Of a stretch of DNA of 64,000 nucleotides, positions 1 through 64,000 are shown in pieces. Each line of letters begins with the position of its first letter. The stretch's first letter is position 1. Under the pieces are notes generated by a model. That model saw only the letters and a program-made list of their open reading frames with translations. It was not told where the DNA came from and searched no databases. This DNA comes from Candidatus Marsarchaeota archaeon (GTDB lineage Archaea > Micrarchaeota > Micrarchaeia > Micrarchaeales > Micrarchaeaceae), in assembly GCA_023485295.1 (NCBI GenBank), contig JAMCZQ010000001.1, forward strand, positions 1-64,000. Reading direction: 5' to 3'. Made by a program: the position numbers and the translations under genes.

Positions 1-3000
1 TTGCAAACACTTTGACCGCAAACACTGCCTCTACATTCGATTTCGAGGCGTATGGCACGATACACTATTTAAATTCCAACGTGATTGCAGGCAATTCCTA
101 CGCAATAAACGCAATAAGCACCAATTCGGTGAATCTGGTGCCTCTTGGCTCTGCTCAAGGTAGTATTGGCTACATCGTATCCAATACAATTTCAGTTACA
201 ACTGCTTCTCCTCCACTAAACATATCAGTGCCTTTGGACAAAATGACCTTTGCCTATGGCACATTTACCCAGTTCAACCAGATACCGGTAAGCCTTTATG
301 TCAATAATGCACTTGTATCAAACACGATAACTGGCATACATAATTCCACAATCTCCGGCATCTACAGCCCATATGGTGTAGCCTTCTCCCCCAACGGCGC
401 CTATGCCTATGTGACAAATTTTTTTAGCGATGAGGTCAATATAATAAATACCTCTACAGCCAAAACTACAACCTCTGCGGTCTCTGGCGTAAACGTTCCA
501 TCTAGTGTAGCCTTCTCCCCCAACGGCGCCTATGCCTATGTGACGAATAACGGCAACAACACTATAAGCATAGTCAATACTTCAACCAAAACCATAGTAT
601 CTACCATCTCAGGCTTTGATGAACCATACGGTGTAGCTTTCTACCCCGACGGCGCATATGCATACGTTACGAATTATGGCAAAAATGATGTCAGCATAGT
701 CAATACTTCAACCAAAACCATAGTATCTACCATCTCAGGCTTTGATGAACCATACGGTGTAGCATTTTCTCTCAGCGGCGCCTATGCCTATGTGACAAAT
801 GAACGCAACGGCACCATCAGCATAGTCAATACTTCTACTAGTTCCATAATTTCAACCATCTCAGGCTTCGATTATCCGGACGGTGTAGCATTTTCTCCCA
901 ACGGTGCCTACGCTTATGTGGCGGCCGGAGGCAATATCAGCATAGTCAATACTTATACCAAAACTATTGCCTCTACAATTTCCGGCTTCCACGATCCAGT
1001 CGGCGTAGCCTTCTCCCCAAACAGGGCTTATGCCTACGTGACGAATAACGGCAACAGTACTGTAAGCGTAATTAATACAGAATTCAACTCGTATAAATTT
1101 TCAGCAGCTGGAACATATTCACTGACTGCCAACACTCTTGGAAATTCCAACTACACATCCAATACTATATCCTTAACCTTTAATGTGATTAACGAATCAA
1201 TCACCATAAATTTATCCGCCACAAGTAATACTTCGTACACATATAATACCAAAGCCCCATCAATTATCGCTTCTTTAAAAAGCAATTCGATTTCTGGCAA
1301 CGTATTGAATTCGCTCGCATTCAATTTCAATTCCGGCACTGGCAACATTATAACTTATAACAATGGCAATTCCCTAAAAGTGCAGATGCCATCAAATTCT
1401 TCATTTGCTACTGCTGGAAATTACCTATATATTATATCTAGCAAGATGCAGAATGACTTTTTGAACAGCACCAACACAATAATAGTCTATAACGATATTA
1501 TTCCCAACTCCATAAAGATATCAATACTCAAGGCTGCGCCTGCAGTATTGCTCAAGACTCCAAGGAATACAGTTTACAACGGTTCATCTGTTTTAACCTA
1601 CTATGGCACATTTACCCAGTTCAACCAGATACCGGTTAGACTTTACGCAAACAACGCAATAGTGTCCAATACTGTAATAGGAATACTAAATTCAACAGTG
1701 TCTGGCAATTTTGATTTCCCTCTTGGAATAGCTATATCCCCCAACGGCGCCTACGCCTATGTAGTAAACAATGGCAATAGCAACATCAGCGTAATAAATA
1801 CCTCTACCTCAAAAGTCGTGCGCACTATATCCGGTTTTAATTATTCGGATGGTGTAGCATTTTCTCCCAACGGCGCCTACGCCTATGTGTCATCAGACGC
1901 CTATTTATACGTGAATAGCGAAACTGCATTGTTACAAAGCGATAACCTAAGCATCGTGAACACTTCAACGGGTTCCAGAATCGGAACCATTGCAGGTTTT
2001 AATGAACCATTAAGCGTTGCTATTGCTCCTTCAGGCGCCTACGCCTACGTTATGAACAACCAAAACAACACAATTAGCATCGTGAACACTTCTACCCGCT
2101 CAATAATCGGAACGATCTCAGGTTTTTCATTTCCGTATGGAATGGCCATCTCATCAAATGGCACTAACGCTTATGTGTCAAATTATGGCGTATCCCAGGT
2201 TTGGTTGATTAATGGATTAACTCACTCCGGTTATGAACCAATAATTAGCATAATCTCCAGTTTTCCTTTTGCTGCTGGATTAGAAGGTGTTGCTTTCTTA
2301 CCTACCGACTCATACATTTACGTTGCAGGTATCAATTATAACAAAATAGCAATAATAAATACATCTACCAACGAAGTGGTCAGTACTATACCGATTAGCT
2401 CGCCTGCATATATTGCAGTATCTCCTTCAGGCGCCTACGCATACGTGACAGACCCTACCGACAATTATATCAGCATAATAAACACCGGGTTTGGCTCGTA
2501 TAAACTCTCTGCTGCAGGCACATACTCGCTTACTGCAAATACTCCAGGTAATGTAAATTATACCTCAAACACTGCCTCTGCGTCGTTCACAATTGCAAAA
2601 GCCACACCAACGCTGCAGTTGAATGTATGCAGCAACTACACGTACAGCGGCTCTGCGGGATGCCTAATCACTGCTTCCATAAATTCCTTTGGCAACCAGT
2701 TGAAGGGATACCTTTACATAAATGGCAATGTCGTTGCGAATTCAACATCTACATCAAATACAATAACGTTCACTGCACATGAAGGTGCTGGGAATTATTC
2801 AGTAGTCTTCAATACTACGGGAAACAGGAATTATACATCCAATTCCATAAAAAAGGACTTCACGATTGCGAAGGCCTCTCCATCAATAACATTTCCAGTT
2901 TTCCCGCAAAATTTTGTCTATAACGGTTCGACAGCTACTGTCGAAGCCGAAATATCCACGTATAACAACCAGTTGCAGGCAAACGCTTTTGTAAATAACG

Positions 3001-4106
3001 CTTTGGTAAGTTCGTTCTACTCCAGCAATGATTTTGCTGTTGGTCCAGCAGCAGGTAACTACACAATAACCGCAAATACGCTTGGCAATGGGAACTATAC
3101 TCCTATTTCTGTGTCGAGAATATTTACAATAATTCCTGCGCCTGTGCATTCATCATCTTCAACATCATCGCTCTATATAACAGACAATGTAAATAAAACG
3201 TACGCGTCAAACAGGAGCGTGTTTGACGTATACCTGATAAACTATTCGGACAATGCAAAGGTGCTGAACATAACGTATTACCAGAATCAGCTGCCTGCAG
3301 AGATATCGTTCCCAGCGCATTACTACGTCAGGTTCAATTTTGCATGCGCTTTCACTGCAAACGGCAATTATTATGTCTCAAACAATACGTACGGCCTTCT
3401 TGATTCAGTGCCATGCGGCACAAATTACACAACCACTGGCGGTTCCTACAGTGCATATTATTTGAAAATGATAATCCCAACAACCACAACTACTACAACG
3501 ACCACCACAACCGTAACTACTACAACACTTCCGTCAATATCCATCACAAACAAGGGCTATGAAGTATCGCTGAATATTGCGCCCCATGAACGATCAAAAA
3601 TAACAATAACGCAACTGCACATAGCGCTTAACATATATTCCAACTACACAAAGAACATTACAGAAGATGTAACGATAAAGAACGTAACATCAACGATGCC
3701 TTCCGTGCCTATAAGCTATCATACAATTTCAGGCTTCAACATATCCGCAACGCCGAAGGTGCCTGCAATCAACACTACAGTGACATATGCGTGCTCTCTA
3801 AATCCATCGCAGATAAAGCCTCTTATGTTTGTAAATGGCACATGGATGCCAGTAACCGACTATTCAATCAACCAAAGCGCATGCAGCATTGCATTCTTCG
3901 CTTCTGCACCTGCAGTTGTCGCAGTAGCTACAACTCAGAATATCACTACCACAATTCCTGCTACCACTGCAACGACAACGATATTGCCGGTTGCGAAGCC
4001 AACTCCTAACTATGAAGAATACGCCATAATCGTCGTGATTGTCGTCCTGGCAATCATAATAATCGCATACGCAGCCATGAAGGCCACTGCAAAAGGCAGC
4101 AGGTAA
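1..4106 (+). CDS. giant surface protein with Ig-like domains and YVTN beta-propellers (5' end outside window)
   Basis: The reading frame is open to the first base of the window, so the start lies upstream; a TTG at position 12 is only the first possible in-window start. The visible ~1,365 residues hold Ig-like modules (motifs such as GTYSLTANT and YTSNT) and two sets of about six 42-residue repeats of the type GVAFSPNGAYAYVTN, which mark YVTN/YncE-like beta-propeller blades (bases ~340-1090 and ~1680-2500). A Thr-rich linker near bases 3475-3535 leads to a second beta-rich region and a C-terminal membrane helix at ~4015-4080 followed by a short basic tail. Many Asn-x-Ser/Thr sequons are present. 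It is probably a cell-surface or S-layer-associated adhesin anchored by its C terminus. The architecture is clear from sequence; the binding partner is unknown. A paralogue lies at the other end of the window. Confidence 0.85.
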   Translation, partial: ANTLTANTASTFDFEAYGTIHYLNSNVIAGNSYAINAISTNSVNLVPLGSAQGSIGYIVSNTISVTTASPPLNISVPLDKMTFAYGTFTQFNQIPVSLYVNNALVSNTITGIHNSTISGIYSPYGVAFSPNGAYAYVTNFFSDEVNIINTSTAKTTTSAVSGVNVPSSVAFSPNGAYAYVTNNGNNTISIVNTSTKTIVSTISGFDEPYGVAFYPDGAYAYVTNYGKNDVSIVNTSTKTIVSTISGFDEPYGVAFSLSGAYAYVTNERNGTISIVNTSTSSIISTISGFDYPDGVAFSPNGAYAYVAAGGNISIVNTYTKTIASTISGFHDPVGVAFSPNRAYAYVTNNGNSTVSVINTEFNSYKFSAAGTYSLTANTLGNSNYTSNTISLTFNVINESITINLSATSNTSYTYNTKAPSIIASLKSNSISGNVLNSLAFNFNSGTGNIITYNNGNSLKVQMPSNSSFATAGNYLYIISSKMQNDFLNSTNTIIVYNDIIPNSIKISILKAAPAVLLKTPRNTVYNGSSVLTYYGTFTQFNQIPVRLYANNAIVSNTVIGILNSTVSGNFDFPLGIAISPNGAYAYVVNNGNSNISVINTSTSKVVRTISGFNYSDGVAFSPNGAYAYVSSDAYLYVNSETALLQSDNLSIVNTSTGSRIGTIAGFNEPLSVAIAPSGAYAYVMNNQNNTISIVNTSTRSIIGTISGFSFPYGMAISSNGTNAYVSNYGVSQVWLINGLTHSGYEPIISIISSFPFAAGLEGVAFLPTDSYIYVAGINYNKIAIINTSTNEVVSTIPISSPAYIAVSPSGAYAYVTDPTDNYISIINTGFGSYKLSAAGTYSLTANTPGNVNYTSNTASASFTIAKATPTLQLNVCSNYTYSGSAGCLITASINSFGNQLKGYLYINGNVVANSTSTSNTITFTAHEGAGNYSVVFNTTGNRNYTSNSIKKDFTIAKASPSITFPVFPQNFVYNGSTATVEAEISTYNNQLQANAFVNNALVSSFYSSNDFAVGPAAGNYTITANTLGNGNYTPISVSRIFTIIPAPVHSSSSTSSLYITDNVNKTYASNRSVFDVYLINYSDNAKVLNITYYQNQLPAEISFPAHYYVRFNFACAFTANGNYYVSNNTYGLLDSVPCGTNYTTTGGSYSAYYLKMIIPTTTTTTTTTTTVTTTTLPSISITNKGYEVSLNIAPHERSKITITQLHIALNIYSNYTKNITEDVTIKNVTSTMPSVPISYHTISGFNISATPKVPAINTTVTYACSLNPSQIKPLMFVNGTWMPVTDYSINQSACSIAFFASAPAVVAVATTQNITTTIPATTATTTILPVAKPTPNYEEYAIIVVIVVLAIIIIAYAAMKATAKGSR
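254..289 (+). repeat. 36-bp exact repeat marking the start of propeller-Ig module, copy 1
   Basis: The same 36 bases recur at 1601-1636. Each copy sits at the same place in its Ig-like half-domain, just before the propeller repeats, so the whole Ig-propeller module of about 1.35 kb appears to have been duplicated. Confidence 0.85.
567..637 (+). repeat. 71-bp exact direct repeat (propeller blade), copy 1
   Basis: Identical to 693-763, offset 126 bp, exactly one 42-residue propeller blade. The identity at DNA level means recent blade duplication or conversion. Confidence 0.9.
693..763 (+). repeat. 71-bp exact direct repeat (propeller blade), copy 2
   Basis: Second copy of 567-637. The remaining blades have drifted further, so these two are the youngest pair in the propeller. 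Confidence 0.9.
1601..1636 (+). repeat. 36-bp exact repeat marking the start of propeller-Ig module, copy 2
   Basis: Second copy of the sequence at 254-289. The base before each copy differs (c versus a), so the match is bounded at 36 bases. Confidence 0.85.
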
Positions 4107-4250
4107 CACGTCCTAAAAAACGCTTAAGCATGCTTCTTGTCCTTCAATGCTGTGCATGATTGACGAAGAGTCAATGAAACCGGTATTTTCTGCAAAAGAC
4201 GTTTTACCGAAAAGCTTAAAAAGCCTAAAAGAGTTTTAAAAGCGATCTAT

Positions 4251-4655
4251 ATGGCAACCCATATGAGACATAGTGGAACAGGACAGCTTGGCGGAGGCAT
4301 TTTTGCTTTGGAGTTTATCGGAAGCCTCTTCTACCTCGCATTAGTATATCTGATGGCTATAGATGGAATGAAAGCAAGCACAGTATTTACTGGAGTGGGC
4401 GCGTTCTGGCTGCCAGTATTCGTCGGCGTGGCCGTAATATCTGCCATAGCATTGCTATTCTTCAGCTTCAGCTACATAACAGATTCAAAGCTGCTGATGG
4501 GCATGCACACGAAAAACCTAGGCCTGGTTCTTGCAGTTGCATCTGGAATAACTTTCCTGACGCTGACTGTTGGCTCTGCATATTTCCTGATAGCGCTGAT
4601 AGGATTCCTTCTGTCGCTAGTGGGCGGAATGGCAGGCTATAAGCCACAACCATGA
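4251..4655 (+). CDS. small four-helix membrane protein, unknown function
   Basis: A 134-residue protein with a short polar N terminus and about four hydrophobic helices (roughly residues 17-37, 48-77, 86-107 and 110-128). I do not recognise the family. The ATG at 4251 is preceded by a TATA-like run at ~4210-4224, about 30 bases upstream, which suits a nearly leaderless transcript. A hairpin followed by a T-tract lies at the stop codon, so the gene is probably transcribed alone. It lies between the surface protein gene and the Hel308 gene with no operon link to either. Alternative readings are a small channel subunit or a DUF-type membrane protein; nothing in the sequence decides. Confidence 0.75.
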   Translation: MATHMRHSGTGQLGGGIFALEFIGSLFYLALVYLMAIDGMKASTVFTGVGAFWLPVFVGVAVISAIALLFFSFSYITDSKLLMGMHTKNLGLVLAVASGITFLTLTVGSAYFLIALIGFLLSLVGGMAGYKPQP

Positions 4656-4692
4656 AAAGGGATTGTTTCCCTTTTTCTTTTTCTTTTTCTTC
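4655..4692 (+). terminator. hairpin plus T-rich tract
   Basis: An 8-bp stem (AAAAGGGA with TCCCTTTT, 5-base loop) begins at the last base of the stop codon and is followed by runs of T broken by single C. It resembles an intrinsic terminator; T-runs alone often suffice in archaea. Confidence 0.6.
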
Positions 4693-4814
4693 ATTGCGTG
4701 ATGTTATAAATTGAAGCCTTTTTGGCACTGGCTATAAAGGAATAATAAGTTTGCAGCATAAGCTTATTCCAGAGCAATGCTGCTTTTGCGGGCAGCAGCA
4801 AAAAGGCATGCATC

Positions 4815-6938
4815 ATGGAAGTTAAAAGCATAAAGGGCATGATACCCAGCGAAGCGCTTGAGTCGATCATTGCACGAGGCATAACCGAATTCACGCCTCC
4901 TCAGGAGCTAGCCATAAGGGCTGGCCTTTTGGACGGTGCGAACATTCTGGTAGCTGCGCCCACTGCAAGCGGCAAGACGCTCATAGCTGAAATGGCATGC
5001 GTGAACTGCATGATAGCTTCCGGCAAGAAGGCTGTGTATGTTGCGCCTATGCGTGCCATAGTGTCTGAAAAGTATTCGGAATTCAGGGAGGCATACCCGT
5101 ACATAAAGGCAGCCATATCAATGGGCGACCTTGATTCATCGGACCAGTGGCTTGCGGATTATGAGATGCTTTTCGTGTCCACTGAGAAGCTTGACAGCCT
5201 GATAAGGCACGGGGCGCAGTGGATAAGCACAATAGGCTGCATAGTGTTTGACGAGGTGCACATGCTTGCAGATGAAAGCAGGGGCCCAACGCTTGAGCTG
5301 CTGATAACAAAGCTGATGCATTCCGTGCATGCGCAGGTGATAGCGCTGAGCGCTACGATCGGCAACGCAGAGGAACTTGCAATGTGGCTAGGCGCAAAGC
5401 TTGTGACAAGCGACTACAGGCCAGTAAGGCTGCTGAAGGGGGTTTTCGACGGGAAGATGCTCCACTATTGGGATGGGCAAGGGAAGCTCCAAAAAGCGGA
5501 AATGAATGGCAAAAGCAAGATACCTGAGATAAGGATTGCAGAGGATACGCTGGCTTCAGGCAAGCAGGCGATAATATTCTATTCTACAAAGCGCAACGCC
5601 GAGGCAGGCGCCGTAAAGCTTTCGGCATACTTCAAGGAAAGGCTGGGCAAGGCGGACTTGGATGCATTGCAAAAGGCATCAGAAGAGGTGCTCAACGTGC
5701 TTGAGAGGCCCACAAGCCAGTGCCGCAAGCTGTCGGAATGCATAAAGGGCGGCGTCGCTTTCCACCATTCAGGGCTCGTGAATGCACAGCGCAGCTATGT
5801 TGAGCATTACTTCAAGGAGAACCGCATAAAGGTAATATGCGCCACTACAACAATAGGCTATGGGGTCAACCTGCCGGCGCACACTGTAGTAATCCGTGAC
5901 CTGAGCAGGCACAACGGCATAAGCGCAGAGAGGCTAAGCGTGAACGAGGTGCTGCAGCTTTTCGGAAGGGCAGGCAGGCCAAAATACGACACTGAGGGAA
6001 GGGCAATACTGCTATCAGGCAACCGCTATAGCGTTCAGGAGCTTTACCTGCATTACATAATAGGCACTCCGGAGCCGATAGACTCTGCGCTTGGTGTGGC
6101 GTCAGTGCTGCGTACGCACATACTTGCCTTCATAGCAGAAGATTTCCTAAATTCAGGCGAAGCAATAGCAGCATTCATAAAGAAGACGCTTTACGGGCAT
6201 CAGTACGGCAACGACCTCCATATAAGCACAATAGTGCGGCAGGTGCTGAAGGAGCTTGAAGAATGGGGATTCATAGCGCTAAGGGAAGGCTACTATACTG
6301 CTACAAGGCTTGGCAAGAGGATAAGCGAGCTTTACATCGATCCGCTTTCGGCAAAATGGATAATCGAGTTCATGCAGCATGCAAGGGACGAGACGTCAAC
6401 GCTGTACCTGATTGCCAACACGGTAGAGATGCGCCCGTACCTTCGCCCAACGGAGGAGGCTGAAGCCGAGTACGTGTTCTACAAGAACAGGCTGGACAGC
6501 GAAGCGATATCAAAGTATGAGGAGTCGTCGTACGGCTATTACAATCCCCTGGAGCCTTTTGCTACAGCGCTGATGCTCAGGGACTGGATCAGCGAGACTG
6601 AAGAAGATTCTATAATAGCAAAATACAGAGTTACCCCCGGGGCGCTTTATTCGAAGCTGACAAACGCAGACTGGATAGCTTATTCAGCAATTGAAATAGC
6701 AAAGCTGATTCGCATGCCTGCAAGGGGCCTTGTGGACATCAGGGTAAGGATGCGCTACGGCATACGCTCAGAGCTGCTCGACCTGGTCAGGCTTGAGCAG
6801 ATAGGGCGCGTAAGGGCCAGGAAGCTGTACGCAAATGGCATAAAAAGCGTTGCTGACATAAGGGCAAACAGGCAGAAGGTTGAGATGCTGCTTGGCAAAG
6901 ACATATCCTCAAAGGTGTTTTCCCAGCTTGAGGGCTAG
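4815..6938 (+). CDS. hel308: Hel308-type superfamily 2 DNA helicase
   Basis: A 707-residue ATP-dependent 3'-5' DNA helicase of the Ski2/Hel308 group, which in archaea acts at stalled replication forks. Visible motifs are a Q-motif glutamine near residue 30, Walker A APTASGKT at 48-55, DEVH at 146-149, a SAT motif near 179, and motif VI QLFGRAGRP near residues 384-392. A winged-helix region, a ratchet-like helical region and a C-terminal helix-hairpin-helix (EQIGRVRARKLYANGI) follow, which is the Hel308 order. Length matches the family. The ATG at 4815 places the N-terminal Q-motif correctly. The next gene on the strand starts 21 bases after the stop and encodes a DNA-binding protein. Family assignment is strong; the fork-repair role is from knowledge of homologues. 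Confidence 0.93.
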   Translation: MEVKSIKGMIPSEALESIIARGITEFTPPQELAIRAGLLDGANILVAAPTASGKTLIAEMACVNCMIASGKKAVYVAPMRAIVSEKYSEFREAYPYIKAAISMGDLDSSDQWLADYEMLFVSTEKLDSLIRHGAQWISTIGCIVFDEVHMLADESRGPTLELLITKLMHSVHAQVIALSATIGNAEELAMWLGAKLVTSDYRPVRLLKGVFDGKMLHYWDGQGKLQKAEMNGKSKIPEIRIAEDTLASGKQAIIFYSTKRNAEAGAVKLSAYFKERLGKADLDALQKASEEVLNVLERPTSQCRKLSECIKGGVAFHHSGLVNAQRSYVEHYFKENRIKVICATTTIGYGVNLPAHTVVIRDLSRHNGISAERLSVNEVLQLFGRAGRPKYDTEGRAILLSGNRYSVQELYLHYIIGTPEPIDSALGVASVLRTHILAFIAEDFLNSGEAIAAFIKKTLYGHQYGNDLHISTIVRQVLKELEEWGFIALREGYYTATRLGKRISELYIDPLSAKWIIEFMQHARDETSTLYLIANTVEMRPYLRPTEEAEAEYVFYKNRLDSEAISKYEESSYGYYNPLEPFATALMLRDWISETEEDSIIAKYRVTPGALYSKLTNADWIAYSAIEIAKLIRMPARGLVDIRVRMRYGIRSELLDLVRLEQIGRVRARKLYANGIKSVADIRANRQKVEMLLGKDISSKVFSQLEG

Positions 6939-6959
6939 AGCAAGGATTAAGAATTATGC

Positions 6960-7859
6960 ATGATAAATAGTATCATGGCAAACGCTAGGGAAAAGACGCT
7001 TGCGACATGCATGCGCATGCTAGAGCAGACCGGCTTCAGCAGCGTAAGCATTTCAAGATTCCATTCACCGTTCAGCGCGATAGCCAAGCGGAAGGAAGAA
7101 GTATACATATTCAAAGTGGTGCAGAACATAGATTCAATAAGCCAGGCTGAGGGCGAGGCGCTCACTAAGCTTTCGGTCTTTTTCAACGCCCACACATACA
7201 TAATAGGCTCAGGATACAAGAGCAGCAAGGTTGAAGAGGGGATGGCCTTTTCGAGGCACGGCGTGGATTGCATATCGGCAAAGACTCTGGAGGACCTGCT
7301 TTCAAACAAAAAGCCAAGGCATGCAGACAAGTTCATCAGGGGCAAGATGCACATAAACGGCTATGAGCTTAGAAGGCTAAGGAAGCTTGCAGGGCTGAGC
7401 CAGCGCGGGCTTGCTGGGCTTTCAGGCCTGTCGAAGGACAGCATATACAAATACGAGCGCGGCAGCGCTGCCATAAGCTCGGAATCCCTTGAGCGGCTTG
7501 AGCGCGTGCTGCTTTCAAACCTTGGCACAGAGTCCTACGCGCAGGAGCGTAGCTTCAGTGCAGCAGGCCAGACAAAGGTCGGGGAATTGCTATTCATGGA
7601 GACTGACAGGGCTCCTTTCGAGGTTGTATGCCGCTTCAGGCACCGCTTTGAGTTTGCAAAGATGACAGACCAAAGGACTATGAAGAAGATAGCGGACTTT
7701 TACAAGGAGTTTGACGGCATCTTCAACGACAGGCAGTTCATCATAGCAGATTCCAGCAGGGCCGAGGCATTTGGCATTCCAATAATATCAAGGCAAGAGC
7801 TCAACGGCATAGCATCCGAAGCAGATCTGATCGAGATGGCCGAAGAACGCTCAAGCTAA
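6960..7859 (+). CDS. HTH-type transcriptional regulator (archaeal COG1395-like)
   Basis: A 299-residue protein with three parts. Residues ~1-125 form an alpha/beta domain resembling the restriction-endonuclease-like fold found in this archaeal regulator family. Residues ~138-190 are a Cro/C1 helix-turn-helix (ELRRLRKLAGLSQRGLAGLS, then a KYERG helix). A C-terminal alpha/beta region completes it. The DNA-binding role is well supported by the HTH; the ligand and target genes are unknown. Start choice is between ATG at 6960 and ATG at 6975, and both keep the domain intact. It follows hel308 by 21 bases on the same strand and may be cotranscribed. Confidence 0.85.
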   Translation: MINSIMANAREKTLATCMRMLEQTGFSSVSISRFHSPFSAIAKRKEEVYIFKVVQNIDSISQAEGEALTKLSVFFNAHTYIIGSGYKSSKVEEGMAFSRHGVDCISAKTLEDLLSNKKPRHADKFIRGKMHINGYELRRLRKLAGLSQRGLAGLSGLSKDSIYKYERGSAAISSESLERLERVLLSNLGTESYAQERSFSAAGQTKVGELLFMETDRAPFEVVCRFRHRFEFAKMTDQRTMKKIADFYKEFDGIFNDRQFIIADSSRAEAFGIPIISRQELNGIASEADLIEMAEERSS

Positions 7860-7875
7860 AACTATTTTCCTAAAC

Positions 7876-8607
7876 CTATTTTCTTTTAGCTGCTGAGCTT
7901 TTGCGTGGGCTTTTTTGTGCATGCATGCTCTTGCCCTCTATAGTACTTACTATCTTTTCAAAGTCTGCTACAAAATCCTTTGTAGACCTAAACATCATGC
8001 TCATTCCAACGCTTCCAAAAACCACTATCAACGAGGCCATCGAAACGAACAGTATCACTATGTACTCTGAAGAAGTTATAGGGTTTATGCCGTTGCCTAC
8101 AACAACCGCAAGCCCTATTATGAAAATCACCCATAGCACGCTCGCGCCGTAGGCTATTTCGAAATAGCTGTGCTTGAACAGCATCCTTACCGAAGCATAC
8201 AAGACCCACATAATCCCTCCGAAGGAGAAAAGCAGTATTATGGGCTCCAGGTAATAGTTTTGTATGAATATGGCAGGCAGTATGAACGCAAGAGCCCCTA
8301 TCACCAGCGAGGTCATCCATATGCCCACATACTTGCTGTGCTTCTGATGCTCGACCATATTCATGTACTTTACCGATGATATATGGGCTTCGACGAAGCT
8401 CACTGTAAGCGTAAGCGCAGTTATCAGGATAAGCACGAACCAGAACAGCATTTCCACGAGCGGGCTTATTATGAAAAGCGATGCGAGCATCGATGTGAAT
8501 ATCATGCCTATTGCAAGGGCTATGGCAAATGTGAACATGGATATCCCCAATGCCCTCCTGTAAGCAAAAACCCAATAACGCTTTATATGCTCTCTGGCGT
8601 AATTCAC
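7876..8607 (-). CDS. six-helix membrane protein, unknown function
   Basis: A 243-residue protein with about six hydrophobic helices and a basic C-terminal tail (ending KSSAAKRK), a pattern that puts both ends in the cytoplasm. The start is a GTG at 8607; a TATA-like sequence on the minus strand lies around 8620-8630. I do not recognise a family signature, and no transporter motif is visible. It converges with the HTH regulator gene (16 bases between the two stops). The prepilin peptidase gene lies 77 bases upstream on the same strand, so the two could be cotranscribed. Confidence 0.75.
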   Translation of the reverse strand: MNYAREHIKRYWVFAYRRALGISMFTFAIALAIGMIFTSMLASLFIISPLVEMLFWFVLILITALTLTVSFVEAHISSVKYMNMVEHQKHSKYVGIWMTSLVIGALAFILPAIFIQNYYLEPIILLFSFGGIMWVLYASVRMLFKHSYFEIAYGASVLWVIFIIGLAVVVGNGINPITSSEYIVILFVSMASLIVVFGSVGMSMMFRSTKDFVADFEKIVSTIEGKSMHAQKSPRKSSAAKRK

Positions 8608-8684
8608 ACAATCACGATAATCATTATACCTTATTCATTAAAAAACTTTTCATAATGCGCTAAAGCGCCAGTGAATGGCAAACC

Positions 8685-9569
8685 CTAAATCGGCAGGCGC
8701 GGTATCAGCGTAAAAAGCACATTGCCATAGAGCACCAGCGCCAGTGCTCCAACGAAAATCGGCACAGCAAAAGGTATGCCTTTCTTGTACACAGGAAGCT
8801 TTCCTGAATATTTTTTCGCCAACTCCTTCAGTAGCTCTGGGGTAACGAGCCTGCCGAAGCCTTTTATCCTGCGCTTTAGGCTTTTAAGCTTCGTTTCGTC
8901 AATCATCTGCACCGCTATCATGTCCCCTGGCTCCATCATCCTGTAATTTACATACTGGACCATGTATGCCATTATCCGCTTCTCGTAAAGCAGCACCATG
9001 CCCGAACCTATTGCTATTACTATGAGAAGCGCAATCCCGAAAGCTGATGAATGCACCACTGCTATAAGGAAGAGCAGGAAGAAGAGATACACTACCAGTA
9101 TCAAAATCGTCTTGAAATAGTCTGCAAAATGCGGCTGCACAGCCTTTGCATGCTTGAAACGCTTCCCGGATTTCGGTATATAGTAAAGCGGCACTATTAT
9201 CAATGCAGCTATGCCGCTATTTATGGCAAGGGATATTACTGAAGGCAGGTATCCCTGCGGGAAGCTGTAGATTAGCCCTGTCTTCTGGAACGGCAGTATC
9301 AGGGAAATCGTTGCGAACTCTATCACATCTGCAGCGCCAAGCTGCCCTGCCCTATAAACTGCATAGCCGAGCCCGAGCACTATTGCGGCTATGACAGCGC
9401 TTATCGCTATTTCAGAGGCATTGAGATAGAGAACCGTAAGGGCAAGCCCGTAAAGCAGCGCCGCATACGCAAATATGTTTGGCACATTCCTGCTGTTGAA
9501 AATGTCGAATAGCATGTATATTAATGCGATTACTATGAGCGACGCTGCGCGCAAAACATAAAGGTCCAT
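8685..9569 (-). CDS. archaeal prepilin/preflagellin peptidase-like (A24 family)
   Basis: A 294-residue membrane protein with about eight hydrophobic helices. It carries the two aspartates expected for an A24 aspartic protease: D22 in FDIFNSRNVPN after the first helix, and D81 in LGAAD, a variant of the GxGD motif. These positions agree well with the catalytic pair known in archaeal FlaK (18 and 79). Such enzymes cut class III signal peptides of pilins and archaellins on the cytoplasmic side. A likely substrate is the pilin-like protein at 43804-45393, which has a typical class III signal. The C-terminal ~100 residues (polar, then a last helix) extend beyond the minimal enzyme. Family call is good; activity with Ala in place of the second Gly is inferred. 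Confidence 0.8.
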   Translation of the reverse strand: MDLYVLRAASLIVIALIYMLFDIFNSRNVPNIFAYAALLYGLALTVLYLNASEIAISAVIAAIVLGLGYAVYRAGQLGAADVIEFATISLILPFQKTGLIYSFPQGYLPSVISLAINSGIAALIIVPLYYIPKSGKRFKHAKAVQPHFADYFKTILILVVYLFFLLFLIAVVHSSAFGIALLIVIAIGSGMVLLYEKRIMAYMVQYVNYRMMEPGDMIAVQMIDETKLKSLKRRIKGFGRLVTPELLKELAKKYSGKLPVYKKGIPFAVPIFVGALALVLYGNVLFTLIPRLPI

Positions 9570-9630
9570 CAGGCATCAGGAGGTTATACAAAACTAAATT
9601 GTAATATTAGCTAAAGTATTTATTAATATC

Positions 9631-11091
9631 ATGCAAGAGACTTTTAAGCAGAAGGCTGGTGTAATCTTGGAAACCGTTCTTTCCGACCGACGCGTTCCTT
9701 CCAGCTACGATTCACGAGCTTCGCTTACGCGGAACGAGCTCGCAGAAACGTACAAAAATGCATTGAAAGCCATAAGCCACATATATGACAATGTGGAGCC
9801 TGACGGCTTCATGGTCGCAGCGCCTGACTTCACATGGTACAAGCTCATGTGGTTCAGGGATTCCTCATTTGTTTCCTCATCGCTCTCTTACGCGTATAAG
9901 CACATGGCGTTTGAGAAGGATGACAATGAATATGCGCTGAAAGCCAGGGAAGCCTCCGGAAGGATACTCGGGAAGCTTTGGGATGTGATAGACCTGAACG
10001 GGCCGAGAATGAAGCACGCTGTGGACTGCGGGCTCGAATCTCTGGAATTCAAGCTCCTTGAAAACCATGTTGCTGCAAGATTCTATCATGACGGAAATCA
10101 CGCTAATGTACTTATAGACGGCAGGCACGTAAATGATTCTGCAGAGCTCAAAAACCCGAATTCATGGCTCAAGCAGTTCGATTCCGTTCCGCTGGTGCTT
10201 TTTGCGACTGCAGAGTTTATAAGGAACGTTGGCGCCGAGCACATAAGCCATGGCACGATGGAGAAAATCGGGCGAAACCTGGACCTGGCATGCTCGTACA
10301 TAATTAATACATACAAATGCCCGTCGGCAGGCCCCTGGGAGCAGTATCCGCAAATGCTGCATTCATACACGGTTGCGTCCGCATTCGCAGGCCTAAAGGC
10401 AGCGCTGGAAATATCAGAGGCCACTGGCGTGCCAGTAGAAAGGGGCAGGATCCTTGATTCGCTGTATGCAAAGGATTACAACGGCATAGCGTTCTTCTTA
10501 AACAAGCTCTTCGTAGACGATGGCATACTGCACAAGTTCAGGCCTGAATTCGGCACGGAACCTGTAAAAACTCCGAAAGCAGATGCAGCATCGTACCTTG
10601 TATTCGCTCTTTTCAACGGCGACGGCCAGCTTTTCAGCAATGAAGTTGTTGAAAAAACAGTGAAGGAGCTTGAGAATAACCATGTCTTCTATTCATACAA
10701 GTCAAACAAGTTCCATGTCGACGAAGCGCCTAAAAGGTATGAAGGTGACAAGTACTTCGGCGGCTCCGGATGGCTTCTTGCAGAGGCGGCTGAAGGATTC
10801 CTAAGCCTGAAGATGGGCAGGGCAGAAGAAGCGACGCGCAAGCTTAAAGACCTGAACATGCAAGTATCCAGCTCCATTTCAAAATTCGGGGAGCTTAGGC
10901 TTCCTGAGCAAAAGATGCTGGACGAGGAGTTCCTAAACCCGGTTCGCGAGTCCGAAAGCGATGCCATAGGCAAGCTGCCTGCGCAGGATCTTATATGGAG
11001 CGCCGGCGAATACCTTAGGCTTGCTTCAGGCTTCCTGGAGAATTATTATTCCAGCAAATATACGCCAATGCTGCGCAATGGGAATAAGTAG
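9631..11091 (+). CDS. glycoside hydrolase family 15 (glucoamylase-like)
   Basis: A 486-residue all-helical (alpha/alpha)6-barrel enzyme. Diagnostic stretches are WYKLMWFRDSSF near residues 70-81, GPWEQYPQ with the presumed general acid Glu near residue 236, and LPEQ with the presumed second catalytic Glu near 428, followed by a PAQDLIWSAGEY segment. GH15 enzymes release glucose from alpha-glucans or split trehalose. There is no signal peptide, so it probably acts on cytoplasmic storage glycogen or trehalose. It is shorter than glucoamylases that carry an N-terminal beta-sandwich domain, and that domain is missing here. It stands alone between the prepilin peptidase gene (opposite strand) and leuS. 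Substrate is not resolvable from sequence. Confidence 0.85.
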   Translation: MQETFKQKAGVILETVLSDRRVPSSYDSRASLTRNELAETYKNALKAISHIYDNVEPDGFMVAAPDFTWYKLMWFRDSSFVSSSLSYAYKHMAFEKDDNEYALKAREASGRILGKLWDVIDLNGPRMKHAVDCGLESLEFKLLENHVAARFYHDGNHANVLIDGRHVNDSAELKNPNSWLKQFDSVPLVLFATAEFIRNVGAEHISHGTMEKIGRNLDLACSYIINTYKCPSAGPWEQYPQMLHSYTVASAFAGLKAALEISEATGVPVERGRILDSLYAKDYNGIAFFLNKLFVDDGILHKFRPEFGTEPVKTPKADAASYLVFALFNGDGQLFSNEVVEKTVKELENNHVFYSYKSNKFHVDEAPKRYEGDKYFGGSGWLLAEAAEGFLSLKMGRAEEATRKLKDLNMQVSSSISKFGELRLPEQKMLDEEFLNPVRESESDAIGKLPAQDLIWSAGEYLRLASGFLENYYSSKYTPMLRNGNK

Positions 11092-11168
11092 GCTTGCAGC
11101 AGCTCGTACAAACGCTTTTTATTGATTGCCACATTAATATCATCTGAAACCAACAAAGGTGCTTATCC

Positions 11169-13988
11169 ATGTTTTCCTATAACGATATTGAAGAGAAGTG
11201 GCAGAAGGAATGGAGATCTGCAAAGGCTGACGAATCAGACCAAAACGACAAGCCTTCGCTTCTGGTCACGGCTGCGTGGCCTTATGTCAACATGCCTCCG
11301 CACATGGGCCATATGAAGACTTACAGCATAGCGGATTTTTATGCAAGGTATATGCGCATGCGCGGCTTCAACGTCCTATTCCCCATGGGCTGGCATTATA
11401 CCGGCACCCCGATACTCGCGATTGCAAAAAGGCTAATGCGAGGCGACAAAGACCTGCTTGAAGAGCTTAGCGCATTCGGCATAACCGAGGAGGTAAGCAA
11501 AGAGCTGACAGACCCGCTGAAAATAGCCGACTATTTCAGGAACAGCTTTAAGGAGGGCTTTACAATGGCGGGTTACAGCATAGACTGGAGAAGGGAATTC
11601 AACTCGATAGACCCATTATTCAGCAAAATGGTCGAGTGGCAATTCGGCAAGCTCATAGAGCACGGCCTGATAGTCAAGGGTACGCACCCTGTGGGCTGGT
11701 GCAACAACGAGGGCAACGCAGTGGGCCAGCACGACACCAAGGGCGACACACAGCCTGAGATAGAAAGCATGTACGCAATAAAATTCTCATCTTATGGCGA
11801 GGAAGCCAGCTTCGTGTGCGCAACGTACAGGCCTGAAACGCTCTATGGCGCAACGAACCTTTTTATAAACAAGGACGCCGAGTACGTCCTTGCAAAGCAC
11901 GGCTCCGAGAAGTACTATATCTCTAAGGAGTCATTCGAGAACCTGGCGGCGCAAATAGACATCGTCATGGAGAGGCCAGTAGAGCCCGGGGAGCTGCTTT
12001 CAAAGAATGCCGTCAATCCCATAAACGGCGAGCACATACCTGTGCTCAACGGGAATTTTGTCAAGCCTGACTTCGGCACAGGCGTTGTGATGGCAGTGCC
12101 AGCGCATGCGCCCTTCGACTATTTTGCCCTGAAGAAAATCGAAAACGGCCCTAAGGATTTCAAGAAGGTCATAAAGCTCAGCGCGGAAAAAGAAGCTGGC
12201 GATGAAATCCCCGCCCTTGCATATGTGAAGGGCTTTGCAAAAGACATTGAAAATCCCAGCGCAGAGCAGCTTGAAAATGCTACAAAGAAGCTCTACAAGG
12301 ACGAGCTTGCGTATGGCATAATGGCCGAAGGCGAGTTTGCAGGGGAGCCGGTAAGCTCTGCACGCAGCAAGATAGCGGAAAAGCTCGGCTCTGAAGGAAA
12401 GCTGTTCGAAATGTACGTGCTTGTAAACGATAAGCCCCTGTATTGCAGGTGCGGCTATAAGGTCGTTGTGAAGCTCATAAAGGACCAATGGTTCATAGAT
12501 TATGGCAATAGGGAGTGGAAGGCCAAGGTGCTTGAGCATCTGCCTGCACTTAAGATATATCCCGAGAAGCTCATGGCCTCATTCAATGCCGCAGTCGAAT
12601 GGATAAATCTGCGCGCGACAGAGAGGGCGCAAGGCCTTGGCACAAGGTTCCCGTTAAACAAGGACCATATTATAGAGTCGCTGTCGGATTCGACAATCTA
12701 CATGTCATTCTACACGTTCGCAAACATTCTGCGCCAGTACGGAGTCAACGCGGAGCAGCTGAAGCCGGAGTTCTTCGATTACGTTTTTAATGGCAAAGGC
12801 AATGCAGAAGAGCTCGCAAAAAGCGCATCCATAGAAATCGACGCAATAAAAAAGTGCCGTGAATCGTTCAGCTACTGGTACAGGTTTACCTCCCGCCATT
12901 CGGCATCCGAGCTGCTTCCCAGCCACATAACGATGTACGTGTTCAACCACGTGGCTGTTTTCGACAAGCCGTATTGGCCAAAGCAGATAGTGCTTAACGG
13001 CGTTGTGCTCTTTGAAGGCAAGAAGATGAGCAAGAGCCTCGGAAATGTAATCCCCATGGCCAAGGCCATAAAAGATTATGGCGCAGACCCAATAAGATTC
13101 CTGATGGTGGCAAACAGCGACCTCAGCACCGACACCGACTTCACAAACGAAGGCGTCAACGGGATAAGATCAAAAATCGCGTACCTGTACGATATAATAA
13201 ACGCAGCCAATGACATGGATGCCGGAGCGCTGGTGCATATAGACTACTGGCTATACTCCAAGCTCAATTCAAAGATCAAAAAAGCCACAGAGTACATGGA
13301 AGTCCTTTCGCTGAGGAATGCCTACGTGGAGATATTTTATGAATCCGTAAATGAGCTAAAGTGGTACATTGACAGGAATGGAAGAAACCAGATGGCATTA
13401 ATGGACTTCATCGAGAAGCTAATCCTAATGCTGGCTCCTGCGATGCCTCACGTAGCAGAGGAGTTCTGGCACATGATAGGCAGGAGCACACTTGTAGTAA
13501 AGGAGCAGTGGCCTGTGGCTGACGAGTCAATGATAAGCGAAAAGGAGGAATTCATCGAGGATGTAATAAGGTCGACCCTGGAGGATGTCGAAAAGGCGGT
13601 GCGCCTTACCGCGCCAAAAGGCAGTGAAGGCACAAAGCCAAAGCGCATTCACATAATAATGCCTGCTGCGTACAAGCTTAAGGCCTATAACGAGCTCGCC
13701 TCTTCAAAAAGCATAGCTAAGACAATGGATGCAATGAATATGAAGGAGCAGGGGTCTAAGGAAAAGCTCGCGGCGTTCCTTTCAAGGTATTCCAAATCTA
13801 TGAATTCGCTTGTGCCGATCCCGCAGCTCTCGCAGAACGACATGTATGAAAGCTTTGCCCAGGCCGAGGGCTTTCTTTCAGCAAAAACAGGCTCCGGAAT
13901 TAAAATAGAAAGGGAAGAGGATTCAGCGTCCAAAAGGGCAGACAGGGCCGAGCCGTCAAGGCCTGCCATAGACATAGAGTGGGGTTGA
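11169..13988 (+). CDS. leuS: leucyl-tRNA synthetase
   Basis: A 939-residue class I aminoacyl-tRNA synthetase of the archaeal/eukaryotic LeuRS type. The HIGH motif is HMGH at residues 45-48 and KMSKS is at 619-623, with a long editing insertion between them (CP1; threonine-rich editing region near CATYRPETLYGATN). A cysteine pair (CRCGY) near residue 420 lies in the connecting region. The C-terminal anticodon-binding helical domain and tail are present, so the gene looks complete. AGGTG at 11157-11161 acts as ribosome binding site for the ATG at 11169. The HAD phosphatase gene begins one base after the stop, so the two are one transcript. Confidence 0.96.
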   Translation: MFSYNDIEEKWQKEWRSAKADESDQNDKPSLLVTAAWPYVNMPPHMGHMKTYSIADFYARYMRMRGFNVLFPMGWHYTGTPILAIAKRLMRGDKDLLEELSAFGITEEVSKELTDPLKIADYFRNSFKEGFTMAGYSIDWRREFNSIDPLFSKMVEWQFGKLIEHGLIVKGTHPVGWCNNEGNAVGQHDTKGDTQPEIESMYAIKFSSYGEEASFVCATYRPETLYGATNLFINKDAEYVLAKHGSEKYYISKESFENLAAQIDIVMERPVEPGELLSKNAVNPINGEHIPVLNGNFVKPDFGTGVVMAVPAHAPFDYFALKKIENGPKDFKKVIKLSAEKEAGDEIPALAYVKGFAKDIENPSAEQLENATKKLYKDELAYGIMAEGEFAGEPVSSARSKIAEKLGSEGKLFEMYVLVNDKPLYCRCGYKVVVKLIKDQWFIDYGNREWKAKVLEHLPALKIYPEKLMASFNAAVEWINLRATERAQGLGTRFPLNKDHIIESLSDSTIYMSFYTFANILRQYGVNAEQLKPEFFDYVFNGKGNAEELAKSASIEIDAIKKCRESFSYWYRFTSRHSASELLPSHITMYVFNHVAVFDKPYWPKQIVLNGVVLFEGKKMSKSLGNVIPMAKAIKDYGADPIRFLMVANSDLSTDTDFTNEGVNGIRSKIAYLYDIINAANDMDAGALVHIDYWLYSKLNSKIKKATEYMEVLSLRNAYVEIFYESVNELKWYIDRNGRNQMALMDFIEKLILMLAPAMPHVAEEFWHMIGRSTLVVKEQWPVADESMISEKEEFIEDVIRSTLEDVEKAVRLTAPKGSEGTKPKRIHIIMPAAYKLKAYNELASSKSIAKTMDAMNMKEQGSKEKLAAFLSRYSKSMNSLVPIPQLSQNDMYESFAQAEGFLSAKTGSGIKIEREEDSASKRADRAEPSRPAIDIEWG

Positions 13989-13989
13989 G

Positions 13990-14649
13990 ATGCCAAGGGG
14001 TATAAAGGACTTCAAAGCTTACATCTTCGACTGGGACGGCACGCTGAACAGCCCTACGATAATAAACCATCCGTTTTGGCTCAAATTCAAAAAGTTCAGA
14101 TTCATATCGGAATTCCCTCCAGACGAAAAGGAGCTGGCAGCCTCTGAGGAGCGTGTCCTTTTCCTAAAGGCCAGAAAAGACTTCACCGACATTGAGGAAT
14201 CGCTGTTTGTAAAGCTTGCAGACGTAGCGTTCTCAATGCTGAAGCCGAGGTTTCATAATGGCTCAAGGGAGCTTCTTGATTACCTCAACAGCACAGGCAA
14301 AAGCGTGGCATTATTCACAGACGGCGGGCTAAAAAGGGTGTACGTGGAGATAAAGCACCTGAAGGCATTCAATTATTTCGATGTCATAGTGAGCGCGCAG
14401 TCCATAAAGAGGATAAAGCCGGATCCGACAGGCCTGAAGATAATCGAGCGAGTGCTGAACCTTGAAAGCTCATCATGCATATACTTTGGTGACAGACCCG
14501 AGGACATAGCCGCTGCGCATGGCGCAGGCATGAAGGCAGCCGCTATGCTTAACGGGTTCTCCAACCCTGAAGCCCTAAAGGCGGAGAAGCCTGAATACGT
14601 ATTCAATAGCATGGAGGAGGTGCTGGCCGCATGCAGGGGTAAAAAGTAA
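13990..14649 (+). CDS. HAD-superfamily hydrolase (phosphoglycolate phosphatase-like)
   Basis: A 219-residue haloacid dehalogenase fold phosphatase. Motif I is FDWDGT near residues 13-18 with the nucleophilic Asp, motif II is the Thr in LFTDGG, the conserved Lys falls in KRIKPDP, and motif IV is FGDRPEDI with the Mg-binding aspartates. A helical cap lies between motifs I and II. These enzymes remove phosphate from small metabolites such as 2-phosphoglycolate, but the substrate cannot be read from sequence. It starts one base after the leuS stop, indicating translational coupling. Confidence 0.88.
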   Translation: MPRGIKDFKAYIFDWDGTLNSPTIINHPFWLKFKKFRFISEFPPDEKELAASEERVLFLKARKDFTDIEESLFVKLADVAFSMLKPRFHNGSRELLDYLNSTGKSVALFTDGGLKRVYVEIKHLKAFNYFDVIVSAQSIKRIKPDPTGLKIIERVLNLESSSCIYFGDRPEDIAAAHGAGMKAAAMLNGFSNPEALKAEKPEYVFNSMEEVLAACRGKK

Positions 14650-14687
14650 TAAATATATGAATATACATGAATTGGATAGGGATTTTA

Positions 14688-14879
14688 ATGGAAAAGGAAA
14701 AGACACCACCTCCGTGCAAACAGCAAAAAATAAAGGAATTTGACGAAACAGGCATGTTGCGCTACAAGGAAGAGCCGCAGAGCGCTCCAGTGCGCAGGGC
14801 TTCAAAAAGCAATCCTGAGACCGATCCGCTGTACGGTGTTGGGTCGTCCGAGGAAAGGGCAGATGTGGAAAGGTATTGA
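14688..14879 (+). CDS. small hypothetical protein
   Basis: A 63-residue hydrophilic protein (starts MEKEKTPPPCKQQ) with no recognisable family. An upstream in-frame ATG at 14667 exists, but a TATA-like AATAAATATAT at ~14647-14656 would place the transcript start near 14680, so the ATG at 14688 is preferred. It lies between the HAD gene and an uncharacterised gene. Codon use resembles its neighbours. Confidence 0.55.
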   Translation: MEKEKTPPPCKQQKIKEFDETGMLRYKEEPQSAPVRRASKSNPETDPLYGVGSSEERADVERY

Positions 14880-14946
14880 ACAGCCGAAGCAGCCCGTCTG
14901 CTAACCTTTAAATATATTATTCCTAAAATTGATTAAGAGTGATAAA

Positions 14947-15369
14947 ATGATAACAGCATTCAACATATCAAACGTAGAAGGCAAGATATCAGACATGAGC
15001 TCTCTCCCGCAGCAGAGATTCCCAAAGCTCAATATAAATGTAGAAGATGTTTCTTCAAAGGGCAACAAGCTCAATATCTCATATTCGTTTGTGGCTGACT
15101 ACTTCGCAGGAGACGACGAAAAATCTCCGAGCGTTGGCCAGATAAAGCTCAGCGGCACCATAGAGATGGACGAAAAAGCCGATGCCATTGCAGAAGTCAT
15201 CAAGAAGTGGAACGAGAGCCACACGCTGCCCGTAGACATGGCCGAAGAAGTGATAAACGGCCTGAATTTCAGGTGCAGTGCAACAGGCACACTGATTGCA
15301 TATTCGCTAGGGCTTATACCACCACTTGTAATAACAAGGACAAAGATAGAAGAGCAGGGCAAGGCCTGA
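14947..15369 (+). CDS. hypothetical cytosolic beta-rich protein
   Basis: A 140-residue protein without signal peptide or membrane helix until a mildly hydrophobic stretch near the C terminus (TLIAYSLGLIPPLVI). Alternating beta-type patterns fill the first 90 residues. The ATG at 14947 is chosen over an upstream TTG at 14929 because GTGAT lies just before it and a TATA-like TTTAAATATATTA is at ~14906-14918. No family recognised. polB follows on the same strand after 63 bases. Confidence 0.7.
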   Translation: MITAFNISNVEGKISDMSSLPQQRFPKLNINVEDVSSKGNKLNISYSFVADYFAGDDEKSPSVGQIKLSGTIEMDEKADAIAEVIKKWNESHTLPVDMAEEVINGLNFRCSATGTLIAYSLGLIPPLVITRTKIEEQGKA

Positions 15370-15432
15370 AATGCTTTGCGCTTTCTATTCCTGTGCACCG
15401 CAGCAAGATATTTAGCAATAAGGCGGTGAAAT

Positions 15433-17913
15433 ATGACTATGCCTACTACTGATGCCGCCAGCACTGCAGGCGGCTCAAAAAGCAGAAGACTTGACATAGA
15501 GGGTTTTCTGCTTGATGTTGATTATGTCACCCTGAACGAAAAGACCAAAATCAGGCTGACTGTGAAGGGCAAGGACGGAAAGGCGTACGAGATAATAGAC
15601 ACCGCGTTCAGGCCATATTTCTATTTTGTCCCTGAAAGCGGCAGGCAGCAGGACATGGCAGGAATCCGCATAGGCTCAGACCGCGGCATTATAAAGGCCG
15701 AAGAGATAGTGGAAGAGCCGCGCGGCATACTTGGCCACGCCGCAAATTCTTATAGGATATACGTTTCAAATCCTGCAGATGTGCCAAAGCTTAGCGACGC
15801 ATTTTCCGCATACGGGGACATATACGAATATGATATCCCGTTTTCAAAAAGGTACCTGATAGACAACAGCATAACGCCATTGCGCAATATGATATTCAGC
15901 GTTGAGGAAGAGAACGGAATGCTGAGGCTTGTTGGCGCCTCGCCAGCGCCGGATGGCCCGGATGAACTATCGCTCAACATCATGTGCTTTGACATAGAGA
16001 CCTACAATCCCTTAGGCGTGCCCAGGCCGAGCAAAGACCCTGTCATAATGCTCAGCTATTCCTACGTCTCAAACGGGAAGAAGGGCTCCGGCGTAATAAC
16101 ATTCAAGCGCATAGACAGGGAATTTGTGGAATATGTAAATGACGAGCACGAGCTCTACGCCCTTTTCATGAGGAAGCTAGACGAGCTTGACATCGACGTG
16201 ATTTCAGGCTACAATTCCGCAAACTTCGACATAAGGTATATGATAGAGCGCGCCAAGGCAATCGGTATAGACTTTAACCTGAGCAGGTTCAAGGGCGAAA
16301 CCAGGACTGAGCGCCACGGGCTTGTGGACAAGGTCAAGATAGGTGGCAGGGTGCATGTAGACATGTACCTGGTAGTAAAGTTCATAGCGGTGGTAGGCGC
16401 AGCCGAAAGCATCCTCAAGCTCAACAGCTACACTCTCAAAAACGTCTACGAAGCTGTGTCAAACACAAAGAAGACAAACGTAGAAAAGCGGGACATATAC
16501 AAGCTCTGGGACGGCAGCAAAGAAGAAATAGAGGAGCTTGCAGACTACAACCTGAGCGACTCAGATGCGCTTAGGAAGGTTTTCGACACTTTTATGCCGA
16601 TCATGATAGAGCTTTCAAGGACCACCGGGAACGCCCTTGGGGATGTTGCTGTTTCAACGACTGGCCAGCTTGTAGAATTCATGCTCATGAAGTATGCGCA
16701 TGCGTTCAACGAGCTGATACCGAACAAGCCTTCTGAGAGGGAGATAAGGTCGAGGCTTGCAAACCCTATAGAGGGCGCATATGTAAAGACTCCAGATCCA
16801 GGCATCTACGAGCGCCTGGCCATATTCGATTTCCGCGGATTGTATCCTTCCATAATAATATCGCACAATATAGACCCATCGTCACTGTGCGACAAATGCG
16901 ATGACTATTACGAATCGCCCACAGGCGCAAAGTTTTCAAAGTCGAAAAACGCGATAATGCCCACAATACTGAAGCTGCTGATAGCGCAGAGGGCAGAGGT
17001 AAAAAAGCTCTACAAAGTGGACAAGGGCAACATATTCCTTGGCTCAAGGTCGCAGGCGCTTAAGATAACGTCGAATTCGTTCTACGGCTATTTGGGCTAT
17101 GCAAGGTCCAGGTGGTATTCCAGGGACTGTGCAGCAAGCGTGACCGCGTATGGAAGGCAGTACATACATGATACCATACAGGAGGCCGAGGCCAATGGAT
17201 TCAAGGTCATATACGGGGATACGGATTCGATTGTGATGCTGCTCGGCGACAGGACGAAAGAGGACGCCATAGGGTTTGTCAAGAAATTCAATGGCAAGCT
17301 GCCGGGCTCGATGGAGCTTGAGCTAGAGGATTTCTACAGCAGGGGCATTTTCGTCGGCAAGAAAACCGAGAAAGGCGCAACCACTGGCGCAAAGAAGAAA
17401 TATGCATTGATAACCGAAAGCGGCTACATAAAAATCCGTGGCTTTGAGCTCGTCAGGAGAGACTGGTCAAAGGTGGCAAGGACCACGCAGCGCCGCGTGC
17501 TGGAGACAATACTAAAAGAGGGCAGCGCTGAAAAAGCGATTGGAATAGTGAAGGACGTGATAAAGGAGCTGAAGGAGGGCAAAACGCCGATATCCGAGCT
17601 TGCGATAAGCACGCAGCTTAGGAAGAGCATAGACAGCTACGATGCGAAATCGCCTGAGCTCGCCGCTGCGAAGAAGGCGGTTGAGCAGGGGCTTAAAAGC
17701 CGCGAAGAGGTAGAGCACGGAGTCATAAGCTACGTAATAACCAAGCATGGCAGCAGCATATCGGATAAAGCTGAATTGGAGGAGTTTGCAAAGGACTACG
17801 ACCCTGACTATTACATCAACAACCAAGTGATACCCGCAACGATGCGCATACTTAGCGAGCTGAATTACAATGAGGATGAAATAAAAGGGCTGGGGAAGCA
17901 AAAGAAATTATGA
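15433..17913 (+). CDS. polB: family B DNA polymerase
   Basis: An 826-residue replicative-type DNA polymerase with 3'-5' proofreading exonuclease. Exo I FDIETYN has its Asp at residue 187, exo II is YNSANFDIRY and exo III is YNLSDSDA. Polymerase motif A is DFRGLYPSI from residue 466, motif B is KITSNSFYGYLG, and motif C is YGDTDS at 594-599. The archaeal uracil-sensing N-terminal region is plausible but not provable by eye. There is no intein, although archaeal polB genes often carry one. A GGTGA ribosome binding site precedes the ATG at 15433. The last codons overlap the MetAP start by four bases (ATGA), so the two genes are translationally coupled. Confidence 0.96.
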   Translation: MTMPTTDAASTAGGSKSRRLDIEGFLLDVDYVTLNEKTKIRLTVKGKDGKAYEIIDTAFRPYFYFVPESGRQQDMAGIRIGSDRGIIKAEEIVEEPRGILGHAANSYRIYVSNPADVPKLSDAFSAYGDIYEYDIPFSKRYLIDNSITPLRNMIFSVEEENGMLRLVGASPAPDGPDELSLNIMCFDIETYNPLGVPRPSKDPVIMLSYSYVSNGKKGSGVITFKRIDREFVEYVNDEHELYALFMRKLDELDIDVISGYNSANFDIRYMIERAKAIGIDFNLSRFKGETRTERHGLVDKVKIGGRVHVDMYLVVKFIAVVGAAESILKLNSYTLKNVYEAVSNTKKTNVEKRDIYKLWDGSKEEIEELADYNLSDSDALRKVFDTFMPIMIELSRTTGNALGDVAVSTTGQLVEFMLMKYAHAFNELIPNKPSEREIRSRLANPIEGAYVKTPDPGIYERLAIFDFRGLYPSIIISHNIDPSSLCDKCDDYYESPTGAKFSKSKNAIMPTILKLLIAQRAEVKKLYKVDKGNIFLGSRSQALKITSNSFYGYLGYARSRWYSRDCAASVTAYGRQYIHDTIQEAEANGFKVIYGDTDSIVMLLGDRTKEDAIGFVKKFNGKLPGSMELELEDFYSRGIFVGKKTEKGATTGAKKKYALITESGYIKIRGFELVRRDWSKVARTTQRRVLETILKEGSAEKAIGIVKDVIKELKEGKTPISELAISTQLRKSIDSYDAKSPELAAAKKAVEQGLKSREEVEHGVISYVITKHGSSISDKAELEEFAKDYDPDYYINNQVIPATMRILSELNYNEDEIKGLGKQKKL

Positions 17914-18851
17914 GGCGCAATATAATGGAAGACAAAAATGATGACGAAAGCATTGGGGATTTCAGGGCGAAGGCCATAGAGGTTGGATCCGCATCGTACA
18001 AGGCGTTGAAAAATGCCGAAAGGCTTGTGAAGCCAGGTGCAAGCTTGTTGGAAGTGGCAGAGCAGGCAGAGAAGTACCTTAAGGACAACGGCTTTGAAAC
18101 TGCTTTTCCGATAAACCTTTCGATAGGCAACCAGGCAGCGCATTATACGCCGTCGATGGGCGATGAGGCCAGATTCGCTGAAAAGGACATAGTCAAGATC
18201 GATTTCGGCGCTGCCAAGGACGGTGTGCTTGGAGACTGCGCGCTTACCGTAGACTTTTCCGGAGAGTATGGCAAGCTTGTGGAAGCGACTTCGAAGGCCC
18301 TTGAGAATGCAATTGCAAAGGTGAAGGCAGGCGTTGCAGTGCGTGAGATAGGGCGCGAGATAAGCAGCACGATAGAGGGCATGGGATTCAAGCCAATCCG
18401 CAACCTTGGAGGGCACGGAGTCGGGGTCCACAACCTGCACGACAGCCCATTCATACCGAATTATGACAACGGCGACGAGGACGAGCTGCAGGAAGGGACT
18501 GTTGTAGCAATAGAGCCGTTTGCAACGCTCAACGAGGGCAAGGGCATGGTGGCCAATGGCGAGACTGCAGAGATCTACAGCTTTGCTGCGGATGTGCAGC
18601 CAAGGATGCAGAGCTCAAGGGCGTTGCTCAAGGAGATAAAAGAAAGGTTCAGCAGCGAGCCCTTTGCGGCCAGATGGCTTAAGGATGCAGTTGGCGGCAA
18701 GTTCGAGCTTTATTCAGGGCTTCAGGAGCTTGAAAGACTGTATGCGCTGGAGCCGCATCCAGTGCTTATAGAAATGTCCGGCAAGCCTGTCGCTCAGACA
18801 GAGGCAGCAGTATACGTCACAAAGGATGGCTGCGAGGTTGTCACAAAATAG
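17910..18851 (+). CDS. map: methionine aminopeptidase, type 2
   Basis: A 313-residue pita-bread-fold metalloprotease that removes the initiator methionine. The metal-binding set is visible: Asp in VKIDFGA, Asp in GDCALTVDF, His in GGHGVG, Glu in AIEPFAT, and a last Glu in QTEAAVYV. The helical insertion after GGHGVG (from VHNL on) marks type 2, as in archaea and eukaryotes. Start ATG at 17910 overlaps the polB stop; an alternative ATG at 17925 would drop five residues. The convergent alpha/beta hydrolase gene ends three bases after this stop. Confidence 0.95.
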   Translation: MRRNIMEDKNDDESIGDFRAKAIEVGSASYKALKNAERLVKPGASLLEVAEQAEKYLKDNGFETAFPINLSIGNQAAHYTPSMGDEARFAEKDIVKIDFGAAKDGVLGDCALTVDFSGEYGKLVEATSKALENAIAKVKAGVAVREIGREISSTIEGMGFKPIRNLGGHGVGVHNLHDSPFIPNYDNGDEDELQEGTVVAIEPFATLNEGKGMVANGETAEIYSFAADVQPRMQSSRALLKEIKERFSSEPFAARWLKDAVGGKFELYSGLQELERLYALEPHPVLIEMSGKPVAQTEAAVYVTKDGCEVVTK

Positions 18852-18853
18852 CG

Positions 18854-19756
18854 TTAAAGCAATCTGCTGTAGAAGCTAGCAATGGTTTCTGCCACGCGCA
18901 GTCTCTTTCCATGGAAGGTATGGCCTGTCCCGCTTATCACTGCACATTCGATGCTAGGCCCGCTGTACTGATGCTTCAGCTTCCCAACAGCAGCATTGAC
19001 ACTTGTATCTGTCATGTATTCGTCTTTCGAGCCGAACACCGCAAGCATCGGCACATTTAACCCTTGTATGTAACTCATATTCTTGAGCCTGTAGTTCAGT
19101 ATCCTTGCTTCAGGCCTTTCTGGCATTGCAGTGCTCAAGAACCTTTCAACCCCTATTATGCTGTTGCTTCCCACCAAGCTTTTCGGCATCAGCAGCTCCT
19201 TCTTTTTCTTCAGCTTGAGCGCATGGTTCACAAGGCTTGCGTGCCTTTTGCCGTAGGCAAGCCTGTCATAATTGTAGTCGTCGACAGGTGCCAGCAGTGC
19301 AATGCCTGCAACGCCTTTCCTGTATGCCTGGAATCTCTTTGAATTCATGAAGTACAGCACCTTCTGGCATCCTGTGCTATGCCCTTCAAGGAAGAATCTC
19401 CTATAGCCCATGCGCTTGAGCATTGCAATTGCGCCTGCAATATCGTATATGCAATCCTCAAAGCGCTCCAGCGCCGAGCCTGCGAGGATGCCGGAATGTT
19501 TCCCTGCAGAGCTGAACTCTTCGATAACGTAGCTGCCGCGGTTGAGTATTGATAAGAACGATATGCCGATGCCGCTGCATGCTCCTGCTATCTCTGGGAT
19601 GCTGTTGCTATTGTAAAAGCTACCGCCAAGGCCATGCACATGTATGACTGCGGCCTTTGGTTTTCTTGGCTCCACAAGCATGCCTGCAAGGCTAATGCCG
19701 TCAGCAGCGTCGAATCCGACCAATGTGGCATTCTTGGCTATGATCCTTGTCTTCAT
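18854..19756 (-). CDS. alpha/beta hydrolase
   Basis: A 300-residue alpha/beta-hydrolase fold protein. The oxyanion loop is VHGLGG, the nucleophile elbow is EGHSTG with Ser near residue 125, the acid is Asp in FGSKDEYMTD, and the catalytic His is in SGTGHTFHG near the C terminus. Without a signal peptide it acts in the cytoplasm. The family is too broad to name a substrate; esterase, lipase and acyl-transfer roles are all possible. It follows the GT-C-like gene pair on the minus strand with only 6 bases between, which suggests a joint transcript and maybe a role in lipid-linked or envelope metabolism (inference). Confidence 0.87.
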   Translation of the reverse strand: MKTRIIAKNATLVGFDAADGISLAGMLVEPRKPKAAVIHVHGLGGSFYNSNSIPEIAGACSGIGISFLSILNRGSYVIEEFSSAGKHSGILAGSALERFEDCIYDIAGAIAMLKRMGYRRFFLEGHSTGCQKVLYFMNSKRFQAYRKGVAGIALLAPVDDYNYDRLAYGKRHASLVNHALKLKKKKELLMPKSLVGSNSIIGVERFLSTAMPERPEARILNYRLKNMSYIQGLNVPMLAVFGSKDEYMTDTSVNAAVGKLKHQYSGPSIECAVISGTGHTFHGKRLRVAETIASFYSRLL

Positions 19757-19762
19757 GAACGT

Positions 19763-21706
19763 CTACCCTATGGTTATACTGCGGCATTCATACACGTAAT
19801 CCTCTTTGTATATGAAGCACCTCAGGGAAAGCCCAGTGCTTGAATTGTAGTATGGCAGCTTCAGCTTAACCATGTAGCTAGTGCCGTTCAGGTGCAGTAT
19901 GTTGTAGTTTATCGGGTTGCGCTCCTGGCACTGTGCATTGCATGAGCTCATGTTGGTTATTGTAGTATTGTTTCCTATGTTTAAGCCTTCGGTTGCCTGG
20001 CCGTGCTCCTTGTAGAAATAAAATGCCAAAATGCTGACGTTCTGCGTCTTAGGCCCAACATTCTTCAGGTTTAGCATGTCGTAGCCTGAATAGTTGTGGA
20101 TAACAAGCGTTTGGTTTGTTATGCTTATCCCGAAATTGCTCTCGTATGCATTGTGATAATAGGAAATGCCGCCGAACAGGATAGCGACAAACGCAACAAG
20201 CATTATGCCAAACCCAAGGCTTTGGCTTATGCCAAGCTTAGCAATCAAAGCCCTGAAGTAGTTTTTCCTCAGCGCCATTGCAGGCATCAGCAATACAAGC
20301 GGGATAATTGTTATAAACACAGAGTAATACGCTATCAGGGCATGGTAAAGCATGTAATAGGAGAATATGCTCATCACAACTATGAAGAGCCTGCTTGACA
20401 TGTACATTACGACAAGCGCCGATATTATCACGGAGAAATAGAATATGAACTCCATCCCGCCTATCGATATGGGGTAGAAGCGCTGCAAAAGCTGCGGGAA
20501 CGGCGACAGGTAATACGGCAGCAGCGCTCCGTTAACCGGCTTGAACACAGCGCCTATGTACGTAGATGGGGATTGCGCTATGAAGTATGCGTTTATCGCA
20601 AGGAACAGGAGCACAGCGGCGCCCACCATCTTCGCAGTGTGCTTTGCGCCATGCCTGCTGTATATGTATGCAACTGCAAGCACTATCGGGACCCAGAGTA
20701 TTTCCTGCAGCGATGCGGCAAGGCCCATCCACACCCATACGTATTTGCTGTCGATCTCAAGTAGCATTATGATGAGTAGTGCAAGCATCAGCAAGTATTG
20801 CGTTGAGGCTATCTGCAGGAATACCATTACATAAAGAGCTATTGCAGGAGCTATGTAAGCAATGCGCTTAAGGTTGTCCTTGCTTATGGCATAGGCAAAT
20901 GCGAAAATGGCCATAAACATGAAAACTACGTACGCTGCAGTATTCCCATATGTTATTATGCTTCCGGGCGTTCCATGCAAGGCGATATAGAATGGTATGG
21001 CAGACAGAAGGTACAGCGCAGGGTAGTCGAACCTGCCCACAACGCTGTTGTTGGTGAGCAGCGTGAAGCCGTATCTTGAGGAGTTTGTAACCAGCACGTT
21101 TGCTATATTTACGTTATACGGATTTGCGTGCACTAGCAGCGCCTTGAACGCATAATAGGAAAGCGCCATTTCATCGTCTGCGTCTATCCCCTTGAGGCCG
21201 AACCCATATAACTGGTAGTATAAGAACAAGCCCAGCGCAGCGATTATAGCTATCGCAGCCAGGTATTTCGAAGCCCTTCCGAACGGCTTTATCCTAAGGG
21301 CATAAAATGCAAATATAAGGAATACCAGCGTTGGCACTGCGATCGTGTAATTTACTGCCATGCCAAATGCCACTTGCGTTACCGAGCCCAAATCCATGTA
21401 GCTGCCTATTATCTCTACCAGCCAGACGAACAGTGCAGCCTGCAGCACTAGCATGCCTGCGCCTGCATAGCAGAAGCGTTTGCTTTTCACAAAAAGCGCG
21501 TATGCTATGACATACGCTAAGTATGTCACCATTACAAGGTCTGCCACATAGCTCAGGGTCCCTGAAATGTAAACTATGTTGAAATACGGCTCCATATCAG
21601 CCAAAAATATGATGCTTATGATTACAAACAGTACCGTATTCAAGTGTGCAGCCTTTGTAAGGCTTTTTGTCCGGTGCATTTTAGCATGCCTCTGCATCAA
21701 GCGCAT
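19763..21706 (-). CDS. polytopic membrane protein, GT-C glycosyltransferase-like (paralogue A)
   Basis: A 647-residue protein with about 12 hydrophobic helices and an extracytoplasmic C-terminal domain of ~120 residues carrying several Asn-x-Ser/Thr sites and two cysteine pairs. The first large loop has an acidic motif (DADDEMALSYYAF), then NPYN and later FDYPALY, which resembles the Asp/Glu loop and NPY/YPP signatures of GT-C enzymes that use lipid-linked sugars (GT87/GT39-like). This call is an inference from topology and motifs, not a proven match. The tandem partner at 21752-23668 is homologous along its whole length. A 305-bp tract (20457-20761) is identical in both genes while the surroundings have diverged, which indicates recent conversion. 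Confidence 0.75.
   Translation of the reverse strand: MRLMQRHAKMHRTKSLTKAAHLNTVLFVIISIIFLADMEPYFNIVYISGTLSYVADLVMVTYLAYVIAYALFVKSKRFCYAGAGMLVLQAALFVWLVEIIGSYMDLGSVTQVAFGMAVNYTIAVPTLVFLIFAFYALRIKPFGRASKYLAAIAIIAALGLFLYYQLYGFGLKGIDADDEMALSYYAFKALLVHANPYNVNIANVLVTNSSRYGFTLLTNNSVVGRFDYPALYLLSAIPFYIALHGTPGSIITYGNTAAYVVFMFMAIFAFAYAISKDNLKRIAYIAPAIALYVMVFLQIASTQYLLMLALLIIMLLEIDSKYVWVWMGLAASLQEILWVPIVLAVAYIYSRHGAKHTAKMVGAAVLLFLAINAYFIAQSPSTYIGAVFKPVNGALLPYYLSPFPQLLQRFYPISIGGMEFIFYFSVIISALVVMYMSSRLFIVVMSIFSYYMLYHALIAYYSVFITIIPLVLLMPAMALRKNYFRALIAKLGISQSLGFGIMLVAFVAILFGGISYYHNAYESNFGISITNQTLVIHNYSGYDMLNLKNVGPKTQNVSILAFYFYKEHGQATEGLNIGNNTTITNMSSCNAQCQERNPINYNILHLNGTSYMVKLKLPYYNSSTGLSLRCFIYKEDYVYECRSITIG
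19893..19954. repeat. 62-bp identical tract, copy A
   Basis: Matches 21879-21940 exactly; it encodes the conserved Cys-containing segment near the C termini of the two GT-C-like paralogues. Confidence 0.9.
20457..20761. repeat. 305-bp identical tract between tandem paralogues, copy A
   Basis: Every base matches 22440-22744; the first mismatches are just outside at both ends. It encodes the central membrane segment (..QSPSTYIGAVFKPVNG..). Gene conversion is the simplest explanation. Confidence 0.92.
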
Positions 21707-21751
21707 ATAACCTTATTCCTACATCATAATAATAAAACTTTACTAAAGGCA

Positions 21752-23668
21752 TCAGCCCAAAAATATGTTCCTGCATTCATATGCATAACCCTCCTTGTAG
21801 ATGAAACAGCTCACTGAAGTCCTGTTCCCTGCATAAACAGGAATGGCCAGCTTAACCCTGTAGCCAGTGCCGTTAAGATGCAGTATGTTGTAGTTTATCG
21901 GGTTGCGCTCCTGGCACTGTGCATTGCATGAGCTCATGTTCGTTATGGTGCTTAAGTTGCTCACGCTCAGCCCTTCTATATTCATGCTGGAGCCATTGTA
22001 GAAATAAAATGCCAAAATGCTGACGTTCTGCACCTTTGGGCCTTCATTGCTAATGTTAAGCAGTGCGTATGTGCTCCCGTTGTGCATTGTAATGCCGTAC
22101 ACCTTTGCCGATATGCCGAAGTTGCTCTCATATGCTGCATGATAGGCTATAACTGCCAGCGCAATGCCTGCTATGCACAGCCCGAGCGCAAAGTAGAAAG
22201 CTGCCCTGTGCCTGCGCAGCGGCATTGCAGTGCGTTTGGCCCTTGCAGCGACCGGCATGCTTTTGTCAATGATCAGCGCAAGAGGTATAATTGCTATAAA
22301 CATGGCATAGTATACTACAAGTGCATGATACAGCACGAAATAGCAGACTGCGCTCATTGCAAGAATGGCAATTAAATTCCTTGAATACAACACCACCAGT
22401 ATTGAAATGAGGATTGCAATGTAAAAAAGAACGCTCATTCCGCCTATCGATATGGGGTAGAAGCGCTGCAAAAGCTGCGGGAACGGCGACAGGTAATACG
22501 GCAGCAGCGCTCCGTTAACCGGCTTGAACACAGCGCCTATGTACGTAGATGGGGATTGCGCTATGAAGTATGCGTTTATCGCAAGGAACAGGAGCACAGC
22601 GGCGCCCACCATCTTCGCAGTGTGCTTTGCGCCATGCCTGCTGTATATGTATGCAACTGCAAGCACTATCGGGACCCAGAGTATTTCCTGCAGCGATGCG
22701 GCAAGGCCCATCCACACCCATACGTATTTGCTGTCGATCTCAAGCAGCATTATGATGAGTAGCGCAAGCATCAGGAAATACTGCGGCGATGCGATTTGTA
22801 TGAAGAAGCTGATGAATAGGAGTATTGCAGGCGCCAGATACCAAAGGCGGTCCAGCCTCTCCTTTGGAACGGTGTAGCAGAATGCGAATGCTGCTACAAG
22901 CATGAAAACAAGGTAACTGACAGTATTCGCATTTTCCATTATAGCTCTTGCCGTGCCGGAAAAGACTGCATAAAATGGCGCTTCGACAAGCATGAAGAGC
23001 GCAGGATAGTCGAACCTGCCCACAACGCTGTTGTTGGTGAGCAGCGTGAAGCCATAGCTGGTGTAGTTAGTTGCAAGTATGCCTGAAATGTTTATGCTGT
23101 ATATGTTCGTGTGGGCTGCAAGCGCCTTGAACGCGTAATAGGCAAGCGCCATTTCATCGTCTGAATTTATCTTGCCAAGCTTGAACGCATAAAGCTGGTA
23201 CGAGAAGAAAACAACCAGCGCTATCACAATCATAATGGCAGCCAGATACTTTGAGGCATCTCCGAGCGGCTTTTTCCTTATCATGTAGAACCCGAACAGC
23301 AGTATCACGATCGTAGGCAGCATTATCGTGTAAAGCACTATTTCGAACGACGCTACTTCCCTTATAAAGATCAAATCATGGAACCCTGCAAGAATCATTA
23401 TGAAAGCCGTGCACAGAGCGGCAAACGCCGCAATCACACCTGCACCGGCATATTCCGCAAGCCTGGAATCGCTGCAAAAGGCAAAGACCAGCATGTAAAA
23501 AATGTAAAGCAGCATCAGCGCGTCAGCAATGTATGAAAGCGTCCCGGAAAGATAGATAAAGTCGTAGTAAAGAACAAGGAAAAAGAGCAGGATTATGCTC
23601 ACTGCTACGAATATCAGCGTATTGGCCCTTGCAGCTGCATCCTTGTCAATGCTTTTGCGCATTTGCAA
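21752..23668 (-). CDS. polytopic membrane protein, GT-C glycosyltransferase-like (paralogue B)
   Basis: A 638-residue paralogue of the preceding gene with the same order of parts: about 12 membrane helices, an acidic loop (NSDDEMALAYYAF), a VGRFDYPALF motif and a C-terminal extracytoplasmic domain with the sequence NMSSCNAQCQERNP. It lies upstream of paralogue A on the minus strand, 45 bases apart, so both are probably cotranscribed. A duplicated transferase pair fits the building of a surface glycan, in line with the many sequons on the surface proteins here. Function remains inferred. Between shared blocks the proteins differ at many positions, so the duplication is old and the identical tracts are young. 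Confidence 0.75.
   Translation of the reverse strand: MQMRKSIDKDAAARANTLIFVAVSIILLFFLVLYYDFIYLSGTLSYIADALMLLYIFYMLVFAFCSDSRLAEYAGAGVIAAFAALCTAFIMILAGFHDLIFIREVASFEIVLYTIMLPTIVILLFGFYMIRKKPLGDASKYLAAIMIVIALVVFFSYQLYAFKLGKINSDDEMALAYYAFKALAAHTNIYSINISGILATNYTSYGFTLLTNNSVVGRFDYPALFMLVEAPFYAVFSGTARAIMENANTVSYLVFMLVAAFAFCYTVPKERLDRLWYLAPAILLFISFFIQIASPQYFLMLALLIIMLLEIDSKYVWVWMGLAASLQEILWVPIVLAVAYIYSRHGAKHTAKMVGAAVLLFLAINAYFIAQSPSTYIGAVFKPVNGALLPYYLSPFPQLLQRFYPISIGGMSVLFYIAILISILVVLYSRNLIAILAMSAVCYFVLYHALVVYYAMFIAIIPLALIIDKSMPVAARAKRTAMPLRRHRAAFYFALGLCIAGIALAVIAYHAAYESNFGISAKVYGITMHNGSTYALLNISNEGPKVQNVSILAFYFYNGSSMNIEGLSVSNLSTITNMSSCNAQCQERNPINYNILHLNGTGYRVKLAIPVYAGNRTSVSCFIYKEGYAYECRNIFLG
21879..21940. 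repeat. 62-bp identical tract, copy B
   Basis: Partner of 19893-19954. Confidence 0.9.
22440..22744. repeat. 305-bp identical tract between tandem paralogues, copy B
   Basis: Partner of 20457-20761, offset 1983 bp. Confidence 0.92.
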
Positions 23669-23758
23669 TCTCTGCCTATGGGTCTTTAAAAATTAATAAG
23701 CCTTTACAATATTGGGCCTAAGCGCACCAAAAAATAAAAAAAGAAGAAGGGCAAGCGC

Positions 23759-26035
23759 TCAATCGCACTTGCTGTAGCCGCATTTAGGGCATGTGTAGCA
23801 GCCTTCGCTAGCCACCATGGCGTTGCCGCATTCCGGGCATTTGACCTCCTCCTTGGCTGAGATAACATAGCTGCTTGCACCGTTGTGTATGTATTCCATG
23901 TCTACGGCCTTCTGCTCAGACTTTGCAGCCATGTGCTCCTCCTTCATCTGCATTATCGTCTTTTGGTTCTGCGCCTTGTCGACTGCCTGCAGCACCTGCA
24001 CGCTCTTGCTGCTGTCCCTGTATACTGTTATGCCCTTGCAGCCAAGGTCGTACGCCAGAACATATGCCCTTTCTATGTCCTGCGGCGTGGCCCAGCTTGG
24101 GAAGTTTATGGTCTTTGAAACTGCATTGTCTGTGTATTTCTGGAAAGCGGCCTGCATCTTCACATGCCATTCGGGCTCTATGTCATATGCAGTGACGAAA
24201 AGCTGCCTTACCTCCTTTGGCACCTCTTCTACGTTCTGTATAGAGACCATGCCTGCAAGCTTCTTCATGAGCTCTTCAGAATAGAAGTTGTTCTGTATCG
24301 CATACTGCTCGAACTCGTTGTTCACCTCTATGAGGTTTGAGCCAAGGCTTTCATGGACGTTCCTCATGTACACTACCGAGAATATAGGCTCTATGCCCTG
24401 AGATGCGCCCCCTGATATTATGCTTATCGTGCCTGTAGGCGCTATTGTGGTGACTGTGGAGTTCCTGAGCGGCTTGAATCCAAGCTTGTACCATATGCTG
24501 TTCTTGAATTCAGGGAAGGGCCCTCTTTCAACCGCAAGCTCTTGGCTCATCTCCCTGGCATTCTGGGTTATGAAGGACATCACGCGCTCCGCAAGCAGCA
24601 ATGCTTCGTTGCTGTTGTACTTTATGCCTAGCCTTATTAGCATGTCGGCCCATCCCATGACACCCAGGCCCACACGGCGTATCGCTTTTGAAACTTCATC
24701 TATTTCCTTAAGCGGATAGGAATTGGCATCTATCACATCGTCAAGGAACCTGATCCCGAGCCTGACGGTTCTCTTTAGCTCTTCCCAGTCGACCTCGAAG
24801 TGGCCATCCACTGGCTTGAGCATGCGGGCCAGGTTTATGGAGCCCAGGTTGCACGAATCGTACGGATACAATGGCTGTTCGCCGCATGGGTTAGTTGATT
24901 CTATGGGGCCCCTTGACGGCACTGGATTCGCGTAGCTGCTGTTCATCCTGTCTATGAAAACAAGGCCAGGGTCGCCAGTCTTCCATGCCATTGTGACGAT
25001 AAGATTCCATACTGCCCTTGCGTTTAGCCTGCCAACCACCTTGCTGTTGCGCGGGTTTACAAGCTCGTATTCCTTATTGTGATGCAGAGCGTCCATGAAC
25101 TTCTCTGTTATTGCCACAGATATGTTGAAATTCCTCAAAGTGCCTTCATTCTCCTTTGCAACTATGAAATCCAGTATATCAGGGTGGTCAACTCGCAGTA
25201 TGCCCATGTTTGCGCCCCTGCGCTTGCCGCCCTGCTTTATCTGCTCGGTTGCGGCATCGAAAACCTTCATGAACGATATCGGCCCTGATGCTACGCCGCC
25301 TGTGCTTCTTACAAGGTCGTTTGCAGGCCTCAGCCTGGAAAAGGAGAAGCCAGTACCACCGCCGGACTGGTGCACTAGCGCAGCGTTTTTGACGGATTCA
25401 AATATCTCAGGCAGCGAATCGCCCACAGGCAGGACGAAGCAAGCGCTCAGCTGGCCAAGCTTCGTGCCTGCATTCATAAGCGTCGGGGAATTTGGCATGA
25501 ACTTGAAATTTACCATGGCATTGTAGAAGCTTTCCTCTATTTCTGCCACAGCATTGTCATCCTTGCCGTAGTTCCTTTCGGAATTTGCTATCGCTCTTGC
25601 GACGCGCCTGAACATCTGCTTCGGCGTTTCTGCAAGCTTGCCGTTGGCGTCCTTGAGCAGGTATCTGGCAGCAAGCACTATCAAAGTATTTATGGGCAGC
25701 TTCAGGTCATCATTGTCTATGCCCAGGGATGCCTTGTATGCCCTGACTTCTGCCCTCTTGTGCCTGTACAAAATGTAGGATTTTGCTACGGATGGGTCTT
25801 TTTCCATAAGCACCTTTTCAACAATGTCCTGTATCTCCTCCACATGCACGTTTTCCTTACCTAGGCTACCTACCATATCGGTAACCTCCTTGCTTATCGC
25901 CTTTGCCTCGTCCATATTTTTGCTTTCATCACGCCTTACATAAGTGTCACAAAAGGCCCTGTATATTGCGCTCGTTATCTTTTCCTCGTCAAAATCCACT
26001 TTCTCGTTATTCCTTTTTATTACGCTGGTCACCAT
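23759..26035 (-). CDS. nrdJ: adenosylcobalamin-dependent (class II) ribonucleoside-diphosphate reductase
   Basis: A 758-residue enzyme that makes deoxyribonucleotides using a B12-generated radical. Residues ~1-90 form an ATP-cone (VIKRNNEKVDFDEEKI). The barrel has SPTLMNAGT, a GGGTGFSFSRLRP segment and the active-site NPCGEQPL with its radical cysteine and glutamate. A C-terminal zinc-ribbon (CPECGNAM .. CPKCGYSKC) and a terminal cysteine pair suited to re-reduction follow. No small R2 subunit or activase gene is near, as expected for class II. The ATG at 26035 is preceded by a GGGGTG ribosome binding site. The gene needs adenosylcobalamin; no B12 synthesis gene is visible in the window, so the cofactor may be imported or salvaged. 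Confidence 0.95.
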   Translation of the reverse strand: MVTSVIKRNNEKVDFDEEKITSAIYRAFCDTYVRRDESKNMDEAKAISKEVTDMVGSLGKENVHVEEIQDIVEKVLMEKDPSVAKSYILYRHKRAEVRAYKASLGIDNDDLKLPINTLIVLAARYLLKDANGKLAETPKQMFRRVARAIANSERNYGKDDNAVAEIEESFYNAMVNFKFMPNSPTLMNAGTKLGQLSACFVLPVGDSLPEIFESVKNAALVHQSGGGTGFSFSRLRPANDLVRSTGGVASGPISFMKVFDAATEQIKQGGKRRGANMGILRVDHPDILDFIVAKENEGTLRNFNISVAITEKFMDALHHNKEYELVNPRNSKVVGRLNARAVWNLIVTMAWKTGDPGLVFIDRMNSSYANPVPSRGPIESTNPCGEQPLYPYDSCNLGSINLARMLKPVDGHFEVDWEELKRTVRLGIRFLDDVIDANSYPLKEIDEVSKAIRRVGLGVMGWADMLIRLGIKYNSNEALLLAERVMSFITQNAREMSQELAVERGPFPEFKNSIWYKLGFKPLRNSTVTTIAPTGTISIISGGASQGIEPIFSVVYMRNVHESLGSNLIEVNNEFEQYAIQNNFYSEELMKKLAGMVSIQNVEEVPKEVRQLFVTAYDIEPEWHVKMQAAFQKYTDNAVSKTINFPSWATPQDIERAYVLAYDLGCKGITVYRDSSKSVQVLQAVDKAQNQKTIMQMKEEHMAAKSEQKAVDMEYIHNGASSYVISAKEEVKCPECGNAMVASEGCYTCPKCGYSKCD

Positions 26036-26226
26036 TCACACACCCCTAATTTGTTGCAGTTGAATATTTTAAAATAAGATTTAAAAATCAATACATAAAG
26101 CGCATTTACTTAATATACAATGTTCACTTCCGCTATTAATTTAAAGCTTTTCAAAACTGTCGTGGAAGCTCCAATTTGCTTTACTTCCGCTATTCAAAAA
26201 TATTACTCTAAAACAGCCTTTGCGAT

Positions 26227-26694
26227 TCAGTTACTGCTTTGTTCAAGCTCATCGCATGCTCCTTCAAAAACTTTTTGCAGTTCCTTCCAGGCATTCTTAT
26301 AGAGCTGCTGCTTGCTCTTATCAACGTTGAGGAAGAGCCACCTGTAAAATATAGAAGTTGGGACTGGTATGCTGGCAAGCTCTTCAAGATCATAAATTGA
26401 TACGTTTTTCCAACGGCTGTTTTCAGCTTCCAAATACTCGTTTTTTATTTCTGCAGTGTCGAACCTGCCATTGCGGCTTTCAAGGCATTTATGCGTCTGC
26501 CAGGAATGGCTTGACGAAAATGAGGCTATTATGACAGCAAGCGCCTTTAGTGACTGTTCGTTCTTCTCAAGCTCCACGCCGTTATGCTTCTGCTGCAATG
26601 CGGAATAAGCTTGGTGGGCGTTGCATTTGAGCACGAGCTTGTGTATTTCACCGACCAGCATATCATAGTTCGTACGATTATACTTTATCGGCAT
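26227..26694 (-). CDS. hypothetical protein
   Basis: A 155-residue soluble, mostly helical protein with no family signature I recognise. Two Trp-rich stretches (SSHSWQTHKCL and FYRWLFL) stand out. A TATA-like run (TATTTATAATTG region, ~26703-26720 read on minus) lies just upstream. Between this gene and nrdJ there are about 190 AT-rich bases holding the nrdJ promoter. Codon use is like its neighbours. Confidence 0.6.
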   Translation of the reverse strand: MPIKYNRTNYDMLVGEIHKLVLKCNAHQAYSALQQKHNGVELEKNEQSLKALAVIIASFSSSHSWQTHKCLESRNGRFDTAEIKNEYLEAENSRWKNVSIYDLEELASIPVPTSIFYRWLFLNVDKSKQQLYKNAWKELQKVFEGACDELEQSSN

Positions 26695-26772
26695 GCACTA
26701 CACTTATTTATAATTGTATAAAAACATATAAAAGCGTAATTGCAAATATAATTGCTGATTAAAGGCGATACG

Positions 26773-27186
26773 ATGGCGTTGTTCAACATATTTGGCAAGA
26801 AAGATGCATCCGAGGACCTTGTGAAGCGTGTGCCTTACAAGATAACCACTGAGCTTGTTCCGTACAAGCTTTATTCAAGCAGGAAAAGCCAAGCGTCTCT
26901 GTTTCTCAAGGTCAAGAACCTTACAAAGGAGGTGCTTATGACCTCCATAGTGCTGGAGCTGCCAGACATGCTTGGATTTGACGAGATGGGCATGGCCAAG
27001 CAAAAAGAGCTGAGGGTTGGCGACATAAATCCAGGAGAGGAGCGCGAAGCGCGCGTTGACATATACAATTCGCTGAATGCTGACCCTGGCGAATATACGA
27101 TAGCAATAACTACAATATCCCATTACAGGGACTACGGCCATGTTCTCAACGCAGTAAAAAAGAAGGCGACCATAAACGTAGTCTGA
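26773..27186 (+). CDS. hypothetical protein with CARDB/Ig-like beta fold
   Basis: A 137-residue protein beginning MALFNIFGKKDA. The middle (LFLKVKNLTKEVLMTSIVLE .. GDINPGEEREARVDIY .. DPGEYTIAI) has the strand pattern of a CARDB-like or other immunoglobulin-type sandwich. There is no signal peptide, so it is probably intracellular. The ATG at 26773 is chosen over a TTG at 26752 because GGCGAT sits right before it. The precise role is unknown. Confidence 0.7.
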   Translation: MALFNIFGKKDASEDLVKRVPYKITTELVPYKLYSSRKSQASLFLKVKNLTKEVLMTSIVLELPDMLGFDEMGMAKQKELRVGDINPGEEREARVDIYNSLNADPGEYTIAITTISHYRDYGHVLNAVKKKATINVV

Positions 27187-27233
27187 ATCGCATACCTTAT
27201 GCCGAACGACGGCTTTGGCGCTGCATCAAAACG

Positions 27234-27345
27234 CTTAAATATACCTCGTGCAGCCTTTTTATCATTTCTGCATGCGTGAAACGAACAGCTTCACATCGAA
27301 GTAAATGAAGGACGCGCTTACCGAAGCCTGGAATTCAACTTGATA
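27234..27345 (+). other. intergenic stretch with TATA-like box and no recognised gene
   Basis: CTTAAATATACC at ~27234-27245 is a good archaeal TATA candidate reading to the right, followed by T5 at ~27256. Only tiny open frames (10 and 12 codons) follow before the convergent top6A end. It could drive a small RNA or be a chance AT-rich patch. Confidence 0.2.
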
Positions 27346-28479
27346 TCACGGCAGAAACTCCTTGTTCTTTATCTTCTCCTTGATATAATCGTCAACAAAA
27401 GTAAGCCTGGGCCCCTGAAGCGTGTCCTGCTCCAGTTTTTTCTTTGTACGCAGCACCTCCTTTAATTCGTTAACCCATTCTTTGTGCATGTTTATCCATG
27501 GGTAATTCAGCATTTCCTGGGCCCTTTTGAGGTCTATATCAGTTGCGCGCATGGTCATGTTCTTCAGGAATTCGTACCTGTCCAAATCCGCCATTGTGAC
27601 TCCGATAAACCTGGCTTCGGGAGTTGCAATGTCCCTGCCTATGTATGCCAGGTTCATGCTTCCAGTCTTTATGGTCCAGTATATGTACCAGCCCCAGGCA
27701 TCGCCGTCGTTGAAAACATATATCGGCAGATCCATGTCCGCAAGCTTCCTGATGAGCCTGCGCGTTCCGCGCGCGGCCTGTCCCTGCGGGCTTATAAGTA
27801 TCGCATTTTCCTTCTTCCAAAAACCGTCCTCATTGAGGCGCTGCCACAGGGCGTCCTTCTCAACAACAAGCACGTATTTCGCCTTGACATCTACGAACTC
27901 TATGTCGTTGTCCACATCGCTTGGTATTGCCCATCCGCTTCTTCCCATCTTGCTGGTATCTATCTCTATGCGCTCATTGCCGAAGCTGTCCAATATGCGC
28001 ATGTTGCCAGTAAGCACGCCTTTCCTGTTTGCATTCAGGTGCAGGTTCTCCCTCTTCATGTTCAGCGCCACTTCAAGGTCCTCTATAAGCGGGTTTGATT
28101 CGCTCTGCTCATTGAATATGTTCTCGTCAATGTCCTCGCCAAGCGAGTATTTAAGCTGGTAAAAGAGGCCCCTTATGGTCGTGTGCAGGTTCTGCTTTAC
28201 GAAATCGTGGCATTTTGAAGCTATGGCTACGGTCTGCATGAAGCGCTTCGCCTGGGCCATGTTTATGAAGCTATGCTCCTCCTCTGCGCTGCCAAGCTTC
28301 AGGAACCCGTTCTTTTCATCGTACACTATGTTTGACCTGGTCCTGGTGATGACTTTGAAAGACGGGTTTTTCTTCTTCTTAATGTCTTCCAGTATGCTTT
28401 TACCAAAACCTTCTATGTTTTCTGCAGCGTTCCCGGCATCGTTGCTTACGCCGTGACTTGCCGCCTTTTCCTTTGCCAT
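27346..28479 (-). CDS. top6A: DNA topoisomerase VI subunit A
   Basis: A 377-residue Spo11-type DNA-cleaving subunit. The N-terminal winged-helix/CAP region holds the catalytic-tyrosine segment TIRGLFYQLKYSL near residue 105. The Toprim domain shows VVEKDA (Glu) and the acidic NDGDAWGW motif, where most relatives have DGDPWG. Length is normal. TopoVI makes ATP-dependent double-strand passage as an A2B2 complex; the B subunit is not in this window. The gene starts one base after lonB ends, so expression is coupled. The acidic Ser/Asn-rich N-terminal ~30 residues are extra. Confidence 0.93.
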   Translation of the reverse strand: MAKEKAASHGVSNDAGNAAENIEGFGKSILEDIKKKKNPSFKVITRTRSNIVYDEKNGFLKLGSAEEEHSFINMAQAKRFMQTVAIASKCHDFVKQNLHTTIRGLFYQLKYSLGEDIDENIFNEQSESNPLIEDLEVALNMKRENLHLNANRKGVLTGNMRILDSFGNERIEIDTSKMGRSGWAIPSDVDNDIEFVDVKAKYVLVVEKDALWQRLNEDGFWKKENAILISPQGQAARGTRRLIRKLADMDLPIYVFNDGDAWGWYIYWTIKTGSMNLAYIGRDIATPEARFIGVTMADLDRYEFLKNMTMRATDIDLKRAQEMLNYPWINMHKEWVNELKEVLRTKKKLEQDTLQGPRLTFVDDYIKEKIKNKEFLP

Positions 28480-28480
28480 G

Positions 28481-30415
28481 TCAAGTGCCCTCGTATCGTT
28501 TAAGCTCCCTTATTATGTCATCGCGCCTCTTGCTCTTCTTTATCGCGTAGTTTAGCACTTCGGCAAAGCTCTTCACAGCAACTATGCGTATGCGCTTCCT
28601 GATGTCTTTGCCTAAATATACATCGTCCTTGTTTGCATAGGGTATTATGACTGTATGCATTCCAGCGCCTATCGCAGCCTCAACCTTGCTTGTCACGCCA
28701 CCTACTGGAAGCACAGCGCCACGCACCGAAAGCGATCCCGTCATTGCCAGCGACTGGTCCACAGGCAGGCTTTCCATCGCAGATATTATGCTTACTGCTA
28801 CGGATATGCTTGCGCTGTCGCCCTCAACGCCTTCGTATGTCTGCAGGAACTGGACGTGCATATCGTAGTTTGCCACGTCCCTGCCCATGTGCTTCTTTAT
28901 TATCGCGCTTACGTTCTTTACGGCTTCGCTTGCTATCTTTCCAAGCTTGCCGGTAGGTATGAACCTGCCCTCGCTCCTGGAGCTTGCAGGCGTTACCTCT
29001 GCAACAATCGGTATTATTATGCCTGCGGTCATTACGGACGAGCCTACAACCGCAAGGCCGTTTACACGTCCTATTGCATAGCCCTTGCTGCTGAATACCT
29101 TGTAATCCTTCCTGTAGTCTATCTCCTGCGTTATGATCTGCGCTTCAACAGGCATTGCCAGCCTTTTAGCATCCTGCACTTCAGCTGCACTGACTGTTTT
29201 TTTGCCTCGTTCTACCGCAAGGTCCCCGGCAGCCCTTACGAGCCCGCCAAGATCCCTAAGTATCAGGCTTAGCCTGTTTTTCCTTCCTGCACGTCGCCTG
29301 GCCTCCTCTATTATTGCTTCGACTGCGTTTTTTTCGAACGGCGGTATCTTGTTGTCCTTCTTTACCTCCTGTGCCACAAACTGCGTCAGCAGCTTCCTGT
29401 TTTGAGGCGTGTCCGGCATTGAGGAATCCATAAACACCTCATAGCCGTAACCTCTTATCCTGGAGCGAAGCGCCGGATGCATGTGCTGTATGTCCTGTAT
29501 GTTGCCAGCTGCTACAAGTATGAAATCGCACGGCACTGGCTCTGTTTTCACCAGCGCTCCAGAACTCATTTCACTCTGGCCAGTTATAGGATACTTCTTT
29601 TCCTGCATTGCAGTCAACAGTTCCTGCTGCGATTTCGGGTCTAGGCTTGATATCTCATCGATGAACAATACTCCTTTGTTTGCCCTGTGTATGCCTCCGC
29701 TTTCTACGCGCAAGTGTGCAGGTGTGCCCAGGCCTCCAGTCTGCAGCGGATCGTGCCTGACATCTCCGAATAATGCACCTGCCTTCGACCCTGTTGCATC
29801 TATAAACGGCGCATTAGTGCGGCCGCTGTTGTCCACTATAAGCTTTGGCTCATTGCCGTCTCCCATTCCAGGCACTCCTACGCGCCTTGTCAGCCCTGTC
29901 ATAAAAAGCACTATTGAGCCAAATATCATTATGCCCAGGATGAGTGCAGCGAGCACTATTATCTCATAGCCCTTTATGTAGCCGCTCAACGAAAGCGCGA
30001 AGAGCGCTATTACGAGGATGAAAACTATAGGCATCACTATCGAGTTGCTTTTGCTTAGGCTCATGCGGTTGCTCATCCGCTCCTTCATAACTATTTGCCT
30101 TCCCTGCCCATCTCCATGCTTTTGGCGCTCCTCTTCGGTCTTATAAGTTTTTACTGTCTTTATCAGCGGTGTATTCTCATCGTTTGGGTTCCTGTACACG
30201 AGAATGTCTTCAAGCTCTGCTATAGGCAGCAGCTCGGCCATAGCCTGCGCAAGCATTGTCTTGCCTGTGCCTGGGTCGCCTATCAGCAGCACATTCCTGC
30301 CCTGCTTCGCAGCCTTTTTGATTATGTCAACTGCGTTTTTTTGGCCGATTACCTGGTCTATAAGCTTGTCAGGTATCTTTATGTCATCGGTTGTTTTAAA
30401 AGTATTTTCGCTCAT
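28481..30415 (-). CDS. lonB: membrane-anchored archaeal LonB protease
   Basis: A 644-residue AAA+ protease. Walker A is GDPGTGKT and Walker B is VLFIDE. Two adjacent transmembrane helices (~residues 105-150) are inserted in the ATPase domain, which distinguishes LonB. The C-terminal serine-lysine dyad protease has Ser in EGDSAS and Lys in GVTSKVEAA. It degrades misfolded proteins at the membrane. I take the ATG at 30415 (MSENTFK) as start; the frame is open for 29 more codons upstream, but that stretch is poor in coding signal. It precedes top6A in the same transcript. Confidence 0.94.
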
Positions 30416-30585
30416 AATACGCCCTGTAGAAAGCAATATGGATTTTCTAATAAAGTTATTTAACCCTTTTGTAAACCCGTTTAATATTAAACTATTGTAC
30501 AAATTGAATGCGCGAAGCGCGGCCTAGGCTTTGCAGCAGTACACGATCCTTAGATATACCAATTGAAAGCTACTAGAGCCAGTTA

Positions 30586-30602
30586 AATTTATATATTATA
30601 TG
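30586..30602 (+). promoter_or_regulatory. TATA-like box for envelope gene cluster
   Basis: TTTATATATTATAT lies about 65 bases upstream of the ATG at 30663, giving a leader of ~40 bases that contains GGGTGA as ribosome binding site. The rest of 30416-30662 shows a short GCGC-GAA-GCGC hairpin and no gene. Confidence 0.5.
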
Positions 30603-30662
30603 TGTCATTTAATTACGCAGCCCATCTAGTCATGCTATTTGTGCTGTGTCGGGTGAAGATAT

Positions 30663-31598
30663 ATGAAGCAAAAAGCAAAAAGAGAATTTCTAAAGCGTGA
30701 GATATTCAGGATCGGAAAGTTATCGTTTCCAGCATGGATGCTGATAGCAATAGCGGCAATAAGCATAACCGGAGCAGCGAGCGTAGTTACCTATTATGCC
30801 ACAGTGGCCCATGTTACGCAGACGTCAAATGTCATATCTCCGATAGTCGTGAACACTTTTGCGATAAACGGCATATCTGACGCAGTGAATGCGTCTGCAT
30901 CTGGAAGCAGCAGCTTTACAATCCCTGCAGGCTCATCGTTCATATTTTATGTCAATGTATCTAACAGGGCAAACAGGCCTGTAAATACCACAATCGTGAA
31001 TATTGTAAACGAATCGCAGAGTTCCGGTTATGAGCTTCCTGTGAGCGTCTATTACCTTGGCAGCGCTGCAAACGTGCTCGTAGGCCCAAGTGTTCCTGCA
31101 ACGCCAAACTCCATACTGGCAGGCTCAGCGTCATGCCCGGGCACCGCCAGCAGCTCGGCCAACAACATAGTTTCTTCTAACGAGAGCATAGGCAACTACT
31201 ACAACATACTGAATGCCCTGTATGCCAAGAGGATACCAAGCAATTTTTACACATACAATGTGCCGGCTAGCGGCCCGTCAGGCCAAAGCATTTTCGGTAC
31301 TAATTCAAATTCAATAACATCGGTTTGCAACTGGATAGGTAACCAGACGGCGTACATGCCTTCGAACAGCGTGGCATACTACTACCTGCTTGGCAATCCT
31401 CTGGTTCCAGGCCAGCCGCCAGTCACGCAGAATTCCGTAACCGGCCAGTTAGTGTTCCCATCAAACGCATTCAGCTATTACATGCCAGGGAACCAGCCTA
31501 CGTACGTGCTTGGGGTCATAATGCCTGCAACGTACAATGGCATAGCAACCATAACAACGAAGGCAGTGGTAAGCAGCATGGCTCTCAGCAACACGTGA
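30663..31598 (+). CDS. N-terminally anchored secreted protein, unknown function
   Basis: A 311-residue protein with a basic N-terminal tail (KQKAKREFLKREIFR), one membrane helix at ~residues 21-45, and a Ser/Asn/Thr-rich beta-type ectodomain with several sequons and two cysteines. The arrangement resembles signal-anchored envelope proteins; no class III pilin motif is present. The ATG has a GGTGA ribosome binding site 8 bases upstream. A T-rich tract follows the stop, then two more envelope genes on the same strand. Probably a surface or pseudo-periplasmic component; function unknown. Confidence 0.75.
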   Translation: MKQKAKREFLKREIFRIGKLSFPAWMLIAIAAISITGAASVVTYYATVAHVTQTSNVISPIVVNTFAINGISDAVNASASGSSSFTIPAGSSFIFYVNVSNRANRPVNTTIVNIVNESQSSGYELPVSVYYLGSAANVLVGPSVPATPNSILAGSASCPGTASSSANNIVSSNESIGNYYNILNALYAKRIPSNFYTYNVPASGPSGQSIFGTNSNSITSVCNWIGNQTAYMPSNSVAYYYLLGNPLVPGQPPVTQNSVTGQLVFPSNAFSYYMPGNQPTYVLGVIMPATYNGIATITTKAVVSSMALSNT

Positions 31599-31633
31599 TT
31601 TTTTCATTTTTGGCTTTTTGCCATTTTATTTAC
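31599..31633 (+). terminator. T-rich tract after envelope gene
   Basis: Several runs of T (T6, T5, T5, T4) directly after the stop resemble an archaeal oligo-T terminator. Leakage into the next gene is possible, since that gene has no clear TATA box. Confidence 0.45.
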
Positions 31634-31661
31634 CCATTGGCCCGGTGATTGGATAAAGTGC

Positions 31662-32942
31662 ATGGTTTGCGCAGCTTTTGTCTTATTCGCACTAGCCATT
31701 GGCGCAGCTACAAGCTACGCAGCTTATGTGCCCAGCACCATAATAGCGGGCAGCTACTATCCAGACATAACGACAAACTTCTCGGGATATGGGCTCACTA
31801 CGGCAAACATAACCGTGCTTTCGCGCATAAATACCACCAACCAGTACTTTTTCTACTTCAATGAGACCGTAAACGGCAAGCCGCTTTCATGCTCTGTGCC
31901 ATACCTCAATGGCAGCTCCATGGACTACTTATGCTTTGGATACAATATGAGCATTAGGCACAATACTATACTCAACCTTTATGGGCTTCTCGGCACTCCG
32001 AGAAACGAGCTGGACCAAAACCTTTCAATACTGGCAGTAACGCCGGAGCACGCGTACAGCATAACTACGCTCATATACTTGAACGGCAATGTAGTCTCGA
32101 ACGAGACCGTCACTACGAAGCTGGTCAAGATAAACAGCACGGCGCAAATAGGGTATACACACATAGGCAACGCATCGGTCAACTGCTCCGACATAAAACC
32201 AGTATACGTGACAGGCAACCTGTCGGTAAGCCTTGTGCCGTATTCATGCTATTACAACAGCTCAAAGCTTTACAGCGCCAATTCGATAAATCAGAGCGTG
32301 AACAGGACTGTTTTGGACAACTTCTATTCTGGCAACATAATAAACCGAAGCGTTGTCAGCGGCATAAACATAAGCATATACGATCCGAATTCCACTTTGA
32401 TTGATTCGGCGATGCCTTCAGGCTATGGCGAGTTCTATGCTATAGGTGTCAATGCCGTAACAGGCAGCAAAAACATGCTGTCATATGCCCTTGTGAACGC
32501 TACATATGCATGCAATGCCCCAAATGGCCCTCTTGGCGCTATGACCGTGCGCAACGGCACTGCAAGCTACATATCGCTGCGCCTTGGCACTCACGGTTTG
32601 CTATGCTATGCGAGCTTTCTTGCTCCTGTAGGCGTTAACGCTTCGATAATATTCAAAATACCGTCCGGCACTACCACCTCTTCGACTACCTCGTCCACTA
32701 CCACTACGTCGTCAATAGCATATCACCAGCAAGCTTCTACCTCGGTGGCAACCACAACTTCAACAACCACTTCAACGACTACATCAACAACAACAGTGAA
32801 GCCCGCTACTACAACCATACAGCCGCTGCCGAACAAGGCGGCGCAGGAAAGGAAGACAAGGGATGCTGCCGATGTTACTGTCGCGATAACTTCTGCCTCT
32901 ACTGCCTCAATAGGCAGCATAAGGCGTTTTAGCAGAAGATAG
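31662..32942 (+). CDS. secreted Thr-rich surface protein
   Basis: A 426-residue protein beginning with a hydrophobic signal segment (VLFALAIGAATSYA) and followed by a sequon-rich ectodomain with scattered cysteines. A Thr/Ser-rich stretch covers bases ~32670-32820, as in the giant surface proteins. The C terminus is polar and basic with no membrane anchor. The only ATG in frame is 31662; the GGTGAT ribosome binding site is 12 bases before it, unusually far, and the signal lacks the usual basic start, so the true start is uncertain. It is followed closely by a small membrane gene. Confidence 0.72.
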   Translation: MVCAAFVLFALAIGAATSYAAYVPSTIIAGSYYPDITTNFSGYGLTTANITVLSRINTTNQYFFYFNETVNGKPLSCSVPYLNGSSMDYLCFGYNMSIRHNTILNLYGLLGTPRNELDQNLSILAVTPEHAYSITTLIYLNGNVVSNETVTTKLVKINSTAQIGYTHIGNASVNCSDIKPVYVTGNLSVSLVPYSCYYNSSKLYSANSINQSVNRTVLDNFYSGNIINRSVVSGINISIYDPNSTLIDSAMPSGYGEFYAIGVNAVTGSKNMLSYALVNATYACNAPNGPLGAMTVRNGTASYISLRLGTHGLLCYASFLAPVGVNASIIFKIPSGTTTSSTTSSTTTTSSIAYHQQASTSVATTTSTTTSTTTSTTTVKPATTTIQPLPNKAAQERKTRDAADVTVAITSASTASIGSIRRFSRR

Positions 32943-32952
32943 GGTGAACGAA

Positions 32953-33240
32953 ATGAAAAAGTCCCAAGAATACCTGATATCCGTGCTTGGCATGCTGGGC
33001 GTAATAATAGCAATATTCTCTATTATATACGGCAGCAACGACCTTGCTTTGATTTCTTCGCTGGTGGCCATTGCCGCAATTTCCGTGTCAATGTACTTCG
33101 TTTACATAGAAGAGGAAGAGATACAGGTCGAAAAGAAGGAAATAAGCAAGGAGCAAAGCGAAATCAACAAGGAGAAGGACACAATAAGCAAGGACGAAAA
33201 TGAAGCTTCATCGCGCAGGCGCCAAAGCCGCAGCAGCTGA
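32953..33240 (+). CDS. small two-helix membrane protein with charged coiled-coil tail
   Basis: A 95-residue protein: two hydrophobic helices (~residues 8-52) and then about 40 residues of Glu/Lys-rich heptad-like coiled coil ending in an Arg/Ser tail. GGGTGA sits 5 bases before the ATG at 32953, which I prefer to the GTG at 32944. Ten bases after the previous stop, it should be cotranscribed with it. The cytosolic coiled coil suggests a scaffold role (inference). Confidence 0.7.
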   Translation: MKKSQEYLISVLGMLGVIIAIFSIIYGSNDLALISSLVAIAAISVSMYFVYIEEEEIQVEKKEISKEQSEINKEKDTISKDENEASSRRRQSRSS

Positions 33241-33299
33241 GCCCTATTAAGGGCTGCCTGTGCTGTGCTTTCTGCAGTATTGCATATTGAAGAGTGCGG

Positions 33300-33773
33300 T
33301 CATCCTAAGGATTTCATTGCAGGTCCTGACAGTATGGCGTCGACCAGTTCCTTCGCTTTCTCGTTGTTTGACTCTACGTTCTTTACAAAATATTCTACCA
33401 TATATGTATTGCTAAGCACTGCGGCATTATAGACTGCGCCGGTAACGATGCTGGAATTCATGTTTATGCTGACTATATTCTTATCCATTTTTTCAAGTAT
33501 TGGCATTATGTCAATCCCGTATAGCTTTGACACCGTATCTGCCAAGTTTGAGTGGTTTGCGGCGTACTTCCTGGCTTCTTCCGAATTCATTTCACTGAAG
33601 CATTTTTTCAGCTCTTTGTATTCCTCTGTATGCTTCATAAAAAGCTTCTTTTCGCTTCTTAAAAAGCCAAACACGCCAAGTATATTGTATTCAATCTGTA
33701 TTGCTTTCTCATAATTCTTTGGCTGTATCCCAACTTCAGTGCGCGGCTGTGCCTGTTTTTCTATTGACGCCAT
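33300..33773 (-). CDS. hypothetical helical protein
   Basis: A 157-residue soluble protein starting MASIEKQ. It has no family signature I recognise and is predicted largely helical. The start at 33773 is chosen over an ATG at 33797 because a TATA-like sequence on the minus strand (~33800-33820) lies about 30 bases upstream of it. It converges with the coiled-coil membrane gene. Confidence 0.65.
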   Translation of the reverse strand: MASIEKQAQPRTEVGIQPKNYEKAIQIEYNILGVFGFLRSEKKLFMKHTEEYKELKKCFSEMNSEEARKYAANHSNLADTVSKLYGIDIMPILEKMDKNIVSINMNSSIVTGAVYNAAVLSNTYMVEYFVKNVESNNEKAKELVDAILSGPAMKSLG

Positions 33774-33836
33774 ATATACACCATAGCATAATAGCAAAAA
33801 GCCTATAATATATTTAAGCCTTTTTACAGGGTACGC

Positions 33837-34790
33837 CTATGCTGAAATGGCTATTCCGAACACCACCCTCACTATGAAGCCTATAAGCGCAGTAACGAAT
33901 GCAGTGCCAAGGGATAGCACGAGCATCTCTCCAACGCGCCGCTTTATGCTTGTATCGCTTATCAGCGCTATCATGGACGAGGCTATGGATAAAACTATGG
34001 CTACAGACACTACAGAGATTGCAATGCCAGCATAGCCTGAAAAGCCCAGTATGAACGGGTATGTTGCTACCAGCGCACCCGCAAAATAGAATATGCCCGT
34101 ATAATATGCTTCGTTGGTTGGCTTTGTAGGCACTGAGCTGGTTTCTTCAAGCGATTCCTGCATGACTCGCTCGGATTTTGACGATATATATGCTCCGGCC
34201 GCCATGGAAAGGGTGCCTGAGACCCCAACAATAATGCCTGTAAGCGCAACTATAAGGCTTGACGTAGCTATCATTGCAAGCCCAGCAATCACTGCAAGTA
34301 TCTCTACGAGGCCGTCATTCATGCCAAAGATTATCGATCTCGTATAGTTGAGCCTTCCCTCGTGCTTTTGTGTTTCCTCAAGCAGCATGCTTTCATGCTC
34401 CTCCTCGTCGCGTATTATTTCGCGTACCTTTTCCATCGTGGATTCTTCAAACTTGACGCTTTTGATCGCGTTTTTGTACTCCTGGAGCCCTAGCCTTTCG
34501 TTCCTCTCCAGCAGCTTTGTTACGAAAGCTATCCCGAAAAGCCGCCTGCCAAGCACGTACAGCCATATCTTCAGCCTTGTCAGCGCGCCAAGACTGACGC
34601 TGCCTGCCCTGACGCCAAGGATTGAGGCCCATATCTTTGTGTGCTTCAGTTCCGTATCCTTCAGCTTTCTTACAAGCTTCTTTGTTTCAGGGTTTTTTTC
34701 GCTCCTGTATATGCTGCTATAAAGCGTGAAATCTGATATCTCATCCTTAAGGAAGTCGAATTCGCGTTCCCTTGCGCTCTTTTTCTGCAT
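33837..34790 (-). CDS. ferritin-like/VIT1 fusion metal transporter
   Basis: A 317-residue protein with two domains. Residues ~1-145 are a ferritin-like helical bundle carrying Glu and His candidates for a metal site (DEISDF, DTELKHTK, NERLGLQEYK, RDEEEHESM). Residues ~150-317 form a VIT1/CCC1-type transporter with five helices and the signature GMNDGLVEILAVIAGLA. This matches the erythrin-VIT1 (MbfA-like) group that moves iron or manganese out of the cytoplasm. Metal choice is inferred from relatives. It is divergent from the TSUP permease gene with only 54 bases between the two starts. Confidence 0.88.
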   Translation of the reverse strand: MQKKSAREREFDFLKDEISDFTLYSSIYRSEKNPETKKLVRKLKDTELKHTKIWASILGVRAGSVSLGALTRLKIWLYVLGRRLFGIAFVTKLLERNERLGLQEYKNAIKSVKFEESTMEKVREIIRDEEEHESMLLEETQKHEGRLNYTRSIIFGMNDGLVEILAVIAGLAMIATSSLIVALTGIIVGVSGTLSMAAGAYISSKSERVMQESLEETSSVPTKPTNEAYYTGIFYFAGALVATYPFILGFSGYAGIAISVVSVAIVLSIASSMIALISDTSIKRRVGEMLVLSLGTAFVTALIGFIVRVVFGIAISA

Positions 34791-34844
34791 AATCCACCAA
34801 CTGCTATATAGTCTTTAATACTTGCCATCTGCAAATATTAAAAT

Positions 34845-35696
34845 ATGATGCTCTTATACGAGCTTGCAGTATTCTTTATCGCTGCCCTGGGCATAAGCAT
34901 AATAGGAAACATCGTAGGCATAGGCGGTGGCGTTTTCCTAATGGTAATATTCCTATTCGCCTTCAAGCTGAGCCCCGTATTCGCAGGCGGATTAAGCCTT
35001 GTAACAATAATAGCCAGCACGGCTGCAGGATCGGTCTTCAACAGCAAGGAAGGAGCAATAAGCAGGAGCCTGTTCTATGCAGTGGCCATAGCGGCGTCAT
35101 TGGGAGCAATAGCCGGCTCCGTAACGAGCTATTTCGTGCCTATAAAGTCTTTCGATGTGGTATTCGGTGCGATAATATTCTTGGTGGGCCTTTTTTCGTT
35201 GGTTTCTACAAGGCTTGAGGTAAAGCGCAACAGATCAAAAAGCTACATACGCAGGAGCTTTGCGGACTATGCGAGGAGCAAGGCTTCAATGCGCAGCATA
35301 ACCTCATTGCACGTAGGCAAGGACGTATACGCCATCTCTTTCATAGCAGGCATAATATCCGGCCTTTTCGGCATAGGAATAGGCGGAATCATGGGCACCT
35401 TCCTGACTGCAATAAAGCATGTGCAGCCAAAAGTTGCCTTCTCGACCATCGTCGCTGCAATGATAGCAACATCGGTTGTAGGCGCTGTGGTCCATTTCAT
35501 AAAGCCAGGGGTAGAGTTATCCGAACTGTGGCTTGCCGTCCCGCTGATACTGGGAGCAGTGATAGGAGGCGCCACTGGCGCAAAGGTTTCTGAAAAGATA
35601 AATTTCACGCATTTGAGGAGCTTTCAGGCAAGCGTGGTAATGTTTTTCGGGGCATTGTCATTGCTGATCGGCCTGCTGTCATACATCGCTGCATAA
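34845..35696 (+). CDS. TSUP (TauE/SafE) family permease
   Basis: A 283-residue membrane protein with two homologous halves of about four helices each. Each half begins with the Gly-rich signature (IVGIGGGVFLM near residue 24, and LFGIGIGGIMG near 177). This family exports sulfite, sulfonates or related organosulfur anions; substrate is not decidable here. A short basic loop (KRNRSKSYIRRS) joins the halves. The ATG at 34845 starts straight into the first helix. Confidence 0.88.
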   Translation: MMLLYELAVFFIAALGISIIGNIVGIGGGVFLMVIFLFAFKLSPVFAGGLSLVTIIASTAAGSVFNSKEGAISRSLFYAVAIAASLGAIAGSVTSYFVPIKSFDVVFGAIIFLVGLFSLVSTRLEVKRNRSKSYIRRSFADYARSKASMRSITSLHVGKDVYAISFIAGIISGLFGIGIGGIMGTFLTAIKHVQPKVAFSTIVAAMIATSVVGAVVHFIKPGVELSELWLAVPLILGAVIGGATGAKVSEKINFTHLRSFQASVVMFFGALSLLIGLLSYIAA

Positions 35697-35767
35697 GCCA
35701 TGCAATGCGCTCCATGGTGCCTGCACAAAATAAATAAATAATTAGATTAGAAATTTGAAGTGATTTT

Positions 35768-36850
35768 ATGGATGTCGAATCAAAAATAGCAGTATTGAAG
35801 AGCTTTGCAGCTGAAATAGTGACGGAGCAGGAGCTTGAAGAGCTGCTTGGCTCAAACGCGCATCCGCTCGTGTACGACGGCTTCGAGCCTTCCGGCCTTG
35901 CGCATCTTCCATTCGGCATCTACAGGTCCAAGAACATAAAAAAGATGCTTGACATAGGCATGAAGTTCAACATTTACATTGCGGACTATTTTGCATTTGT
36001 TAACAAGAAGATGGGCGGAAACATAGACCACATACGCGATGTGGGCAGATACTTTATAGAAGTATGGAAGGCCGCAGGGATAGATAGCAGCAAGGTGAAC
36101 ATAGTTTGGTCAAAGGATCTTATGAACGATTTCGGGTACTGGGAGTGCTTCATGACCGCAGGAAAGCAGATATCCCTTGACAGGGTGAGGCGCGCGACAA
36201 CCATAATGGGCAGGAAGGAAGGCGAAGCCCTGGAAGCCGCACAGCTATTCTACCCCGTAATGCAGGTGACTGACGTAATAAGGATGGGCATTGACATATG
36301 CCAGCTAGGTATGGACCAGCGAAAGGCAAACATGCTTGCAAGGGAGGTTACAAAAAAACTTGGCCTTAAAGTGCCGGTCGCAGTGCACCACAAGTATATA
36401 CTTGGCCTAAAGGGTGCGCCCAAAAACCTTATGTCCATGAGCGACGACGAAGCCATTTCATACAAGATGTCAAAGTCAGATCCGAAAAGCAGCATACTGG
36501 TACATGATTCTGAGGAAACAATAAAAGAAAAGGTCATGTCGGCATATTGCCCTGAGCGCGTCATAGAGGGCAATCCCATGTTTGATTATCTGGAAAACCT
36601 GATAGTGGATGACAAAGGCGCCCCGATAAGGATTGAACGCTCCGAGAAGTATGGCGGGCCAATCGAGGCAAAGGATTACGAAGAACTAGAAAGGCTTTAC
36701 AGGGAGGGCAAAGTGCACCCATATGACCTTAAAATGTACGTGGCTGAGGCATTGAATGTACTTGTCAAGCCGATAAGGGAGCATTTCGAAAAGAACAAGG
36801 CTGCAAAAGAACTGTACGAAAAGGTTAAATCTTACCAGATAACGCGCTGA
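35768..36850 (+). CDS. tyrS: tyrosyl-tRNA synthetase
   Basis: A 360-residue class I synthetase of the archaeal TyrRS type. YDGFEPSG begins near residue 36, HLPFGI replaces the HIGH motif, and KMSKSDPKSS carries the KMSKS loop near residue 238. The compact C-terminal anticodon-binding region is normal for archaea. A TATA-like AAATAAATAA at ~35729-35739 and GTGAT at ~35759 precede the ATG. It converges with an uncharacterised pair of small genes. Confidence 0.95.
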   Translation: MDVESKIAVLKSFAAEIVTEQELEELLGSNAHPLVYDGFEPSGLAHLPFGIYRSKNIKKMLDIGMKFNIYIADYFAFVNKKMGGNIDHIRDVGRYFIEVWKAAGIDSSKVNIVWSKDLMNDFGYWECFMTAGKQISLDRVRRATTIMGRKEGEALEAAQLFYPVMQVTDVIRMGIDICQLGMDQRKANMLAREVTKKLGLKVPVAVHHKYILGLKGAPKNLMSMSDDEAISYKMSKSDPKSSILVHDSEETIKEKVMSAYCPERVIEGNPMFDYLENLIVDDKGAPIRIERSEKYGGPIEAKDYEELERLYREGKVHPYDLKMYVAEALNVLVKPIREHFEKNKAAKELYEKVKSYQITR

Positions 36851-36860
36851 GCATGCAGGC

Positions 36861-37226
36861 TTAGCCGCCTATCTGGTCTATGCTTTTTAAAGTCAGTGCT
36901 TTTAGGTACTCTTTCTTGACCTCAATCAAAACGCTCTTTATTATTGTATTGTCCGAGCTCTCTGAAATCTTTGCATTAAGCATTCTTATTATAACACTGG
37001 GCTTTTCTATCTTGATATTGAGGTCAAGAAGGCCTTTCTCAAGCTTTTTAATGTAAGCATCAATATCATCCTTGCTGATCGACGGGCTTTCTACGATCTC
37101 GGTCACCGTTTCGTCAAGCAACTTTTTGGCTCTCTCTATTGCATTCAAGTCTGTAAGCTTGATGTCTTTGAAGCCTGGTTTTCTTTGCTTTGTCCTGCTT
37201 GCCATGTTATGCACTTTTTGCTGCAT
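36861..37226 (-). CDS. hypothetical helical protein, coupled to upstream gene
   Basis: A 121-residue protein rich in Lys, Glu and Ile, predicted helical with no membrane segment. Its ATG overlaps the stop of the upstream gene by one base (TAATG), which implies translational coupling; an internal ATG at 37205 (MASRTKQRK) is an alternative. No family recognised. Confidence 0.65.
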   Translation of the reverse strand: MQQKVHNMASRTKQRKPGFKDIKLTDLNAIERAKKLLDETVTEIVESPSISKDDIDAYIKKLEKGLLDLNIKIEKPSVIIRMLNAKISESSDNTIIKSVLIEVKKEYLKALTLKSIDQIGG

Positions 37227-37714
37227 TATTTGCGCAGCATAGCTTTTGAATTCTTCATGCCGTTAAGCTCCGCCTTTATCTCTTCTATTACAACATTGAA
37301 CTCTTTGCTTGATACAATATCCTTATAAGCCGGATCATTGAGGTTATTGCCCCTTATAAGTGTGCGCGTAAGATGTGTTTCGAAATCCCTTTTCAGGCTA
37401 AGTTCTTCATTCTGCCACAATTTTATCGCATTATCTAGAGAGGTTGCATATTCGTCCGCATTGCCCCTTCTTTTGACGTATGCCGTAAATACTTCACTGA
37501 TTATGGCTATCTGGGTATGCATCTTGTCCAACGTCCTTTCCTTCAACTCTTCTATCCTGCTGGATTTTACTGCAATCGGCTCCTTTTTAATTCTGTATTC
37601 GGCGATTTCAGCTATTGACTTGTATATGATTGTTGCAATACCCTCTTCTTTCTCAACCGGGGACAGTCCAGTGAGTTTTACCTCTACGTTTTCGTAATTT
37701 TTATATCCCTTCAT
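37226..37714 (-). CDS. hypothetical helical protein
   Basis: A 162-residue soluble helical protein. It forms a two-gene unit with the next gene through a TAATG overlap. A TATA-like element on the minus strand lies around 37726-37740. The unit is divergent from the hemQ-like gene, with 113 AT-rich bases between. The two products may act as a complex (inference from coupling). Confidence 0.65.
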   Translation of the reverse strand: MKGYKNYENVEVKLTGLSPVEKEEGIATIIYKSIAEIAEYRIKKEPIAVKSSRIEELKERTLDKMHTQIAIISEVFTAYVKRRGNADEYATSLDNAIKLWQNEELSLKRDFETHLTRTLIRGNNLNDPAYKDIVSSKEFNVVIEEIKAELNGMKNSKAMLRK

Positions 37715-37796
37715 TAGCTCACTACGCCTATTTAATATACCTTTTATTATTTATTTAAATGTTTTTATGAGCCGGTTTATAAATTATTCGGATTAA

Positions 37797-37808
37797 TTTA
37801 TAAATTAA
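37797..37808 (+). promoter_or_regulatory. TATA-like box for hemQ-hemH
   Basis: TTTATAAATTA is centred ~25 bases before the ATG at 37828, predicting a leaderless transcript. The same TTTATAAATTA occurs again about 23 bases further upstream at ~37776-37786, so there may be two start sites. Confidence 0.55.
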
Positions 37809-37827
37809 TATACATACGCGATGCACG

Positions 37828-38469
37828 ATGGAAAATCTCATTTCGGAAGTGCTCTCCTATTCGATGGATAGCACATGGTGGGCGCTGAATGCCAACAAAA
37901 GAAAAGAAGTGCTCGAAAACGCTGCATTGCTGCTTTCATCATGGAAGCGGAAGAGCAATGCGGCAAAGGCAGGCATCTACGCTTCGCTTAGGCACGATTC
38001 AGACCTGATAGTTTGGCTTATGGCCCCTGAAGCGGAGTCAATCCTCAATGCAAAGGCGCAGATTGAAAAGCTGTTTTCGAAATATGGCACACACGCTGAC
38101 GGATTCCTTTCAGTATATGCGCAGGGAAAGGAGCGCCTGCCTACAAAACAGCACCGTTACTTTGTTGCCTACCCGATGAGCAAGCTTCCGGAATGGTACC
38201 TGCTTGGCGAATCGGAGCGGAAAGCCATAGTGGCTGAGCATGTGAAAATTGCGGTTAACAGCAGCCATAACAACGGTGTTATCTCTTATACAACTGAATC
38301 TTTCGGAATAGGCGACAATGAATTTGTGGTTATCTATGAGCTCAAGGACCTTCCCAGTTGGGTCAGCGTCACTAAGGAGCTCAGAAGCGCAAGGGCCAGG
38401 AAGTGGATAAGCAACGAATCGCCAATATTGGTTGGCGCCAATGATCTAAGCGCATTGTGGTGCAAGTGA
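37828..38469 (+). CDS. chlorite dismutase-family heme protein, HemQ/ChdC-like
   Basis: A 213-residue protein of the dimeric alpha/beta barrel family that includes chlorite dismutase and coproheme decarboxylase. Recognisable stretches are KLPEWYLLGESERKAIVAEH, whose final His fits the proximal heme ligand, GIGDNEFVVIYEL, and a C-terminal arginine-containing helix with a final ILVG strand. In bacteria of the coproporphyrin route HemQ decarboxylates coproheme to heme b. Context strongly favours that role: the next gene is a ferrochelatase whose ATG overlaps this stop (TGATG). Alternatives in archaea are detoxifying Cld-like proteins. Confidence 0.82.
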   Translation: MENLISEVLSYSMDSTWWALNANKRKEVLENAALLLSSWKRKSNAAKAGIYASLRHDSDLIVWLMAPEAESILNAKAQIEKLFSKYGTHADGFLSVYAQGKERLPTKQHRYFVAYPMSKLPEWYLLGESERKAIVAEHVKIAVNSSHNNGVISYTTESFGIGDNEFVVIYELKDLPSWVSVTKELRSARARKWISNESPILVGANDLSALWCK

Positions 38470-39365
38470 TGTACGGAGTATTGCTGATGGCTTATGGAAC
38501 GCCCCAAGGGTTGAATGGCATAAGCGACTATTATACAAACATAATGAAAGGCAAAAGCCCCACTAAAGAGCAGCTTAAGCGCCTTACTGACAGGTATAAG
38601 GCCATCGGAGGCAAATCGCCGCTGCTGGAAGTTACAAGAAGCCAGGCCGAAAAGCTTCAGAAAAAGATTGCACGTTCAGATTCTGAGACCAAGGTTTTCT
38701 ACGGCATGAAGTATTCAAAGCCTTACGTGTACGATGCGCTTTTGGAAGCAAAGTCCTTTGACGTGGACAAGCTGATATGCATTCCCATAGCGCCGTTCTA
38801 CTCTGCAATAGGCACTGGAAGCTATTATGAGCATGTGGACAATGCGCTTGCGGCTTTGAGCTACAAGCCGGCGCTAATCAAGGTAGCCTCATGGAACTTG
38901 CAAACAGGCTTAATAAAGGCATGGACCGACTGCGTTTCGGCATTGAAGCTTGGAAAGAGCGACGTAATGGTCTTCACCGCACACAGCATGCCTGCCACAA
39001 AACGCGATGACCTGTCAGTGTACAGGAAGCAGATCCTTCAGACATGCAATGCTGTCCAAAGCAGTTTCGGAAACCGATGGGCATTGAGCTTCCAAAGCGC
39101 TGCGGACATGCCTGGCAATTGGATAGGGCCTGATGCAGGCACCCAGATAAGCGGCCTTGCGCGCAACGGCGTGAAAAGCATTGCAATAATACCGATAGGC
39201 TTTGTCGCGGACAACCTTGAAACGATGTATGATGTTGGCATTGCCTACAAGGCCCTTGCGGAAGGCCTTGGAATGAAGTGCAAGATTTCAGGAATGCCAA
39301 ACGATTCGGAAGGGATAATAGATGCACTTTATGGCGTGTATGCAGATGCGATCAGGCGCTTCTAG
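38469..39365 (+). CDS. hemH: ferrochelatase (HemH/CpfC)
   Basis: A 298-residue enzyme that inserts iron into a porphyrin. The N-terminal strand is GVLLMAYGTP, the catalytic His is in FTAHSMP, and the Glu-containing motif is IGFVADNLETMYD near residue 255. It is short and lacks a membrane-binding extension, as in soluble bacterial and archaeal forms. The ATG at 38469 overlaps the stop of the hemQ-like gene; a GTG at 38457 is less likely. With a HemQ partner the substrate may be coproporphyrin III rather than protoporphyrin (inference). Its last 14 bases overlap the end of the convergent hemE gene. Confidence 0.92.
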   Translation: MYGVLLMAYGTPQGLNGISDYYTNIMKGKSPTKEQLKRLTDRYKAIGGKSPLLEVTRSQAEKLQKKIARSDSETKVFYGMKYSKPYVYDALLEAKSFDVDKLICIPIAPFYSAIGTGSYYEHVDNALAALSYKPALIKVASWNLQTGLIKAWTDCVSALKLGKSDVMVFTAHSMPATKRDDLSVYRKQILQTCNAVQSSFGNRWALSFQSAADMPGNWIGPDAGTQISGLARNGVKSIAIIPIGFVADNLETMYDVGIAYKALAEGLGMKCKISGMPNDSEGIIDALYGVYADAIRRF

Positions 39366-40398
39366 CTTTTATCTGCGTTGACTTGACAATCTCAACAACC
39401 TGCTTAAGGTTCTGGTATGGCGTTTCCTTAAGCACACCATGCCCAAGGTTGAAGATGAATCCGTATCTGTCTCCTGCTGCTTCAAGGATATCTTTTGTTG
39501 CGCGAACCATTTCATCGCCGCCCTTCACTGCAAGCTCTGGGCTCAGGTTGCCCTGTATTGCTACTTTATCGCCTATTGCTTCGATAGCTTCGCCAATGCT
39601 GATGTCAGACCCTATGCTTATTGCGTTGCATCCGAGGCCTGAGAATTCCTTCAAAAATCCTCCTGTTCGCGAAGAAAAGTATATTTTCGGAACGTTTGAT
39701 GGCAGCCCTTCAAATACAAGCTTGGCATAAGGCATTACGTGCTTTACGTATAATTCTTTCGGGAGCAGGCCTGCCCAGCTGTCAAATAGCTGCACCGCAT
39801 CTGCGCCTGCACGTATCTGGGAATGCAAATAGCCCAACGTCATTTCCGTAGCAAATGACATAGCCTTGTGCCATTCCCTCTGGCTGTTCCGCATGAGCCC
39901 TATGCAGCGTTCGAAGGTCCTGGAAGGCCTGCCCTCAAAAACGTAGCTGAGCAGGGTAAAAGGCCCTGCAGCGAAGCCTATCAATGGTATTGAAGCCGGC
40001 AACGCCGATTTTACCGCCTCGATGTTTTTGAGCACATACGGTGCGTTGTACTCGCATTTAAACTGCGACAATTCCTTGAGTTCATCTGCGCTCTCGATAA
40101 GCCTGCCCATTACCGGGCCTATGCTTTCCTCAATCCTAACGTCATAGCCGGATGCCTTAAGCGGTATCATTATGTCTGCGTATAATATCGCGGCGTCTAC
40201 TCCAAGCATTTCTATCGGCAGCATGGTTATCCTAGATGCAGCGACAGGATTTGCTTGTATATCGAGCACGTTTATGCCATTTTTTATCTGGTTGTATCCT
40301 GGAAGATAGCGCCCTGCCTGGCGCATAAACCATACCGGATGCCTTTCAACGCTCTTGCCGAAGCATGCACGCATAAATATGCTGTCCCTCGCTTCCAT
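39352..40398 (-). CDS. hemE: uroporphyrinogen decarboxylase
   Basis: A 348-residue TIM-barrel enzyme that removes four carboxylates from uroporphyrinogen III to give coproporphyrinogen III. Both family signatures are visible: PVWFMRQAGRYLPGY near residues 21-35 and GFAAGPFTLLSYV near 147-159. The catalytic Asp fits ILYADIMIPL. It abuts hemD exactly (hemD stop and hemE start are adjacent), so they are coexpressed. Its presence means tetrapyrroles are processed towards coproporphyrin and not only to siroheme. Confidence 0.95.
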   Translation of the reverse strand: MEARDSIFMRACFGKSVERHPVWFMRQAGRYLPGYNQIKNGINVLDIQANPVAASRITMLPIEMLGVDAAILYADIMIPLKASGYDVRIEESIGPVMGRLIESADELKELSQFKCEYNAPYVLKNIEAVKSALPASIPLIGFAAGPFTLLSYVFEGRPSRTFERCIGLMRNSQREWHKAMSFATEMTLGYLHSQIRAGADAVQLFDSWAGLLPKELYVKHVMPYAKLVFEGLPSNVPKIYFSSRTGGFLKEFSGLGCNAISIGSDISIGEAIEAIGDKVAIQGNLSPELAVKGGDEMVRATKDILEAAGDRYGFIFNLGHGVLKETPYQNLKQVVEIVKSTQIKARSA

Positions 40399-41121
40399 TT
40401 ACCCACCATTTACCATTTTTAGCGCTCCTTCTACGGTATTGCTGCCTGTAAGCTTTCTGATCCTGAAAAGGCTTTTTGCCATGTCATACGTTGCACGGCC
40501 TATGCATATTGCCGTTTTGGATTTCAGGGCCTCGATTTGCCGCGCGTCAATGCTTGCCCTAAGCGCTTCCACCTCTGAAGGGCTGAATAGCATAACATGC
40601 GTTATGCTTGACAGCTCCTTGGGACTAAGCTCAACCTTGTTGATCAAAGTGTCATATATATGGGCTTCCTCCACTGTTGCACCGCGAGCAAGAATTGCAC
40701 CATAGTCGTTTTTGCTCAAATTGCTGCCGAATACCACAACAATTTTGCCTTTTAATCTCTCGGCAAGAAGCCTGGCTATTATTTTCGAAATTCCGCCGGT
40801 TCGCGGCGCAAAGGCAACGCGCACGCCTAAGCCCTTCAATAGCCCTGCGGTGGTTGTGCCGCTTGCAAATACCTTAGATCTGCATTTTTTAAGCGCAGGC
40901 ATGGATGTTTCCATGCAGTGCACAGCGTTCCTGGAAGAAAATATTACGTATGCAGCTGCACTAGCCATCGCGCATAGCTTTTCCTTGTCGATGCTGTTGC
41001 ATTTTATTTTTATTGCCTCTTTTGCCACGACTCCAAGCCCTGACGATCTTATCATATGGATGGCGCCGCGGCTCTCTGCTTCAGGCCTGAGCAACAATAT
41101 GACCGCTTTTTTACCCTTCAT
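40399..41121 (-). CDS. hemD: uroporphyrinogen III synthase
   Basis: A 240-residue protein with the two alpha/beta lobes typical of HemD, which closes and inverts the D-ring of hydroxymethylbilane. Supporting stretches are ILLLRPEAES at the N terminus, VIFSSRNAVHCM in lobe one, VVVFGSN and ATVEEAHIYDT at the hinge region, and VMLFSPSEVEALRA with ICIGRATYDMAKS in the C-terminal part. HemD sequences vary widely, but this order and the immediate hemE neighbour make the call firm. Confidence 0.88.
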   Translation of the reverse strand: MKGKKAVILLLRPEAESRGAIHMIRSSGLGVVAKEAIKIKCNSIDKEKLCAMASAAAYVIFSSRNAVHCMETSMPALKKCRSKVFASGTTTAGLLKGLGVRVAFAPRTGGISKIIARLLAERLKGKIVVVFGSNLSKNDYGAILARGATVEEAHIYDTLINKVELSPKELSSITHVMLFSPSEVEALRASIDARQIEALKSKTAICIGRATYDMAKSLFRIRKLTGSNTVEGALKMVNGG

Positions 41122-41165
41122 TCAAGTGCACCACACTTGCCTGCTTAGCTAACACTATTTTACCA

Positions 41166-41196
41166 TGCCAAGTTTAAATGTTTTAGGCATTTGGCA
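41166..41196. promoter_or_regulatory. inverted repeat between hemD and the divergent tRNA-binding protein gene
   Basis: TGCCAA and TTGGCA arms of six bases are separated by 19 AT-rich bases containing TTTAAAT. The location 45 bases upstream of hemD would suit an operator, but six-base arms can arise by chance. Confidence 0.25.
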
Positions 41197-41283
41197 AGGG
41201 AACGCCAATGAGGAAAAAGTAATTTAGCATTAACCACATCAATAGTATGGAGTCATTTTGTTTGACTTGGCAGGTGCGCACAT

Positions 41284-41757
41284 ATGATGCATAAAAAAAC
41301 AAAGGACATTGACAGCTTAATGAATGATATAAGCGAGGCCGAAAGCAAGGACAGCGCTGGTACGGGCGAAAGCAGTATTGAAACGCTTGAAAACGCGCCT
41401 TATGCATCCGAGAGCGTTGAAGAGCATGGAAGAATCAACTTTGACAAGTTCAATGCGGTTGATTTAAGGGTTGCAAAGATAATAGGCGTGGAAAAGCACC
41501 CAGGCACCAGGAAAGCAATGTACAAGCTAACTGTAGATCTTGGGCCGCTTGGAATAAGAACCATAGTGGCTGGAATAGCAGACTTTTACGGAAGGGACGA
41601 ACTTTTGGGCAAAAAAATAATAGTGGTTGCAAATCTGGCGCCAAGGGAGATTGCAGGGATCGTCTCGGATGGCATGCTTCTTGCAGCAGAGGACGAGCTC
41701 AATATAGCGCTTATAGTGCCCGACAAGGATGCAGCCCCAGGAAGCAGGATTCATTAA
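41284..41757 (+). CDS. stand-alone tRNA-binding domain protein (MetRS C-terminal/EMAP-II-like)
   Basis: A 157-residue protein. Residues ~1-48 are acidic and probably disordered. Residues ~50-155 form an OB-fold tRNA-binding domain, with FDKFNAVDLRVAKIIGVEKH at its start and VVANLAPREIAGIVSDGMLLAA near the end. The domain is found as the MetRS C-terminal extension and as free proteins such as Trbp111. It probably binds structured tRNA and aids a synthetase in trans. An AGGTG ribosome binding site is 10 bases before the ATG. Confidence 0.9.
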   Translation: MMHKKTKDIDSLMNDISEAESKDSAGTGESSIETLENAPYASESVEEHGRINFDKFNAVDLRVAKIIGVEKHPGTRKAMYKLTVDLGPLGIRTIVAGIADFYGRDELLGKKIIVVANLAPREIAGIVSDGMLLAAEDELNIALIVPDKDAAPGSRIH

Positions 41758-41789
41758 ATAGGACAAAAAGCCTTGTTTTATCTGCAGGT

Positions 41790-42359
41790 TTAATACTTAC
41801 CTTCGTTGCTGTCATCATCGTTTTCCGCTTTGCGCTTCAGCTTTTTGTAAGCATCGTAATCGCTTGTTATTCCAACAGAGTATTTTTTCCCGTATTTGCC
41901 TGGCGGCTTTAGCTCTTTTCCATCAATGTACGATTTTACCCCAAGAGAATTATCAATTGCTGCAGAGTCTCTCAGGATATCGTTTCCTCGTTCATTCATG
42001 ACTACAAAATTAATTTCAGCTATAACGCCGGTGAGCAGTTCCTCAACCTTATTTAAAGATTCCGCTGCATTATTGCCGCCTTTGTACTTTTCGTCGTAAA
42101 AACGTTTTGTTTCTTCTAAAAACTTTTTTGCCTGATCGGTATTGAAAAAATACTCGGTAATATCTTTTGGGTTCCTCATGCCTTTCTCATATTCGCTTAA
42201 TGCGAACTTTTTTGCTTCCTCTAACGTCTGTGCAACAAGCGTTGCAAATTCCCTGTTTTCAAGTATTGATTTGTCTTTGACCCTTACATCAAACGTTTCC
42301 CCGTATTCGCTTTTGCCATTTGCTTTTTTGTCATCTTCTTTTTTTCTTTTTGGTGCCAT
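41790..42359 (-). CDS. hypothetical charged protein
   Basis: A 189-residue, highly charged, soluble protein starting MAPKRKKEDDKK and ending in an acidic tail. Helices fill the centre. It has no signature I recognise. It is convergent with the tRNA-binding protein gene (32 bases between stops). Confidence 0.65.
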   Translation of the reverse strand: MAPKRKKEDDKKANGKSEYGETFDVRVKDKSILENREFATLVAQTLEEAKKFALSEYEKGMRNPKDITEYFFNTDQAKKFLEETKRFYDEKYKGGNNAAESLNKVEELLTGVIAEINFVVMNERGNDILRDSAAIDNSLGVKSYIDGKELKPPGKYGKKYSVGITSDYDAYKKLKRKAENDDDSNEGKY

Positions 42360-42499
42360 AGAGCTGCCTCTTAAAATTGAATTATAGGATTGCGAGGTTC
42401 CAGATATTTATCCTTTTTGGCTGCGCTGCCAAGGCTACAATGCTAGATCCTTAGGCAGGCCCAGGAATGGAAAAGCATTGCGATGCAACGCCCTGCGGA

Positions 42500-43033
42500 T
42501 TAGCTGCTTTTTATTTTTACTACCTCTATCTGGAACACAAGGGTTTTGCCTGCTAGCAGCGGGTTGAAATCCACAATGGCATTGCTCGTAGTCACGTTCG
42601 TTACTATGCCCTGCGCGCCAGTCTGCGTTGTGACCACCATGCCGGTTTGCACGGTCTTGTTGCCGAATTCCGACAACGGCACGCTTATTATAAGGCTGTT
42701 GTTAACCGGGCCATAAGCCTCAGAAGGCGGCAGCGTGACTGTTTTGTTCTCTCCTACGCGCATGCCTATGATTGCATTCTGGAATCCAGGTATTACCTCG
42801 TTGCTGCCTACCGTAAAGTTGAATGGAGCCTTTCCTACATTCGAGTTAAATACGGTGCCATTGGTAAAGCTGCCAGTATAGTAGACGCTGACAATGTCGC
42901 CGCTCTTGACAACTGCAGGGCTACTGCTTGAAGCCGCAGCGTACGCCACTATAGCCAATACCGCCACGACTGCCACGATTATCGCAACATAGGCAGCTTT
43001 ATGCTGCATCATGCCTGTTTTTTTGCCTTCCAT
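42500..43033 (-). CDS. membrane-anchored FKBP-type peptidyl-prolyl isomerase (SlyD-like)
   Basis: A 177-residue protein with a signal-anchor helix (~residues 13-34) and an extracytoplasmic FKBP domain: VSVYYTGSFTNGTVFNS, then a GFQNAIIGMRVGENKTVTLP block with the family's central sequence. An IF-type insert with a DFNPLLAGKTLVFQIEV end resembles SlyD. It should speed proline isomerisation during folding of exported proteins, useful for the many surface proteins here. Several sequons are present. Start ATG at 43033. Confidence 0.9.
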   Translation of the reverse strand: MEGKKTGMMQHKAAYVAIIVAVVAVLAIVAYAAASSSSPAVVKSGDIVSVYYTGSFTNGTVFNSNVGKAPFNFTVGSNEVIPGFQNAIIGMRVGENKTVTLPPSEAYGPVNNSLIISVPLSEFGNKTVQTGMVVTTQTGAQGIVTNVTTSNAIVDFNPLLAGKTLVFQIEVVKIKSS

Positions 43034-43089
43034 TAAATCACTTCATATATGGCAATCATAATTAAAATGATTTGCTAAACCGTTTGCAC

Positions 43090-43707
43090 CTACTTTTCCA
43101 TTGCTGCCTGCAGAAGGGCTTTTGTTGCCTCAACCGCGTAAATGTGCTTGCACTTGCCGCCTACGGTGTTTTTCCTGTATTTGAAGTCCCTGCAGGCGCA
43201 TATGGGCGTTCCGTTATTGAAAATGACTGCGTACCAAAGGTTCCTTTCGGAATGGGAATGCACATGCCACTCCGTCTGGCTTACCTTCTCTATGAACGGC
43301 TTCCCTCCAAGTGTTACCAAGAGCTCTATCCCCTGCCCTTTCTGGCCGTAGTGTATTACGAGCTCGCCTCTCTTGACTACAGAACCGCCCCTGAGCTCGC
43401 GCTTCAGCTTCTCTATTGCAAGCTGAAAACTTTCGTCGCCAAATTCTTTCATGTACTTGTCAGTCCAATAATTGAGGTCATGCTTCCTGTTTGTCCAGTC
43501 AAGCTTCAGTATATAGCCTGCTATGGAAAGCGCAGCCTCCTCGCTGCCGCTTGAGTAAAGCTCTGCAATGGACTTGGCTATTCCATAGGCCATGTCCTTG
43601 TTTGTTACGGTATAAAGCTTCCTAAGCAGGTTGCTGCTATTGGCATCACGGCTTTCTTGGGCGCCCTGTTTTTCCGCTTCTTTGATGTTTGCCTTTTTAT
43701 TTTGCAT
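43090..43707 (-). CDS. SWIM zinc-finger protein
   Basis: A 205-residue protein whose C terminus holds CACRDF .. GGKCKH, the CxCx(n)CxH pattern of a SWIM zinc finger. SWIM domains bind DNA or protein partners. Residues ~25-120 are helical, and a beta region (ELVIHYGQKGQGIELLV) lies before the finger. It lacks the transposase or helicase domains that often carry SWIM. A TATA-like TATAT run on the minus strand is at ~43730-43745. DNA-binding is a reasonable guess. Confidence 0.8.
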   Translation of the reverse strand: MQNKKANIKEAEKQGAQESRDANSSNLLRKLYTVTNKDMAYGIAKSIAELYSSGSEEAALSIAGYILKLDWTNRKHDLNYWTDKYMKEFGDESFQLAIEKLKRELRGGSVVKRGELVIHYGQKGQGIELLVTLGGKPFIEKVSQTEWHVHSHSERNLWYAVIFNNGTPICACRDFKYRKNTVGGKCKHIYAVEATKALLQAAMEK

Positions 43708-43803
43708 AGGACCAGTGATACACTCTATTTTATTATATATAAATATTTGCCATGAATCAAAAGCTTTATAATAATAAGGAGATTTTAATCACTAAATGAT
43801 AGG

Positions 43804-45393
43804 ATGGGTAAAGTTTCTGCCAAAGGCGTACGGGCACAATCCGCAATGGAATATCTGCTAACATACGGATGGGCGATAATACTGATAGTGGTATTCCTGG
43901 GCGCAATGTTCTATATTGGCCTATTCAATCCTGGCAGGCTTGTAAGCACAACGTGCTTTGCGAATTCGGGATTCCTCTGCAGTTCACCAAACGCGTATGG
44001 CACAACCTTTAGCGCAACAATAGGCCAAGCCACAGGAAACGACTGGAACAACGTCATAGTCTGTTTTGTGCCGAGCAATGTGTCTTACCCCGATTCCTGC
44101 AACGCATATCCTTCATACATTGTAGGCACTCTGAAGAGCGGCCAGAGCCACAGGAGCTTACTGACGATAGATTCCCCATCCGGAACAGCATATGGCACGC
44201 TTTGGGCAGAATACAGCTTTGGGAGCTACTCCAACCTTATGACCGAAATAGCTACAGTAAGGGTAAAGGGCCTTAGTGCAGTGAGCCCGCCTGCGCCAGC
44301 GCCTGTAAACATCACGCTTCAGACAGGCATAATCGCTTATGCTAAAATAGTCGTGGCAAACCTGCAAAATGCCTCTACGCCTGCGCCGTTCCAGCAACTC
44401 ATACAGCTGCCTGAATCAGCTTACAACAACTATATAGAATACAATCCAGGACAGGCAAATTTTGAATTCTTTTACCCTAACGGGACAATAATACCTGCCT
44501 GGATTGAGGGCAACAGTTCAAGCACTTTGATAGTATGGCTTAACCTGAAGCGAGGCATACCTGCGGACAACAGCACATTGTTTTACATAGGCTTTGCCAA
44601 CAAGACAGCAAACCTGCTGTCAAGCTCTGGAAGCAACGGAATAGGAGAAGCGCCTGAGCTCACTGCGCAGTATGCAGAATACGACGACGGAGCAAGCGTT
44701 TTTGATGCATACTTCAACGGGCTTGAAAGCGCATCCAACTTCACTCTCATGCCATATGCAAGCATGAATAGCGTAAACGCATCATATTGCAGCAGCATAG
44801 GCACAGCGGAATTTTGCAATAGGATAAAGGCGCTGCAGTTCGAGATCAGCAACACGTCAAAATACTCGTATGACTGGGTATACAAGACCGCAATACCGAA
44901 CATGAATGGCTACATACTTGAAGCAAATTTTGAATCTGCAGGAAACCCTAATCCTATAGACGTGGCAGGGCTGTCAAGCAGCGATGCAAGCAATTCCACG
45001 CAGAGCACCACCATATCACTGGCTACCCAGGAGGACGGGTCACTTTTCAGCATAAACGCCCAAGCTGCAAATAGCATATATTTCGTTGATAAGAACGTAG
45101 GGACGTATACTCCTGAATGGCGCTACATGAACCTTACCTATTTTGGGCCTGAGAGCGCAACTGTGGACCAGGGCTATTCTTCCATCAACCTGTATGAAGT
45201 AAACTCCTCTGGCGAGTACAGCAGTTCCTATGTGGCACCGCTGATGAAGCCATACGCAAGCGTTTTTGTAGGGACTGACAGTTTTTCCACAGTGCCTGGG
45301 GCATCTGTAGAATACAATTGGGTAAGGGTCAGGGCCATGCCTCCGAACCTCGCGATGCCTGCGGTTTTCTTAGGACAAGCTTATGCTTCTTAG
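43804..45393 (+). CDS. type IV pilin-like protein with DUF2341 domain
   Basis: A 529-residue protein with a class III signal: basic GKVSAKGVRAQ, then SAMEYLLTYGWAIILIVVFL, the assembly helix typical of archaeal pilins. Cleavage is expected near the Ala-Gln before Ser-Ala-Met-Glu. The region at ~residues 175-265 (FQQLIQLPESAYNNY .. FFYPNGTIIPAWIEG .. NSTLFYIGFAN) matches DUF2341, a carbohydrate-binding-like beta sandwich of surface proteins. A further lectin-like beta domain follows. It is far longer than a structural pilin, so it may be an adhesive tip or minor pilin. A TATA-like CTTTATAATAATA is at ~43764-43776. The A24 peptidase at 8685-9569 is the likely processing enzyme. Confidence 0.85.
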   Translation: MGKVSAKGVRAQSAMEYLLTYGWAIILIVVFLGAMFYIGLFNPGRLVSTTCFANSGFLCSSPNAYGTTFSATIGQATGNDWNNVIVCFVPSNVSYPDSCNAYPSYIVGTLKSGQSHRSLLTIDSPSGTAYGTLWAEYSFGSYSNLMTEIATVRVKGLSAVSPPAPAPVNITLQTGIIAYAKIVVANLQNASTPAPFQQLIQLPESAYNNYIEYNPGQANFEFFYPNGTIIPAWIEGNSSSTLIVWLNLKRGIPADNSTLFYIGFANKTANLLSSSGSNGIGEAPELTAQYAEYDDGASVFDAYFNGLESASNFTLMPYASMNSVNASYCSSIGTAEFCNRIKALQFEISNTSKYSYDWVYKTAIPNMNGYILEANFESAGNPNPIDVAGLSSSDASNSTQSTTISLATQEDGSLFSINAQAANSIYFVDKNVGTYTPEWRYMNLTYFGPESATVDQGYSSINLYEVNSSGEYSSSYVAPLMKPYASVFVGTDSFSTVPGASVEYNWVRVRAMPPNLAMPAVFLGQAYAS

Positions 45394-45430
45394 CAGGGGC
45401 AGGCCGCTTGATTGTCGTAGTCTATAGCAA

Positions 45431-45442
45431 TCTTTAAATAAA
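45431..45442 (+). promoter_or_regulatory. TATA-like box for small gene
   Basis: CTTTAAATAAAA lies 31-42 bases before the ATG at 45473, fitting archaeal promoter spacing with a very short leader. Confidence 0.5.
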
Positions 45443-45472
45443 ACGATCATAGATTGATTGCCTTGTGGTTTT

Positions 45473-45715
45473 ATGGAAAAAAACATCAGAACGGACGATA
45501 GCATAAGCAGTGAAATACTCCCGCATATAAATTCACTGCGAAGGGGAAGCAGCAGCATAAGCACCGACGATGCGCGTGTAGCAGAAAAGACAAAGGCAGC
45601 CAACAGGGCATGGCAGGAAAAGGAAAAGCACGTTAACGATCTAAAGAATAGTGGCGAGAAAAATGAGGCAGACCGGGTTGACGTGCTTAGCGACCTTATC
45701 GCCAGCCTGCTGTGA
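45473..45715 (+). CDS. small hypothetical charged protein
   Basis: An 80-residue hydrophilic, probably helical protein (starts MEKNIRTDDS). The ATG at 45473 is preferred to a TTG at 45458 because of the TATA-like box upstream. No family recognised. Confidence 0.55.
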   Translation: MEKNIRTDDSISSEILPHINSLRRGSSSISTDDARVAEKTKAANRAWQEKEKHVNDLKNSGEKNEADRVDVLSDLIASLL

Positions 45716-45731
45716 ACTTGCATTACGGCTA

Positions 45732-45753
45732 GCCAGAGCCTGACGGCTCTGGC
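45732..45753. repeat. perfect 9-bp hairpin
   Basis: GCCAGAGCC and GGCTCTGGC enclose TGAC. It lies 17 bases after a stop codon. No T-run follows on the plus strand, so it may stabilise the 3' end of the upstream transcript rather than terminate it. Confidence 0.5.
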
Positions 45754-45873
45754 ATAAAAAGCAGCCTTTGACCTAAGGAACCCGTACTGACACTTAATTG
45801 CTTGCAATGTCAGCTATAAGAAAAAAATAAATATATGAACAACGCTCATTACCCCTATTACGTGGCATTTAGA

Positions 45874-46707
45874 ATGAAAGCACAAAAAAATAAATTTACA
45901 ATAAGCCTAAAGGGCGACGTTGCACACGGACTCAGGGAAATATCCGGCATCGCAGGTGAAAACCCAGTGGAGTTCCTGGGCAAATTGCTGAACGGCGATA
46001 AGCGTGTGCTCTCATTCCTGAAAGACATAAACGATCCAAAAACCGCGCTCCTTATACAGAAAATGAGGCCTGACGGGCAGGTGTACATGGATACATCTGG
46101 CTTGCTCAGCGACTTTGAAATAAAGAAGGCAGTGGCAGACAAGCAGCCTATGCCTGTAGAACTGCAGATGAAGTTCGCGGTAAGCACTTCGCTTGCGACA
46201 AGGATAGCGCTTGCCGAAAATTCGAACCTTGCAGAAAATGTTCAGCTGGCACTAGCATGTGACCAGAGCATTCAGGTCCGTAAAGCGCTTGCAGCAAATG
46301 AATGCATAAAGCTCGGGACGCAGAAGCTGTTGCATGCATATGGGATTGAATCTATAGACATTGCCTTGGCAAGCAATCGTAGCCTGCAAAAAGAGATGCA
46401 GTTTGAATTTTTAAAATCGGGTTATAAGGTAAGAATGGCACTGTCACAAAATACCGGGCTTGTCGAAGATGTCCAAAGCGCGCTTGCCGAGGATCCTGTA
46501 GGCAACGTGCGTTGCGCACTTGCACCAAACGCTGCCTTGACTGAAAAGGTTCAGCTAAAGCTCCTCAATGGCAATGGAATTAAAATCTGGTACTACGACT
46601 GGGGAATAAAAACGAGGAGCCACTCTGATGTAATATCCGCCCTGATGAAAAACCCTGGCCTGAAAGAAACACTTCGCATAAGGCTAAGGAATCCCCTAAG
46701 GAAATAG
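45874..46707 (+). CDS. helical-repeat protein (LRV/HEAT-like)
   Basis: A 277-residue protein with about seven degenerate repeats of 23-25 residues (for example RIALAENSNLAENVQLALA and RKALAANECIKLGTQKLL). This is the pattern of leucine-rich-repeat-variant or HEAT-like solenoids that bind protein partners. The N-terminal ~75 residues (FTISLKGDVAHGLREISG) are a separate helical module. An upstream in-frame ATG at 45835 overlaps a TATA-like AATAAATATAT at ~45825-45834, so I prefer the ATG at 45874. No LRV iron-sulfur cluster cysteines are visible. Confidence 0.75.
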   Translation: MKAQKNKFTISLKGDVAHGLREISGIAGENPVEFLGKLLNGDKRVLSFLKDINDPKTALLIQKMRPDGQVYMDTSGLLSDFEIKKAVADKQPMPVELQMKFAVSTSLATRIALAENSNLAENVQLALACDQSIQVRKALAANECIKLGTQKLLHAYGIESIDIALASNRSLQKEMQFEFLKSGYKVRMALSQNTGLVEDVQSALAEDPVGNVRCALAPNAALTEKVQLKLLNGNGIKIWYYDWGIKTRSHSDVISALMKNPGLKETLRIRLRNPLRK

Positions 46708-46741
46708 CAAGCCAAGCGATAGTTTAATATATTTGGAAATG

Positions 46742-46870
46742 CGCCTTATATATAGCTGTGGGGGGTGGATTAGGAAGCAGGGTCTAAAGCTGGCTCGGCT
46801 GCGTGCTGTCAGTATTGCGGCCGGGTCTTGCTTTATGCTTGCATCGCCAGAATCAGCCGGGCAAATACGC
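46742..46870 (+). ncRNA. candidate structured RNA or long leader
   Basis: CTTATATATAG at ~46744-46754 is a strong TATA candidate, followed by a GC-rich, stop-filled stretch unlike coding DNA. GCTCGGCTG and CAGCCGGGC can pair (nine pairs, one G-U) around a loop of about 50 bases, and GAAGCAGGG can pair with TCTTGCTTT. I see no tRNA T-loop and no SRP or RNase P signature. It could equally be the 5' leader of the MFS gene. Confidence 0.3.
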
Positions 46871-46902
46871 TTATTGGTAACTATTAAATTGTTTAACGCC
46901 TA

Positions 46903-48090
46903 ATGGCAATTATGGCCAGCTGGCTGACAAGAGACGTATTGCTAATATCTTTGTCAGCATTCTTTGCAGATGCAGGCTACCAGGCGCTGATAGCCGGGTT
47001 TCCGATATTCCTTGTGCTCTATCTTAGGGCCCCAGTATACTACCTAGGAATAGCAATGGCGCTTGCATATGGCATAGGCTCTGTTTTTGCTTATTACGGA
47101 GGTAGGCTTGCCGACAGGTACGGCAAGAAGAAAATAGCGATACTCGGCAATATTTTGATACCAGTGCTCTCATTTACCGGATTTGCCTCGTTCGCTGCGG
47201 AGGCCGCAGCCATATTCTCCGCGGGCTGGTGGGCGCGCAATTTCAGGACGCCTGCAAGAAGGGCCATGATCGGAGACATATCAAGCAGGCTTGACAAGCC
47301 AAAGGTTTACGGATTCCTTAATGCTTTAGACGTCGGCGGCGGCATCGTCGCTGTTTCTTACCTTGCCCTAGGCATATATCTGGGCGTCGCACTTAAGCTG
47401 ATATTCCTCGCTACGGCCATACCTATACTGATATCATCGCTATGCCTTTTCCTGGTCAGTTACAAGGGCCTTCCATCGCATGGAAAGCGCAGCAAAAAGA
47501 GCATGCCTGTAAAATCAGCAGCCAAGGCAGTGCAAGCTAAAGCCGGCCCGTATAAAGGCGTAATACTCGCAACAGCCATATACGGCCTGAGCTTTTACAG
47601 CATGAGCTTTCCCGTTCTCACAATAGCCCAGCAGTCTACAGATTTATATGGAGCGCTGTCGTATGCAGTATTCCTTCTGGTGTCTGCGGCATTCGGTTAT
47701 GTGGCTGGCGTCTTTACAAGAAGGGTTGTAAGGAATCTTGCAGTATTCGGCTATTTTCTTGCAGGCATAGGGTCGCTAATAATAGGCTTGTCATTCCATT
47801 TCGGCCTCGGTGCCGTTGCATCGTATGCTGGAATATTCGTGATAGGGATAGCAGTAGGCACTATAGAGACATTGGAGCCCACAATAGTAGCGCTTGCAAA
47901 AACAGCTGCCAGTTCAGGAAGCGGAATGGGCGCATTGACTTCGTCACGCAGCATAGGCCTTTTCATTGCCAACCTGGCATTGGGTTTCTTCTACGTCTTA
48001 GGGCCGCTGTATGCATACGGTTTTGCGGCATTCATGGCCATGCTTGCAGGTATAGTCCTTCTGGCCTTTGGCTTTAAGTCGAAAATCTGA
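46903..48090 (+). CDS. major facilitator superfamily transporter
   Basis: A 395-residue protein with about 12 membrane helices in two six-helix halves joined by a basic loop (HGKRSKKSMPVKS). The loop after helix 2 has GGRLADRYGKKK, the MFS motif A. MFS members carry sugars, drugs or organic anions; no substrate is readable. ATG at 46903 or 46912; an AT-rich TATTAAATT at ~46882-46890 favours the second for a leaderless transcript. Confidence 0.88.
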   Translation: MAIMASWLTRDVLLISLSAFFADAGYQALIAGFPIFLVLYLRAPVYYLGIAMALAYGIGSVFAYYGGRLADRYGKKKIAILGNILIPVLSFTGFASFAAEAAAIFSAGWWARNFRTPARRAMIGDISSRLDKPKVYGFLNALDVGGGIVAVSYLALGIYLGVALKLIFLATAIPILISSLCLFLVSYKGLPSHGKRSKKSMPVKSAAKAVQAKAGPYKGVILATAIYGLSFYSMSFPVLTIAQQSTDLYGALSYAVFLLVSAAFGYVAGVFTRRVVRNLAVFGYFLAGIGSLIIGLSFHFGLGAVASYAGIFVIGIAVGTIETLEPTIVALAKTAASSGSGMGALTSSRSIGLFIANLALGFFYVLGPLYAYGFAAFMAMLAGIVLLAFGFKSKI

Positions 48091-48110
48091 TTGGCGTGCT
48101 GCATTGCGCG

Positions 48111-48902
48111 TCAGCCGCCGCCGCTCCTATACTTTTTCACAAGCCACTTGCAAGCGTAGTAATAAACCGCTACGGTAAAAGCTTCGATTACTACCACAAG
48201 AACAATTGATATGGGGCTTATCTTACCGAAAACCAATGCCGAAGGGTAGAATGCCGCAAGGCCTACTGGCAATCCGACAGTGAAAAGCAGGATGCCAGGC
48301 AGCCCATATATCGTCAGCGGATACTGGGCAGCCCTGGAAGCTATATTTGCTACCCACTGCATGTACCCTGCGCTGTTGAAAAGGGTATAAGATATGAGGG
48401 TAATCATAAGGAGGAACATAGTCAGCGAAACGACCCCTAGCGCAAATATTATGATTATCCCCAAAATTCCAATGGCGCTTACGCCAGCCATGTAGGCAGC
48501 ATATCCGAAGACCAGCGCTCCGCTTATCACGCTGCCTATGGAAGTCTTGGTCCCGTAAAGCGATAGCATCGTAAAGACAGGATTGTAAGGTTTGAGTATG
48601 TGCTGGTCAAACTGTCCGTTGCGCATTGTCTTTGCCAGCCTTTGTGGCGATATGTTGTAAAGCACCATTCCTATCATCATGTTGGCAAGCGAGCTCACAA
48701 CGAGCATTTGGTAATAGCTCCATCCTGCCACTCCGCTTGAGACGTCGTATATTATGGTTATTGTTACTACGCTGGCTACAGTGCTAAGCATGAAAACAAA
48801 TATCCAAACGGCGAACTGCGTCCTGTAAATTGCTATGTCCTTCCAAAGTATCTTCTGAGATGCATAGTACATCTTCAGGTTCCTGGATACGCTTTCAAGC
48901 AT
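48111..48902 (-). CDS. ABC-2 family permease subunit 2
   Basis: A 263-residue membrane protein with six helices and a basic C-terminal tail, in the style of ABC-2 exporters of the COG3694/COG4587 type. It begins immediately after the stop of permease subunit 1 and forms the last gene of a three-gene operon. The two permeases should form a heterodimer driven by the ATPase encoded upstream. Confidence 0.85.
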   Translation of the reverse strand: MLESVSRNLKMYYASQKILWKDIAIYRTQFAVWIFVFMLSTVASVVTITIIYDVSSGVAGWSYYQMLVVSSLANMMIGMVLYNISPQRLAKTMRNGQFDQHILKPYNPVFTMLSLYGTKTSIGSVISGALVFGYAAYMAGVSAIGILGIIIIFALGVVSLTMFLLMITLISYTLFNSAGYMQWVANIASRAAQYPLTIYGLPGILLFTVGLPVGLAAFYPSALVFGKISPISIVLVVVIEAFTVAVYYYACKWLVKKYRSGGG

Positions 48903-49697
48903 TCAAACACCTACTGCGTTTATGTCCCTGCTTACACGCCTCCATATGACAACCGCGACTACAAAGAGTACCAATGCCCAGATGGCTCCTTCTGCCACGA
49001 GCCCAGGCAGCTGCGCCGCGGTGATGATCCCTGTGAATGTCCCACCCGGGACATAGTAAAGGAACGGAAATGGTGTGAGCATCAGTATCCCGTAAAATAG
49101 CTTCGGATAGAGCAGCAGTGGCATGATTCCACCACCCAGCAGCGAAAACATCCACGTAACTCCGCTTAATATGCCATATATGTCGGTCAGGTAAATCGAG
49201 AGCGAGCCTATTATGAAGCCTATGAAGTTTATTATCAGGTAGGCAAGCATCATTTCTATTGCGAGCATCAAGACCTGCATTGCAGTAAGGTGCAGCCCTG
49301 CGATTATGTAAATTATTATGAATATGGGAAGCGTTCCGGCCAGTGAGAATATAAGGTTTTCCGGTATCTCCCTTATGAAGGCTGCATATGGGTATTTTAT
49401 CGGCCGTATCAGCGAGCTTGCTATCTCGCCGCTGCGCATGTCAGATTCCAGGACGTTGGCTACTCCGGGCCATGAGAGGAACCCTATGCTGCCTATCGCA
49501 AAAAGGTAAACCGTCATGCTGCTTATTGTTATTCCGTTTATGCTTGTGAGTGCTGAGAAATGATAAACTGCTATCCACACTATTACCATTACCAGCGAGC
49601 TGAGCATGTAGAATGTTGCATCTAGGGCTATCTCTGCCCTGTACGCCATTGCATTTTTCAGGAAAACCTTGAATACGGAGAAGTACTTTCCATTCAT
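48903..49697 (-). CDS. ABC-2 family permease subunit 1
   Basis: A 264-residue six-helix permease. Its start overlaps the ATPase gene end by four bases, and its stop abuts the second permease gene. A conserved amphipathic segment (ESDMRSGEIASSLIRPIKY) after helix 2 is typical of this ABC-2 subgroup. Exported substrate unknown; relatives handle lipids, polysaccharides or antibiotics. Confidence 0.86.
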   Translation of the reverse strand: MNGKYFSVFKVFLKNAMAYRAEIALDATFYMLSSLVMVIVWIAVYHFSALTSINGITISSMTVYLFAIGSIGFLSWPGVANVLESDMRSGEIASSLIRPIKYPYAAFIREIPENLIFSLAGTLPIFIIIYIIAGLHLTAMQVLMLAIEMMLAYLIINFIGFIIGSLSIYLTDIYGILSGVTWMFSLLGGGIMPLLLYPKLFYGILMLTPFPFLYYVPGGTFTGIITAAQLPGLVAEGAIWALVLFVVAVVIWRRVSRDINAVGV

Positions 49698-50719
49698 TCC
49701 TCAGACCTTTTGTTCGAGTCTATGTATTTGTAAGTGCTCTCAAGTATGCTGCTGAGCCCAGGCTCTGATAGCCTGTAATCCTCTATGTTCCCATCTTCGA
49801 ATATGGAGGCGAACGCATCGCTCTTTGTTATGTTTGGGTCTACCTTTAATCCAATATAGCCGTCCTTTTTGGAGAAAACCTTTCCCAAAGACTCGTATTT
49901 TGCGTAATCGAATTTTGCTTCCGGCTTGAAGTATAGCTCCAGTATGGCGTATTTCCCGAACCTCTTCTTGAGCTCTTCCTGCTTTCCATCGAAAAGCTTC
50001 ATTCCCTTGTCCAGAAGTATTATCCTGTCGGCTATTGCTATGTCGTCAACTACGTGCGTCGTAAGAACGAACGTTATGCCAAATTTTTCCCTTAGATCAA
50101 TGACTGCCCTGCTTATGGCCATCCTGGAGGGGAGGTCTACTCCCACTGTGGGCTCGTCCATGAACACAATCTTTGGCATGTGCAGTATTGAGGCGGTGAA
50201 CTCGCATTTCATTCTCTCGCCCAGGGACAGCTGTCTAGTCTGCCTCTTATAAACATTGTCTATGCTGAGTATTTTTTTGAGGTATGCAAGCCTGGAATCA
50301 TAGTCCTTCTGGCTTATGCCATAAAGCTCTTTCACGTATATGAATGTATCCAGTGGGGGCAGGTCCCAGAACAGCTGCGGATGCGTCGAGCCGAAGACCA
50401 CGCCTATATTCATTGCAAGCTTTGTTCTTTCCTTCCACGGGTCCATGCCCAAAACTTTTATGCTTCCGCTGTCTGGATACAATATGCCGCTCATAAGCTT
50501 TATCATTGTTGACTTGCCGCTTCCATTCCTGCCGAGCAGTGCCACTACCTCTGACTCCTTCACGTTCAGGCTTACGCCCTTCAGGGCCTTTTTCATGAAC
50601 GACTTTCTTCTGAGCGATCCAAAAAAGCCTTTTCTATTTTCGTAAGTCCTGAAGCTTTTCACTGCGCCCTTGACTTCTACTATGCTCCTAGGCAAAGCTT
50701 CACCTGCTTGTTTTACCAA
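49694..50719 (-). CDS. ABC transporter ATP-binding protein (COG4586-like)
   Basis: A 341-residue ATPase with Walker A GRNGSGKST, signature QLSLGERMKCE (a variant of LSGGQ), Walker B KIVFMDEPT and the H-loop His in LTTHVVDD. A ~75-residue C-terminal extension follows, as in the COG4586 group that pairs with two ABC-2 permeases. Start is TTG at 50719 or, better, TTG at 50695, which has GGTGA 5 bases upstream; the loss is eight residues. It leads the exporter operon. Confidence 0.9.
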   Translation of the reverse strand: MVKQAGEALPRSIVEVKGAVKSFRTYENRKGFFGSLRRKSFMKKALKGVSLNVKESEVVALLGRNGSGKSTMIKLMSGILYPDSGSIKVLGMDPWKERTKLAMNIGVVFGSTHPQLFWDLPPLDTFIYVKELYGISQKDYDSRLAYLKKILSIDNVYKRQTRQLSLGERMKCEFTASILHMPKIVFMDEPTVGVDLPSRMAISRAVIDLREKFGITFVLTTHVVDDIAIADRIILLDKGMKLFDGKQEELKKRFGKYAILELYFKPEAKFDYAKYESLGKVFSKKDGYIGLKVDPNITKSDAFASIFEDGNIEDYRLSEPGLSSILESTYKYIDSNKRSEE

Positions 50720-50872
50720 GATTTTGAAATGTCAAGAATAATAACGTTATGTGCAATAGCAAGGCATCTACATTTCTGTTGGAAAATGCCAACTAAACTT
50801 CTTACATACGCTGCATATGCATAACGGCAAGGGTTAAATCCCTTTTCCTGCCCTTATAAGCCATATCAGGTG

Positions 50873-51040
50873 ATGAAAATGCCAGTAAAGACAGGAGAAT
50901 ACAAAGGATTCCCAACAATAAGCCTGCTGAAAGACGAGCAGGATGCACGCCCGTTCACGTTCGGCCTTGGAAAAGCCAAGCTGATAATCGAGAACATAGA
51001 GGAGATAAAAAAATTCGTGGAAGAGAACGCCAAGCCATAA
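50873..51040 (+). CDS. small conserved-looking protein
   Basis: A 55-residue open frame (MKMPVKTGEYKGF.. to ..FVEENAKP), well supported by an AGGTG site overlapping the start region and by genome-like codons. It has two beta-type patterns, GEYKGFPTISL and RPFTFGLGKAKLII, and a C-terminal helix EEIKKFVEEN. The layout resembles short bacterial and archaeal proteins of unknown function that I recall only in outline. The ATG at 50879 is an alternative start. It begins the accessory island. Confidence 0.65.
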   Translation: MKMPVKTGEYKGFPTISLLKDEQDARPFTFGLGKAKLIIENIEEIKKFVEENAKP

Positions 51041-51045
51041 AGCCC

Positions 51046-51195
51046 ATGGCTTTGGCAGTCTTGGCTGCATCCGAATGCGGCAGCCATGACGCCATGCACT
51101 TCTGCAAGACAAAAGAGTGCGTATACCTGGCTAAAAAACGCATATTCAGGCCATTTTTGACACAAACATGGCCAAATAGAAGGTATAAATATTAA
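51046..51195 (+). CDS. possible tiny Cys/His-rich protein
   Basis: A 49-codon frame five bases after the previous stop. It has CGSHDAMHFC and another Cys nearby, a spacing that could bind zinc, then a basic segment. Codons look native, but the end overlaps the TATA box of the next gene. It may be real or chance. Confidence 0.3.
   Translation: MALAVLAASECGSHDAMHFCKTKECVYLAKKRIFRPFLTQTWPNRRYKY
51183..51192 (+). promoter_or_regulatory. TATA-like box for the nucleotidyltransferase gene
   Basis: GTATAAATAT at 51183-51192 predicts a transcript start near 51213, leaving GCAGGTG as ribosome binding site before the ATG at 51231. Confidence 0.55.
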
Positions 51196-51230
51196 AAAGT
51201 CGCCAAATATTAATGCGAGCAGGTGTACAA

Positions 51231-51875
51231 ATGAATTACAATCAAAAAGCTTACAATCAAAGGTATAAATATAACATACCAGTATCGGTATTTGCGGATA
51301 TTTATTCCAGGCTTACCGAAGGCTTTGGAGAAATGCCTGTAGTGATAGGTGGAAGAGCGGTAAACATCCTCTGTTTTAATGAAACGAGGTTTACTCACGA
51401 TGTCGATGTGGTACTGTCAAAGGACCCATCAGAACGTAAGGAAAATCTCGAAAAAGAGAATTTCATGATAAAAAGGAATGAGAGAGGCAAGATTGTCGGT
51501 GCTGAAGATTTGAAAGATCATTCCTACGATCCCATAACTCTTGATTTTTACTATTCTAGGCCAATAAACGGCATAACTATAAAAGAGATATTAAAAAATG
51601 TTGAGGAGGTAAACGTTGCCCATACTAAAGTGCTAGTTCCAAAGCCTCCGATAATGCTAATGCTGAAATATGATGCCGGAAGGCTAAAGGACATAAAGGA
51701 CTTTGAGCTTCTTTTGAGAAATTTTTATGGAAGCAAAAAAGAATCCCTTTTCGAAAATGAAAAAAAGTTATTCGATGAGCTTCTCGAAAACCACAAAGGC
51801 GACAAAAAGGGGATGAACAGGCTGTTGTCCGAATATTACTATTATAACCAGGCAAAGTCCCAACTAAGGAAATAA
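51231..51875 (+). CDS. nucleotidyltransferase-fold protein (AbiEii/MNT-like)
   Basis: A 214-residue protein with the nucleotidyltransferase core VVIGGRAVNILCF, then THDVDVVLS with the paired aspartates, a third acidic position near DFYYSRP, and a KPPIMLMLKYDAGRLKDIKDFELL segment. This layout is typical of AbiEii/minimal nucleotidyltransferases, several of which are toxins that modify tRNA. GCAGGTG precedes the ATG at 51231, better than the ATG at 51213. No AbiEi-like antitoxin is adjacent, and the downstream area holds a gene remnant. Toxin activity is inferred only. Confidence 0.75.
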   Translation: MNYNQKAYNQRYKYNIPVSVFADIYSRLTEGFGEMPVVIGGRAVNILCFNETRFTHDVDVVLSKDPSERKENLEKENFMIKRNERGKIVGAEDLKDHSYDPITLDFYYSRPINGITIKEILKNVEEVNVAHTKVLVPKPPIMLMLKYDAGRLKDIKDFELLLRNFYGSKKESLFENEKKLFDELLENHKGDKKGMNRLLSEYYYYNQAKSQLRK

Positions 51876-51897
51876 ACCATTTTGCTATCTTGCGTAA

Positions 51898-52059
51898 TAC
51901 TATTATTCGAGGCTTCTTAGTTCCGCCCGGCCTCAAGCTTCGGCATTCTTTGTGCATCAGCAAAGCTATGGGCTGAATAAAGAGTACTACTTGGTCTTTC
52001 CGGCAACACAAAACGTCAGTTGGCTGCAGTGGGTTACGTCAGCAAACAAACGCACCTAA
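51898..52059 (+). pseudogene. possible gene remnant (C-terminal fragment)
   Basis: An open stretch of 53 codons without an ATG, whose last ~35 codons look protein-like (..YGLNKEYYLVFPATQNVSW..) and end in TAA. It lies between two island genes in 51876-52278, where no intact gene is seen. Possibly the tail of a lost gene. Parent family unknown. Confidence 0.3.
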
Positions 52060-52278
52060 TATCTTTAATAAATTAGTTACCAAATTAAAGAGCGTGATAT
52101 CTATCTGCATACAATGAGAAATCAAAGGAAGCAGCCTGGAAAAGATATTATCAGTAAGCAGTTGTTTTGGCTGTGTGGATGCCTGACGCTCAAAATAATT
52201 GGCTTTGGCGCCAGAAAGTGCAGTATGCATTGTATCACTGCATCTACAATCCGCGCTTTCTAATAAAAGGTGGCTTTA

Positions 52279-54159
52279 ATGGATATTTCTGGAATCGAGG
52301 AAGCAGGAAAGTTATATGGTACAATTGCAGGAATGCTCTCCCCAACTGGGCGAGGACGTTTTTTTATAAGAGAGGATATTACCAGAATCATTTTTTATTC
52401 TAGTGCCATTGAAGGCAATAAACTTGATGAATCAGAAGCCCTTATGCTCATAAACGGCGATCTTGAGATAGGAAGTGGAAGACTTACCGATTACATTGAG
52501 CTGCTAAATCACAAAGATGTTTACAACCGCATCGCGCAAATAGGCGATAATGAAATTACCTTGGATGACATCATAGAGCTGAGAAAACTGCTTTTTTCCA
52601 ATATTCTGGACAATCTGCATTACGGCCTTAGAAGATCCATGACATCTGTGGGGGACCAGATCACGGAAAGCGCGTCTAAACTACCAAAGGAAATGGATGA
52701 ACTAATAGAGATTCTGAACAGAAAGCCATCAAATGCATCAGATGCATTTTCAAATGCTGTGGAATTTCACCTTCTTTTTGTAGACAAGCATCCGTTTGAA
52801 GACGGAAACGGGAGAACTGTCAGGTTGCTGATGAACTGGTATCTGATCAAAAACGGGCTTGCGCCAATAACAGTTACCAGAGAGGACAAGAAGGAATACT
52901 TCAATAGCATAAGCCCTTTCCATTTCTGCGGTTACACCGATGCGTTTGCATCATTTATGCTTTATTCGGCACTGAAGACAGCCGGAATCCCAGTTGCAAA
53001 GTTCTCTGAAGGAATCGAAAAGGAAAGCATGATAAAGGATTTCCTTTCAATGTTTGACGGAAAGATTGATGAGGCTTCACTCTCCAGAAAGGTTTCGTCT
53101 TATTATTCTTCTGGAAACAAGAAGCAAAAGCTTGGCGCCATATGGATTGCAGGCCACTTAAATGTTCAATCTCCAGAGCTTTCCATTGCAGCCCAGGAAG
53201 ATGACCCAGAAATCGTATCCATGGCATTGCTGGCAATGCAGAATAGGGCTTTAAACGGGTTTGAAAAAAGCATTGAAGAACTGGATAAGTTTACCGAAAG
53301 AATAAGGGAACTGGCAATAGCTGGCAGAGAAGAGCGTGAGCAACTGCTTGCTATAAGCCTTTTGGGTAAAATAAGCGCACTAGATAACGATACTGTACAT
53401 AAGATAATTGAAGGGCAGAAGGATTACCGGATAATAGCCCAGACATTCAATGCGCTTAGGTATAACCAGACCAACCTAGATTCCGTTGCTTTACTGGAGG
53501 AATATTTAAGCAGCAGCAACCCTGATCTTGCCGAAAATGCTTACGCCGCGTTAATAGCCAATGCCCCGGTTCCGCTTATCGAAAAGCACCTAGAAGGCAT
53601 TTGCAACGAAGAGGAAGTGGTAAAGGACGAAATAATAAAATGGCTTAGCAGAATAAGAAAAAAAGCAGGACAGGACAAAACCAGCGCCATGAATTTAGAC
53701 GGCATAGCAAAAATGCTCGTAAATGCAGCCATTAAGGACGACCGCATAAGGATGCTGCTCTTGGGTCATTTATCCTCCGCAGACAGTCTAAATCCTGTAT
53801 ACTTGGATACGCTGAAGCGTATCCTTAAAGATCCGGCGTACAGCGACGTTGAAAAATCATATGCGGCATACTGCATAGGCATCAATATGGGATATGATTA
53901 CCTGCGTTCGGAAACTGGGATATTGGTTCAGAGAACAAACGGGAAGCTTTTGAATATGTCTGCTTTTATTGCGCTGACTAAAGGCAAAGCCAAAAAACGA
54001 GAAATACTAGATGTGCTGGATATCAAGCAGAATTCGATAAGCAGTATTGATGCAATAAGCATGAAGAACATGCTTGAAAAAAACAGATTCGGGACGGATT
54101 TTTTATCGCTGTGCGAGAAAAACTTTTCTGCATGGAACAATATGCAGACAGGGAATTGA
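52279..54159 (+). CDS. Fic/DOC family protein with long C-terminal helical-repeat region
   Basis: A 626-residue protein. The Fic active-site motif is intact: HPFEDGNGR at residues 171-179, with a further Arg at 182 (GRTVR). The inhibitory motif SSAIEG at residues 41-46 fits (S/T)xxxE(G/N), so this is a class II Fic kept off by its own N-terminal helix. Fic enzymes usually transfer AMP to a target hydroxyl. Residues ~260-620 are a run of helical pairs resembling HEAT-type repeats (for example LAENAYAALIANAPVPLIEK), probably a target-binding scaffold. The ATG at 52279 is preferred to the GTG at 52270 because AAGGTGG lies before it. It is part of an island with nucleotide-modifying genes. Target unknown. 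Confidence 0.88.
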   Translation: MDISGIEEAGKLYGTIAGMLSPTGRGRFFIREDITRIIFYSSAIEGNKLDESEALMLINGDLEIGSGRLTDYIELLNHKDVYNRIAQIGDNEITLDDIIELRKLLFSNILDNLHYGLRRSMTSVGDQITESASKLPKEMDELIEILNRKPSNASDAFSNAVEFHLLFVDKHPFEDGNGRTVRLLMNWYLIKNGLAPITVTREDKKEYFNSISPFHFCGYTDAFASFMLYSALKTAGIPVAKFSEGIEKESMIKDFLSMFDGKIDEASLSRKVSSYYSSGNKKQKLGAIWIAGHLNVQSPELSIAAQEDDPEIVSMALLAMQNRALNGFEKSIEELDKFTERIRELAIAGREEREQLLAISLLGKISALDNDTVHKIIEGQKDYRIIAQTFNALRYNQTNLDSVALLEEYLSSSNPDLAENAYAALIANAPVPLIEKHLEGICNEEEVVKDEIIKWLSRIRKKAGQDKTSAMNLDGIAKMLVNAAIKDDRIRMLLLGHLSSADSLNPVYLDTLKRILKDPAYSDVEKSYAAYCIGINMGYDYLRSETGILVQRTNGKLLNMSAFIALTKGKAKKREILDVLDIKQNSISSIDAISMKNMLEKNRFGTDFLSLCEKNFSAWNNMQTGN

Positions 54160-54360
54160 CGGTGTAAGCTTTTATGATTTTGGAGGAAAGGATAAATAGA
54201 GCCATATCGTCTGAAAAACGCGGCATGCTTCTCTTAAGGATAGATAAAGGCAAATTCCGACATCGCGAAAAGACGAGTATAATTGCTATAAAACTGCAGA
54301 CATCTGAAACAGCTTTGACACTATTAATTTTGCCTTTTTCCGTTGCTACTGATGTCATAA

Positions 54361-54369
54361 TTTATATTT
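54361..54369 (+). promoter_or_regulatory. TATA-like box for 2H phosphoesterase gene
   Basis: TTTATATTT lies about 24 bases before the ATG at 54388, predicting a leaderless transcript and arguing against the ATG at 54373. Confidence 0.5.
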
Positions 54370-54387
54370 GTAATGCTTATTCCGATT

Positions 54388-54996
54388 ATGACCGACACGA
54401 GGATTATACAGATATGCCCGCCACAAAGGCTCAGGAAAGAGATTATTGCAATAATGAGCGATTTTGCCAACAGGTACAGGGTTTACCGCGATGCCAGCAG
54501 GAAAAATCCCCATATTACCCTGCTTGACATTTCCGGATACGCGTACCGGCAAGATTCTCTTCTAGATAAGATAGGGAAGATAACAAAAGATGTAAAGCCA
54601 TTCAAAGTATACATCGACGGGGTATCCGCGTTTGACGAGCCAAACAGGAGCGATGGTCCAATGCGAAGGCGCCATAATTATGTGATATACCTGCACGTGG
54701 TTGAGAATCGTGATATATCATTGTTGCATAAAAAGCTGGTTGCAGGTTTTGGCGAGGACAAGATGAATCAAAGGGAATTCGTACCGCATATAACGATATC
54801 CCACAAGGATCTGGACAAGAGAGGTTTTGAAAAGGCGCTCAGGGAATACGGGGCGTTACACTTCAAGCACGGTTTTACAGTCAACGGGGTATACCTGTAC
54901 ACTTATGCGGAAGGCTCGAAACCCAGCAGCAGATATATAAAATTTGGTTCAGTCAGACAAACAAGCCTACATTCAAAAAAATATATCAGAAGATAG
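54388..54996 (+). CDS. 2H phosphoesterase (LigT/2'-5' RNA ligase-like)
   Basis: A 202-residue protein with two HxT motifs, PHITLLD near residue 42 and PHITISH near 133, the signature of the 2H superfamily. Members open cyclic phosphates, ligate RNA halves through 2'-5' bonds or cut 2'-5' oligoadenylates. The spacing is normal. A basic C-terminal tail could touch RNA. Substrate not readable. Its neighbours are the Fic gene and a GNAT acetyltransferase. Confidence 0.82.
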   Translation: MTDTRIIQICPPQRLRKEIIAIMSDFANRYRVYRDASRKNPHITLLDISGYAYRQDSLLDKIGKITKDVKPFKVYIDGVSAFDEPNRSDGPMRRRHNYVIYLHVVENRDISLLHKKLVAGFGEDKMNQREFVPHITISHKDLDKRGFEKALREYGALHFKHGFTVNGVYLYTYAEGSKPSSRYIKFGSVRQTSLHSKKYIRR

Positions 54997-55196
54997 GATT
55001 GCATACCATAGGAGAAGCAGCCCGAGTGAATCTGCTAGCAACCCGTAAAGCACATGAAAATATATTTTTACATGTTGCGATACTGACATATGATAAACAC
55101 AGGTTTTCAATTGCCTGTGCAGACAAGGCAAATCCACCCAATTCGCTCATGATAACGAAAAGATGCGCAGTGAAGGGGATATGTGGAATGGTATTA

Positions 55197-55206
55197 AATT
55201 TTAAGG
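55197..55206 (+). promoter_or_regulatory. TATA-like box for GNAT gene
   Basis: TATTAAATTT sits about 22 bases before the ATG at 55224, supporting a leaderless start there rather than at 54999. The 227 bases 54997-55223 otherwise hold nothing I recognise. Confidence 0.55.
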
Positions 55207-55223
55207 CTGCTTTAATTGATTAT

Positions 55224-55679
55224 ATGGAAGTGATAAGGGCGAAGCAGGGCGACAGGTATATTGCAGATGCGCTGAAGATAGCGCAAGGCCTCAAGGAATG
55301 GTTCAACAAGAACGGGCTGAAGAGCATTGAGACCGACCTTTTCTTCAACAACGTGGCTGTGGCAGTAGACGGAGATGAAACTCTCGGCTTCGCATGCTAT
55401 AGCTCCTATGACGGCATAATGCAACTGGTCTGGATGGCAGTTGAAAGAAACCATCAGGGAATGGGCATAGGCACTATGCTTCTCAAATGGGTGGAGGATG
55501 AGGCAAGGAGCCATGGCCTGACGCTCATACAGGTAGAGACGCTGCCTGAAGAGGACAGCTACGAGCCCTACAAGCTGACAAGGAAGTTCTATTACGACAA
55601 CGGATTCGTCAGGATCGCATACAAGAAAGCGAGGCTGGAGGGCTGGGACGACCAGATAGTTCTGGAAAAGAGATTATAA
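55224..55679 (+). CDS. GNAT-family N-acetyltransferase
   Basis: A 151-residue acetyltransferase. The acetyl-CoA pyrophosphate loop RNHQGMGIG lies near residue 77, preceded by the LVWMAVE strand. A later FYYDNGF segment is the usual C-terminal helix-strand of GNAT proteins. I choose the ATG at 55224; the frame is open upstream to 54999 but that part has no family resemblance. Substrate could be a protein terminus, a small amine or, as in TacT toxins, aminoacyl-tRNA. Confidence 0.82.
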   Translation: MEVIRAKQGDRYIADALKIAQGLKEWFNKNGLKSIETDLFFNNVAVAVDGDETLGFACYSSYDGIMQLVWMAVERNHQGMGIGTMLLKWVEDEARSHGLTLIQVETLPEEDSYEPYKLTRKFYYDNGFVRIAYKKARLEGWDDQIVLEKRL

Positions 55680-55820
55680 GAGGCATTGGCATAGTGTGTC
55701 TAGCTGTACCAGTAACGCACATGCCCGTTACAAACGTGAATGTAAAAGCACATCACCACATAATTTGCTCCCTATAATAAAAAGATATGGAGAGAAAGAA
55801 GCTTCGACGCATATTTCGGT

Positions 55821-56846
55821 TCATATTTCTATCGGCAGCTTTATTCCCTCTAAGCTCCTCAGCCTTATGCCTCCCTTGTTTAATGCCCTATTGCGCTCTA
55901 TCCTATTTGCAAAGTCCGAATCAGCTTCACTTACCCTCAAAAGCTTTCTATCCTTCAAAAAGAACGGATCGATATATCTGAACTTAGAGTATATTACTAC
56001 TTTTGGCTCATCCTTGTCAGCTAGCTCATATTTGATCTCTCCCTTATGGTTTGCTAGATATTCCAAAAGCGTGTCAACTTGCTCTATTGCAGTATTTTCA
56101 AGCTTTTTCAGAAACTCTGCATCCGTAAGGTCGAAATCAGCTTTTGAAATAGTTCCATTTTTCATTGCTATCTTTATGGCAGCGCCGAATATGTACCACC
56201 TTATGTCCAAGTCTGCCCTGTGCGGGTTTTCTGGAACTTCCGGAACTCTCCTTTCGTGTCTAATTGCAAAGTCCTTGGCTATATCCTTCTCTTTGAAGGC
56301 GAGATATCCTTCGTACGCGATTAGGGATTCCAGGGTTCTTCTCACTGCTTCAGAGCCCTCTTCCTCCGCCCAAAGCCTGGCTGTACTGTCGAATCTATCT
56401 GCGCACAGATAGGGCTGTTCCCTCTCAAGCAGGCCGAAATTCTTGGGATCTGAAATCTTTTCAGGGTCCATTCCGTTTGATTTAAGTATCTCGTATAGCT
56501 CACTGCCCTTTCCGAAAAATCTAGAGTGTATGCTGTCTTGGTAATCTTCCTTGACGCCATTACCTATGACATAATCCGCCATGTGCGAAAAGGCAGTATG
56601 CGAAACATCATGCAGAAGCCCTGCCACTTGCTCTTCTAGGCTGGCACCCACCCTTCTCAGTGCAAGCATGACACCTGCGGAATGGTCGAACCTGGAATAA
56701 TCAACCTCGAAATCTGCTATGTACTTCTTGGGGACACCTTGATTGCATATTGCTTTTATCCTTTGCATTGGCTTTGATTCAACCAATTCCTTAATCACTG
56801 GATTTTCTACATCTACGCTTCCATGCACCACGTCCTTGAATATCAT
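55821..56846 (-). CDS. HD-domain phosphohydrolase (COG1078/dGTPase-like)
   Basis: A 341-residue protein with RFDHSAGVM, LLHDVSHTAFSH and the following Asp, giving the H..HD..D metal set of HD hydrolases. The N terminus (FKDVVHGSVDVENPVI) and overall length match the COG1078 group, which includes dNTP triphosphohydrolases related to SAMHD1. It may remove dNTPs or another nucleotide. It is on the opposite strand to its island neighbours. A defence role by dNTP depletion is possible but unproven. Confidence 0.88.
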   Translation of the reverse strand: MIFKDVVHGSVDVENPVIKELVESKPMQRIKAICNQGVPKKYIADFEVDYSRFDHSAGVMLALRRVGASLEEQVAGLLHDVSHTAFSHMADYVIGNGVKEDYQDSIHSRFFGKGSELYEILKSNGMDPEKISDPKNFGLLEREQPYLCADRFDSTARLWAEEEGSEAVRRTLESLIAYEGYLAFKEKDIAKDFAIRHERRVPEVPENPHRADLDIRWYIFGAAIKIAMKNGTISKADFDLTDAEFLKKLENTAIEQVDTLLEYLANHKGEIKYELADKDEPKVVIYSKFRYIDPFFLKDRKLLRVSEADSDFANRIERNRALNKGGIRLRSLEGIKLPIEI

Positions 56847-56913
56847 AATATTACCTTTCCAATCTGCAATTGTATATGTATAAGAATTATTTTAAAAGTA
56901 AGCCTTGCCAACA

Positions 56914-57015
56914 ATACCGTCATCGTGTGGCGACTTTAGACAAAAACATGCTGCCATAAGGGACAAGATAGGCTACAAGACCAAAGAGCTTGTGAAAGAG
57001 CCGGATCTGGATTAA
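56914..57015 (+). pseudogene. possible gene remnant
   Basis: About 33 codons follow an in-frame stop, without ATG, then end in TAA; the last part (IRDKIGYKTKELVKEPDLD) has native codons and a protein-like pattern. It looks like the end of a decayed gene just before vapB. Confidence 0.25.
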
Positions 57016-57062
57016 CGGAGATAGTTTTAAAATTTCTATTGAAAATGTCAGACCATAATTCT

Positions 57063-57074
57063 TTTATATGTATA
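57063..57074 (+). promoter_or_regulatory. TATA-like box for vapBC
   Basis: TTTATATGTATA lies about 30 bases upstream of the ATG at 57099, with TATACAT repeats beside it that could also be the autoregulatory site usual for VapBC. Confidence 0.5.
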
Positions 57075-57098
57075 CATACATTATACATATGTGTTGCG

Positions 57099-57263
57099 AT
57101 GGCCAGACAGATATCAGTCTCAAATGAAGTTTATATAGAATTGTCTAGGAGAAAGGGCAAGCGCAGCTTTTCTGAAGTCATAAAGAGCGCGATAGAAGCA
57201 AGCAGCGATAAGTTGAATGACGAAAGGCTATCCGCTCGGCAAGATAACCAAAAGCAGAGATGA
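57099..57263 (+). CDS. vapB: VapB-type antitoxin
   Basis: A 54-residue protein starting MARQISVSNEVYIELSRRKG, a ribbon-helix-helix-like N terminus followed by SFSEVIKSAIE and a charged tail. This is the usual archaeal VapB pattern. A longer frame opens at 57039, but the promoter position favours 57099. Its stop overlaps the toxin start by four bases (ATGA). It should bind and inhibit VapC and repress its own operon. Confidence 0.8.
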   Translation: MARQISVSNEVYIELSRRKGKRSFSEVIKSAIEASSDKLNDERLSARQDNQKQR

Positions 57264-57709
57264 ATGGTATGGCCGCTGACCTATTCTTTGACACTTCTGT
57301 AATTGTCTATGCGTTTGACAGCGGCGAAGCTGAAAAGCATAGCATTGCATTGAAGCTGATTGAAAAGGCCATGGATGAAGGAAACGGAGTAATATCAAGC
57401 CAGGTACTTTTGGAGCTTTACAATGTCTTAACTAGATTCGTAGCAAATCCTTTGCCGCGCAAAGATGCCGAGCGCATAATAAAAGATTTTGCTAAAGCTT
57501 CTTCTTGGCGCAAGCTCGATTATAGCGTTTCCACTGCCATGAGCGCTGTTGAAACCTCTGCTCGGCTCAAGACAGGCATTTGGGATACTCTGATAACAGA
57601 GACGATGAAAGAAAACAATGTTTATACTATAGTCACTGAGAATGAAAAAGATTTCAAGAAGATCAATGGGATTAAAGTGATTAATCCATTTAAGAAGCAG
57701 GCAATTTGA
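57260..57709 (+). CDS. vapC: VapC toxin, PIN-domain ribonuclease
   Basis: A 149-residue PIN-domain protein. The acidic metal site is visible: Asp in FFDTSV near residue 10, Glu in LLELYNVL, Asp in GIWDTLI, and NEKDF near 133. VapC enzymes cut tRNA or rRNA when the antitoxin is lost. Coupled to vapB through ATGA. Complete and probably active. Confidence 0.88.
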   Translation: MNGMAADLFFDTSVIVYAFDSGEAEKHSIALKLIEKAMDEGNGVISSQVLLELYNVLTRFVANPLPRKDAERIIKDFAKASSWRKLDYSVSTAMSAVETSARLKTGIWDTLITETMKENNVYTIVTENEKDFKKINGIKVINPFKKQAI

Positions 57710-58233
57710 ATTAATAATATAGTTTTAGAATTTCTATGAAAGTATTAGAATAGATAATCTGCAGGATGTTTGCTAAAAATAATTCTCTCGAAGGCTTAAA
57801 CTAGCTCGATTGCCAAACGATTCGTATCATTTTCCATAAAAATAAAATATCATGTGCAATGGATGGCAAAAATTGTAATTCCATTTTTTTGCAACAAAAA
57901 CACGGTTTGGAAAAAGCTTGCATTTCAGATTTATGGAAAACTGGCCATCCTGGTTAAGCAATGGGTATTGCGCGCCAAACTTGTTTAAAAAATTGTACTT
58001 TTCCTCGAGAGGCATTTTTTAGCTCAAAAATATGAAATAAAAATAACGGTTTTCGTTTTTATGGAAGCACATATTTTTGGCATAGGAACACACAAAAATA
58101 CAGGTTTTTGGCAAGGTTTCATTGAAAAAATGCCCTCTTATTTAACGCATAACGTTATAAAAAAGGCCTTCCCATGCAATTATATTGGCGAAGGCCGCAA
58201 GCGATTATAAGCAAAAATTAAGCGATTTATAGA
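57710..58233. other. AT-rich spacer without a convincing gene
   Basis: About 520 bases with many A and T runs. Two short frames (32 and 29 codons) and a 62-codon minus frame exist, but none has a site or family pattern. It holds a palindrome ATAACGTTAT at 58149-58158 and the minus-strand terminator described separately. The stretch may be decayed DNA. Confidence 0.5.
58159..58196 (-). terminator. intrinsic terminator for the minus-strand gene
   Basis: Read on the minus strand, GGCCTTC and GAAGGCC form a stem (loop 18 bases, partly paired) followed by T6. It lies ~100 bases past the stop at 58298. Confidence 0.6.
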
Positions 58234-58276
58234 ATACCTAACATAATATTAGATATTCTAATAATTAGTTAGGTAT
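58234..58276. repeat. 43-bp nested palindrome downstream of the gene
   Basis: The order is ATACCTAAC, 4 bases, TATTAGA, TAT, TCTAATA, 4 bases, GTTAGGTAT: outer arms of nine and inner arms of seven bases, all perfect. Its right half is repeated on the other side of the gene. Confidence 0.8.
58249..58276. repeat. 28-bp direct repeat flanking the gene, left copy
   Basis: Matches 58907-58934 at 25 of 28 positions. The copies lie outside both ends of the single gene 58298-58825, about 658 bp apart. Confidence 0.75.
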
Positions 58277-58297
58277 ATTATGCCGGGCTATGGCTTT

Positions 58298-58825
58298 TCA
58301 TGCCTGTTTGTTGGCATTATCCTTCTTACCGTATAGCACGGTATCTGCCTCATGCATGTCACCTATAATCCTCGTGAAGTGTACTGCATATGCCGCAACG
58401 GCCCCGGTATCCAAAAGCTTCTTGGGAATCTGGCTTATCACTTCGTTCTGTGTGGGCTTGAAGAAGCCTTCGTAGCCGTAGGGATAGTATGTTGTAATTC
58501 TTCCGATTTCGACTAAGCCTTCAGCAACTGCTGTAGGTTTTGGGGCCCAGCCGAATGCATTAGTGGATGGATCTCCGGCCTTTATGTAATAGAGTTTTCT
58601 GTCTTCTTCAGATGTAGTTATTCTTTCGAATGTATAGGTTTCGCTGCCGTCTTCTTCCACGCGCAGCTTTACTGGCCTGACAGCAGTTTTATCAGACACA
58701 AACTGCTTGCCGTGCAGGAACTCTGCAAGAACCTTGGCGTCTATGTCGCTGCCGAGCATCACTGGCATTACCCTGTCGTACAGCTCCGTTGTCTTGCTTT
58801 TTCCAATAGACTTTTCGTTCGCCAT
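58298..58825 (-). CDS. hypothetical protein between flanking repeats
   Basis: A 175-residue soluble protein starting MANEKSIGKSKTT. It has no family I recognise. Gly/Tyr/aromatic-rich segments (RITTYYPYGYEGFFKPT) suggest a folded beta domain. A TATA-like run on the minus strand (~58860-58874) precedes the start. Palindromic repeats lie on both sides and a terminator follows, so it is a self-contained unit. Confidence 0.65.
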   Translation of the reverse strand: MANEKSIGKSKTTELYDRVMPVMLGSDIDAKVLAEFLHGKQFVSDKTAVRPVKLRVEEDGSETYTFERITTSEEDRKLYYIKAGDPSTNAFGWAPKPTAVAEGLVEIGRITTYYPYGYEGFFKPTQNEVISQIPKKLLDTGAVAAYAVHFTRIIGDMHEADTVLYGKKDNANKQA

Positions 58826-58906
58826 CGTATCGCCTATAAATTTGCAATGCTTTATCGCCTTTTATAATATTTAATGCTTTGCTGCGCCAGTTTTTCATAG
58901 AATATG

Positions 58907-58934
58907 TTAGATATTCTAACAATTATTTAGGCAT
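58907..58934. repeat. 28-bp direct repeat flanking the gene, right copy
   Basis: Right partner of 58249-58276. It contains the same 13-bp palindrome TTAGATATTCTAA. It lies ~30 bases upstream of the TATA-like box, so it could also be a regulatory site. Confidence 0.75.
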
Positions 58935-59061
58935 AGCCCGTATGCCATTAATCAATAGAATAAAGCCTCTACTAGAGTCGTATTAGGTAAATTTGCAGCG
59001 CATCGCCATTGGCCAAAGACAACACAGAATGCAATACGTGGAATTAGATGTCCGCCTTTTA

Positions 59062-62000
59062 TTACCTTTTCTTTTTGTTGCCTTTAAAGGCGTAAGTGAC
59101 TACTGCAGCTATTATTATGATAATTAACACCACAAGAATACCTATTGTTGAATTTGAAGATGGTACCTTCTGCGGTATTGTTGTTGGAATGGTCGTAGTT
59201 ACTGGTGCTACTTTATTTGTAGCATTTTCGTAAAGTGCTATTATAGGGTCTGAGCTGACTTCGAAGTTTATGGTGCATGACAATGGATATACGGTATAGT
59301 TGGTTATCTCTACCGGTGTTCCGTTCCTAAAGATGTACGGGGCCACAGCGTAGTGTGAACTGCAGTTGTAATGCATCGTTATGTTTGCTGTTATTGTTGC
59401 GTTGCTTGTGAAGTTTAGCATTAGTGCTTTGTAGAGTATATGGCCAGGGAAATACGGAAGCGTTTTAGTATAGTTGGATATGGTAAAGTTCGCCTTGACT
59501 GTGCTGTTGGATTTTGAGACAAACTTTATGAATATTCCTTCGTTGTTGAAGCTGATGTTGTAAGGTGCTTTGTTCGAAATGCCAAAATTTCCTGAATACG
59601 AATTATCTGATGGGCTTATGTTCAATATCCTCTGAGGTATGGTTGTAGTCACTACGCTGGTTGGAGGTATTGTGGAATATGGTGCCGTTGTGGTAACAGT
59701 AGTAGTTGTTGAAGTTGAAGAACTGCTTCCGGAACTTGGGCTGTGTATGTTATACGGGTATGATATCGAATAGGCAGAGTAATTCTCGTTTCCAGTAGTG
59801 TTGAATACGATATAATACGTGTTTATCGCGTTTGAACCTGTGTATGTTATGGTGTTGGAAGTGCTTCCTACAAGCGTGCCGTTTACGTAGAGCCTTGCGG
59901 TTATCTGGCTGTTGTATGTATCGATAGATGCAATGGTGTTGCATGAGAATCCATCAACAGTATAGCTGCTGCATGACTGCGGGAACGACATTGTCGGAGT
60001 TGCTTTATATATCGAATAATTCCCAATTGAGAATCCTTCACCGTATAAGACGTTTGCAGTGTTGTAGAACTCGAAAGAATAGTTGCCTGCAACAGCTGGC
60101 GCATTGAACGTAATGGCGTTTGAAGAATAGGTTGTTGAGTCTACCTTAACATAATTCCCGCTGTCAACGGACATGTATAGGTTGCCTATCGCGTTCGAAG
60201 GCGATATTGAAGCGGTTATAATGGCATTCGATCCGTTATATGCGAAGCTGTGCGGCACAGAAATGGAAGTATGCGCAGCGGCGCCAGATATCACAAAGCT
60301 CTCCATAACATTTGCAGATGTGTAGTTTGCGTTTCCAGTAGTTTCGAATTCAAGGACGTAGTTGCCAAGGCTTATCGCGTTGATTGGCACCGTCTGCACA
60401 TGGCCCAATGCATTGGCAGCATATGTTGCAATAACGTTGCCATTCAGCGTAAGCGTTCCGCTGAGAGGTTGCATGGTGTTTGATATTGAGAATGTTGCAG
60501 TTGCATTTATGGAGTTGCCGCTGTATATGAAACTCGGGGCTATGCCTGACAGGTGCATGTCTGGCGTTGCCTTTGATATCGTGTATATGTCATTTGCAAC
60601 GCCTATTCCCGTGTAGTTTGAATCTGTAGTCTGGAAGTCTAGCGTGTAGGCACCTGCAGCTGCAGGAAGAGAATATTCAGTTTCAGGTTTTATTGGGTTT
60701 ATTGCTACAATCGTATAGTTATTTGGCTCGCTTTCGTATCCATAAGGCCCTATAAGGTAAACTGTCCCGTTTTTGCCAGTAAAAGCGTAGTAAGGATCTT
60801 CGTAGAACGGCACTCCCTGAAGACCAAAAACTTGCGTGTTGGTTGTTGTGTTCAAAACCGTTACGCCGTATGCGTATGCTCCATCATATCCTTTATAATA
60901 CGGGTAATAGCTGAAAAGGTAAGCATTGCCTCCAGATACGGCAGAAATATATGGATAATATATAGAAATATACTTTACAGGCGATCTGGTGATGGTATTG
61001 TACATCTCGACATATTCAGAGTCGTATACAGGTATATACAGATATTCACCATTGGACGATACAGACATTTCGCCAGTATAATCGTTTGTAGGTGTTGTTA
61101 TTTTGTATTGCAATGCGTCTGTAGTTGTGTTTATTACTGAAACGTTATCGTAGTATCCTGAAACATAGAGATGCCTTCCGCTGGGCGAAAGTACCATATA
61201 TTCGGGATAGGAATCAGAACCAAGGCCTATCTGTGTTATTGCATTCGTGACAAGGTTTATGGCGTCTATGCTGTTTGTACCATAGTTTGACACGTAAAGA
61301 ACGGAATCATTCTTGCTAAGAAGGTCGTAATAAATTTCAGATTCGCTGTATGGGAGCATTATGCTGTTTAGCAGCGTGTTGGTTGCAAGATCGAAGACCT
61401 GTATCGTATTGCCTTCATATTGTGATATATAAGCATAGTCAGTGGCATTTGATATCGCGATGCCGTAAGATTCAAAACCGCCGGGCAGGTATATTATGTC
61501 GTTGCCGAAGGTCGAATCTGGAGGGTAATAATAGACAGTATTGGAATCCGTAGTGAAATATGCAGTTCCATTTTTGCTCTCTGCACCTGCGTAGAAATCC
61601 AAGGTTGTTATTCCGTTTGGCTGAAGAGAGGGCACCTTGGCTATTATATTTCCGTTTAGGGTTGCACTGAGGCCCAATTTCATCGCGTTGGAATTATACT
61701 CCGTTACAGTAAAGTTCGCTCCGTCATAAACGGAGTTTGACGGCAAGGCACTCAATGCTTTGAGAGGCACAGGCGATATGGTGAGCGTAGACACAGCATT
61801 TGACGTAACGTAATTGCCAGATATAACGGGAACCGCTTTCAGGGAATAGGTGCCGGCTGCTGCAGGCCCTGTGTAATAGAAGTTGAACTTTGCAGGAGCT
61901 GATGTGTCTTTTATTATATTGATATTTTTAAGCTCGGTTATATTATATTCATAGTTAATTAGGTATATATTGCTGCCGACCGCAATGGAATATTTGGCTT

Positions 62001-64000
62001 CATATGAGCCTGTGTGAATCGATCCTATCAGGCTTCCAGAATAACCGTTTACAACATAGGTAATGCTACTTGTATAGTCGTTGCTTATGTATAAATATCC
62101 TCCCAGTTCAGAAATTGCAATCATTCCATCTGGAATTCCGGATACGCCGCTTACTGCGCCAGTAGTTGTATTGTATATAACAACTCCTGTGCTGCCCTCA
62201 TATGCAGGTATGTATAGATTAGAACCGACAAATGCCATCTCTGAACCTGCATGTGTTAGGTAGGGGTAAAGCGATACAGTTGTTACTGCATAGGTGCTCG
62301 TGTTTATCAAATACAGCGAGCTGGTTTCACTTCCCACATATATGGTATTTCCGTTCTGGGACAGCGCTATTGAGTATGGGCCCGATGCGCCTTGAAGCTG
62401 CACGGTTTTTATTACAGTGTCTGTGCTTGTGCTTACAACTGATATGTTGGCAGTGCCTGAGTCAGTTATATATAACAATTTCCCATTTGGCGAAGCGGCT
62501 ATGTAATATGGCTTTATTGAAGAAAGCATTAAAGAATTGGCGCTTAACGGTATGTCCTTTTCAACAGTTCCTGTAGATAGGTTAAACACTGCCAGAGTGC
62601 CGTTAAGGTAGTTGGTTATGTATGCATTGCCTGTGTTGTTTGGAATTACGATTCCAGTGGGCCCGTTCAGAAGATTTGTGCTAACGTTTTTTACAATTGC
62701 ACCGGTCTTAGTGTCGACTATTGATATTAAATTATCATAATATGATGGGGCGTACAGGTATGTGCCGTTTTGCGATACTGCAGCGCCATAATAGCCGTAG
62801 TAGCTGCCTATGCTTATGTTCTTTAGCTGCACATTTACTAGATTTTCGGTGCTGCTTTGCACTAGGGCGTTGTTCACGTAGAGGTTCATTCCGATGGTGT
62901 TGCTGTAATATGTTGTAAGGCTGTAGTTTATTATTGCGTTTGAGCCGTCGTACGCGAAGCTGTCGGACGGAAGAACTGAAATGCTGGGCTGCGGGTTGTA
63001 CTGGCTTATTATGTAGTTTGCAGTGGTTGTTCCAGCACCATAGATTGAGTTTGCATCGGTAGCAAGGGTAAACGAATACGAACCTGCACTTGCAGGGGCG
63101 TTATAAGTCAGCGTATTTGATGTAGACGTAAGCGCAGCTACATCTACTCCAGTGCCTCCATTTACAGACATTATCAGATTGCCAGTAAGGCCTAGCGGGT
63201 ACACCGATGCAGTTACAGTCGCATTTGCACCGTTGTAGGTGAAACTTGAAGGCACATCAAGTGCCAATATGGGGGATATCTTGCTTATCAAAAATGCGTT
63301 TGATGAATAAACTGTAACTGCAGGGGACGCGCTGTCTGTAAGTATCACGTTTGCAAAGTAGGAGCCAGGAGCAAGAACGTTCGTAGGATATGATGCAATG
63401 TTGTTTGCTGCAGTCAGCGATATGGAGTTGCTTTCGACAACAGACCCTGTGGCCTGATTGACTATGTTTATTGTAACGGAATATGGAGATATTCCATTCG
63501 CAACCTGCAGGTTAATAGTTGGGTAATTTGGGTATGTCAATGAGTTCGATGAAAGAGTTTCTGTTATTTCGGGGCCTGCAGCTATTATGAAGTTGCCTGA
63601 TACAGCTGAATTCGTTTCGGAACCAGTGCCGCTTGAATCCGTTACTGCCGCCTCCAGGTAATAAGTTCCCGGCATGAGCTCATTGCTCTGTATTGGAATG
63701 TTTGCAGTATCGGAAGAAATTCCGCTAATGCCAAGGCCTGTGAGGCCAGTTACTAGCGCATTCGATGTTGCATTATAAACGTAAACGTTGGCGGTATACG
63801 GCTCCGTGCCGCCGGTCCACGACAGCGATGCGCTGAAAGGCTGGCCCTGCTCAACTCTGCTTGAGCTCAGGGATATTGATGGAACTGACAATGTTGGGTT
63901 TACTGTGTATTGGATGCTATCCGGACTGCCTGAAGACTCAAACGTGTAGGGATTTGTGCCGCCATTGTTCGTTTCCTCATCTATCACTTTTACATAATAG
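59062..64000 (-). CDS. giant surface protein with Ig-like domains and beta-propellers (5' end outside window)
   Basis: The frame stays open through the last base of the window, so the N terminus is missing; a GTG at 63987 is only the first start-like codon inside. About 1,645 residues are visible. Ig-like modules (motifs like SFTYNGANATVTASV) repeat along it. Two regions of YVTN-like repeats with Tyr-rich blades lie at ~61900-62845 and ~60680-61640. A Ser/Thr-rich linker at ~59640-59740 leads to a sequon-rich domain, a C-terminal membrane helix (GILVVLIIIIIAAVVTYAF) and GNKKKR. The order matches the protein at 1-4106, so they are paralogues. Probably an adhesin or S-layer-associated protein; ligand unknown. 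Confidence 0.85.
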   Translation of the reverse strand, partial: YYVKVIDEETNNGGTNPYTFESSGSPDSIQYTVNPTLSVPSISLSSSRVEQGQPFSASLSWTGGTEPYTANVYVYNATSNALVTGLTGLGISGISSDTANIPIQSNELMPGTYYLEAAVTDSSGTGSETNSAVSGNFIIAAGPEITETLSSNSLTYPNYPTINLQVANGISPYSVTINIVNQATGSVVESNSISLTAANNIASYPTNVLAPGSYFANVILTDSASPAVTVYSSNAFLISKISPILALDVPSSFTYNGANATVTASVYPLGLTGNLIMSVNGGTGVDVAALTSTSNTLTYNAPASAGSYSFTLATDANSIYGAGTTTANYIISQYNPQPSISVLPSDSFAYDGSNAIINYSLTTYYSNTIGMNLYVNNALVQSSTENLVNVQLKNISIGSYYGYYGAAVSQNGTYLYAPSYYDNLISIVDTKTGAIVKNVSTNLLNGPTGIVIPNNTGNAYITNYLNGTLAVFNLSTGTVEKDIPLSANSLMLSSIKPYYIAASPNGKLLYITDSGTANISVVSTSTDTVIKTVQLQGASGPYSIALSQNGNTIYVGSETSSLYLINTSTYAVTTVSLYPYLTHAGSEMAFVGSNLYIPAYEGSTGVVIYNTTTGAVSGVSGIPDGMIAISELGGYLYISNDYTSSITYVVNGYSGSLIGSIHTGSYEAKYSIAVGSNIYLINYEYNITELKNINIIKDTSAPAKFNFYYTGPAAAGTYSLKAVPVISGNYVTSNAVSTLTISPVPLKALSALPSNSVYDGANFTVTEYNSNAMKLGLSATLNGNIIAKVPSLQPNGITTLDFYAGAESKNGTAYFTTDSNTVYYYPPDSTFGNDIIYLPGGFESYGIAISNATDYAYISQYEGNTIQVFDLATNTLLNSIMLPYSESEIYYDLLSKNDSVLYVSNYGTNSIDAINLVTNAITQIGLGSDSYPEYMVLSPSGRHLYVSGYYDNVSVINTTTDALQYKITTPTNDYTGEMSVSSNGEYLYIPVYDSEYVEMYNTITRSPVKYISIYYPYISAVSGGNAYLFSYYPYYKGYDGAYAYGVTVLNTTTNTQVFGLQGVPFYEDPYYAFTGKNGTVYLIGPYGYESEPNNYTIVAINPIKPETEYSLPAAAGAYTLDFQTTDSNYTGIGVANDIYTISKATPDMHLSGIAPSFIYSGNSINATATFSISNTMQPLSGTLTLNGNVIATYAANALGHVQTVPINAISLGNYVLEFETTGNANYTSANVMESFVISGAAAHTSISVPHSFAYNGSNAIITASISPSNAIGNLYMSVDSGNYVKVDSTTYSSNAITFNAPAVAGNYSFEFYNTANVLYGEGFSIGNYSIYKATPTMSFPQSCSSYTVDGFSCNTIASIDTYNSQITARLYVNGTLVGSTSNTITYTGSNAINTYYIVFNTTGNENYSAYSISYPYNIHSPSSGSSSSTSTTTTVTTTAPYSTIPPTSVVTTTIPQRILNISPSDNSYSGNFGISNKAPYNISFNNEGIFIKFVSKSNSTVKANFTISNYTKTLPYFPGHILYKALMLNFTSNATITANITMHYNCSSHYAVAPYIFRNGTPVEITNYTVYPLSCTINFEVSSDPIIALYENATNKVAPVTTTIPTTIPQKVPSSNSTIGILVVLIIIIIAAVVTYAFKGNKKKR

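Follow-up and report, generated by a model that had tools for sequence, protein, structure and literature searches.

How a small archaeon makes its heme, and from what starting compound, is the question raised by four genes at positions 37828–41121 of the window, by which we mean the whole 64,000-nucleotide stretch analysed here, the start of contig 1 of a Micrarchaeota genome (G000; 885,231 bases, 95.7% complete). Earlier work described as unknown both where ARMAN-type Micrarchaeota obtain their heme and which route Thermoplasmatales use (PMC5498576, PMC3004389). Mia14 was reported to be without heme genes and its source of heme was left open (PMC5498576), the A_DKE paper makes no mention of heme, and a 2025 study stated in one sentence, with the route not named, that some Micrarchaeota orders have complete or near-complete heme biosynthesis (PMC12892359). 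Comparison of the locus with its relatives (Candidatus Micrarchaeota, including Ca. Micrarchaeum sp. A_DKE and Ca. Mancarchaeum sp.) suggests that the four genes, together with HemC, very probably form the late half of a coproporphyrin-type heme pathway, and that this archaeon and its relatives probably take porphobilinogen from a neighbouring cell. No earlier statement of a porphobilinogen-starting pathway in these archaea was found in a limited literature search.

The first-pass annotation proposed a compact HemQ/HemH/HemE/HemD block, and all four genes proved to be present, with Pfam E-values ranging from 6e-24 to 3e-99. A HemQ (ChdC family) protein of 213 amino acids, of the Thermoplasmata type, is encoded on the plus strand at 37828–38469 (PF06778, E = 2e-35), next to a divergent intergenic region (37715–37827) that separates it from an open reading frame starting at 37714 on the minus strand. 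It is followed on the plus strand by the gene for a HemH/CpfC-like ferrochelatase at 38469–39365 (PF00762, 1e-66; TIGR00109 above cut-off), whose product has 298 amino acids when counted from the ATG that shares one base with the hemQ stop codon (TGATG); an alternative start lies at 38457. On the minus strand, hemE (uroporphyrinogen decarboxylase, 348 amino acids; 39352–40398; PF01208, 3e-99; TIGR01464, 330 bits against a cut-off of 303) directly abuts hemD (uroporphyrinogen III synthase, 240 amino acids; 40399–41121; PF02602, 6e-24), and the same HemD-HemE order is found in close relatives. The two gene pairs are convergent, with hemH and hemE overlapping by 14 bases. Both hemH and hemE exceed their NCBIfam equivalog cut-offs; HemQ, in keeping with a divergent archaeal lineage, scores far under the equivalog cut-offs set for bacterial HemQ, and we claim no named equivalog membership for it.

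A check of HemQ for coproheme-binding residues had been suggested in the first-pass annotation; the catalytic Tyr, the neighbouring Trp and the proximal His of coproheme decarboxylases are all kept. Tyr115, Trp123 and His138 align with Tyr135, Trp143 and His158 of Corynebacterium ChdC (CdChdC, 7q4f) and are invariant across 24 relatives; the deposited chain is offset by two from the CdChdC numbering used here. HemQ is thus predicted to be a coproheme decarboxylase, converting coproheme to heme b. The nearest solved structures of HemH are Bacillus-type ferrochelatases/CpfC (3e-45), and its AHSMP His and NLE Glu are both conserved (general motifs AHS(M/L)P and (H/N)LE). On the basis of these structures and of the tree described below, HemH is assigned to the ferrochelatases of CpfC type, its substrate preference being predicted.

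HemQ was detected in 24 of the 245 sampled genomes of the phylum, all in the same order. The hemQ-hemH pair facing a hemE-hemD pair occurs in the genus and its near relatives, usually followed by hemC: it was seen again in six genomes (G011, G222, G195, G071, G090 and G055) and partly in two (G001 and G207), and in most HemQ-containing Micrarchaeota hemQ and hemH are physically linked. This recurrence indicates that the arrangement is not due to chance. G055 corresponds to the closed chromosome of Ca. Micrarchaeum A_DKE (NZ_CP060530.1), with which its HemQ coordinates agree; A_DKE is also the only one with a named Thermoplasmatales host. Some relatives, such as G049, have an ABM protein between hemQ and hemH. 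G015, G040, G092, G176 and G224 carry an unrelated second cassette, hemC(D)-hemQ-hemE-hemH, whose HemQ is bacterial-like.

Acquisition of the block from bacteria had been considered possible in the first-pass annotation. Phylogenetic trees were built for HemQ, HemH and HemE. HemQ proteins of the window's type form one Micrarchaeota clade (99/97) within a Thermoplasmata and Marsarchaeota group, and a long, fully supported branch lies between this archaeal group and both bacterial ChdC and the HemQ of the second Micrarchaeota type. A pattern scan returned 43 loci, all archaeal. A single bacterial transfer of the whole block is ruled out for HemQ by the tree and these loci. The HemH tree joins the Micrarchaeota proteins to bacterial ones (99/96) and keeps them away from those of Thermoplasmata (100/97); the HemE tree separates them from Thermoplasmata too (90/100), without fixing their place relative to bacteria. 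Bacterial origin of the block as a whole was therefore not borne out: HemQ is archaeal whereas HemH falls with bacterial proteins, which makes the block chimeric. The bacterial sequences in the trees are a small sample from plasmid records, and the donor therefore cannot be named.

A genome-wide search for HemA, HemB and HemC, also suggested earlier, recovered only the last. HemC starts at position 83030 of the same contig, about 42 kb from the block and outside the window, and has both domains (PF01379 and PF03900), a strong TIGR00212 match (1.7e-77) and the dipyrromethane Cys motif GCNVP; 20 of the 24 HemQ-containing Micrarchaeota genomes have it. For the steps before porphobilinogen, the profile searches of G000 covered HemB (PF00490) and HemA (PF05201) and gave no match. 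Among the 24 genomes, HemB was detected in three (G047, G049 and G152) and HemA in three (G047, G050 and G152), the latter never in this genus. The same HemB search was positive for 11 of 14 controls, four Micrarchaeota (E < 1e-130), all 22 Thermoplasmata examined and 23 of 24 HemQ-containing Thermoplasmata/Marsarchaeota genomes (HemH was likewise found in 23 of these 24). HemB is missing from 17 genomes that have both HemQ and HemC, the closed A_DKE chromosome included, and the probability that all 17 miss it through incompleteness alone is about 9e-18 if independence is assumed; assembly gaps are ruled out as the cause by this figure and by the closed chromosome. With HemA and HemB absent from the genome, the pathway would start at porphobilinogen.

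The retained genes are under purifying selection and not in decay, as measured in two relatives: dN/dS between G055 and G090 is 0.07 for HemQ, 0.04 for HemH, 0.08 for HemE, 0.13 for HemD and 0.12 for HemC, all ratios being approximate given high dS (1.2–2.5) and the HemC value being partial (149 codons). A possible user of the heme is also encoded, as G000 has cytochrome bd subunit I and, next to its gene, one for a plausible subunit II, and subunit I occurs in most HemQ-containing relatives.

Coproporphyrinogen oxidase, already noted as missing from the window, was not found in the remaining genome with HemY and HemN_C profiles either. No CgoX/HemY match in G000 exceeds the TIGR00562 cut-off (the best, a geranylgeranyl-reductase-like protein, reaches 15 bits), and there is no HemN_C match; the search covered these two families. 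Several candidates for this step were rejected. A weak HemY-like match on contig C6 is a geranylgeranyl-reductase-like protein, a conserved gene downstream of Thermoplasmata HemE-HemH carries only EF-Tu domain 2, and the small conserved genes that precede hemQ in the genus have no Pfam match and resemble that of the window very weakly. HemY/CgoX is above cut-off in 2 of 30 Micrarchaeota genomes (G006 and G049) and CgoX in 1 of 24 HemQ-containing Thermoplasmata/Marsarchaeota genomes. The missing oxidase is thus common to most of these genomes and to Thermoplasmata, and not peculiar to G000. Storbeck et al. described Thermoplasma and Picrophilus as having hemA-E and hemH and lacking hemF/N and hemG/Y, and called their route unclear (PMC3004389). 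Spontaneous air oxidation of coproporphyrinogen has been measured (PMC10965808). Given that these genomes also have HemQ, a coproporphyrin route with spontaneous or unrecognised oxidation is the simplest reading for Thermoplasmata and HemQ-containing Micrarchaeota alike, our confidence in any particular oxidation mechanism being low.

The coproporphyrin-route logic proposed for the block is thus upheld in outline by the HemQ residues, the CpfC-like HemH and the lack of HemN_C, HemY and TIGR04053 matches, and has to be amended in that the pathway is without HemA and HemB. As these two enzymes are missing, porphobilinogen would need an external source, most likely a Thermoplasmata-type partner. 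HemC, HemD and HemE would then convert it to coproporphyrinogen III, which may become coproporphyrin III with no known oxidase involved, through spontaneous oxidation in the oxic acidic setting or through the action of an enzyme common to these archaea and Thermoplasmata. HemH would insert iron into coproporphyrin III and HemQ would decarboxylate the resulting coproheme to heme b, which would serve the cytochrome bd oxidase. We somewhat favor such a split pathway, fed with porphobilinogen by a host or another community member and supplying cytochrome bd, and we rate the chance that porphobilinogen is the imported compound at slightly better than even. To our knowledge, no porphobilinogen importer has been described, and the analysis did not identify one, which counts against import; a limited literature search found no paper mentioning such uptake.

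The same gaps could be read as a complete pathway in which unrecognised ALA and porphobilinogen enzymes are non-orthologous replacements of HemA and HemB. The retention of HemC under purifying selection would suit this, as would the many Micrarchaeota genes without Pfam families; yet we consider it unlikely, since HemB is a highly conserved family that is recognised in four relatives, HemA is lost too, and we know of no alternative porphobilinogen synthase. Moreover, the losses of HemB look repeated: mapping its presence onto the trees of HemE and HemH takes about four changes, a count that partly rests on incomplete MAGs, so HemB was probably lost more than once. We are similarly doubtful that what the partner provides is a later intermediate (uroporphyrinogen or coproporphyrin) or heme, with HemC and HemD serving another tetrapyrrole or being lost. 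Although Mia14 was proposed to obtain heme from Cuniculiplasma (PMC5498576), and four HemQ-containing genomes (G001, G050, G067 and G206, of which G067 and G206 are incomplete) have no HemC match, HemC is kept in the other 20, is constrained over the codons compared, and adjoins or is fused to HemD in most relatives.

Another possibility concerns HemQ itself, which might be a chlorite-dismutase-like or peroxidase protein, heme being made in some other way. Its best PDB match is TA0507 of Thermoplasma (3DTZ, 3e-38; actinobacterial ChdC comes next), annotated as a putative chlorite dismutase of no known function, and the Thermoplasmata gene does not adjoin hemH or hemE. Nor does HemQ keep His118, the distal His of actinobacterial ChdC: the aligned residue is Arg103 in a variable loop, so the mechanism of HemQ may differ. 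In chlorite dismutases, however, the proximal His is followed some 13 residues later by a distal Arg, and residues 139–163 of HemQ contain no Arg; together with the kept Tyr, Trp and proximal His and the hemQ-hemH linkage in most HemQ-containing Micrarchaeota, this makes a dismutase or peroxidase quite improbable. Least probable of all, and by our estimate very improbable, is synthesis through the siroheme (Ahb) route or by an AhbD-like radical SAM protein (TIGR04053) in place of HemQ. Of 30 genomes, 12 encode such a protein, four of them belonging to the same genus, and in G006, G047 and G049 its gene lies inside the heme cluster; but TIGR04053 is absent from G000, which has weak radical-SAM matches only (the Ahb search of this genome covered TIGR04053), and HemE and HemH belong to non-siroheme routes.

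The porphobilinogen-fed coproporphyrin pathway that we favor resembles several known systems in part. It shares with the Gram-positive coproporphyrin pathway (HemE, CgoX/HemY, CpfC/HemH and ChdC/HemQ) adjacent genes for HemE, a CpfC-type HemH and a HemQ with Tyr/Trp/His, but differs in the lack of CgoX, HemA and HemB, in a HemQ of the archaeal clade and in the two convergent gene pairs. The Thermoplasmatales, with their heme genes (hemA, L, B, C, D, E and H; PMC3004389) and TA0507, likewise have neighbouring HemE and HemH and the same HemQ group and are without CgoX; unlike the archaeon studied here, they keep hemB and, according to the same paper, hemA, their HemH and HemE are of another lineage, and hemQ is unlinked. 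An archaeal ChdC is also found in Haloferax volcanii, as a Cld-ABM fusion (PitA) alongside Ahb proteins, and the ABM protein of relatives such as G049 recalls it, whereas neither an ABM domain nor an Ahb-like gene was seen in the G000 block. In symbionts and parasites such as Leishmania and ticks, too, the pathway end alone is kept and the precursor comes from a partner, but entry is at coproporphyrinogen or later, unlike the entry at porphobilinogen proposed here. Two papers deal with such partial pathways (PMC4114063, PMC4821805).

Taken further, heme synthesis in acidophilic Micrarchaeota might be split between cells such that the partner makes porphobilinogen, the symbiont finishes the pathway with an archaeal HemQ, and both share one oxidising enzyme. 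We regard this fuller version as tentative. The pattern singles out porphobilinogen as a metabolite whose exchange between a DPANN symbiont and its partner can be tested, and A_DKE offers both a closed genome and a co-culture for doing so. A further pointer is to a single missing enzyme or spontaneous step, coproporphyrinogen oxidation, common to symbiont and partner; a shared oxidising enzyme, if true, would settle how Thermoplasmata make heme.

Besides the HemQ found in the window, a second, bacterial-like type is present in the same archaeal order, in genomes G040, G224, G015, G092 and G176 (L055-L059), where the genes are arranged as hemC(D)-hemQ-hemE-hemH. The origin of this type is separate from that of the window-type HemQ. 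HemA and HemB are missing from its carriers too.

G222 (L061/L096), labelled Ca. Mancarchaeum sp. isolate clean1801, carries hemQ-hemH-hemE-hemD-hemC, whereas heme genes were reported to be absent in Mia14 of the same genus (PMC5498576). HemQ, HemA and a HemN_C protein are all present in G050 (L077), in which no HemC match was detected and neither hemE nor hemH was found within the 20-kb neighbourhood of HemQ. G047 contains two different HemH genes (L067:12044-12940 and L067:14302-15312), the second of which is very divergent.

A small ABM-domain (HmuQ-like) protein is encoded in the hemQ/hemH interval at L070:8848-9141, and was also observed at the equivalent position in L063 and L069. This resembles PitA of haloarchaea, a Cld-ABM fusion, but here the ABM domain beside HemQ is a gene of its own.

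In the window, two small proteins without recognised family are encoded divergently from hemQ (36861-37714, minus strand); genes of similar size, with very weak similarity, occupy the matching place in G055, G071 and G090. A Rubrerythrin-VIT1 fusion, predicted to handle iron or manganese, lies close to the heme block (33837-34790, minus strand), and the 629-aa product of the gene at 52270-54159 (plus strand) carries a Fic/DOC domain at its N-terminus.

Three heme clusters contain an AhbD-like TIGR04053 radical SAM/SPASM protein (L070:11515-12657, L078:10724-11881 and L067:9971-11071). In G006, the TIGR04053 protein is accompanied by a full hemA-L-B-C-D-E-Y-H set, and yet HemQ is absent from this genome. 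Thus, the TIGR04053 protein may be an oxygen-independent substitute for HemQ.
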